Origin: Xenococcaceae cyanobacterium MO_188.B32
GTDB taxonomy: Bacteria > Cyanobacteriota > Cyanobacteriia > Cyanobacteriales > Xenococcaceae
Length of the DNA: 34,418 nt
Reading direction: 5' to 3'
NCBI GenBank assembly: GCA_030065635.1
Contig: JASJDJ010000074.1
Span: forward strand, 1-34,418
Positions 1-34,418 of this stretch are shown here, piece after piece. Both the position numbers and the translations under genes were made by a program. The first letter of the stretch is position 1. Each line of letters starts with the position of its first letter. Under the pieces are notes generated by a model. The model saw only the letters and a program-made list of their open reading frames with translations, was not told the origin of the DNA and did no database searches.

Positions 1-110
1 ATTAATGGTTTAACCTCAAAATAGCTAAATCCTTAATATATCTGGGTTTCAGGCGAATTTACCTCTTCGAGGTAAATTCGGCGTCTGGCAAGGCTTTCAC
101 CCCTTTTTGA
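1..110. repeat. MITE-like palindromic repeat, left copy (5' end cut by window)
   Basis: Positions 9-86 match 34341-34418 in the same orientation at 75 of 78 positions. The copy contains a near-perfect palindrome at 54-80 with arms CGAATTTACCTC and GAGGTAAATTCG. Its right end, AGGCTTTCACCCCTTTTTGA (91-110), is the exact reverse complement of the left end of the other copy (34308-34327), so the full unit has 20-bp terminal inverted repeats and would be about 135 bp long. It has no coding capacity. Stops at 11-13 and 26-28 show that it closes the frame of the downstream DUF2079 gene fragment. The family is not recognised; a non-autonomous transposon is inferred from the inverted ends. Confidence 0.8.
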
Positions 111-631
111 TAGGTAAAATTGTCAAAGTCCCGTTAACTGACTATCAACCGCAAAAAGATTTAATTCATCAGTATTCTGTACCTATTCTGCCTTTCTTAC
201 TCTTAGCTGTAATCGCTAATTTAGCAGCGGGTGGTGGATGGTTGCGAAGTAAACGGAATATTATTATCTGGGCAATATTAGCTTTTTTAGCTCTAGCCAA
301 ATTTGGTTATTTTGGCTCAAAATATCTCAAATCTATCGATACTTGGCCGGCAACTTCCCAGGCGATCGCCAAAATTCAAGGTAAAGGTGGGGTTTTAACT
401 TCTGCTCAAATTGCCCCCCATCTCACCCATCGCCAAATCCTTCATCTGGCTATTGAAGGATCGGAGTCAATAAAGTTAAGTCAATTCGACTATGTGTTGT
501 TGAATCAACGCCATCCCGGCTGGGGAAGTTCGCCAGAAATAGTTAACATTCTAATTGAACGACTGAAAAAAGCCCCAGAATTTGAATTAACTTATCAGCA
601 AGATGGTGTTTTTTTGTTTGAAAAACGTTAA
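107..631 (+). pseudogene. C-terminal fragment of a DUF2079 membrane protein
   Basis: The readable product is about 170 residues and begins in the end of the repeat, so the TTG at 107 is not a real start. From about residue 16 it resembles the C-terminus of DUF2079 predicted membrane proteins, which are normally several hundred residues long: one hydrophobic pair of segments (about residues 25-66, IPFLLLAVI-like), then a soluble tail with APHLTHR and a terminal LFEKR. DUF2079 proteins are multi-pass proteins of unknown function, possibly related to glycosyltransferase-type membrane enzymes. The N-terminal part must lie off the window or be lost. The inserted repeat brings two in-frame stops, so the gene is probably broken. 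The family call is from memory of the conserved tail; function unknown. Confidence 0.65.
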
Positions 632-786
632 TTTTGCTCTGGCGATCGATCGTGTTGATTTGCCAATAGAGGCGATCGAAGGTAAATAAAGTCCCTAGAT
701 TATTTTCCGTCTCAAAATAAATTTACGGGGTTGCCACCTGCGTTGTATCTTAGGTGAGAGAATAACCAAAAAGTGAGCAAGAGTAT

Positions 787-2214
787 ATGCGAATCTTATT
801 TGTAGCAGCAGAAGCAGCACCTATAGCCAAAGTAGGTGGCATGGGTGATGTCGTGGGAGCATTACCCAAAGTACTGAGAAAATTGGGATACGATGTTCGC
901 ATATTTATGCCTCATTACGGCTTTCTCCCAGATAAAATTGATATTCCTAGTGAGCCAGTCTGGTGGGGATATGCCATGTTTCAAAACTTTGCCGTTTACG
1001 AAACCGTTTTACCCAATTCCGATGTACCTTTGTATTTATTCGGTCATCCAGCTTTCGATCCCCGTCGTATTTATGCAGGAGAAGATGAAGCTTGGCGATT
1101 TACTTTCTTTGCTAATGGTGCAGCCGAGTTTTGTTGGAATTATTGGAAACCACAAATACTCCATTGTCATGACTGGCACACAGGGATGCTTCCTGTATGG
1201 ATGAATCAGTCTCCTGATATCAGTACCGTCTTTACTATTCACAACTTAGCTTATCAAGGTCCTTGGCGTTGGTATTTAGAAAAAATTACTTGGTGTCCCT
1301 GGTATATGCAAGGGCACAATACCATGGCAGCAGCAGTACAATTTGCCGATCGCGTTAATACTGTTTCTCCCACTTATGCCGAACAAATTAAAACGGCGGA
1401 ATACGGAGAAAAAATAGAAGGTTTACTTTCATTTATTAGTGGTAAAATGAGAGGCATCCTTAACGGTATCGATACAGAAAGTTATAATCCTGCTACGGAT
1501 AAATATATCAATCAGAATTTTACTGCTGAAACGATCGCTAAACGACCTCCTAATAAAATTACCTTACAAGAAGAATTAGGTTTAGAAGTAAATAAAAATG
1601 CTTTATTGATGGGTGTAGTATCCCGTTTAGTCGAGCAGAAAGGAATAGATTTACTGCTACAAATCCTAGAGAAATTTATGTCTTATACTAATGCTCAGTT
1701 AGTAGTTTTAGGTACAGGCGATCGCAAATACGAAACTCAATTGTGGCAAATGGCTTCTAAATTTTCTGGTCGGATGTCGGTACAGTTGCTTTACAATGAT
1801 GCCCTATCTAGAAGAATTTATGCTGGTTGCGATGTATTTCTCATGCCTTCTAAGTTCGAGCCTTGTGGTATCAGTCAAATGTTGGCTATGCGTTATGGCT
1901 GTATTCCCATTGTCCGTCGTACTGGAGGTTTAGTCGATACCGTCTCTCATCACGATCCTGTCAATGCAGCAGGTACTGGCTATTGTTTCGATCGCTACGA
2001 ACCTCTCGATCTGTATACCTGTATGGTAAGAGCGTGGGAAGGCTTCCAATATAAAGAAAAATGGCAAGAACTACAACAAAGAGCAATGAGTCAAGATTTT
2101 AGCTGGGTCAAATCTGCCCTTGAATATATCAAAATGTACAAAGAAGTTATCGGGCAATCTCCCGAATTAAGTGCAGAAGAACTAGAAAAGTTGGCTATTT
2201 TAAATAAAAGCTAA
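787..2214 (+). CDS. glgA: Glycogen (starch) synthase, GT5 family
   Basis: This enzyme transfers glucose from ADP-glucose to the non-reducing end of alpha-1,4-glucan in cytosolic glycogen synthesis. The product is 475 residues, the usual length. The GT5 N-domain starts with [12 protein letters not shown] followed by the nucleotide-sugar motif KVGGMGD (K15). HCHDWHTG near residue 126 and [10 protein letters not shown] near 150 are typical of the family. The C-domain has [13 protein letters not shown] and the EPCGISQM acidic-loop motif followed by [10 protein letters not shown]. The K-V-G-G-M-G-D type N-terminus fits the cyanobacterial paralogue often called GlgA2 rather than the K-A-G-G-L-G-D type, but I assign only glgA. 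The ATG at 787 starts directly at the conserved N-terminus, with only a weak ribosome site. The gene is convergent with cobD. Confidence 0.95.
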
Positions 2215-2231
2215 AATTTGTTAGTGGTTAG

Positions 2232-2287
2232 TAGGGGTCAACGGCTGTTGACCTGTACATAGGGGTTAACGGCTGTTGACCCGTACA
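2232..2287. repeat. Tandem 28-bp palindromic repeat, two copies
   Basis: Two adjoining 28-bp units (2232-2259 and 2260-2287) differ at two positions. Each contains GTCAACGGCTGTTGAC, or the same with one change, which folds with 6-bp arms and a 4-base loop. They lie in the gap between the convergent glgA and cobD genes, so they could act as a two-way transcription stop. No T-run follows, so that role is only a possibility. Confidence 0.7.
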
Positions 2288-2295
2288 GTTGTTGG

Positions 2296-3378
2296 CTAAC
2301 AGCTATTCGATAAAGCTTCTAACAGATAATTATTATCTTGTTGAGAACGAACTGCTATCCGAAAATAGCGATCGCCAAGTTCGGGAAAGCTGAGACAGTC
2401 TCTAATTAATATTTGATATTTCTTTAACAATTCTGCTTGTAGTTGAGTACTGGATTTAGTAGTCTTTACTAGCAGAAAGTTAGCAGCACTATTCAAAGGT
2501 TGTAACCCTGGGAGAGAAGCCAATCCCTGCCATAATTCCTTTCTGGTAGGTGGTAGCCAGTTCCAAGTTTGTTGTTGAAATTGTTTATCGCCAATAACAG
2601 TTTCGGCTGCTATGGCTGCTAAAGTATTAACCGACCAGGGATCGCGAAATTTTTGCCATTGTTGGATTCTGTCTGGATTGGCGATCGCATAACCAATGCG
2701 TAACCCTGGAAGGCTATAAAACTTGGTTAGAGAACGCAAAATTACCAAATTAGGAAAATCTTTGACTGCATAAATTAAACTCTGTTCTTCTCCTGGCGGT
2801 AAAAAATCCATAAAAGCTTCATCTACCACCACTAGGGCAAATTTAGCTAAATAGGGTAAGATTTCGTCTCTAGTCCAAATTTTACCCGTAGGGTTATGGG
2901 GATTGTTGAGTAACAGTCCAGAATTGACAGGAATAAGGTCTTGGTCAGGTAGGATATCGGCAAGAGTGGTTATTTGTTCCCGTTCTAAATACCCTAAGTT
3001 AAGTTGGCATTTAGACCAATTAGCCTTAAAAGCGGTTAAAGCCCGCCAATAGTCGCCAAAAGCAGGAGTAATGAGATAAGTAACCTGTTGTTGCGATAAT
3101 TCCCAACCTGCCCAAGTCAATAATTCTGCCGAACCATTACCAGGCAAAATATAGTCTGCCGATATTTGATGATACCGAGCTAGGGTTTCTTTTAGCTGAG
3201 TATAGTTCGGGTCTGGGTAAGCAGTTAAGCGATCGAGGTTCTGTCGAACTACAGCGATCGCTCTAGACGGTGGTCCTAAAGGATTAATACTAGCCGAAAA
3301 ATCCATAATAGAAGAAGCTGGACAGCCTGCAACTGCTGCTGCCCAAGCCAAATTTCCACCGTGTTTAGGTCGATTCAA
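2296..3378 (-). CDS. cobD: Threonine-phosphate decarboxylase (cobalamin biosynthesis aminotransferase-like)
   Basis: This is a PLP enzyme of aminotransferase class I/II fold that makes (R)-1-amino-2-propanol phosphate for the cobalamin nucleotide loop. The product is 360 residues. It shows the N-terminal HGGN and DFSASINPLGPP that mark this branch, LNNPHNPTG near residue 157, VVDEAFMDF near 184, and the PLP lysine in SLTKFYSLPGLRIGY near 215. The start is TTG at 3378: in-frame TAA lies seven codons upstream and no ATG lies between, and homology begins at once (MNRPKHGG). Some databases call the same enzyme CobC. The gene begins 30 bp after the hup stop, so the two are probably cotranscribed. 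Distinction from histidinol-phosphate aminotransferase rests on the N-terminal HGGN/SASINP motifs. Confidence 0.88.
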   Translation of the reverse strand: MNRPKHGGNLAWAAAVAGCPASSIMDFSASINPLGPPSRAIAVVRQNLDRLTAYPDPNYTQLKETLARYHQISADYILPGNGSAELLTWAGWELSQQQVTYLITPAFGDYWRALTAFKANWSKCQLNLGYLEREQITTLADILPDQDLIPVNSGLLLNNPHNPTGKIWTRDEILPYLAKFALVVVDEAFMDFLPPGEEQSLIYAVKDFPNLVILRSLTKFYSLPGLRIGYAIANPDRIQQWQKFRDPWSVNTLAAIAAETVIGDKQFQQQTWNWLPPTRKELWQGLASLPGLQPLNSAANFLLVKTTKSSTQLQAELLKKYQILIRDCLSFPELGDRYFRIAVRSQQDNNYLLEALSNSC

Positions 3379-3408
3379 AAGCAGATAGAAAGAAAAATGA
3401 CTGGATGG

Positions 3409-3687
3409 TTATTTAGGTGCAACCTTTTCTTTGAACAATTTACCCGCAGAAAAAGCAGGAACATAAGTTTCTGGAATCGCCATTTTTTCTCCAGTTTTGG
3501 GATTACGTCCTTCTCTCTCTTTGCGGTGACGGCGTTCAAAAGAGCCAAAGCCAACTAAAGTTACTTTATCATTGTCAGCTACTGCATCCATAATAGTCTC
3601 GATGGCTGCACTTAAAACTGCATCAGCTTGCTTTTTAGTCACTGTTGCTCTTTGAGCAATGCGATCGACTAATTCACCTTTATTCAT
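3409..3687 (-). CDS. hup: DNA-binding protein HU
   Basis: This is a 92-residue histone-like protein of the HU/IHF family that bends and compacts DNA as a dimer. It has the HU start MNKGELVDRIA, the helix-rich N-half, VTLVGFGSFERRHR at the beta-arm base, GRNPKTGEKMAIP in the arm, and PAFSAGKLFKEKV at the C-terminus. The motif GRNPKTG with the following MAIPET fits HU better than IHF. A clear ribosome site (AAAAAGGAGA) precedes the ATG at 3687. A hairpin with arms ATGACTTT and AAAGTCAT (3767-3774/3785-3792) lies 80-105 bp upstream and may fall in the leader. cobD follows on the same strand. Confidence 0.95.
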   Translation of the reverse strand: MNKGELVDRIAQRATVTKKQADAVLSAAIETIMDAVADNDKVTLVGFGSFERRHRKEREGRNPKTGEKMAIPETYVPAFSAGKLFKEKVAPK

Positions 3688-4058
3688 AGAGAAATCTCCT
3701 TTTTGTGAGTTTTATTAGCTTATTGAATATAGCCTGTATCTGGAAACCTCGGAAGATAATGTGCTGATGACTTTAATTATTTTAAAAGTCATGCAGATGA
3801 GCTCGATTTATGTTACTTGAGGTAACAAAACCTCTAAATAACCACAGGCTGTAATTTTCATTGCCTTATTCTAAGCTCTACTTGCCCCATATGGATCGCT
3901 GAAACCACTAAATGATGCAGATTTCAACAATTTTTTTCGATTTCACGGTCTGTTTGTAGCGATTTGATACCTTCGAGCTAGTAAAATTACGTATTTTTGG
4001 GTATATTTTGATTCTATTTTGTAAGAGGCGGTTCCGATCGCTTTTCCAATTCCCGATC
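3688..4058. other. Intergenic region between hup and the DUF29 gene
   Basis: This 371-bp region holds no supportable gene; the short frames across it have no recognisable product. It should contain the hup promoter. Visible structures are the hairpin at 3767-3792 and a small one, GAGGT-AACAAA-ACCTC, near 3822-3837. The part next to the DUF29 stop is rich in short GATCG motifs but shows no clear terminator. Confidence 0.6.
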
Positions 4059-4493
4059 TCAATCTTCTCCCCAAAAATTGCGGTCTTTAATTTGCTCGAT
4101 CGTGTAAGGGCAAGAAATAGGAAAAGTGTCGATGTCCAACCCCGTTTCATCGCTAGCATCCTCTCGCGCATCTTGATAGCACTCAGCCAGAGCTATTTCT
4201 AGATGAACGTTTAAAACAGGATGTTTTCTAATTAAGCGATCGATTTGCTTTCTAGCTTCTTTAATAGTACTTTCCCAACTACCACTCCTCTTTTCTGGCT
4301 GATAATTCCACTTTAATAGGTGCATTAGTAACCTGGTTAATTGGCTTTCCAATGCGTCTCTGTGACGATTTCCCAAATCCCTAACCTCTTCTACCAAGTG
4401 CGCCAAGTCTAACTCGCTCCATCGCTGCTGCTCCAATAACATTGCTTGTTCGTCAGACCAGGCGACAAAGTCTCGATCGTATTTTTTATTCAA
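4059..4493 (-). CDS. DUF29 family protein
   Basis: The 144-residue product matches the cyanobacteria-rich DUF29 family: an N-terminal YDRDFVAWSDEQAMLL, then LDLAHLVEEVRDLGNRHRDALESQL, LLMHLLKWNYQPEKR, and SWESTIKEAR in the second half. It is soluble, mainly helical and acidic, with no signal peptide. DUF29 genes occur in many scattered copies in cyanobacteria; the function is unknown. The start is TTG at 4493, with GAGGATGG upstream as a likely ribosome site and an in-frame TGA five codons before. It is divergent from the ruined antitoxin locus. Confidence 0.88.
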   Translation of the reverse strand: MNKKYDRDFVAWSDEQAMLLEQQRWSELDLAHLVEEVRDLGNRHRDALESQLTRLLMHLLKWNYQPEKRSGSWESTIKEARKQIDRLIRKHPVLNVHLEIALAECYQDAREDASDETGLDIDTFPISCPYTIEQIKDRNFWGED

Positions 4494-4543
4494 CTTTTTC
4501 CATCCTCATCTAAAATTTCGATCGCTCGTGTCTTTATCAATCT

Positions 4544-4577
4544 TATAATTAAAATTGTGACCACATAATGACCACAT
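4544..4577 (+). promoter_or_regulatory. Candidate promoter -10 and direct-repeat operator of the antitoxin locus
   Basis: TATAAT (4544-4549) is followed by two identical nonamers TGACCACAT at 4558-4566 and 4569-4577, whose starts are 11 bp apart, one helical turn. They lie between the -10 and the antitoxin ATG at 4590, where Phd/VapB-type antitoxins often bind their own promoter. No good -35 is visible. The operator role is inferred from position and spacing. Confidence 0.5.
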
Positions 4578-4694
4578 TTTGAAACGATTATGAAAAGTGT
4601 TGGCATACGAGAATTTAGAGATAAAGCATCTCAATACCTAGCCAGTAGGGAAGTTGTAGCTGTAAAGCGTCACGGTAAATTAGTCGGATTTTAT

Positions 4695-5254
4695 CTTTTT
4701 GCGAGTGAGAAAACCCTCACTAAAAGTGAGGGACGGGGCGTATAAACATCTGAGGAAACCTCAGATGACAGCCCCTCATGAAAACGAGCGAGATAAATCA
4801 TCGGTCGTAGGTTTACAGTTTTGATACCAAATCTTCATATAGCAAGGGTTTTGGTTGTTGTATACTAGTCTTAGTTTGAAGCCTCTGGGTGGGAGTCCCT
4901 TTTTGGGCGGTTGTGAATGACTCAATTGAGTTGAACCCTAGAACCCGAAAGTCTGCACAAGAGACACGAGAGTTGGGTAACGAAAACCACATAAAACATA
5001 GTGCAGTAACCGCATAACAACGGTGAATGAAATAGTAAAAGCATTTGAGAGTAATCCCCGTAGGGTAGGGCATACCCAAACGGTCGGTGAAAATCCGATA
5101 ACGCTTGGAGAGTAAACCGCAAGTGGGCATCTAGATAACAAGTGATATTCTAGTAGGCTGGGTTTAGACATAATCGTGTAAGACTTTGAGTAGGGCAACT
5201 GAAAAAAGCAGTGATTAGCTCAAGAATCCCTCGCTAAAAGCGAGGGAGTGTCAA
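4695..5254 (+). mobile_element. IS200/IS605-like non-autonomous element (no tnpA, no tnpB)
   Basis: The element interrupts the antitoxin frame at TTTAT|ATTCCA. The exact join could equally be three bases to the right, and the length is 560 bp either way. There is no target duplication, as in the IS605 family. The left end carries a stem-loop CCCTCAC-TAAAA-GTGAGGG (4714-4732) and a 9-bp hairpin CATCTGAGG/CCTCAGATG (4747-4767). The right end carries CCCTCGC-TAAAA-GCGAGGG (5228-5246) within GAATC-hairpin-GTGTCAA, the layout of known TnpB element right ends. The frames inside are short and resemble no protein. The preceding TTTAT would be the target-adjacent motif. It was probably mobilised by a related copy elsewhere. 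Confidence 0.65.
4930..5254 (+). ncRNA. Candidate TnpB guide RNA (omega RNA) scaffold
   Basis: Right ends of IS605-family elements encode the 3' part of the omega RNA that guides TnpB, ending in a stem-loop followed by a short TCAA-type tail, with the guide read from flanking DNA. Here AAGAATC-stem-loop-GTGTCAA at 5223-5254 has that layout, as in ISDra2. The guide would begin at about 5255 with ATTCCAGTCGAAC, i.e. antitoxin sequence. The upstream boundary is a guess. There is no sign of expression and no tnpB in the window. Confidence 0.35.
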
Positions 5255-5354
5255 ATTCCAGTCGAACAATCGAATGAGATAGAAATTAAACAGGCACTAC
5301 AAAGACTTTCTCAAACAGTAGAACAAGCTATGGCAGAAAGTGGTATGGATGAAT

Positions 5355-5528
5355 TCCACATTCCGCACGTCAAATTGTAGTACGGTAAGTAGCATGCCAA
5401 TTGGTTTCTATTTAGATACAATACTGCTTTTTAAACCATTTATCGTCTCTTATTAAAAGACAGTTGGCGATCGCCAACTGTCAAAAAAGCATAATCATTG
5501 CATATTACATAATGACGTGCGGAATGTG
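5355..5528. mobile_element. 174-bp MITE with 8-bp target duplication
   Basis: The perfect terminal inverted repeats CCACATTCCGCACGTCA (5356-5372) and its complement (5513-5529) bound a non-coding segment. GGATGAAT is present on both sides (5347-5354 and 5529-5536), so the target duplication is 8 bp; one base of it overlaps the repeat. Removing the element and one duplicate restores the antitoxin codons GMDE-SALS. Inside lies a perfect 24-bp palindrome (5459-5482) centred on GGCGATCGCC. The parent transposase family is not recognised. Confidence 0.85.
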
Positions 5529-5588
5529 GGATGAATCTGCCCTCAGTCGTGCTTTAAATTTATCTCATAGGTTGTCTGAGAAGTCTAA

Positions 5589-5716
5589 TTTTATACGTTC
5601 AAGCCCCCTAAATCCCCTGCCCCCGTGACCCCCAATCTTGGGGGTATTCTTGGAGGACTTTTATCATATATTCCCCCCAAAGTTGGGGGGCTAGGGGGGC
5701 AAAATTCAGTATAAAA
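5589..5716. repeat. G/C-run inverted repeat element, about 128 bp
   Basis: The ends TTTTATAC (5589-5596) and GTATAAAA (5709-5716) are inverted repeats. Just inside them AGCCCCCTAAATCCCC faces GGGGGGCTAGGGGGGC. An inner GACCCCCAATCTTGGGGGT forms another hairpin (5627-5645). The layout is that of small palindromic repeats common in cyanobacterial genomes ('AGCCCCCTAAATCCCC' type). It separates the end of the antitoxin from the C-terminal half of the toxin, and the N-terminal half of the toxin is absent. Confidence 0.6.
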
Positions 5717-5960
5717 AAACTTTGATGCGGTAGCTTTGGCTGAAGCAAAAGTGTTCGTAGTTCCTCACGAAGTTTATGCAGCATACGAAACTATTGCCAG
5801 AAATCGAATTCCCCGCGATCCTAATGATTGGTTTACAGTAGCATTAGCATTAACTTTAGAAGCAGCAATTTGGACTTCAGATAATGATTTTCTCGGATGT
5901 GGTGTAGCAACTTGGACAACTGATACTTTGTTGACGCATTTAGCTACATTAAACAAGTAG
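5715..5960 (+). pseudogene. PIN-domain toxin, C-terminal fragment
   Basis: The open frame runs from 5715, after TAA at 5712, to the stop at 5960. The product includes FDAVALAEAKVFVVP, then RIPRDPNDWFTVALALTLEA and AIWTSDNDFLGCGVATW. This is the C-terminal part of a PIN nuclease of the type in which RDPNDW and TSDNDF carry the last acidic metal-binding residues. The first part of the domain, with the initial catalytic Asp, is missing, replaced by the G/C-run repeat. There is no ribosome site in front, and the TTG at 5736 is a poor start. Intact PIN toxins cleave RNA and pair with Phd- or VapB-type antitoxins such as the wreck just upstream, so this is the remains of one TA module. Confidence 0.75.
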
Positions 5961-6004
5961 AGGCAAACGGCAGTTTACCCCTACATATTCTGTTCTACCC
6001 AGGT

Positions 6005-8230
6005 TTACCGTTGACCATCATTAGGCATTGAATTCGGCATGGAATCAAATCCACGCTCTCGTAACATTTCGCGAGCATCCTTTCCTGGTCTGTAATTAGA
6101 ACCCAACTCAGATTGTTCGTCAATTACCTGGGGAGTCAGTACAACTATTACCTCTGCTCGCTCATTGGTTTTTTCACTGCTTCGGAACAAAGAACCAAGC
6201 AAAGGAATATCTCCTAAAATTGGCACTTTAGATATATCTGTCCGTTCTTGATCCTGGATAATACCGGAGAGAATTAAAGTCTGATTGTCCCGCAGTCTAA
6301 TCAAACCAGAATTGAGTTCCCGATTACTTAATAATTGAAGTTCGTTAACAGCACCATCACCACTATTAAACTCTTCGATTTGTCCTAAAGAGGTGACTTT
6401 AGGATTGACAGATAAAGAAACAAACCCATTGTCATCAATTTGTTCGATGTTGACATTCAGAGTCAATCCAGCCTCACCAATAACAGGAGTAATGGTTCTA
6501 ACTCCGCTATCTGAATCGATTTCACTTTCTACACTTTTAATAACCTCTTCTACCAGTTTGACTGTAGCTTCTTGTCCCTCTTGTACTACTAGTGTAGGAT
6601 CGGTCAAAATTTTAGCATTCCCACTGGTAACTTGAGCAGTTAATGAAGCAAGGAATTTTTTAGGATTGAGTACATTTCTTACTGGAGACCTAAATTGATC
6701 AGAATCAGGATTATTATTTCGACCTGGTGGATTGTCACCAAATCTTAAAGTTGCTACTCCATTATCTTGAGTGAAGTAAGTATTATTAACTCCGAAGGAG
6801 AAACTGGAATTAAATTCATCTGTATTAGATAAATTAACATCAATCACCTTGACATTAACTGCTACCTGACGACGACGGGCATCTAATTGAGTAAGAAAGG
6901 TAGTAGCCATCTGCACTTTGCGGGGTTCACCAATTAGAGTAATAGAGTTTAATCTGTCATCGGTGGCTATCCGCAATCCTTTTAGTACAGCAGCAGTAGT
7001 ACCATCATCTTCTTCATCTAAACCTAGATTTTCTAACTGGGCAGGTTTTTCTGTTCTTTGAGAAACCCTGCCAGTTTCTGGATCGACTATTTCTTCTACT
7101 TCAGTAGTTAATCTTTGTCCTTCTGCTCCATGACTGGCTAAAAATAAAGCAGCATTTTCCGCTTTTACTTGATTAAGGCGTACAGTTCTACTTACTAAAT
7201 TACGAGCTTGATATGGTAAATTGGTACCAACATAGATGGTGTTCCTTTTACGATTAGCACTCATTCCCGAAACCAAGAGTACTGAATTAAATACTTCTTG
7301 TACTGGTTCGTTTTCTAAATCGAGAGAAATAGTTTTTTCTTGGTTTCCTTCTTCGCTATAGTCCTCTTCTCCCAAATTCCCAGTATCAGTAAAGACTAAA
7401 TTCAAACCAGCAGAACGAGCCAACAAAGATAAAACTTCTCTTACAGGAGCATCGCGCAGGACTAAGCGAGGAACTATTGCAGATGAACCTAAATCGATTA
7501 GTTCGGGGCTAGCATCAATATTAGAAACAGCCATATCTCCTACAGGAGGAGCAACGGCTCTAGGTAAATAACGTCGGTTATTGCGGAATGATCTGCGGTG
7601 ATTATCAGCAATTTTGTCTTTATCGAGATCGATGTTGTCTTTGTCGCTAATTACAATTTCTGGATTAGGAACTAAAACATTAGAATTTTGTCTACCAGGG
7701 TTGTTACTTCTAGAAGAATCAACTTGTTTTTTTTGTGTTGGCAATTGAGCTATAATCTCTTTAAAGCTAGACTTTAGACGTACCAAAGTAGATTGCAAAG
7801 AGCTTTTTTTAGTTTTAGCATCAGGAGTTAAGCTGAGGACAATTTCCCCTTCTTGCTCTTGTAAGGTTGGTTTTACAGCTACGCCTTTTTCTCCTGAGAT
7901 AGAAATTTGAGTATTATTTTTATCTAGCTGACGTACTGCTATTTCTGCTATACCTGGAAAGGGATTTTCTCGATGAAAGTTAGTTCCTTGGGGTAGCTTG
8001 AGTTCTGTATTAATTAGATTAGCTTCTAAGCTATTATCTCCACTGACAGTAAAAAAGGAAGAAGGATTCCCTGATTGTCCTGCTGTTTTTAGTCTCAATT
8101 CAATACCTTTGTTGGTAGAGTTTAATTTAACTCCAGCAATTTGACGATTAGCTGCTTTAGATGGATTGGCTACCAAAAAAATTAAAACTGCGGTAGTCAA
8201 AAATCTAATTTGATTGTAATAATTCTTCAC
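6005..8230 (-). CDS. pilQ: Type IV pilus secretin PilQ with AMIN domain
   Basis: This is the outer-membrane secretin through which the type IV pilus leaves the cell, used in motility and DNA uptake. The 741-residue product has a signal peptide (about 1-26, LTTAVLIFLVANPSKA), an AMIN domain (about 30-135) that binds peptidoglycan, a low-complexity basic linker (about 140-240), an STN/N-type segment (about 250-345), an N1-type domain (about 350-455), and the secretin core (about 530-715) with ILTDPTLVVQEGQ, LILSGIIQDQ and the signature VPILGDIPLLGSLFR. The start is GTG at 8230 with AAGGAG six bases before it. It is last in the pilMNO-Q operon, after a 345-bp repeat-rich spacer. It lacks nothing expected. 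Confidence 0.95.
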   Translation of the reverse strand: MKNYYNQIRFLTTAVLIFLVANPSKAANRQIAGVKLNSTNKGIELRLKTAGQSGNPSSFFTVSGDNSLEANLINTELKLPQGTNFHRENPFPGIAEIAVRQLDKNNTQISISGEKGVAVKPTLQEQEGEIVLSLTPDAKTKKSSLQSTLVRLKSSFKEIIAQLPTQKKQVDSSRSNNPGRQNSNVLVPNPEIVISDKDNIDLDKDKIADNHRRSFRNNRRYLPRAVAPPVGDMAVSNIDASPELIDLGSSAIVPRLVLRDAPVREVLSLLARSAGLNLVFTDTGNLGEEDYSEEGNQEKTISLDLENEPVQEVFNSVLLVSGMSANRKRNTIYVGTNLPYQARNLVSRTVRLNQVKAENAALFLASHGAEGQRLTTEVEEIVDPETGRVSQRTEKPAQLENLGLDEEDDGTTAAVLKGLRIATDDRLNSITLIGEPRKVQMATTFLTQLDARRRQVAVNVKVIDVNLSNTDEFNSSFSFGVNNTYFTQDNGVATLRFGDNPPGRNNNPDSDQFRSPVRNVLNPKKFLASLTAQVTSGNAKILTDPTLVVQEGQEATVKLVEEVIKSVESEIDSDSGVRTITPVIGEAGLTLNVNIEQIDDNGFVSLSVNPKVTSLGQIEEFNSGDGAVNELQLLSNRELNSGLIRLRDNQTLILSGIIQDQERTDISKVPILGDIPLLGSLFRSSEKTNERAEVIVVLTPQVIDEQSELGSNYRPGKDAREMLRERGFDSMPNSMPNDGQR

Positions 8231-8298
8231 TGTTCACTCCTTAGGCTATACTGCTAACAAAAATAGACTTCTTGCATAAATCAAAAATCTCGGTTGTG

Positions 8299-8329
8299 TT
8301 AGCTATTAGCTATTAGCTATTAGCTATTA
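8299..8329. repeat. Heptanucleotide tandem repeat TTAGCTA x4
   Basis: Four perfect in-phase copies of TTAGCTA, followed by TTA. This is of the STRR heptamer type described in cyanobacteria. The same heptamer recurs at 32449-32465 and, with variants, at 12835-12860. Confidence 0.85.
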
Positions 8330-8342
8330 TCCCTTCGGGTTC

Positions 8343-8383
8343 GGGCGCGTTCCCTTGCGTCTTACGCCGACGCGGGGTCGCCC
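8343..8383. repeat. REP-like imperfect palindrome
   Basis: The nested arms are GGGCG (8343-8347) with CGCCC (8379-8383) and GCGTC (8357-8361) with GACGC (8369-8373). It is preceded by CCCTTCGGGTT. It is much more G/C-rich than its surroundings. A similar CCCTTCGGGTTC-led palindrome interrupts the ribosomal cluster at 19240-19325. Confidence 0.6.
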
Positions 8384-8528
8384 TCACTTTTAGTTTTGGT
8401 TAATCGAGGTGTTTTTTTGATTTGTTGACCTGAGCAAAATTTACTTTTGCGCATAGGTCTAATCTAATTAAGGACGTTCCAGGGAACGTAACTACAAACC
8501 CCAAACTCATATAGATACGGTTTATTTC

Positions 8529-8566
8529 TCCCTCTGCACCCTCTGCACCCTCTGCACCCCTGCACC
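8529..8566. repeat. CTCTGCACC tandem microrepeat
   Basis: Three copies of a nine-base CTCTGCACC-like unit, then a shortened CCTGCACCC, lie just downstream of the pilO stop. Low-complexity sequence; copy number is likely to vary between strains. Confidence 0.65.
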
Positions 8567-8575
8567 CTTGCTCCT

Positions 8576-9313
8576 CTACTCCTCTGCTTCTTCTGCTGCT
8601 CTTGCTTCAAGCAGTTCTTGCTGACTCAAAGGTAAAATTGCATCTATATTCAATCGAGTTTTGAGTTGGGGAGGTTGAGTTGGAATCAAGGCTTTTTGAC
8701 CTACAGATACAACTACTGGGGCTTTTTTGCTCACTTGCGAACTATAGTCTTTAACCATCAAAAGAGGTTGCAAACGCTCGATATCGTTTAAAATTGCCTG
8801 AGTTTGACTATAAGAGCCTTCAATTTCTAGGGAAATACCCTTACGTTTTAGTTTTCCGTTAACTTCATTACCTAACGAACCGTCTTGAATAACGGTAATT
8901 TGATTGTCTGGACGATAGTTAATCATTTTTGCGCCCCTGGCAGCTACAAAACTATTAATATCTATCAATAAAGTCTCTAAATCTTCGGCATTAGTGAATA
9001 AAGCTGTAACTTTAGATTTAAGAGCTTTTTTTTCTGCTAACTGTTTGTTTAAGTTGGTAAGTTGCTCTTCCAAATCACCTGACTTAATTCTGTCTAGTTG
9101 CCCTTGTTTTTCTGTTACTTGGGTCTGAACTTGTTTGTAGTTTTCTTTAGCGGGGGCAACCATATTCATATATATATAAATAGCTCCAGCTATACCCACT
9201 ACAGCAAGAGCAATACCACTAATTACAGGGGTAAAAGTAATGCCAAAAACTTCGGGATAATCTGCACCCAAACTTTGGTCATCATCACCGAGAAAATCTT
9301 CAGCTAATGTCAT
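8576..9313 (-). CDS. pilO: Type IV pilus inner-membrane assembly protein PilO
   Basis: This is an inner-membrane alignment-complex protein that pairs with PilN. The 245-residue product has a short cytoplasmic N-terminus, one membrane segment (about 30-52, ISGIALAVVGIAGAIYIYM), a coiled-coil stretch (about 55-105, rich in K/Q/E/L) and a periplasmic ferredoxin-like domain, as expected for the family. The acidic N-terminal extension (AEDFLGDDDQSLGADYPEVFG) is a feature of cyanobacterial members. The ATG at 9313 follows the pilN stop by two bases, so translation is coupled. PilP, the usual lipoprotein partner, is not encoded next to it. Confidence 0.9.
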   Translation of the reverse strand: MTLAEDFLGDDDQSLGADYPEVFGITFTPVISGIALAVVGIAGAIYIYMNMVAPAKENYKQVQTQVTEKQGQLDRIKSGDLEEQLTNLNKQLAEKKALKSKVTALFTNAEDLETLLIDINSFVAARGAKMINYRPDNQITVIQDGSLGNEVNGKLKRKGISLEIEGSYSQTQAILNDIERLQPLLMVKDYSSQVSKKAPVVVSVGQKALIPTQPPQLKTRLNIDAILPLSQQELLEARAAEEAEE

Positions 9314-9315
9314 GT

Positions 9316-10053
9316 TTAAATAGCTCCTTTACGCTCTAGAGTTTTTAGTCGAGTTACTAACCCAACAGAACCTTTTTTTTCTAACTCCCGCATCAATTGA
9401 GATGCAGGAACATTACTGAGACGAGTAGTAAGTCTGTATTTAACACCTTGGTCAAAATCGATGGCAATATTATCGGGAAGTTTATTTTCTATATCGACGG
9501 CAAAATTAGCTAAATTGGCGTTATCTAACTTAGTTTGCTCTGCGTTGAAAAAGGGAGAACGTTCCAGAAACAGCACAAAGTCATTGACATCATCATAAGA
9601 ACGAGCAATACCCGAAAAAGTTAACTGGATATTATTGCCCGAACCACTCTGTTGTATGGAGTCAATTTGGACTCCAGGGGGTATTCTTTCACCTATTTCT
9701 AGTAAAATTGCCGACCAAGGCTTAATTTGGTCAAATACACTAACTAAAGTTCTAGTTTCTCGATCTATGGCATCGATTTGAGCTCTAGCATCTTTAATTT
9801 TTTGGTTTTGATTGCCAACTCTAACAATTTCCGCGTCTAGCTCTTGAATTTTTTGTTCTGCTTCTGCTGTTTGTTTCTCGATCGATTTTAATTGAACAAA
9901 AGCAAGTAAAGGTAATAGAACAAGAGCGACCGCTCCTGCGATAATAGGTATTTTACTAGTTATCGGCTGGGGAGTACTGGTAACGCTAGAAGCAGTTTTG
10001 TCTGCTACCGTTAGACCCCTGTCTTTAAGAAAATTAATGTCTAAACTATACAT
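9316..10053 (-). CDS. pilN: Type IV pilus inner-membrane assembly protein PilN
   Basis: This inner-membrane protein links the cytoplasmic PilM ring to periplasmic PilO. The 245-residue product begins MYSLDINFLKDRG, whose DINFLKDR corresponds to the short N-terminal peptide (IN-L-P-R type) that PilM binds. One membrane segment (about 35-53, IPIIAGAVALVLLPLLAFV) and a coiled coil (about 55-100) follow, then a ferredoxin-like domain with ERIPPGVQIDSI. The ribosome site GGGAGG lies nine bases before the ATG at 10053, just inside the pilM end; the gap to the pilM stop is four bases. Confidence 0.92.
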   Translation of the reverse strand: MYSLDINFLKDRGLTVADKTASSVTSTPQPITSKIPIIAGAVALVLLPLLAFVQLKSIEKQTAEAEQKIQELDAEIVRVGNQNQKIKDARAQIDAIDRETRTLVSVFDQIKPWSAILLEIGERIPPGVQIDSIQQSGSGNNIQLTFSGIARSYDDVNDFVLFLERSPFFNAEQTKLDNANLANFAVDIENKLPDNIAIDFDQGVKYRLTTRLSNVPASQLMRELEKKGSVGLVTRLKTLERKGAI

Positions 10054-10057
10054 AAAC

Positions 10058-11161
10058 TTATACCTCCCGCATACCTAAACCGAGAACAATGCCCAAACTA
10101 GGTCGTTTGACAGCAGAAATATCTTCATTAACATCTAAGGCTAATGCTGTAACTGGATCGATTCGCATAGTTGGTATGTTTAGTCTTTGAGTAAAAAATT
10201 CGTCAATTTGTCCGATTCCCGCGCCAGGACCGGCTAACAGGAGTTGTGCTACTTCTAAGTCTTCGCTTTGGTTCAAATAAAAATTAATCGAGCGACCGAG
10301 TTCATCAATCAACTCTCCCAAAATTTTCAGTAATGCAGACATTCCTGGATTGAGTTGAGACATTCCTTTATCTTCACCGTCTCCAGGATTAGCAATTAAA
10401 CTCATCTCCTGAAGTAAGTCTGTATCTCTAGAGATAGGTAAACCCATAGCTTCGGAAAGCTCGGTACGCATTTGATAAGTACCAATAGGAACTGTCCGCG
10501 AAAATTGAGGCACTCCCTCGACAATAATGGCAATTTCTGTACTGTCAAATTCAAGATCGACCAACACTACTGCTTCTTTAGAGCCGAATTGTCTTAGCTG
10601 TTCTCTAATGGTTCTAATTAAAGCAAAGCTGTTGATTTCTAGTACATCGACTTGTAAGTCTGCTTGCTGAAAAACTTCGAGATATAAATCGGTAACTTCT
10701 CTTTTCGTGGCTACTAGTAAAACATTAACCTTTTCAATACCGTCTTTATCCATAAAATAACCCAGCTTAAGGTAGTCTAGGTCTACTTCTTCTCGGGGAT
10801 AGGGAAGATATAAACTAGCTTCATGAACTAAAACCATGTCCCGCAATTCTTGCTCATCTAATTCTGCTGGCACGGGAATGATGCGGATTACCGCTTCCCT
10901 CATGGGGACTGCTGTAGCTACTTTTTTAGCACTGATTCTGTTCTCTTTGAGAGTGTCTTTAATCAGTTCTGCCAATGTTAATGAATCGACAATTTGACCG
11001 TCTTCATAGACTCCCTCAGGAACTTCTTTTGATACATTTTTTAGTAGCTTATATTGTTGACCTTGTTCGATCATCTGAGCAATATTAATTTGCTGCGGAT
11101 TGATTTCTAAGCCAATACCACTACTTTTGGGATTCAAAAAACCAGTTAGATTATTTATCAT
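10058..11161 (-). CDS. pilM: Type IV pilus assembly ATPase-like protein PilM
   Basis: This is an actin-like, FtsA-related cytoplasmic protein of the type IV pilus alignment complex. The 367-residue product shows the phosphate-1 segment GIGLEINPQQINIAQM, VVLVDLEFDSTEIAII (phosphate-2 like) near 190-205, and the adenosine-binding type LLLAGPGAGIGQIDEFF near 308. Its C-terminal end runs straight into pilN. It is the first gene of the operon, with the ATG at 11161 and a 365-bp A/T-rich divergent region upstream that should hold the promoter. Confidence 0.95.
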   Translation of the reverse strand: MINNLTGFLNPKSSGIGLEINPQQINIAQMIEQGQQYKLLKNVSKEVPEGVYEDGQIVDSLTLAELIKDTLKENRISAKKVATAVPMREAVIRIIPVPAELDEQELRDMVLVHEASLYLPYPREEVDLDYLKLGYFMDKDGIEKVNVLLVATKREVTDLYLEVFQQADLQVDVLEINSFALIRTIREQLRQFGSKEAVVLVDLEFDSTEIAIIVEGVPQFSRTVPIGTYQMRTELSEAMGLPISRDTDLLQEMSLIANPGDGEDKGMSQLNPGMSALLKILGELIDELGRSINFYLNQSEDLEVAQLLLAGPGAGIGQIDEFFTQRLNIPTMRIDPVTALALDVNEDISAVKRPSLGIVLGLGMREV

Positions 11162-11526
11162 ATATACATTCCCAATAGATCTTTACTTGATAGCTTGTAG
11201 TTCCTAATTGTCCACACTAATTTTATGAATTGCAACTTCTAATTTAATGGATACTTTTCAATTTGTTTAAATAAATTATTAGTTTTTATCGATCGAAGTT
11301 AATCTTGCCATTTACTATATTTTAGGTTAAAGAATTTCTGAATTAATTCCTTTTTTTCAATACTGTAGGACATTCTAGCTGCTAAAATATCTTTTTAAGA
11401 TAAGTGGTTATACCGAAAAATATTTAATTTATTCATATTTTTCTAGACAAGAATACTTAAGTAGAGATACTTCTTATCTATTTAATGTTTTATTGGTTTT
11501 TAAAACTAATATTAATCCAATCAAAA
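11162..11526. other. Divergent intergenic region between pilM and the sugar-binding protein gene
   Basis: This A/T-rich stretch of 365 bp contains no gene. It must carry the promoters of the pilM operon (leftward) and the substrate-binding protein (rightward). I see no clear operator palindrome or consensus promoter. Confidence 0.55.
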
Positions 11527-12825
11527 ATGATGCTTACTAAAACAAAATTCAGTTTGTGGTTATCTTTAGGCTTGTCTTGCAGCTTGTTATGGGGATGTAC
11601 TTCTAGTTCTTCTTCCAAAAACAACAATGAACTAGAATTTTGGACAATGCAACTAAAGCCTCAATTTACAGAATATTTTGCTGAAGTCAACACTAATTTT
11701 GAAACAACTAATCAAGACCTAAAGATTAGGTGGGTAGATGTTCCTTGGTCAGCTATGGAAAGCAAAATATTAACTTCTATTTCAGCTAAAACATCTCCTG
11801 ATGTGGTTAACTTAAATCCTAACTTCGCCTCTCAATTAGCTACTCGTAATGCTTGGTTGGATTTAGATGAATTAGTTTCCCCTCAAATACAACAGCAATA
11901 TCTACCTGAAATTTGGCAAGCAAGTAGCATTGAAATTTGCCAAAATAATACTTGTGAGACTTCAACTTTTGGTCTTCCTTGGTATCTCACAACTAGAGTA
12001 ACTATTTACAATCAAGAGTTATTAAAAAAAGCAGGTATTACTCAACCCCCATTAACTTATAAAGAACTTGCTCGAGTAGCCAAACAAGTTAAACAGAAAA
12101 CAGGGAAATATGCTTTATTTGTTACTTTCGTGCCTGAAGACTCGGGAGAAGTATTAGAGTCTTTTGTCCAAATGGGTGTTGAATTAGTCGATAAAAACGG
12201 CAAAGCTGCTTTCAATACTCCTGCTGGCGTTGCTGCTTTTCGCTATTGGGTAGATTTGTACCAACAGGGTTTATTACCACCAGAAGTTTTAACCCAAGGA
12301 CATCGTCACGGAATTGAATTATACCAAGCAGGAGAAACAGCATTATTATCTTCTGGGGCAGAATTTTTAGCAGCAATTGCCAATAATGCACCAACTATTG
12401 CTGCTGTTTCTGCTTCTGCACCCCAAATTACGGGAAAAACTGGTAAAAAAAATGTGGCAGTAATGAATTTAGTTATTCCTCAAGATACGGATAAACCGAA
12501 AAAAGCCCTAGAATATGCTCTTTATGTCACTAATACAGACAATCAGTTAGCTTTTGCCCAAGAAGCTAATGTACTTCCTTCGACAGTAGAAGCTGTAGAC
12601 CAATATATTCAAGAATTAGAACAACAAGACACTAATACCCCTGTAGAACAAGCCAGAAAAATTAGTGCGCTTCAACTTAAAGATGCAGAAGTATTGATTC
12701 CAGCTATGAAGAATATTAACTTATTGCAAAAAGCCATTTACGAAAATTTACAAGCTGCCATGTTAAAAGAAAAAACTGTAGAGGAGGCTGTGGCTGATGC
12801 AGCTAAAGAATGGAATGAATATTAA
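11527..12825 (+). CDS. ABC transporter sugar-binding lipoprotein (family 1 extracellular solute-binding protein)
   Basis: This is a periplasmic lipid-anchored substrate-binding protein, probably for a sugar or glucan fragment. From ATG 11527 or 11530 it has a lysine-bearing n-region, a hydrophobic core and the lipobox SLLWGC. The mature fold follows the MalE/UgpB-like family: LEFWTMQLKPQF at the N-terminus, GLPWYLTTRVTIYNQELLKKAGI and PPLTYKELARVAKQV near the hinge, and VEEAVADAAKEWNEY at the C-terminus. An earlier in-frame ATG at 11485 would add 14 hydrophobic residues ahead of the n-region and is less likely. No permease or ATPase gene is adjacent, so the partners are elsewhere. The substrate cannot be told from the sequence. 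Confidence 0.88.
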   Translation: MMLTKTKFSLWLSLGLSCSLLWGCTSSSSSKNNNELEFWTMQLKPQFTEYFAEVNTNFETTNQDLKIRWVDVPWSAMESKILTSISAKTSPDVVNLNPNFASQLATRNAWLDLDELVSPQIQQQYLPEIWQASSIEICQNNTCETSTFGLPWYLTTRVTIYNQELLKKAGITQPPLTYKELARVAKQVKQKTGKYALFVTFVPEDSGEVLESFVQMGVELVDKNGKAAFNTPAGVAAFRYWVDLYQQGLLPPEVLTQGHRHGIELYQAGETALLSSGAEFLAAIANNAPTIAAVSASAPQITGKTGKKNVAVMNLVIPQDTDKPKKALEYALYVTNTDNQLAFAQEANVLPSTVEAVDQYIQELEQQDTNTPVEQARKISALQLKDAEVLIPAMKNINLLQKAIYENLQAAMLKEKTVEEAVADAAKEWNEY

Positions 12826-12847
12826 TGTCAAATAGCTATTAGCTATT

Positions 12848-12910
12848 AGCTATCAGCTATCAGCTTTTAATTAACTGCCTACGTGGTAGCTGATAGCTGA
12901 CAGCTTTTTT
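12848..12910 (+). terminator. Intrinsic terminator behind the sugar-binding protein gene
   Basis: An 18-bp arm AGCTATCAGCTATCAGCT (12848-12865) pairs with AGCTGATAGCTGACAGCT (12888-12905) with one mismatch, a G-T pair in RNA. A T-run ends at 12910. The arms are built from TAGCTAT-type heptamers, so a repeat seems to have become the terminator. It lies between convergent genes. Confidence 0.7.
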
Positions 12911-12934
12911 GGTGACAACAAGTTTTCTCAATAA

Positions 12935-14260
12935 TTATTTGTCGGCGTGAATATAGTCTACAAAATAAAATCTCGGCTGAAACCAAAATCTGAGCCAAGC
13001 AGCAACCGCTAAACCTAAAAGTGCCAAAATTATTAGGGGTAGACCTAATTTTAATCTCAATGGGTCTGGCATTAAAGCGACTCCTGAAACAGTCAAAATA
13101 AAGTAGGTTAAGAGTATTGCTTGTAAACGCTGTCCATTTTTTAGGGCATTTCTACAGCTACTACAATGCTGAGTATGTTGGTGATAGCGATCGAGAATTA
13201 GTTTACGGTCGTTATCGATCTGGGTTGTTTGGTTACTGATTCCTACTTCTTGCCACGGTAGTTTTCCCCCACAGTATTTATCAAACCATTGACGAAATTC
13301 AATTACCAGGCGATCGGCACTAGTGGGTAATTTATAGGCAGTTTTCCAACTTTCTGTTTTCTGTTTTTGTTGTAGAAAGCTTTCTTGTTGATGGAGAAGA
13401 ATCATATCACCATCAAGGACTTGATTGCGAATTTTAACGTGTTCCCACCAACGAGGTGTAAGGCGTTGAAGGGTTTGAGCAAAATTCCGAGGAAATTGAG
13501 CCACAATTCTCGATTTGCCTGGGGTAACGCGAATGCAATAAGTAACGAGTCCAACTTGTTTTTCTGGACTAAAAGAGATGGCATATTCTAAACGACAAGG
13601 AGGTTGAAAAATAATGGTAGTTTTAAAAGGTTTGTCAACATAAGCTTTTATTAAATCAAGCGTTGACTGAGCAATTTTTAGTGGGATAGGTCTGGCTCGT
13701 CGGCGATCGCCTTGTATGCCATGATGAGCAAAAGGCACATGACTGGGGTCGGCAACATTTTCTATCAAAGTTTGCCAATCATATTCTAAATCTCGCACCA
13801 TCGAAGACCACACAAACCCTTGACTGGCATCTACTTGGGGGGATAGAGGTAATGGTGTTTGCTCGGCTTGTTCGACAGATTGGGAATCTGCCCAAACCCA
13901 GAGTAAATCGTTTTCTTGACGGCAAGGTAAAGCTACCGCACACAAATTAGCTTTATTTTTGCTGACAAGATCGGGATTTTCTGCTTGGGGAATAGTGGTA
14001 CAAACTCCTCGATCGTCAAATTGCCAACCGTGATAGCTACACATTAAATTACCCGTTTCTTCATCTACTCTTCCTTCACTCAAAGGCGCGAGACGATGGG
14101 GACATCGGTCTAGAAACACCCGAAATGTGTCCGAAGCTCGAGGTTTCCAAATAACCAGGCGAAGTCCCAGTATGGTTACAGGGGTTGGTCTGTGGGGGTC
14201 TAGGTCTTCAACTGGGGAAAGAGGATACCAGTGATGGAAAAAATTGAATTGGGACTGCAT
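12935..14260 (-). CDS. Membrane-anchored Rieske oxygenase of the PaO/Tic55/PTC52 family
   Basis: The 441-residue product starts with a Rieske domain: C53-P-H55 and C74-S-Y-H77 ligate the 2Fe-2S cluster. The catalytic domain has ENVADPSHVPFAHHG (about 165-180), the D-x2-H-x4-H mononuclear iron site. In the C-terminal third a HCSSC motif (near 366-370) precedes two membrane segments (about 381-399 and 407-427). This order of Rieske, iron site, CxxC and paired membrane helices is that of plant pheophorbide a oxygenase, Tic55 and PTC52 and their cyanobacterial relatives. The substrate is unknown here; a tetrapyrrole or related aromatic is plausible by family. It is likely thylakoid or inner membrane. 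Transcribed toward the sugar-binding protein gene. Confidence 0.87.
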   Translation of the reverse strand: MQSQFNFFHHWYPLSPVEDLDPHRPTPVTILGLRLVIWKPRASDTFRVFLDRCPHRLAPLSEGRVDEETGNLMCSYHGWQFDDRGVCTTIPQAENPDLVSKNKANLCAVALPCRQENDLLWVWADSQSVEQAEQTPLPLSPQVDASQGFVWSSMVRDLEYDWQTLIENVADPSHVPFAHHGIQGDRRRARPIPLKIAQSTLDLIKAYVDKPFKTTIIFQPPCRLEYAISFSPEKQVGLVTYCIRVTPGKSRIVAQFPRNFAQTLQRLTPRWWEHVKIRNQVLDGDMILLHQQESFLQQKQKTESWKTAYKLPTSADRLVIEFRQWFDKYCGGKLPWQEVGISNQTTQIDNDRKLILDRYHQHTQHCSSCRNALKNGQRLQAILLTYFILTVSGVALMPDPLRLKLGLPLIILALLGLAVAAWLRFWFQPRFYFVDYIHADK

Positions 14261-14292
14261 TATACTTCTCGTTGGGCAGGTTTAATTATAAA

Positions 14293-14847
14293 TTATCCCA
14301 ATCTGCGAGTTTCTCGGATTGCTTGAAGATAATCGATCGCTGCTTCTAATTTGGAGTCGTAGGAGTAGGAGAACTCTTCAAACCACAAACCTTCATCAGA
14401 ATTAAGGTTAAGATTTTTTAACCACTCCTGGGCTTCTTGTCTTAAAGCCTGTCTTCTTCTTTTTGCTTTTTCTTGTTCTCGTTTTTGTTGTGCTGCCAGT
14501 TCTTTTTGTCTGCGCTGTTGTTCTTCTCTTTCTTGTGCTTGATATTCTTCTTTTAAAGATTCAATGAGATTGTTATTGTAGGTGGGAGTCGATCGATTGC
14601 CAGAAGATGAACTTACAGAAGTTGGTTTTGTCCGCTTTTGTGGGGGTTTATCTTTCTGTTTGGGTTTTTCTGGGTTGAATTCTGCTTTTAAGTCGGCTAA
14701 GAGATTATCTAGTTGTTTACCACTCTGATGATTAGATTTTTGAGGAGATGGCGTAGCCGATGAAGATGGTTTTGGTAATGGTGAAGGTGGTTTTTTTGGT
14801 TTGTATTCTGCTTTTAGCTGTGCTAATAATTCATCCATTTCGCTCAT
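14293..14847 (-). CDS. Small repeat protein with three 'LLxxLKxEY' motifs (salt-stress Slr1339-like?)
   Basis: The 184-residue hydrophilic product has no signal peptide or membrane segment. It contains three copies of one short motif: MDELLAQLKAEYKPKKP (4-20), LDNLLADLKAEFNPEKP (46-62) and NLIESLKEEYQAQE (92-105). They are joined by Pro/Ser/Lys-rich linkers, followed by a charged helix (about 105-140, QQRRQKELAAQQKREQEKAK) and a conserved-looking tail EGLWFEEFSYSYDSKLEAAI. I recall such cyanobacterial proteins being called Slr1339-type salt-stress proteins, but that is from memory. Its role is unknown. It has a ribosome site GAGGTG, lies 51 bp after the von Willebrand A gene on the same strand and may be cotranscribed with it. 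Confidence 0.7.
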   Translation of the reverse strand: MSEMDELLAQLKAEYKPKKPPSPLPKPSSSATPSPQKSNHQSGKQLDNLLADLKAEFNPEKPKQKDKPPQKRTKPTSVSSSSGNRSTPTYNNNLIESLKEEYQAQEREEQQRRQKELAAQQKREQEKAKRRRQALRQEAQEWLKNLNLNSDEGLWFEEFSYSYDSKLEAAIDYLQAIRETRRLG

Positions 14848-14898
14848 AGCTACACCTCTGCTCTAGTTGAGGAAGTTACTTTTTAAGAAGTTCTAAGA

Positions 14899-15504
14899 CT
14901 AATCAACAATAGCGTTAAGCAAGACTTCTGTTAGGGTATAGTCTTCCATATCTTCCATTGTAATCGTATCTACAATATCAAATTTAGCTCCAGCACTCTG
15001 CAAATCATCATCTAAAATTTTGAGAAACTTAGTAGCATCAGGATCGGTACCTACTTGGATAAAAGAAATTGCTAACTCTTCATCCCGTTCAATTTTTCGT
15101 GATGCTTCTACAATAATGCGCATTACTGCTTTGCGATCGTCTGGTTCTCCATCAGTTACCACTAAAATGGTATCGCCGTTGTCTTTAGTTTGCCCTGCTG
15201 CTTTCCTCTGAAAGTAATCATCTAAAGCATCTTGCAAGACTCCTGCTAAATCTGTTCTACCTGAAGGTTCATTTTCACGGAAAATTTGCTCTACTTTTTC
15301 GGCAGTTACATTATCGTAACGTTTAAAGCGACCAGAAAAAACATAGATAGTTATGCCATCAGGGTCAAATTCTTCACATTTACTAGCTAAAGCAAGGGTA
15401 GACTCTTGCATCACTTGCCAACGAGTTTTGCCACCTTGTCGATCTTTGCGGGTCATACTACCGCTTTTATCAATAATTAGCGTATAATCGCGGTTTTCTA
15501 GCAT
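14899..15504 (-). CDS. von Willebrand factor A domain protein
   Basis: The 201-residue product is almost only one vWA domain and has no signal peptide, so it is cytoplasmic. The metal-ion-dependent adhesion site is intact: D12-K-S14-G-S16, T84 in GRTDL and D118 in VVTDGEPDD. Such stand-alone bacterial vWA proteins act as metal-dependent protein-binding modules; the partner is unknown. GGGAGG lies before the ATG at 15504. It sits between ndhN (44 bp upstream) and the three-motif protein, and both neighbours are on the same strand. Related TerY-like proteins are larger or tied to tellurite-type clusters, which are not present here. Confidence 0.88.
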   Translation of the reverse strand: MLENRDYTLIIDKSGSMTRKDRQGGKTRWQVMQESTLALASKCEEFDPDGITIYVFSGRFKRYDNVTAEKVEQIFRENEPSGRTDLAGVLQDALDDYFQRKAAGQTKDNGDTILVVTDGEPDDRKAVMRIIVEASRKIERDEELAISFIQVGTDPDATKFLKILDDDLQSAGAKFDIVDTITMEDMEDYTLTEVLLNAIVD

Positions 15505-15548
15505 ATCGCCTCCCTTGCTTATTGTTGTTTTTTCCAGCTCTTTCTATC

Positions 15549-16025
15549 CTAAGCTGCTGCTAGAGTCTTTGCCAGGGGTTCCCAACGAAAATAACGCTCT
15601 CCTCCCATCTCTAAAACAACTTTTATACGTGGTTCTATTTTAGGTAAGTTAACTAGATATTCAATTTCTTGAGTAGACAAAATATGTCCTTCCATAATCC
15701 ATAATGCTAAACCTTTAGAATTTGGGAATAGGTTTTCTAACTCATAACTAGCAATAGGTTGGATGTAATATATAGAACCTACCGCTGCGTCTTGACCGAT
15801 ATCTTTCTTGCCCAAATGAGGGGGACGAACACCATGAACTTTAGTTAAATAAGCAGCAGGGTCTCCTAAACCTCTAGCAGTTATGTTGACAGTATTGTAA
15901 CCTGATGCCCGCAAACGTCTCTGATAGCGTCCTTCCGATCCTCCTTCTAAAGGCATGTATATACCCAAAGCCCCTTCTTTTTCTAGGGCACGAATAAATG
16001 ATTTACCAGTGGTGATTAATGGCAT
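15549..16025 (-). CDS. ndhN: NAD(P)H-quinone oxidoreductase subunit N
   Basis: This is a peripheral subunit of the cyanobacterial and chloroplast NDH-1 complex in the thylakoid membrane, which passes electrons from ferredoxin to plastoquinone in cyclic and respiratory flow. The 158-residue length is typical. It shows MPLITTGKSFIRALEKEGAL, GRYQRRLRASGYNTVNITARGLGDPAAYLT and VHGVRPPHLGKK. It is soluble, as expected for the hydrophilic arm. It is the first minus-strand gene before the ribosomal cluster and is followed by the vWA gene. The start is ATG 16025. Confidence 0.95.
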   Translation of the reverse strand: MPLITTGKSFIRALEKEGALGIYMPLEGGSEGRYQRRLRASGYNTVNITARGLGDPAAYLTKVHGVRPPHLGKKDIGQDAAVGSIYYIQPIASYELENLFPNSKGLALWIMEGHILSTQEIEYLVNLPKIEPRIKVVLEMGGERYFRWEPLAKTLAAA

Positions 16026-16643
16026 ATTTTTGTCTATATAATAGTTAAAACTTTTGTCTTGATTATAAGGTAAACCTCAGTTCCCAACTACTAACTAGAG
16101 CGAAGCGACTTTTGCTTGCCAAAACGAGCATTTGTCGCCTATAATGTGTGATTGTGACTAAAAAGCTACCGTCACAATTTGTTAAGTTACCAAAAACTGT
16201 AAAGTAAAGACTCAGTCAGGTTGTATTGACCGGATGATATGAGCCTTTGTAAGTTGGTTTTTAAAACCAATTATAACTATTTGAGTAGTTAGGGCAACTT
16301 AAAGATGGTAGCGGTCTGTTGCAAACTGGTCTGCCTCCTCTAAGATACTGAGAAAATAATTTCTTAAGTCTTCGAGAACCGAGGTTAATTAACAAAGCCA
16401 GGCGTTTAAGGCGATTCAGCCATCAATCTGGTTGTAATCTTCAAAAAACTATAAAAAATTGTTGCTGCTAACTATCTTGTGCATAGCGGTAAGCTAGGGG
16501 TGAAAAACATTCTTTTAATTACAAAGAGAGTATTTCACTAAAGCAAGATAGGTTTTTTGGCGTGTAGCAGTATATTAATTTGAGCCGTTAATTCGAGCTC
16601 AACCTTCACCAATGTTGTTTAGCAAGTAAAGGGGCTGATTTCT
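16026..16643. other. 618-bp non-coding region before the ribosomal cluster
   Basis: No gene is visible. Structures seen are an inverted repeat ATTGTGAC/GTCACAAT (16151-16158/16171-16178), an odd 17-bp palindrome TTGGTTTTTAAAACCAA (16254-16270), and TTGAGC/GCTCAA (16580-16585/16597-16602) about 40-65 bp before rplC. It must hold the promoters of ndhN (leftward) and of the rplC cluster (rightward). The length leaves room for a long structured rplC leader or a small RNA; neither is proved. Confidence 0.6.
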
Positions 16644-17285
16644 GTGTCTGTCGGTATCCTCGGCACCAAATTGGGCATGACCCAAATATTCGATCGAGAA
16701 ACAGGGGCTGCAATTCCTATCACCGTGGTTCAAGCAGGTCCTTGTATAGTAACTCAAGTCAAAACCAAAGAAACTGACGGCTATAGTTCAGTGCAACTTG
16801 GTTACGAAGAAGTAAAAGAGAAAGCTATCACTAAACCAGAGCTAGGTCATTTAAGCAAGTCTGGTGCTTCTCCTCTGCGCCATCTCAAAGAGTATCGGAC
16901 GAACGATACTGATACTTATGAGCTCGGTCAAACCATTAAAGCAGATATCTTTAATGCAGGAGAAATTGTTGATATAAGTGGAAAAACTATGGGTCGTGGT
17001 TTTGCCGGTTATCAAAAACGGCATAACTTTAGACGAGGCAATATGACTCACGGCTCCAAAAACCATCGTTTACCAGGTTCTACAGGGGCGGGTACTACTC
17101 CTGGAAGAGTATATCCCGGGAAGAAAATGGCTGGTCGCTATGGTGGAACTCAAGTAACTATCCGTAAGCTTCAGGTAGTGGAGGTAGATGCCGAGAAAAA
17201 TCTCCTTTTGATTAAAGGTGCAGTACCGGGCAAACCAGGAAATTTATTAAACATCGTTCCCACAAAAGTCATTGGTAGAAAATAA
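16644..17285 (+). CDS. rplC: 50S ribosomal protein L3 (uL3)
   Basis: Early-assembly protein of the large subunit whose extended loop reaches toward the peptidyl-transferase centre. The 213-residue product begins [17 protein letters not shown] and contains [15 protein letters not shown] and [19 protein letters not shown], followed by [12 protein letters not shown]. At the place where E. coli L3 has the methylated Gln of GSIGQNQTPG, this protein reads [10 protein letters not shown], with no glutamine. The start is GTG 16644 with AAAGGGG upstream. It is the first gene of the plus-strand cluster, as usual in cyanobacteria, where rpsJ lies elsewhere. Confidence 0.97.
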
Positions 17286-17341
17286 AGGGTTGTCGATGGG
17301 ACTTAAATCCACAAACAACCTACTCATAGCAATAAGTAATT

Positions 17342-17974
17342 ATGGTTAATTGTGTAGTTAAAAATTGGCAAGGGGAAGATGTTGGCGAGACTACCCTAGA
17401 ATTAAAAGTAGCCAAAGAAGAAAATGCCGAACATATCGTTCATTGTGCTTTAGTCAGACAACTGAATAATGCTCGTCAGGGTACGGCATCGACTAAAACC
17501 AGAGCAGAAGTTCGCGGTGGTGGACGGAAACCTTGGAGGCAGAAAGGAACGGGTAGAGCCCGTGCGGGTTCAATTCGTTCTCCTCTCTGGCGTGGTGGTG
17601 GTGTAATCTTTGGCCCCAAACCCAGAGATTTTAGTACCAAAATGAATCGCAAAGAGAGACGTTTGGCACTAAGAACGGCATTGAGCAGTCGTAATGAAGA
17701 TACAATTATCGTCGAAAATTTTGCCGAACAGCTAGACCGCCCTAAAACAAAGGAAATTGTCTCCGCTTTAGAACGTTGGGGAGTAGAAGCTAAAGCTAAG
17801 GTCTTGTTAATTCTGGATGATATTCCCGATAATGTTTATCTCTCAGTTAGAAACATAAGTACCGTTAAGTTAATTAAGGCAACTAACCTTAATGTTTTCG
17901 ATCTACTCAACGCCAACAAAATTGTAATTACCAAAGAAGCTTTGGCAAAAATACAGGAGGTATACAGTGACTAA
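17342..17974 (+). CDS. rplD: 50S ribosomal protein L4 (uL4)
   Basis: Large-subunit protein with an extended loop that lines the exit-tunnel constriction. The 210 residues include that loop, [20 protein letters not shown] followed by [15 protein letters not shown] (about 54-88), then GPKPRDF. The C-terminal globular domain ([13 protein letters not shown] onward in the 110-205 range) is complete. The stop overlaps the rplW start by 8 bp, so the two are translationally coupled. In E. coli L4 autoregulates the S10 operon; whether it does here is unknown. Confidence 0.97.
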
Positions 17975-18269
17975 GTATAACCCTCGCGATTTAGCAGATT
18001 TAATACTCAAGCCAATTGTTACTGAGAAAGCGACGATCCAACTTGAGGAAAACAAATATGTGTTTGATGTATTGCCCAAAGCAACCAAACCAGAAATCAG
18101 AGCAGCGATCGAAAGTTTATTTGATGTAACCGTTACGAAAGTAAACACTCTTCGTCTGCCTCGTAAAAAACGCAGAGTCGGTAGATTTATCGGTTACAAA
18201 CCCCAATATAAAAGAGCGATCGTTACCCTTAAAGAAGGAGATTCCATCACTCTATTCCCAGAAGTTTAA
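17967..18269 (+). CDS. rplW: 50S ribosomal protein L23 (uL23)
   Basis: Protein at the mouth of the polypeptide exit tunnel, the docking site of trigger factor and part of that of SRP. The 100-residue product has [20 protein letters not shown] and [20 protein letters not shown], then [20 protein letters not shown]. The GTG start at 17967 lies inside the rplD end, behind the strong ribosome site CAGGAGG. Length and motifs are those of bacterial and chloroplast L23. Confidence 0.96.
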
Positions 18270-18352
18270 CTATTTAACTTTTTTAAGAGTAAGAAGAAAA
18301 ACCTATTTCTTACTCCATTGACAACGAACAACTAAGCAATTCATCAATAACC

Positions 18353-19180
18353 ATGGGTATTCGTTCTTTTAGACCATACACCCCAGGGACTCGTCAAGCG
18401 ACAGTTTCCGATTTTGCGGACATTACCAAAAGCAAACCCGAAAAATCTCTCACCAAATTCAAACACAGTGCCAAAGGGCGCAACAATCGTGGTGTAATTA
18501 CCAGTCGCCGTCGAGGTGGCGGACACAAACGTCTCTATCGCCTTATTGACTTTAAGCGGAATAAACTCAATGTTCCTGCTGAGGTAATCGCGATCGAATA
18601 CGATCCTAACCGCAATGCTCGTATTGCCCTAGTGCAGTATGAAGATGGAGAAAAACGCTACATTCTCGCTCCCTTGGGAATCAAAGTAGGCACGACTATT
18701 ATTTCTGGCCCCGATTCTCCCATCGAAGTAGGTAACGCTCTACCCTTAAGCAAAATTCCTTTAGGGGAAACCGTGCACAATGTGGAACTGAAAGCAGGAA
18801 AAGGCGGTCAAATTGTGCGAGCTGCTGGTACGGCTGCCAAAGTAATGGCCAAAGAAGGAAATTACGTTACTATCGGTCTTCCCTCCAAAGAAGTACGAAT
18901 GGTAAGGAAAGAATGCTACGCCACTATCGGGCAAGTAGGTAACGTAGAAGCCAGAAACCTAAAATTAGGAAAAGCAGGTAGAACCAGGCATTTAGGTAGA
19001 CGACCACAAGTACGAGGTAGCGCGATGAACCCCTGCGATCACCCCCATGGAGGTGGTGAAGGACGGGCACCAATCGGTAGAAGTGGCCCTGTTACTCCTT
19101 GGGGTAAGCCAGCTTTAGGGATGAAAACCCGCAAGAAGAAAAAACAAAGCGATAAACTTATTGTTCGCCGTCGTCGTTAA
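18353..19180 (+). CDS. rplB: 50S ribosomal protein L2 (uL2)
   Basis: One of the largest and most conserved 50S proteins, needed for subunit association and peptidyl-transferase activity. The 275-residue length is normal. It includes [20 protein letters not shown], the SH3-like middle, and the C-terminal [18 protein letters not shown] that contains the conserved functional histidine. It ends in the usual basic [13 protein letters not shown] tail. A 208-bp repeat-filled gap separates it from rpsS, unlike the tight spacing of the rest of the cluster. Confidence 0.97.
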
Positions 19181-19388
19181 AGTCAAACTCAAAAAGTAGG
19201 GAGTTAACGAGTAGGGGGTAGGTACTAACTAGTAACTACTAACCCTTCGGGTTCAGCAACAGCGAGTGGGGGAAACCACGCCAGTTCCTACAACGGAGGA
19301 CACCTCCGCAACGGACTGGCTCCCCAAGACCGCGATGCTTCACTACTAACTACTAACTCAATTACTGTTTACTGTTTACTAAAATACT
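19181..19388. repeat. Heptamer repeats and REP-like hairpin inserted between rplB and rpsS
   Basis: TAACTAG-TAACTAC (19226-19239) is followed by an AACCC-TTC-GGGTT hairpin. A long hairpin comes next: GGGGA with TCCCC (19269-19273/19321-19325), GCCAGT with ACTGGC (19280-19285/19315-19320), and CGGAGG with CCTCCG (19294-19299/19303-19308, loop ACA). CTACTAACTACTAACT follows, and TTACTGT-TTACTGT-TTACTAA (19362-19382) ends just before rpsS. No gene is present. It could act as an attenuator, terminator or RNA-stability element inside the operon. Confidence 0.7.
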
Positions 19389-19667
19389 ATGAGTCGTTCA
19401 CTCAAAAAAGGTCCGTTCATTGCCGATAGCCTTCTCACCAAAATAGAGAAACTAAACGCCAATAACAAAAAAGAAGTAATTAAAACTTGGTCGAGAGCTT
19501 CGACAATTCTGCCCCAAATGGTAGGACATACTATTGCCGTACACAATGGTCGTCAGCACATCCCCGTGTTTGTTACCGAACAGATGGTGGGACACAAATT
19601 AGGGGAATTTGCTCCTACTCGCACTTTTAAAGGTCATTCAAAGAGTGATAAAAAAGCTCGGCGATAA
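19389..19667 (+). CDS. rpsS: 30S ribosomal protein S19 (uS19)
   Basis: Small-subunit head protein that contacts S13 and the A-site finger of the large subunit. The 92 residues start [16 protein letters not shown] and include [20 protein letters not shown] and [18 protein letters not shown], the full family core. It starts right after the rplB-rpsS repeat block, with three TTACTGT-type heptamers ending seven bases before its ATG. I see no strong ribosome site, which is unusual for this cluster. It is followed after 25 bp by rplV. Confidence 0.97.
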
Positions 19668-19692
19668 AAAATAATTTTTATTAGATAAAACT

Positions 19693-20049
19693 ATGGCAAT
19701 AGATACTACAAATGAAGTAAAGGCGATCGCACGCTACATTCGTATGTCTCCTTCTAAGGTGCGACGAGTATTAGACCAAATCCGCGGTCGTCAATATCGA
19801 GAGGCACTAATTATTCTTGAATTTATGCCTTATAAAGCTTGCGATCCAATTCTGAAAGTCTTGCGTTCTGCTGTTGCCAACGCAGAACATAATGCAGGAC
19901 TCGATCCTACTACCCTGGTCGTTAGTAAAGCTTTTGCCGATGGAGGCCCTACTCTAAAACGTTATCGCCCCAGGGCACAAGGACGAGCATACCAAATTCG
20001 TAAACCAACTTGTCATATAACTGTAGCTGTTGCTCCAGAAGCAGAATAA
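19693..20049 (+). CDS. rplV: 50S ribosomal protein L22 (uL22)
   Basis: Large-subunit protein that forms part of the exit-tunnel constriction; its beta-hairpin tip is a macrolide-response site in other bacteria. The 118-residue product has [18 protein letters not shown] at the N-terminal helices and the hairpin region near [20 protein letters not shown], then [10 protein letters not shown]. There is no insertion or deletion in the hairpin relative to what I recall of the family. rpsC follows after 59 bp. Confidence 0.97.
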
Positions 20050-20108
20050 TCGGCTAAGACTAAACCGACCAAATCGCAATTGTAATTACTTTCGACGAGG
20101 AAATATTT

Positions 20109-20828
20109 GTGGGACAGAAGATACATCCAATTGGCTTTCGGTTAGGCGTTACTAAAGAGCATTTATCTCGTTGGTATGCCGACCCCAAACGCTATCCAGA
20201 ATTATTACAAGAAGACCACCTAATTCGGCAGTACGTAATTAAAGAGCTAAGTAACGCCGGTATTGCCAAGGTAAGAATTGAGCGTAAGGCAGATCAAATC
20301 GACCTAGAAATTCATACTGCTAGACCTGGGGTAGTAGTAGGTCGTGGTGGTAGCGGAATTGAAAAATTACGAACCGAGTTGCAACAACTAGTTGGGAATC
20401 AGCGTCAAATCCGTATTAATGTCGTCGAAGTATCTCGTGTAGATGCCGATGCTGCTCTGATTGCCGAATATATTACTCAGCAACTAGAGAAAAGGGTATC
20501 TTTTCGGAGAGTTGTTCGCCAAGCAATTCAAAGAGCCCAAAGAGCAGAAGTACAAGGCATTAAAATTCAGGTTGGTGGTCGTCTCAACGGAGCAGAAATT
20601 GCTCGGACTGAGTGGGTAAGGGAAGGAAGAGTTCCTTTACATACCCTCCGAGCCGATATTGACTATGCTTATCGTACTGCCTTGACAATTTACGGGATTC
20701 TCGGCGTTAAAGTCTGGGTATTTAAGGGAGAAATTATTCCAGGACAAGAAGAAGTTCCTGCTTCCACTCCCAGTCAAGCACCTCGTCGCCAACGTCGTCG
20801 TCAAAAGTTTGAAGACCGTTCGGAATAG
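20109..20828 (+). CDS. rpsC: 30S ribosomal protein S3 (uS3)
   Basis: Small-subunit head protein at the mRNA entry channel, with helicase activity together with S4. The 239-residue product begins [13 protein letters not shown]. It has a KH type 2 domain (about 40-110) with the GXXG loop in [13 protein letters not shown], and a C-terminal domain with [14 protein letters not shown] and [18 protein letters not shown] basic tail [14 protein letters not shown] ends it. The start is GTG 20109, directly before GQKIHP and behind a GAGGAA ribosome site. Confidence 0.97.
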
Positions 20829-20852
20829 ATAGTAACTAGTAAAGTATCAATT

Positions 20853-21272
20853 ATGCTAAGTCCAAGAAGAACTAAATTTCGCAAACAGCAACGCGGACGG
20901 ATGAGGGGGATGGCTTATCGGGGTAGCACTCTCAATTTTGGTGAATATGCCCTCCAAGCTACCGAACCTTGTTGGATTACCTCTCGTCAAATTGAAGCAG
21001 CCAGGCGAGCCATGACTCGTTATGTTCGTCGTGGTGGAAAAATCTGGATTCGCATTTTTCCCGATAAACCAGTCACTATGCGTCCGGCAGAAACAAGGAT
21101 GGGTTCTGGTAAGGGTTCCCCAGAATACTGGGTAGCAGTAGTTAAACCAGGGCGCATCATGTTTGAAATGTCTGGTGTAGCAGAACCAGTAGCCAGAGAA
21201 GCAATGCGTTTGGCTGCTCAGAAATTACCCATCAAAACTAAATTTATTACTCGCGAAGAGGATTACGTCTAA
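20853..21272 (+). CDS. rplP: 50S ribosomal protein L16 (uL16)
   Basis: Large-subunit protein near the A-site tRNA elbow. The 139 residues show [38 protein letters not shown], and [19 protein letters not shown]. The loop around [17 protein letters not shown], near the arginine that is hydroxylated in E. coli, follows. It keeps the arginine and the MGSGKG motif. rpmC starts three bases after the stop codon, so translation is probably coupled. Confidence 0.97.
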
Positions 21273-21275
21273 ATC

Positions 21276-21521
21276 ATGGCTTTACCTAGTATAGAAGATG
21301 CCAGAAAGCTCAGTGATGAGGAACTAGCTGAAGAAATTGTCAAAGAGAAACGACAACTATTTCAACTTAGACTAGAACAGGCAACCCGTCGTCTGGAAAA
21401 ACCTCACCTATTTAAGCATAGTAAGCATCGTTTATCTCAACTGATGACTGTTGAGCGGGAGCGTCAACTAGCTGCCTCTCAAACTAGACCGGCATCAACG
21501 ACCGCAGCAGAAGAGGAATAA
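21276..21521 (+). CDS. rpmC: 50S ribosomal protein L29 (uL29)
   Basis: Exit-site protein next to L23. The 81-residue product has the two-helix hairpin core with ELAEEIVKEKRQLFQLRLEQ and LEKPHLFKHSKHRLSQLMTV, the family pattern. It carries an unusually polar, Ala/Thr-rich C-terminal extension ending TRPASTTAAEEE, about 12-15 residues beyond the usual end. It overlaps nothing and lies between rplP (3-bp gap) and rpsQ (8-bp gap), with no separate signals. Confidence 0.94.
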   Translation: MALPSIEDARKLSDEELAEEIVKEKRQLFQLRLEQATRRLEKPHLFKHSKHRLSQLMTVERERQLAASQTRPASTTAAEEE

Positions 21522-21529
21522 AGTAAACT

Positions 21530-21775
21530 ATGGCAGTTAAAGAAAGAGTAGGGGATGTAGTAAGCGACAAAATGGACAAAACCATCGTGGTTGCCATTGA
21601 AAACCGCGCCCCTCATCCTAAATACGGCAAAATCGTCGTAAAAACTCAAAAATACAAAGTTCACGACGAAGAAAACAAATGTAAAATTGGCGATCGCGTC
21701 CGTATTCGTGAAACCAGACCTCTCAGTCGTACTAAACGTTGGACTGTAGCGGAAATTCTCGAATCTAGTAATTGA
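21530..21775 (+). CDS. rpsQ: 30S ribosomal protein S17 (uS17)
   Basis: Primary 16S rRNA-binding protein of OB fold. The 81-residue product starts [20 protein letters not shown] and contains [38 protein letters not shown] and VAEILE, which is the whole family core. Normal length. It begins eight bases after the rpmC stop and is followed by rplN after 29 bp. Confidence 0.96.
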
Positions 21776-21804
21776 TAATTTCTATTTGATAAATTTTTAT
21801 AGCC

Positions 21805-22173
21805 GTGATTCAACAACAAACCTATCTTAATGTTGCCGATAATAGTGGAGCGCGTAAACTCATGTGTTTGCGAGTTCTCAGTACGGGTAACACTCGTTAT
21901 GGCGGTATTGGCGATGTCATTATTGCCGTAGTTAAAGATGCTCTACCCAACATGGCAGTGAAAAAATCTGATGTAGTCAGAGCAGTAATTGTGAGAACCA
22001 AGCAATCTCTGCGCCGTGAAAGTGGTATGAGTATTCGTTTTGACGATAATGCAGCCGTCATTATCAACCAGGACAATAACCCTCGCGGAACCCGTGTATT
22101 TGGACCCGTAGCACGGGAATTAAGAGATAAAAACTTTACTAAAATTGTTTCCCTCGCTCCGGAGGTAATCTAA
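21805..22173 (+). CDS. rplN: 50S ribosomal protein L14 (uL14)
   Basis: Large-subunit protein at the subunit interface, also the docking site of the RsfS silencing factor. The 122-residue product has [20 protein letters not shown] at the N-terminus, [14 protein letters not shown], and the C-terminal [20 protein letters not shown]. The start is GTG 21805 with no strong ribosome site. Its TAA shares one base with the ATG of rplX (TAATG), so translation is coupled. Confidence 0.97.
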
Positions 22174-22526
22174 TGGCAAAGCACAAAAATAACCAGAGTC
22201 CCCAACGTTATCGAATGCACGTTAAAAAGGGGGATACCGTTCAAATAATTTCTGGTCGTGATAAAGGCAAAGTAGGCGAAGTTCTCGAAACATTGCCAAA
22301 AACGAGCAAAGTAGTTGTTAAAGGGGTAAACGTAAGAACTAAACACGTAAAACCCCAACAAGAAGGGGAATCTGGGCAAATTGCTACTTTTGAAGCTCCT
22401 ATTCACAGTTCTAATGTGATGCTCTACTCCAACAAAGAGAAAGTAGCCAGCCGGATCGGCTACACCTTTAAAGAAGATGGCCGCAAAGTACGGATGCTCA
22501 AAAAAACTGGCGAAATCATCGATTAA
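22173..22526 (+). CDS. rplX: 50S ribosomal protein L24 (uL24)
   Basis: Assembly-initiating 50S protein with a KOW fold. The 117-residue product has [20 protein letters not shown], the KOW motif, near residues 18-37, then [18 protein letters not shown] and the conserved [15 protein letters not shown] lies just before its ATG inside the rplN end. A 113-bp gap with five in-phase heptamers separates it from rplE, so the pair rplX/rplE is not tightly coupled here. Confidence 0.96.
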
Positions 22527-22561
22527 ACTGACTAGTCGTCAAATCAGAATTACAGCAAGAA

Positions 22562-22596
22562 TAACTGTTAACTGATAACTGACAACTAATAACTGA
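22562..22596. repeat. Heptamer repeat TAACTGA x5 between rplX and rplE
   Basis: Five in-phase heptamers TAACTGT, TAACTGA, TAACTGA, CAACTAA, TAACTGA lie in a 113-bp gap in the ribosomal cluster. This is STRR-type sequence. No gene is present in the gap. Confidence 0.8.
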
Positions 22597-22639
22597 TTAA
22601 CCCCTGACCAAGCCCAGGGAAAGAAAAAACAGTAAGAAA

Positions 22640-23185
22640 ATGGTAAAACCACTCAAAACTATTTACGAAGAGACTATTGTCCCCAAGCTCAAAGAACAAT
22701 TTAGCTACACTAATATTCATCAAGTACCTAAAGTAACCAAAGTAATTATTAACCGAGGTTTAGGGGAAGCGTCTCAAAATGCTAAAGCCTTGGAATCTTC
22801 CATTGCCGAATTGAGTATCATTACTGGTCAAAAACCAGTAGTGACCAGAGCTAAAAAAGCGATCGCTGGTTTTAAGATTCGTCAAGGTATGCCCGTTGGG
22901 GTCATGGTTACTCTTAGAGGAGAACGGATGTATGCTTTCTTATCTCGCTTGATTAATCTAGCTTTACCTCGTATCCGTGACTTTCGTGGTGTCAGTCCTA
23001 AAAGCTTCGATGGCAGAGGCAACTACAGTTTAGGAGTAAGAGAACAACTAATCTTTCCTGAAATTGACTACGATAGCATCGATCAAATTCGGGGGCTAGA
23101 TATTTCTATTGTCACCACAGCCAATAACGATGAAGAAGGAAGAGCTTTACTCAAAGAGATGGGTATGCCCTTCCGAGATAACTAA
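22640..23185 (+). CDS. rplE: 50S ribosomal protein L5 (uL5)
   Basis: 5S rRNA-binding protein of the central protuberance that contacts P-site tRNA. The 181-residue product has [40 protein letters not shown], and the C-terminal [20 protein letters not shown] followed by [20 protein letters not shown]. This is the full family length. It is preceded by the heptamer-repeat spacer and a weak ribosome site, and followed after 32 bp by rpsH. Confidence 0.97.
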
Positions 23186-23217
23186 ATCCTGAGGATCACA
23201 CAAGAAAAAAGGGAATA

Positions 23218-23619
23218 ATGGCGGCAAACGATACTATTTCAGATATGCTGACTCGCATTCGTAATGCCTGTATGGTCAAGCATCCATCAACTCAAGTACC
23301 CTCAACTAGAATGACACGGAGCATTGCTAAAGTGCTTACCGAAGAGGGATTTATTGACAGTTATGAAGAAACAGGAGAAGGAATAAAAAAATATGTAGTA
23401 CTTACCCTCAAATACAAAGGAAGAAGTCGTCAACCAACGATTAGCACCCTCAAGCGTGTCAGTAAACCAGGACTGCGAGTTTACTCTAAACAAAAAGATT
23501 TACCCCGCGTACTTGGTGGTATAGGCATCGCGATCGTGTCCACTTCTCATGGAGTAATGACAGATAGGGAAGCTAGACGTCAAGGAATTGGCGGAGAAAT
23601 CCTCTGTTATGTTTGGTAA
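23218..23619 (+). CDS. rpsH: 30S ribosomal protein S8 (uS8)
   Basis: Primary binder of the central 16S domain; in E. coli it represses the spc operon. The 133-residue product shows [19 protein letters not shown] and [20 protein letters not shown], and ends [20 protein letters not shown] and GEILCYVW, the typical C-terminus. The ATG at 23218 follows AAAGGGA. Whether the E. coli-type autoregulation exists here cannot be seen; rplE, its target site in E. coli, lies directly upstream. Confidence 0.97.
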
Positions 23620-23637
23620 TTTAAGGAGTAATTATTC

Positions 23638-24174
23638 ATGTCTCGTATTGGTAAGCGTCCAATTACCATCCCCGATAAAGTAACTGTAGATATTAAAGAT
23701 TCTCAGGTTACAGTCAAGGGCCCTAAAGGAACTTTAGCCAGAGAATTACCCTCTCTGGTGGCTGTCGAACAAGATGGTAATACATTGCAAGTGGCAGTTC
23801 AAAATGATTCTCGCCTTGCCCGTCAGCGTCATGGACTTTCTCGTACGCTAGTGGCAAATATGGTAGAAGGAGTATCCAAAGGATTTGAGAAAAAACTGCA
23901 AATTCAAGGGGTGGGCTATCGCGCCCAAGCTCAAGGAAAAAAACTAACCCTCAATGTAGGCTACAGTAAACCCGTAGAGATGGAGATGCCCGAAGGAATT
24001 ACTGTAGCAGTAGAAAAAAATACAGAAATTACTGTTAGTGGTATTGACAAAGAAGTCGTCGGTAATACCGCTGCCACAATTAGGGGAGTGCGTCCTCCAG
24101 AACCCTATAAAGGAAAAGGCATTCGCTATTTAGGCGAAATGGTCAGACGCAAAGCTGGTAAGACAGGTAAATAG
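23638..24174 (+). CDS. rplF: 50S ribosomal protein L6 (uL6)
   Basis: Large-subunit protein near the sarcin-ricin loop and factor-binding site. The 178-residue product is made of two repeated domains; it has [19 protein letters not shown] at the start, [20 protein letters not shown] at the domain join, and [20 protein letters not shown] near the end. AAGGAG lies nine bases before the ATG. rplR follows after five bases, so the two are almost certainly coupled. Confidence 0.97.
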
Positions 24175-24179
24175 AAAAT

Positions 24180-24542
24180 ATGAAACTTTCGCGCAAAGAT
24201 TCGGTACAACGTCGCCATCGACGTATTCGTAAAAAAGTTAACGGTACTTCCGAGCGTCCTCGCTTATCTATCTTTCGTTCTAATAATCATATTTATGCTC
24301 AAGTGATTGACGATGTAGCTCAAAATACGTTGGCTGCTGCCTCAACTGTAGAACCAAGTTTAAAAGGTGAATTAGCTTCTAGTGCTACTTGTGAAGCTTC
24401 CGCTGCGGTAGGCAAACTTGTCGCGCAAAGAGCTTTAGAGAAAGGAATTGCCAAAGTTGTTTTCGATCGCGGTGGTAATCTCTACCATGGTAGAGTCAAA
24501 GCTCTGGCTGAAGCTGCTCGCGAAGCCGGTTTAAATTTTTAA
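24180..24542 (+). CDS. rplR: 50S ribosomal protein L18 (uL18)
   Basis: 5S rRNA-binding protein of the central protuberance. The 120-residue product has [20 protein letters not shown], then [14 protein letters not shown] and the C-terminal [20 protein letters not shown] and EAGLNF. The N-terminal basic stretch that binds 5S rRNA is present. The ribosome site is weak and lies inside the rplF stop region. rpsE follows after 27 bp. Confidence 0.97.
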
Positions 24543-24569
24543 TTAATAGCAATAAGGTATTACTAAATT

Positions 24570-25097
24570 ATGGCAAAAACAAAGTCGCGGAAAAAAAGCC
24601 GTGCCAAAGACAAAGAAACTAATTGGCAAGAGCGAGTAGTTCAGATTCGTCGTGTCAGTAAAGTAGTTAAAGGCGGTAAAAAACTGAGCTTTCGTGCCAT
24701 TGTGGTAGTTGGCAATGAAAAAGGTCAAGTGGGAGTCGGGGTTGGTAAAGCAGCAGATGTAATTGGTGCCGTACGCAAAGGCGTTGCCGATGCTAAAAAA
24801 CAATTGGTAGAAGTATCCCTAACCAAAGCTAGCTCTATCAATCATGTTACTAATGGTGTAGCTGGGGGAGCTAAAGTATTTATGCGTCCTGCTGCTCCCG
24901 GTACTGGAGTAATTGCAGGGGGAGCAGTTCGTACGGTCTTAGAATTGGCTGGTGTTAAAAATATCTTGGCCAAACAATTAGGTTCTAATAATCCTCTCAA
25001 CAACGCTAGAGCAGCCATTGATGCGTTAGAAGGCTTACGTACTTTTTCAGAAGTAGCCCAAGAGAGGGGTGTTTCTTTAGAGCATCTCTATGCTTAA
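24570..25097 (+). CDS. rpsE: 30S ribosomal protein S5 (uS5)
   Basis: Small-subunit protein at the mRNA entry and decoding region; its N-terminal dsRBD-like domain contains the ram and spectinomycin-response area. The 175-residue product includes [40 protein letters not shown], and [20 protein letters not shown]. The 22-residue hydrophilic N-terminal stretch before WQERVV is Lys/Arg-rich. rplO begins 22 bases after its stop, from the ATG preferred here. Confidence 0.97.
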
Positions 25098-25119
25098 TTC
25101 TGTCCTGGGAGGAATAGTT

Positions 25120-25566
25120 ATGCAATTAAATAATATTACCCCAAAATCTGGCTCAAAAAAGCGAAAAAGACGTGTAGGTCGCGGTATATCTGCCGGACAA
25201 GGAGCTAGTTGTGGTTTTGGTATGCGCGGTCAAAAATCGCGATCGGGTACGGGAACTAAACCTGGTTTTGAAGGTGGACAAATGCCTTTGTACCGAAGAG
25301 TACCCAAGCTCAAACATTTTCCTTTAATCAATCCCAAATCCTACACGATTATCAATGTTGACAAGCTGTCATCTCTAGAGGCGAATACAGAAGTAACTTT
25401 AACCTCGCTGATGGAAAGTGGCATTGTTACTAGCAATGATGGCCCCCTGAAAATATTGGGCAATGGTGAATTGAATGTGCCATTAACAGTAAAAGCAGCA
25501 GCTTTTAGCACTAGTGCCCGACAAAAAATAGAAGCTGCTGGGGGCAGTTGTGAACTTACTAAATAA
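25120..25566 (+). CDS. rplO: 50S ribosomal protein L15 (uL15)
   Basis: Late-assembly 50S protein with a long basic N-terminal arm. From ATG 25120 the product is 148 residues: [20 protein letters not shown], then [20 protein letters not shown] and [20 protein letters not shown], the family signature. I chose 25120 over the in-frame ATG 25090, which overlaps rpsE, because GGGAGGAA lies seven bases before 25120 and the homology starts there. Normal length. Confidence 0.95.
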
Positions 25567-25689
25567 GTAAGCAAAAAAGAGATGGTGATTGGTACTATCA
25601 TAAGTTTAAGGTAAAAAAAATTAATATAAGATAACATTTACCAGTCCATAACTTATTTAAACTGCCAACTAAACCAGAGGTAACCTTTC

Positions 25690-27000
25690 ATGGTTCGAGA
25701 TAAAACGCCAACGGCACAAGAAACTTTTTTACAGATGGCTCAAGCAGCCGGGCTTCGAGGTCGGCTGCTAGTCACTATTGGTCTTTTAATATTGGTACGC
25801 TTCGGCATTTTTGTCCCCGTGCCAGGAATTAACAGAGAGGCTTTTGCTGCGGGAATTCAAAACAGTTCCGTACTCGGTTTTCTCGATATCTTCAGTGGAG
25901 GAGGTCTTTCTGCTCTGGGCATATTTGCCTTAGGTATTATTCCTTTTATTAATGCCTCTATTATCATGCAGTTACTTACGGCTGCGATTCCTGCTCTCGA
26001 AGATCTACAAAAAAACGAAGGAGAAGCAGGTAGAAGAAAAATTTCTCAAATTACTCGCTATGTTACTTTGGGCTGGGCAATAATTCAAAGCACGGGTCTG
26101 ACTGTTGGCTTACTTCGTCCTTATGCCAACGATTATGGGCTGTGGTTTGTCATCGAAACAGTACTGGCTTTGACTGCTGGCTCGATATTTGTGATGTGGG
26201 TATCGGAGTTGATTACCGAACGGGGCATTGGTAATGGTGCTTCTTTGTTGATTTTTGTCAATATCGTGGCAGTTTTACCGAAAACCCTGGGTAATACCAT
26301 CGAATTTGCTCAAACTGGTGGTCGCGAAGCAGTGGCACAAGTAGTTATCTTACTACTAGTGTTTTTAGTAATGATCGTTGGCATTGTCTTCGTACAAGAA
26401 GGAACTCGTCGTATTCCCATTATTTCCGCCCGTCGTCAAGTCGGTAAAAGAGTATATCGAGAAAGAACTAACTATCTTCCCCTGAGATTAAATCAAGGCG
26501 GAGTGATGCCCATTATTTTCGCTTCCGCAGTGCTGATTTTACCCTCGTCTTTAGCAGGATTTGTGGGAGCAGAAGGAGGGGTAGGTCAAGTTGTCAATCA
26601 GATTGCTATTTCTCTCCAACCGGGTAACTGGATTTATGTGGCTACTTATCTGCTGCTAATTGTATTTTTTAGCTATTTTTATGCCTCTTTAATTGTTAAT
26701 CCCGTAGATATGTCTCAAAATTTGAAAAAAATGGGGGCTTCTATCCCAGGGATTCGTCCGGGTAAAGCGACTAGTTCTTACTTGGAAAAAGTACTCAATC
26801 GACTAACTTTACTAGGTGCAATCTTTTTAGGGATTGTAGCTACTGTACCTACTTTGGTTGAAGGAGCGACAGGCGTGACTACTTTTAGAGGTTTAGGAGC
26901 TACCTCTTTACTAATTTTAGTAGGTGTGGCAATTGATACAGCTAAACAAATTCAAACCTACGTTATTTCTCAACGTTATGAGGGGATGGTTAAACAGTAA
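25690..27000 (+). CDS. secY: Protein translocase channel subunit SecY
   Basis: Central channel of the Sec translocon in the cytoplasmic and thylakoid membranes. The 436-residue product has ten predicted membrane segments, starting near residue 23 (LLVTIGLLILVRFGIFVPVPG), with the lateral-gate and plug area in FLDIFSGGGLSALGIFALGI and NASIIMQLLTAAIPALEDLQ. The ribosome-binding loop is in RRQVGKRVYRERTNYLPLRL, and GASIPGIRPGKATSSYLEKV lies in the next cytoplasmic loop. The 123-bp gap upstream of ATG 25690 and the 188-bp gap after it are long for this cluster. Confidence 0.97.
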   Translation: MVRDKTPTAQETFLQMAQAAGLRGRLLVTIGLLILVRFGIFVPVPGINREAFAAGIQNSSVLGFLDIFSGGGLSALGIFALGIIPFINASIIMQLLTAAIPALEDLQKNEGEAGRRKISQITRYVTLGWAIIQSTGLTVGLLRPYANDYGLWFVIETVLALTAGSIFVMWVSELITERGIGNGASLLIFVNIVAVLPKTLGNTIEFAQTGGREAVAQVVILLLVFLVMIVGIVFVQEGTRRIPIISARRQVGKRVYRERTNYLPLRLNQGGVMPIIFASAVLILPSSLAGFVGAEGGVGQVVNQIAISLQPGNWIYVATYLLLIVFFSYFYASLIVNPVDMSQNLKKMGASIPGIRPGKATSSYLEKVLNRLTLLGAIFLGIVATVPTLVEGATGVTTFRGLGATSLLILVGVAIDTAKQIQTYVISQRYEGMVKQ

Positions 27001-27188
27001 GTAGCTATAGCCAAGGTCAATACCTCGATTGACTATGGCGAGGTTTCCTCGTAACTCCTCTCGGTCATTGTTCAAAATTTAAGTTTGGAGGGCACAAGCT
27101 TAGAAGGGAAAAAAACAGCAAAAAAATTAATTAAATTAATTCAACTAAAGGTTATTTTTTCCTTTCTATTTCCAAGTGTAGTAACTAA

Positions 27189-27743
27189 TTGAAAAGATTA
27201 ATTTTCCTGGGACCTCCCGGGGCAGGAAAAGGTACACAAGCACAGACTTTATCAAATTATTACCAAATTCCTCATATATCGACAGGAGATATTCTTCGTC
27301 AAGCCATGACTGCTCAAACTCCCTTAGGTCAAAAGGCGAAAATTTATATGGATAAAGGAGAATTAGTTCCTGATGAATTAATTCTCGATCTGATTAAAGA
27401 GCGTTTAACTCAACCAGACAGTCAAAAGGGTTGGGTTTTAGATGGTTTCCCCCGAAATTTAGCTCAAGCTTCTTTTTTAGAACAACTACTCGCTAATTTA
27501 AATCAATCTCCCGATTTTGCTCTTAATTTGATCGTGCCAGACGAAGTTTTAATTACTCGTATGCTCGAGCGCGGGAGAAGAGACGATAACGAAGATACTA
27601 TTCGCCGTCGCCTTCAAGTTTATCGGGATGATACGGCTCCTGTGATTAGTTTTTATCAAGAAAGAGGTATTTTACAATCGATTAATGGCGATCGATCTAT
27701 GGAAGCAGTAACTTCCTCTTTGCAGGCAGCTATTGAAAGCTGA
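27189..27743 (+). CDS. adk: Adenylate kinase (short form)
   Basis: Catalyses ATP + AMP = 2 ADP in the cytosol. The 184-residue product has the P-loop GPPGAGKGT (8-16), the AMP-binding stretch STGDILRQAM, and LDGFPRNLAQA. The LID region is short (RGRRDDNEDTIRRRLQVYRD), with no zinc-finger insert, typical of cyanobacterial enzymes. The start is TTG 27189, immediately before the conserved KRLIFLGPPG; the only nearby ATG is too far in. No ribosome site is evident. It lies between secY and infA as usual. Confidence 0.95.
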   Translation: MKRLIFLGPPGAGKGTQAQTLSNYYQIPHISTGDILRQAMTAQTPLGQKAKIYMDKGELVPDELILDLIKERLTQPDSQKGWVLDGFPRNLAQASFLEQLLANLNQSPDFALNLIVPDEVLITRMLERGRRDDNEDTIRRRLQVYRDDTAPVISFYQERGILQSINGDRSMEAVTSSLQAAIES

Positions 27744-27788
27744 ACGGTAAAGATATTAATAAAAAAACAGTTTTAGAGGATAAATCAA

Positions 27789-28013
27789 TTGGCTAAACAA
27801 GATTTAATTGAAATGGAGGGTACGGTAACGGAATCTCTGCCGAATGCCATGTTTCGTGTCGATTTAGACAATGGTTTTAATGTTTTAGCTCATATTTCAG
27901 GAAAAATACGGCGTAATTACATTAAAATCTTGCCTGGAGACCGAGTTAAAGTTGAATTAACTCCCTATGATTTGACTAAGGGCAGAATTACTTATCGTTT
28001 ACGAAACAAATAA
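27789..28013 (+). CDS. infA: Translation initiation factor IF-1
   Basis: OB-fold protein that binds the A site of the 30S subunit during initiation. The 74-residue product shows [40 protein letters not shown] and [14 protein letters not shown], the complete family. The start is TTG 27789 (MAKQDL), behind GAGGATAAATCAA, which gives a usable ribosome site. TTG also starts adk, so two consecutive genes use the weakest common start. A strong promoter lies just downstream, before rpmJ. Confidence 0.95.
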
Positions 28014-28060
28014 CAAATTAGTCCAGATTACCCATGGATTTGGATATCAAATTATATTAT

Positions 28061-28090
28061 TTGACATGAGAGTACAATATAAAATATAAT
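28061..28090 (+). promoter_or_regulatory. Near-consensus sigma-70 promoter before rpmJ
   Basis: TTGACA (28061-28066), an 18-bp spacer, then TATAAT (28085-28090), both perfect hexamers. The start site would be near 28097, only about 23 bases before the rpmJ ATG. It would drive rpmJ-rpsM-rpsK-rpoA-rplQ independently of the main cluster promoter. Confidence 0.7.
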
Positions 28091-28119
28091 TATAAGCTTG
28101 CAGTGTGGCCAAAAAAGGC

Positions 28120-28236
28120 ATGAAAGTTAGACCATCAGTAAAAAAAATGTGTGAAAAATGTCGCGTCATTCGCCGTCGCGGTCGCGTCATGGTGATTTGC
28201 AGTAGTAACCCCAAACATAAGCAACGTCAGGGTTAG
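28120..28236 (+). CDS. rpmJ: 50S ribosomal protein L36 (bL36)
   Basis: The smallest large-subunit protein, zinc-binding type. The 38-residue product is [20 protein letters not shown] followed by [18 protein letters not shown]. The zinc ligands C11, C14, C27 and H33 are all present. The ATG at 28120 follows AAAAAAGG. It lies between infA and rpsM in the conserved order, and its short length makes it easy to miss. Directly upstream is the near-consensus promoter. Confidence 0.96.
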
Positions 28237-28300
28237 CTAGTGTCGTCCAATCAAAACAAAAACATTATTAAGTAAACAAAAACAGTAGGGAGAGAAAAGC

Positions 28301-28681
28301 GTGGCAAGGATTTCTGGCGTAGACCTACCCCGTGATAAGCGTGTGGAAATCGCGCTGACTTACATTTACGGGATTGGTTTATCGCGATCGCAAGAGATAT
28401 TAGCAGCAACAGGAGTTAATCCCGATACCAGAGTAAGAGATTTATCAGACGAAGATGTCTCGAAACTGCGCTCGCAACTTGAAGAATATCAGGTTGAAGG
28501 GGACTTGAGACGGTGGGAAGCGATGAATATCAAGCGATTAGCCGATATCGGTACTTATCGCGGTCGTCGTCATCGGATGGGTTTGCCTGTTAGAGGACAA
28601 CGAACTCGTACTAATGCTCGTACTCGTCGTGGTAGACGAATAACAGTAGCTGGGAAGAAAAAAGCTCCTGGCAAGAAATAA
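28301..28681 (+). CDS. rpsM: 30S ribosomal protein S13 (uS13)
   Basis: Small-subunit head protein that contacts the P-site tRNA and 50S bridges. The 126-residue product has [40 protein letters not shown] (helix-hairpin-helix), and the basic C-terminal [20 protein letters not shown]. The start is GTG 28301 behind GGGAGAG. The length is typical. It belongs to the alpha-operon-like group rpmJ-rpsM-rpsK-rpoA-rplQ. There is no rpsD here, unlike E. coli. Confidence 0.97.
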
Positions 28682-28721
28682 ATAAAAATAACCCCATTAA
28701 TTTATTGACGATAAAAATAAC

Positions 28722-29114
28722 ATGGCGCAACCAAAAAGAAGAACCGGCGCAAAAAAGCAGAAAAAAAACATTCCTCATGGAGTTGCTCATATCCAATCTA
28801 CCTTTAACAACACCATAGTAACTATTTCTGATACTAGAGGAGACGTTGTGTCCTGGGCATCAGCAGGTTCTAGTGGATTTAAAGGAGCAAAAAAAGGAAC
28901 ACCCTTTGCCGCGCAAACAGCAGCAGATAGCGCAGCCAGAAGAGCGATGGACCAAGGAATGCGTCAAATTGAAGTAATGGTTAGCGGACCTGGTGCCGGT
29001 CGGGAAACAGCCATTAGAGCACTTCAAGGTGCGGGGTTGGAAATTACCCTGATCCGCGATGTTACCCCAATCCCTCACAATGGTTGCCGTCCACCTAAAC
29101 GGCGTCGAGTATAA
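28722..29114 (+). CDS. rpsK: 30S ribosomal protein S11 (uS11)
   Basis: Small-subunit platform protein that helps form the mRNA path near the E site. The 130-residue product has [40 protein letters not shown], and the C-terminal [20 protein letters not shown], the complete signature. It follows rpsM after 40 bp and precedes rpoA. Its N-terminal arm [11 protein letters not shown] is basic and disordered. Confidence 0.97.
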
Positions 29115-29236
29115 CTATAGAGGAAAGCAAAAATTTGGCGATCGGCAGCATATGCCGATAATAGATTTGGATCGGCAATTAATATTTGGGCACTTACCGT
29201 AAACCGATCGCTGTAACCATAAAGGGAGGTCAGTCT

Positions 29237-30226
29237 GTGGCACAATTCCAAATTGAGTGTTTAGAGTCTAAAACTCTCAAAAATCAACATCAGTATAGCA
29301 AATTCGTTCTGGAACCTCTCGATCGTGGTCAAGGTACAACCATTGGTAATTCTCTCAGACGAGTTTTACTGTCTAACCTAGAAGGGGCAGCAGTAACAGC
29401 GATTCGTATTGGCGGAGGAATGGCTAAAAATGGACATAAGCAAGAGCATAAATTTGGTTTTGCTACCCATGAGTTTGCCACCATCGAAGGCGTAAGAGAA
29501 GATGTGCTGGAAATTATCCTGAACATGAAGGAAATTATCCTCAAAAGCTACACCAATCAGCCTCAAATTGGTCGTTTGGTAGCAACTGGTCCGGGAACAG
29601 TAACTGCTAATCAGTTCGAGTTACCCTCGGAAGTAGAAATAATCGATCCCAGTCAGTATGTGGCTACTCTAACTGAGGGAACAACCTTAGAGATGGAGTT
29701 TAAGGTAGAAAAAGGCAAAGGTTATCGAGCTATAGAAAGAAGTAGAGATGATGCGAGTTCTCTGGACTTCTTACAAATTGATGCTGTCTTTATGCCTGTA
29801 ACTAAAGTTAATTATGGGGTGGAAGACGTTCGTGTAGATAGTTCTACAATCAAAGAGCGGTTGCTCATGGAGATTTGGACTGATGGTAGCATCAAACCAG
29901 AAGAAGCTTTATCTCAAGCAGCAGGAATCGTCGTCGACTTATTCAATCCACTTAAAGACTTGACCTTAGAAGAGATTGTGGATGAATATCAAGAAGACGA
30001 AGATCCGACCAGCCAAATACCCATTGAAGAATTACAGTTGTCAGTACGAGCTTATAACTGTCTCAAACGGGCACAAATTAATTCAGTCTCCGATCTTTTA
30101 GACTACACCCAAGAAGACCTGTTAGAAATCAAAAACTTCGGTCAAAAATCAGCCGACGAAGTAATCGATGCCTTACGTAAGCGATTGGGTATCACCTTAC
30201 CACAAGAAAAATCGGGAAAAACTTAA
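29237..30226 (+). CDS. rpoA: RNA polymerase subunit alpha
   Basis: Scaffold of RNA polymerase assembly. From GTG 29237 the product is 329 residues: MAQFQIECLESKTLKNQHQY, then the alpha-NTD (about 1-230) with LDRGQGTTIGNSLRRVLLSN, a linker with the acidic VDEYQEDEDPTSQI, and the alpha-CTD (about 260-320) with ELQLSVRAYNCLKRAQINSV and FGQKSADEVIDAL. I chose 29237 over the in-frame TTG 29186 because GGGAGG lies seven bases before it and MAQFQIE is the conserved start; the earlier frame has no ribosome site. Confidence 0.96.
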   Translation: MAQFQIECLESKTLKNQHQYSKFVLEPLDRGQGTTIGNSLRRVLLSNLEGAAVTAIRIGGGMAKNGHKQEHKFGFATHEFATIEGVREDVLEIILNMKEIILKSYTNQPQIGRLVATGPGTVTANQFELPSEVEIIDPSQYVATLTEGTTLEMEFKVEKGKGYRAIERSRDDASSLDFLQIDAVFMPVTKVNYGVEDVRVDSSTIKERLLMEIWTDGSIKPEEALSQAAGIVVDLFNPLKDLTLEEIVDEYQEDEDPTSQIPIEELQLSVRAYNCLKRAQINSVSDLLDYTQEDLLEIKNFGQKSADEVIDALRKRLGITLPQEKSGKT

Positions 30227-30265
30227 CCTAGTTCATCAAGATAGAGCAAAAAGGGACAAAAAGCA

Positions 30266-30616
30266 ATGCGACATCGCTGTAAAGTACCAGAACTGGGGTT
30301 GCCAGCCGACCGACGGCGGGCTTTACTCCGTTCTTTGGCAACTCAAATTATTCGCTATGGTCAAATAACTACCACTAAAGCTCGTGCTAAAGCAGTACGG
30401 AAGGAAGTAGAGAAAATGATCGCCCTGGCAAAAGACGGCTCTTTAGCAGCCAGAAGGCAAGCTATAGGCTACATTTACGATAAAGATTTGGTTCACGACC
30501 TGTTTGCAGCAGTCAATGACCGTTATGGCGATCGCCAGGGCGGTTATACTCGTATTGTCAGAACTAAGCGTCGTCGTGGTGATAATGCGGAAATGGCGAT
30601 TATCGAGCTAGTCTAA
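30266..30616 (+). CDS. rplQ: 50S ribosomal protein L17 (bL17)
   Basis: Exit-site protein of the 50S subunit. The 116-residue product has [20 protein letters not shown] (unusual only in its first residues, where RHRCKVPKLGRPADQR is typical), [20 protein letters not shown], and [20 protein letters not shown]. It follows rpoA after 39 bp. No ribosome site stronger than AAGGGA is visible. truA follows after 37 bp. Confidence 0.96.
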
Positions 30617-30653
30617 ACTAATGTTTCCCTAACGGATGTAAGATCGATAAGGG

Positions 30654-31535
30654 ATGAATATTAATCCCCATTTTCAGTCTGACAATTTGCAGTCATTGCC
30701 AAAAGATGAAGGGGGAAAAGCTCACGCTCCCCGAAAACAGAAAGTAGCTTTAGTTATTCAATATCTGGGAACTAACTTTCACGGTTGGCAAAGACAACCC
30801 CAAAAGAGAACTGTCCAAGAAGAACTGGAAAATGCTCTTGCTTCTATTATTGGTTTTCCCATCATTATCCATGGTGCAGGTAGAACTGATGCGGGAGTAC
30901 ACGCAGCAGCCCAGGTTGCTCACTTTGAGTATACAGGCCCAATTCCAGCGGATAAATGGGCAAAAATTCTCAACAGCAGATTGCCAGAAGATATACTAAT
31001 TAGAGCATCCGCCCAAGTTCCTTTGAACTGGCACGCTCGGTTTTCGGCAATTTGGCGACGTTATCGTTATACCATCTACACCGATAAAAGACCTAACTTA
31101 TTTATTAATTCTTTGGCTTGGCATTATTATCACCAGCCTTTGCAAGAATCTCTAATTCAAGAAGCCCTGAACCCACTAATTGGGAAACACCATCTAGCTG
31201 CTTTTAGAAGAGCAGGTTCGGCTAGAAAGCATTCTTGGGTAGAGGTACAAGTAGCTAAATGTTACCGCAATGGTTCGTTTGTTCACTTAGAAATTCAAGC
31301 TGACGGTTTTTTGTATGGTATGGTCAGGCTGCTGGTAGGAATGCTAGTAGAAGTAGGCGCCGAAAAGCGATCGCTAGAAAGTTTTACAGAAATATGGATC
31401 GACCAAAAAAGAGAAGAAGTCAAATATTCTGCTCCCGCCAAGGGATTATGTCTTTTGAGAGTAGGTTATCCTGAATTTCCTTTTCCCAAACAAGTTTGGT
31501 TTGACACTCAACCAACTTTTATGCTTGCCGATTAA
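30654..31535 (+). CDS. truA: tRNA pseudouridine(38-40) synthase TruA
   Basis: Modifies uridines 38-40 of the tRNA anticodon arm. The 293-residue product is longer than the usual ~270 because of an N-terminal tail of about 30 residues before the conserved KVALVIQYLGTNFHGWQRQP. The catalytic aspartate sits in GAGRTDAGVHAAAQVAHFEY. FLYGMVRLLVGMLVEVG is the family's C-terminal signature. The start at ATG 30654 follows AAGGGATG loosely; an internal start is possible. It stands between rplQ and rplM, the usual cyanobacterial place. Confidence 0.94.
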   Translation: MNINPHFQSDNLQSLPKDEGGKAHAPRKQKVALVIQYLGTNFHGWQRQPQKRTVQEELENALASIIGFPIIIHGAGRTDAGVHAAAQVAHFEYTGPIPADKWAKILNSRLPEDILIRASAQVPLNWHARFSAIWRRYRYTIYTDKRPNLFINSLAWHYYHQPLQESLIQEALNPLIGKHHLAAFRRAGSARKHSWVEVQVAKCYRNGSFVHLEIQADGFLYGMVRLLVGMLVEVGAEKRSLESFTEIWIDQKREEVKYSAPAKGLCLLRVGYPEFPFPKQVWFDTQPTFMLAD

Positions 31536-31574
31536 ATTACTTGTTAAATATAAGCAATTGATGTTGTTAAAGAA

Positions 31575-32030
31575 ATGATTAAGACTCCTCTACCAATAAA
31601 AGAAAGTTCAGAACAAAAATGGTATGTTGTAGACGCTGCCGAGCAGCGTTTAGGTCGCCTGGCTACCGAAATTGCAATGATTTTGCGGGGTAAAAATAAA
31701 CCTACCTTTACTCCTCACATGGATACTGGCGATTTTGTGATCGTCGTCAACGCGGAAAAAGTAGTGGTCACTGGCAGAAAGAGTAGCCAAAAGCTATACC
31801 GCCGTCACTCTGGTAGACCGGGAGGAATGAAAGTAGAAACTTTTGACCAATTACAAGCTCGTATTCCCGAAAGAATTGTCGAAAAAGCGGTTAAAGGAAT
31901 GTTACCTAAAAATGCTTTGGGACGTAAACTGTTTACTAAATTAAAAGTTTATTCGGGAGCAGAACATCCCCACCAAGCACAAAAACCTGAAGTCTTAGAT
32001 ATTAATACTATTCCCGTCGGAGGTAAATAA
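31575..32030 (+). CDS. rplM: 50S ribosomal protein L13 (uL13)
   Basis: Early-assembly 50S protein. The 151-residue product has [60 protein letters not shown], and [20 protein letters not shown]. The N-terminal [11 protein letters not shown] is the usual variable lead. It follows truA after 39 bp. The stop TAA and the rpsI ATG overlap as TAATG, so the pair is coupled. Confidence 0.97.
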
Positions 32031-32443
32031 TGCAAGCAACAGAATCTCAAGATAGAGTTGTCTACTGGGGTACAGGCCGTCGCAAATCGGCGATCGCCAG
32101 AGTTAGGTTAGTCCCTGGTAGTGGTCAACTAACCGTTAATGGTAAACCAGGAGAAGAATATTTTAATCGTATTCCTAGCTATCTTCAAGTAATTAAAACC
32201 CCATTAGAAACTTTAGGTTTTGAAAACGATTACGATATTTTAGTTAATGCTCATGGTGGTGGTCTAACTGGTCAAGCAGATGCTGTTAAACTAGGAATAG
32301 CTAGAGCATTGTGTCAACAAGACCCCAACAATCGCCAGCCATTGAAAATAGAAGGTTATTTAACTCGCGATCCCAGAGCCAAAGAAAGGAAAAAATACGG
32401 CTTACATAAAGCTCGTAAAGCACCTCAATATTCTAAACGATAA
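32030..32443 (+). CDS. rpsI: 30S ribosomal protein S9 (uS9)
   Basis: Small-subunit head protein whose C-terminal Lys/Arg tail touches P-site tRNA. The 137-residue product has [55 protein letters not shown], and ends with the conserved tail [21 protein letters not shown] precedes the ATG inside the rplM end. A TTAGCTA heptamer block follows the stop before rpmE. Confidence 0.97.
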
Positions 32444-32448
32444 AGTTA

Positions 32449-32465
32449 TTAGCTATTAGCTATTA
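32449..32465. repeat. Heptamer repeat TTAGCTA x2 after rpsI
   Basis: Two perfect TTAGCTA units followed by TTA lie between rpsI and rpmE. This is the same heptamer as at 8299-8329. Confidence 0.7.
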
Positions 32466-32494
32466 GGTTCAATTCATAAAAGAAGTAAACGATT

Positions 32495-32740
32495 ATGCCT
32501 AAACCCGATATTCATCCCACTTGGTATCCAGAAGCAAAAGTCATTTTTAACGGTGAAGTTGTGATGACTGTTGGCTCGACCCAACCAGAAATTCATGTCG
32601 ATGTATGGTCTGGAAATCATCCCTTTTATACAGGAACGCAAAAAATTATTGACACTGAAGGAAGGGTCGATCGCTTTTTGCGTAAATATGGAATGCTTGA
32701 CAAAAGTGAAGAAGCTTCTGATTCAAAACAGGAAAAATAG
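32495..32740 (+). CDS. rpmE: 50S ribosomal protein L31 (bL31), zinc-free form
   Basis: Protein bridging the subunit heads. The 81-residue product has MPKPDIHPTWYPEAKVIFNG, VVMTVGSTQPEIHVDVWSGN and HPFYTGTQKIIDTEGRVDRF. It contains no cysteine at all, so the zinc-binding CxxC of the C+ type is absent; by its order of motifs it is nonetheless the long-established cyanobacterial/chloroplast L31 rather than the ykgM type. The C-terminal tail SEEASDSKQEK is polar and variable. It is the last ribosomal gene of the cluster and is followed by a terminator hairpin. Confidence 0.95.
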   Translation: MPKPDIHPTWYPEAKVIFNGEVVMTVGSTQPEIHVDVWSGNHPFYTGTQKIIDTEGRVDRFLRKYGMLDKSEEASDSKQEK

Positions 32741-32757
32741 CTTATTAGTTAATTTTA

Positions 32758-32794
32758 TAAGCCCAGCAGTTAGTTGTTGTGACTGCTGGGCTTA
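32758..32794 (+). terminator. Strong hairpin between rpmE and prfA
   Basis: The 13-bp perfect arms TAAGCCCAGCAGT (32758-32770) and ACTGCTGGGCTTA (32782-32794) enclose an 11-base loop. A T-rich stretch follows six bases later (ATTTTTATTT). It could end the ribosomal transcript, leaving prfA to its own promoter. Confidence 0.7.
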
Positions 32795-32859
32795 CCATAT
32801 TTTTATTTAAATTTAATTACCCATAAAATTAGCAAATTTTTATATAGGAGTTGAGAATA

Positions 32860-33969
32860 ATGGCAGAAGCATATTTATTAGAAAAACTCAAATCTGTCGA
32901 ACAAACTTTTCAAGAATTAACTCGACGTTTAGGCGATCCCGATATTGCCACCAATCCTGATGAATTACAAAAGATCGCTAAAGCTCGTTCTTCTTTAGAA
33001 GAGACAGTTAATACTTATCAGGAATGGAAAAATGCAGAAGAAGAATTAGCAGGAGCCAAAGAAATTCTCAAAGAGTCTAACGATCCAGAGATGAAAGAAA
33101 TGGCAGCTTTGGAAGTAGAGGAATTAGAAGAGAAGTTAGAACAATTAGAAAATCGCTTAAAAATCTTACTGTTACCCCGCGATCCCAATGACGATAAGAA
33201 TATTATGCTGGAAATTCGTGCTGGTACTGGCGGGGATGAAGCAAGTATTTGGGCTGGCGATTTAGTAAGAATGTACTCTCGTTATGCAGAAACCCAAAAC
33301 TGGAATGTCAAACTAGTTAGCGAATCCCTGGCGGATATGGGAGGATTCAAAGAAGCCATTTTAGAAATTCAAGGGGATTCCGTTTACAGTAAATTAAAAT
33401 TTGAAGCAGGTGTCCATCGAGTACAGAGAGTTCCCGTCACGGAAGCGGGAGGAAGGGTTCATACTTCTACTGCCACAGTAGCAATTATGCCAGAAGTAGA
33501 CGATGTGGAAGTGCAGATCGATCCCAATGATATTGAAATGAAAACGGCTCGTTCTGGTGGTGCTGGAGGACAAAACGTCAACAAGGTAGAAACAGCAGTA
33601 GATTTGATTCACAAACCCACAGGAATCAGGATTTTTTGTACCGAAGAGCGATCGCAATTGCAAAACCGCGAACGAGCCATGCAAATTCTGCGGGCTAAAT
33701 TGTATGAAATGAAACTAGCAGAACAACAACAAGCTGTTACTTCTATGAGGCGATCGCAAGTAGGAACAGGAGCGCGATCGGAAAAAATTCGTACCTACAA
33801 CTATAAAGATAACCGTATCACCGATCATCGCCTGGGGCAAAACTTTACTCTAGCTAATGCTTTAGAAGGAGATATCGAAAATATCATTCAATCCTGTATC
33901 TCTCAAGATCAGCAAGAAAGATTAGCCGAGTTAGCTAATTCTCCCGATACCGCAGAGGTTCTTAATTAA
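32860..33969 (+). CDS. prfA: Peptide chain release factor 1
   Basis: Recognises UAA and UAG stops and releases the peptide. From ATG 32860 the product is 369 residues, with a helical N-terminal domain (about 1-105). The PVT tripeptide of RF1 in [19 protein letters not shown] marks it as RF1, not RF2, whose motif is SPF. GGQ, the hydrolysis motif, is in [16 protein letters not shown]. The in-frame TTG at 32851 is less likely because AGGAG (32846-32850) sits directly against it but nine bases before the ATG. It lies beyond the terminator hairpin. Confidence 0.96.
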
Positions 33970-33994
33970 AAAAGGCGATTGCGAGATTTTAAGA

Positions 33995-34239
33995 TTATTT
34001 GCTAACTACTACAGCTTGACCTTTAACTAAATTAGGCAATATTTCCAGTATTTTTGGTACTAATGGTTGTAAATCTGCCAATCGGTTAGAGCTTGCTTTT
34101 AAAACAACTACTGCAATGTTGAACTTTGGTAAATTTTGCTCAAATGATAAGTTGCCATCTGTGGAACTGTTTTAATGTTTTGTTTGATGAACTCTTTTGT
34201 TAATCGACGATCGATACACTCATCTAGAAGCAGTTTCAT
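33995..34239 (-). pseudogene. DUF5615 (PIN-like) protein gene with internal deletion and frameshift
   Basis: Minus strand, read from ATG 34239. The first frame gives MKLLLDECIDRRLTKEFIKQ, then NIKTVPQM, the N-terminus of DUF5615 proteins; it then leaves the family sequence and stops. In another frame the C-terminal part continues as GNLSFEQNLPKFNIAVVVLK, ASSNRLADLQPLVPKILEI and LPNLVKGQAVVVSK, ending at 33995. The family's middle section, including the second acidic residues of the PIN-like fold, is missing at the join (near 34154-34164). Such genes often act as toxins with a small partner gene upstream. A short frame ending VKVPLEEAEKQLTTPVG (stop at 34242-34244) lies just before it and could be the end of a lost partner. 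Confidence 0.75.
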
Positions 34240-34307
34240 AATTATCCCACTGGAGTAGTGAGTTGTTTCTCAGCTTCTTCTAACGGGACTTTGACAAAAA
34301 ACTAGGT

Positions 34308-34418
34308 TCAAAAAGGGGTGAAAGCCTGATATATCAATACTTTAACCTCAAAATAGCTAAATCCTTAATATATCTGGGTTTCAGACGAATTTACCTCGAC
34401 GAGGTAAATTCGGCGTCT
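34308..34418. repeat. MITE-like palindromic repeat, right copy (3' end cut by window)
   Basis: The left inverted end TCAAAAAGGGGTGAAAGCCT (34308-34327) is complete. The inner body 34341-34418 equals positions 9-86 at 75 of 78 bases. Its palindrome has 13-bp arms CGAATTTACCTCG and CGAGGTAAATTCG with one base between (34386-34412). The right terminus lies off the window. Outside the left end, TAACGGGACTTTGACA (34281-34296) repeats, in inverse orientation, a sequence flanking the other copy (121-136). Confidence 0.8.

Follow-up and report, generated by a model that had tools for sequence, protein, structure and literature searches.

Short tandemly repeated repetitive (STRR) heptamers occur in cyanobacteria, and small dispersed repeats (SDR) are defined by many dispersed copies of a unit of tens of nt, frequent embedding in tandem heptamer arrays, nested insertions, compensatory stem changes and a coherent cyanobacterial subgroup of hosts. 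The SDRs of Nostoc punctiforme and its relatives were reportedly described by Elhai et al. in 2008. PMC3733652 and PMC3116915 cite that work, and in PMC4390886 SDR5 is reported to insert precisely into the HIP1 octamer. PMC3733652 also describes GTAG-tagged cyanobacterial REPs (GTAG-12, -15 and -16), many of the A. variabilis GTAG-15 dimers lying inside longer palindromes, so that palindromes within palindromes are already published. Heptamer direct repeats of the TAACTGA type are internal to ribosomal-protein operons of Beggiatoaceae, and PMC4679880 considers that any operon insertion seems potentially disruptive and that a mobile element is perhaps better placed inside a ribosomal operon than in its promoter.

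Here we describe a 100-nt composite of three nested hairpin modules in the rplB–rpsS spacer of the S10 operon, located in a 34,418-nt stretch of DNA (the window) from Xenococcaceae cyanobacterium MO_188.B32. The composite resembles the SDRs in its units of ~27 nt, its compensated hairpin stem, its tandem heptamer arrays, its nested insertions and its many copies, and differs from them in its Xenococcaceae-like host and its site inside the S10 operon, the likeness being drawn from the general description of SDRs rather than from the letters of SDR1–SDR8. By that description, the composite appears to be an inserted repeat of the same kind as the SDRs of Nostoc. Head-to-tail degenerate heptamers flank it on both sides, as in STRR tracts, except that the heptamers here are the landing site and not the element. 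Like the GTAG-tagged REPs, as far as the available text of PMC3733652 describes them, it is a short intergenic palindrome, but it carries no tag at its stem foot and no transposase gene beside its sampled loci; in contrast to the Beggiatoaceae repeats, as presented in the accessible part of PMC4679880, it comprises a nested hairpin element. Among the literature matches listed, none dealt with this element within a ribosomal operon. The case is a clear one of a tiny non-coding repeat within a ribosomal operon that is essential, at a point where the congener has another palindrome, and it offers a clean example, in an unusual location, of very small mobile DNA whose kind is poorly understood.

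The spacer and its nested modules

The two genes bordering the insert, which we take to be rplB and rpsS from their position and from the operon order in relatives, are separated by 208 nt (Table 1). The gap length, the fold and the listing of heptamer runs (19223–19243, 19342–19358 and 19362–19380) confirmed the initial annotation in its picture of a 208-nt spacer with a strong nested hairpin and heptamers. The core at 19243–19343 folded at −39.5 kcal/mol (z = −3.08), with 1 of 200 dinucleotide shuffles as good, and a whole 241-nt stretch gave z = −2.09, with 6 of 200 shuffles as good; direct and inverted repeats were both present within 19195–19245. The spacer had been taken in its entirety for an insertion, which held for the inserted repeat-type hairpin but not for the full length. 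The extra DNA covers only about 19195–19357, while the first few bases of the spacer (before 19195), the TTACTGT run and the remaining rpsS leader are common to the congener, and the leader is partly common to other family members as read from their spacer sequences. The last heptamers, previously counted with the insert and placed seven bases before the rpsS ATG, thus belong to the older leader, and their run ends 8 nt before the ATG.

Table 1 Features in and around the rplB–rpsS spacer, in window positions
Feature	Positions	Strand	Basis
rplB (ribosomal protein uL2)	18353–19180	+	open reading frame, homologues in relatives
Degenerate heptamer array AGTAGGG AGTTAAC GAGTAGG GGGTAGG, converging on next array	19195–19222	+	read from letters
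Left heptamer array TACTAAC TAGTAAC TACTAAC, abutting hairpin element	19223–19243	+	heptamer-run listing
Composite of nested hairpin modules M1{M2{M3}}, 100 nt	19244–19343	+	copy comparison, fold
M1 5′ part: CCTTCGGGTTC tag and stem arm AGCA	19244–19258	+	tag search, copy comparison
M2 5′ part, ACAGCGAGTGGGGGAAACC	19259–19277	+	copy comparison
M3, inserted in 3′ arm of apical stem of M2, innermost hairpin CAACGGAGGACACCTCCGCAACG	19278–19321	+	copy comparison
M2 3′ part, CCCCAAGACCGCGA	19322–19335	+	copy comparison
M1 3′ part: stem arm TGCT and TCAC end	19336–19343	+	copy comparison
Right heptamer array TACTAAC TACTAAC, in register of left array	19344–19357	+	register comparison
Older rpsS leader including TTACTGT run, common to congener	19358–19388	+	congener comparison
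rpsS (ribosomal protein uS19)	19389–19667	+	open reading frame, homologues in relatives

In the relatives, the gap ranged from 19 to 208 nt with a median of 40 (30 loci, window included), and the window's was the longest. Cyanobacteria at large varied, with gaps of 15–257 nt and a median of 56 among 47 loci (2 of them with non-cyanobacterial record titles), and of up to 308 nt in a sample of 101 operons, namely that of the window and those of 100 genomes, each from a different genus hand-picked from those available. The start of one locus in the spacing survey (L026/L126) is off by one base.

Comparison of copies by eye resolved the composite into M1, consisting of CCTTCGGGTTC and a stem arm at one end and a stem arm and TCAC at the other, M2, which is 27 nt long and has a GGGGG/CCCCC stem between GCTCAT and AAGACCGC, and M3, a module bearing the CAACGGAGGACACCTCCGCAACG hairpin. 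Of the 35 distinct instances of the unnested M2 core, 32 had this length. At loci L015 and L220, M1 encloses a plain M2 lacking M3; in the window, L187 and L242, M3 lies within the 3′ arm of the apical stem of M2, the whole M1{M2{M3}} composite being found at L187 in an AATTAGC array, at L242 in an AAGTAGC array, and in the window exactly between two TACTAAC heptamers. The M2 arm of the window is divergent and occurs otherwise only in L018 among 424 loci. An additional M1 sits within the 3′ arm of M3 at L223 and L254, and other inserts occupy about the same point of M2 at L150, L153, L154 and L155. The difference between two congener loci with near-identical flanks, L261 and L267, is a nested module that stands in place of a few bases and thus was not simply added. 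Across the strain's own genome and the congener, nesting reached three or more levels. The core is almost certainly a dispersed hairpin repeat of nested build. M1 was also often observed within an outer palindrome, TCACCGTTACACCGC...CGTAAAACGACGGTG or GGGCGAACGGC...CGTTCGCCCCTAC (L205, L229 and L290; L261, L264 and L267), which adds a further level of nesting.

Dispersed copies, heptamer register and stem pairing

The strain's own genome, a draft of 6.39 Mb in 281 contigs, contained at least 61 matches to the gap sequence at E ≤ 10, many of them short; the search scored 40 of 131 candidates, which makes this count a lower bound, and a second copy search scored 40 of 67. The best five matches outside the window, among the 40 candidates scored, covered 77–118 nt at 88–96% identity. 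The M1 tag CCTTCGGGTTC occurred 60 times in the own genome and 68 times in the congener, compared with 2 and 5 occurrences, respectively, of the reversed pattern. Modules were read at 58 distinct own sites (60 places) and 59 congener sites (68 places), nine congener places being left out (C152, C311, C363, C364, two in C369, C370, C374 and C378); a simple rule for the right end gave no end at 16 of the 58 own sites, and its plainly wrong ends at L214, L223 and L259 were kept. A query of M1{M2} matched 33 of 80 genomes, own included, namely 25 of the 27 genomes of the own family (all except G006 and G012) and 8 of 53 from other families of the order. It also matched five Nostocales plasmid records (Nostoc, Tolypothrix, Fischerella, Halotia and Brasilonema), and phage records held no match to the element. 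Several M1{M2} copies have similar flanks, some of them at contig ends, and seemingly ride in two longer repeats of the own genome (L133–L138 with L142, and L139–L141 with L148). The window itself holds a second M1-type hairpin, CCTTCGGGTTC...CCCTCAC, at 8299–8387 (M1 at 8332), immediately 3′ of a TTAGCTA heptamer array.

Comparison of the rplB–rpsS spacing in related genomes supported the absence of the insert from relatives. The spacer of the congener is 89 nt long, with a similar start and the same ACTACTAACTCAATTACTG... leader, and lacks the composite; at the same point it holds a different palindrome whose minus strand reads GTAGGG after one base. Among the S10/spc spacers of the 101 operons, the M1 tag or at least two module motifs were found solely in the rplB–rpsS spacer of the window. 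For two further own copies (the C210 and C131 copies), the orthologous place in the congener has no element and contains heptamer-like DNA; the flanking heptamer-like DNA differs there too, and these are messy rather than exact empty sites. At a third site, orthologous to L003, the two flanks fall on different contigs. Judged from these alignments, the composite appears to be a lineage-specific insertion and not a conserved operon device, with the comparison involving one genome of this species and a congener, where absence means gain here or loss there. At 2232–2287 of the window a palindromic unit of 28 nt, TAGGGGTCAACGGCTGTTGACCCGTACA, stands twice in tandem, and by eye this unit resembles the palindrome in the rplB–rpsS spacer of the congener.

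The heptamers on either side of the element were compared at 40 own and 43 congener sites that had a recognised end and 14 nt of sequence on each side. Own copies agreed in their flanking 7-mers at a mean of 3.88 of 7 positions compared with 2.79 after permutation, a value reached in 0 of 2000 permutations, and the signal returned at an offset of 7 (3.83 versus 2.77; 0 of 2000). For every offset from 1 to 6, the observed mean was matched by no fewer than 73 of 2000 permutations. The window copy (L195) is among the perfect cases, its flanking 7-mers being identical at 7 of 7 positions and in register. The congener gave a weaker signal: 2.23 versus 1.74 permuted at offset 0 (2 of 2000), 16 of 2000 permutations reaching the observed mean at offset 7, and a value at offset 6 (2.26 versus 1.82; 3 of 2000) about equal to that at offset 0. 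Agreement at 5 or more of 7 positions was observed in 18 of the 40 own copies and in 6 of the 43 congener copies; nearly all of these lie in heptamer arrays, the other copies having no such matching 7-mers. The array embedding characteristic of SDRs is thus present in the own genome and weaker in the congener, alongside the many dispersed copies of short units and their nested insertions.

Compensatory stem changes, also part of the SDR definition, were found for M2 only and on related copies. The 32 aligned unnested copies with 12-nt flanks, which are those of the 35 instances that share one length, had 97.1% of cells paired across the 13 pairs of the M2 stem compared with 86.3% in shuffles, and 51 double-change cells compared with 12.1 in shuffles and 3–7 in slid controls; the copies are related, and cells do not represent independent events. 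Five pairs had changes on both sides, not beyond chance (58 of 500 shuffles reach that), and the count of further pair types was barely beyond shuffles (11 of 500). Because the M2 copies are related, this covariation indicates matched arms and not which cause keeps them so: selection, the mode of module insertion or quasi-palindrome correction could each do it.

Origin of the insert and rival explanations

We consider it likely that a small dispersed hairpin composite inserted within the TACTAAC tract of the rplB–rpsS spacer and was tolerated by the operon. A TACTAAC heptamer tract would have lain, or arisen, ahead of the old rpsS leader, and the three-module composite, each module within the arm of the next, would then have inserted between two units of that tract. 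No gene lies in the element, and any movement would depend on machinery encoded elsewhere; the mRNA would bear a stable stem-loop in the rplB–rpsS spacer. The copies of the repeat, their nesting, their register with the heptamers, the orthologous sites free of the element and the matched arms of the M2 stem were observed directly; from these we infer that the element moved, instead of having been lost in the congener, that it is neutral and that events ran in this order.

An assembly artefact, namely a repeat misjoined into this spacer in the draft, is almost certainly not the explanation. The many contigs of the draft and the presence of the 100-nt composite at least three times would favour such an error, but the join lies mid-contig, keeps the heptamer register exactly and is flanked by rplB and the conserved rpsS leader, and the M2 arm sets the window's copy apart from the others. 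A REP or REPIN of the RAYT (Y1 tyrosine transposase) kind, already doubtful, is very improbable. The hairpin, its intergenic position and its many copies would suit this identity, which the initial annotation had implied in calling the hairpin REP-like, and Y1_Tnp genes are present in the genome (21 matches, and 10 in the congener); the congener's palindrome at the same spot begins with GTAG on its minus strand and is the more REP-like of the two. However, no GTAG or CGTC stands at the stem foot of the composite, a single minus-strand GTAG being inside M3, and none of the 20 Y1 loci sampled (14 from the own genome and 6 from the congener, with up to ~1.5 kb on each side) contained an M1, M2 or M3 motif, so that the REP-like label was not upheld. 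Looser motifs of 6–7 nt did appear near these 20 loci (AAGTCGG in 7 and GTAGGGK in 8, counted without a chance control). The modules nest within arms and sit in heptamer arrays, also contrary to a REP, and any target duplication, judged by eye at those nested junctions that allow it, is no longer than about one base, which together with the module-free Y1 loci makes a poor fit to a RAYT REP or an ordinary DDE MITE.

Selection might instead have kept the composite in the S10 operon as a regulatory stem-loop that tunes rpsS and the downstream genes through pausing, partial termination or RNase processing, a reading we regard as improbable. It draws on the strong fold of the core, on the presence of a palindrome of unrelated sequence at this place in the congener, and on strong folds (z ≤ −3) in 13 of 61 rplB–rpsS spacers of at least 50 nt versus 51 of 443 other S10/spc spacers (Fisher one-sided p = 0.031, uncorrected, for one of 16 spacer kinds compared in 86–101 operons each). 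At z ≤ −4 this enrichment vanishes, with 6 cases at rplB–rpsS, 6 at rpsC–rplP and 5 at each of three others (101 operons), and heptamer arrays were commoner in rpsC–rplP (21 of 99) than in rplB–rpsS (15 of 101). The sequence, moreover, is a genome-wide dispersed repeat, and none of the other 100 operons in the sample contains the composite. No terminator-like site (a G+C-rich stem followed by a T run) was found in 18300–19700, nor any terminator or sigma-70-type promoter on either strand of 19181–19388, and a search of Rfam for a regulatory RNA gave nothing within the gap, its two matches being at chance level (E = 0.6 and 0.98) and located elsewhere.

The CCTTCGGG tag is almost invariably preceded by C (L214 and L215 differ), and this C may be the first base of the element itself, so that a target preference is not deducible from it. 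Some repeats of the SDR kind, Elhai et al. (2008) are said to have proposed, moved via RNA. We tentatively suggest, at a low probability, a combinatorial self-nesting system whose units would insert either among heptamers or within the apical stem of another unit, in its 3′ arm, keeping a foldback with matched arms and leaving no clear target duplication; its dedicated mover, neither a RAYT nor an ordinary DDE transposase, would use RNA or folded single strands as substrate and would occur in lineages far removed from Nostoc. The 60 and 68 tagged copies, the filled and element-free orthologous sites and the three or more nesting levels make the question of movement testable.

Spacers and start sites in the S10 operon

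Among the 16 spacer kinds, rplB–rpsS had the most spacers of at least 100 nt (20 of 101) and also the highest number of folds at z ≤ −3. Long spacers, heptamers and strong folds recurred at the uncoupled joints of the S10/spc region and were almost lacking at tightly coupled ones, a pattern that we read as tolerance with a small chance of function. An early comparison had raised a convergent rplB–rpsS hairpin in unrelated cyanobacteria (14 of 27 versus 3 of 22 for rplW–rplB, at z ≤ −3 and at least 70 nt); given the counts in the wider sample and the lack of excess at z ≤ −4, it is not claimed.

The initial annotation had also expected a ribosome site where the last heptamers lie. By a simple AGGA/GGAG/GAGG rule, however, Shine–Dalgarno (SD)-like motifs preceded rpsS in 11 of 70 loci compared with 62 of 70 for rpsC (L021–L067, L072 and L101–L130, 7 duplicate loci left out), and in 34 of 101 operons compared with 79 of 99 for rpsC. 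Since such motifs seldom precede rpsS, no ribosome site need have been lost, and the insert may be tolerated because the rplB–rpsS joint is not translationally coupled and the rpsS start is seldom SD-dependent. A regulatory function of the insert is unlikely. The predicted stem-loop most likely has a nil to modest effect on operon expression, through RNA stability, processing or pausing, and the influence on read-through or processing that had been anticipated for a hairpin of this strength is at most possible. For annotation, this case advises caution, as long hairpins in ribosomal spacers are not necessarily regulators.

Heptamer arrays were observed elsewhere in these operons. The rplX–rplE spacer of the same operon (22527–22639, 113 nt) contains an ATAACTG-type heptamer array and folds with z = −4.1. 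Inverted pairs of heptamer arrays, quite different from those of the window, were seen in ten other cyanobacterial rplB–rpsS spacers (L038, L042, L050, L052, L053, L054, L329, L330, L333 and L411).
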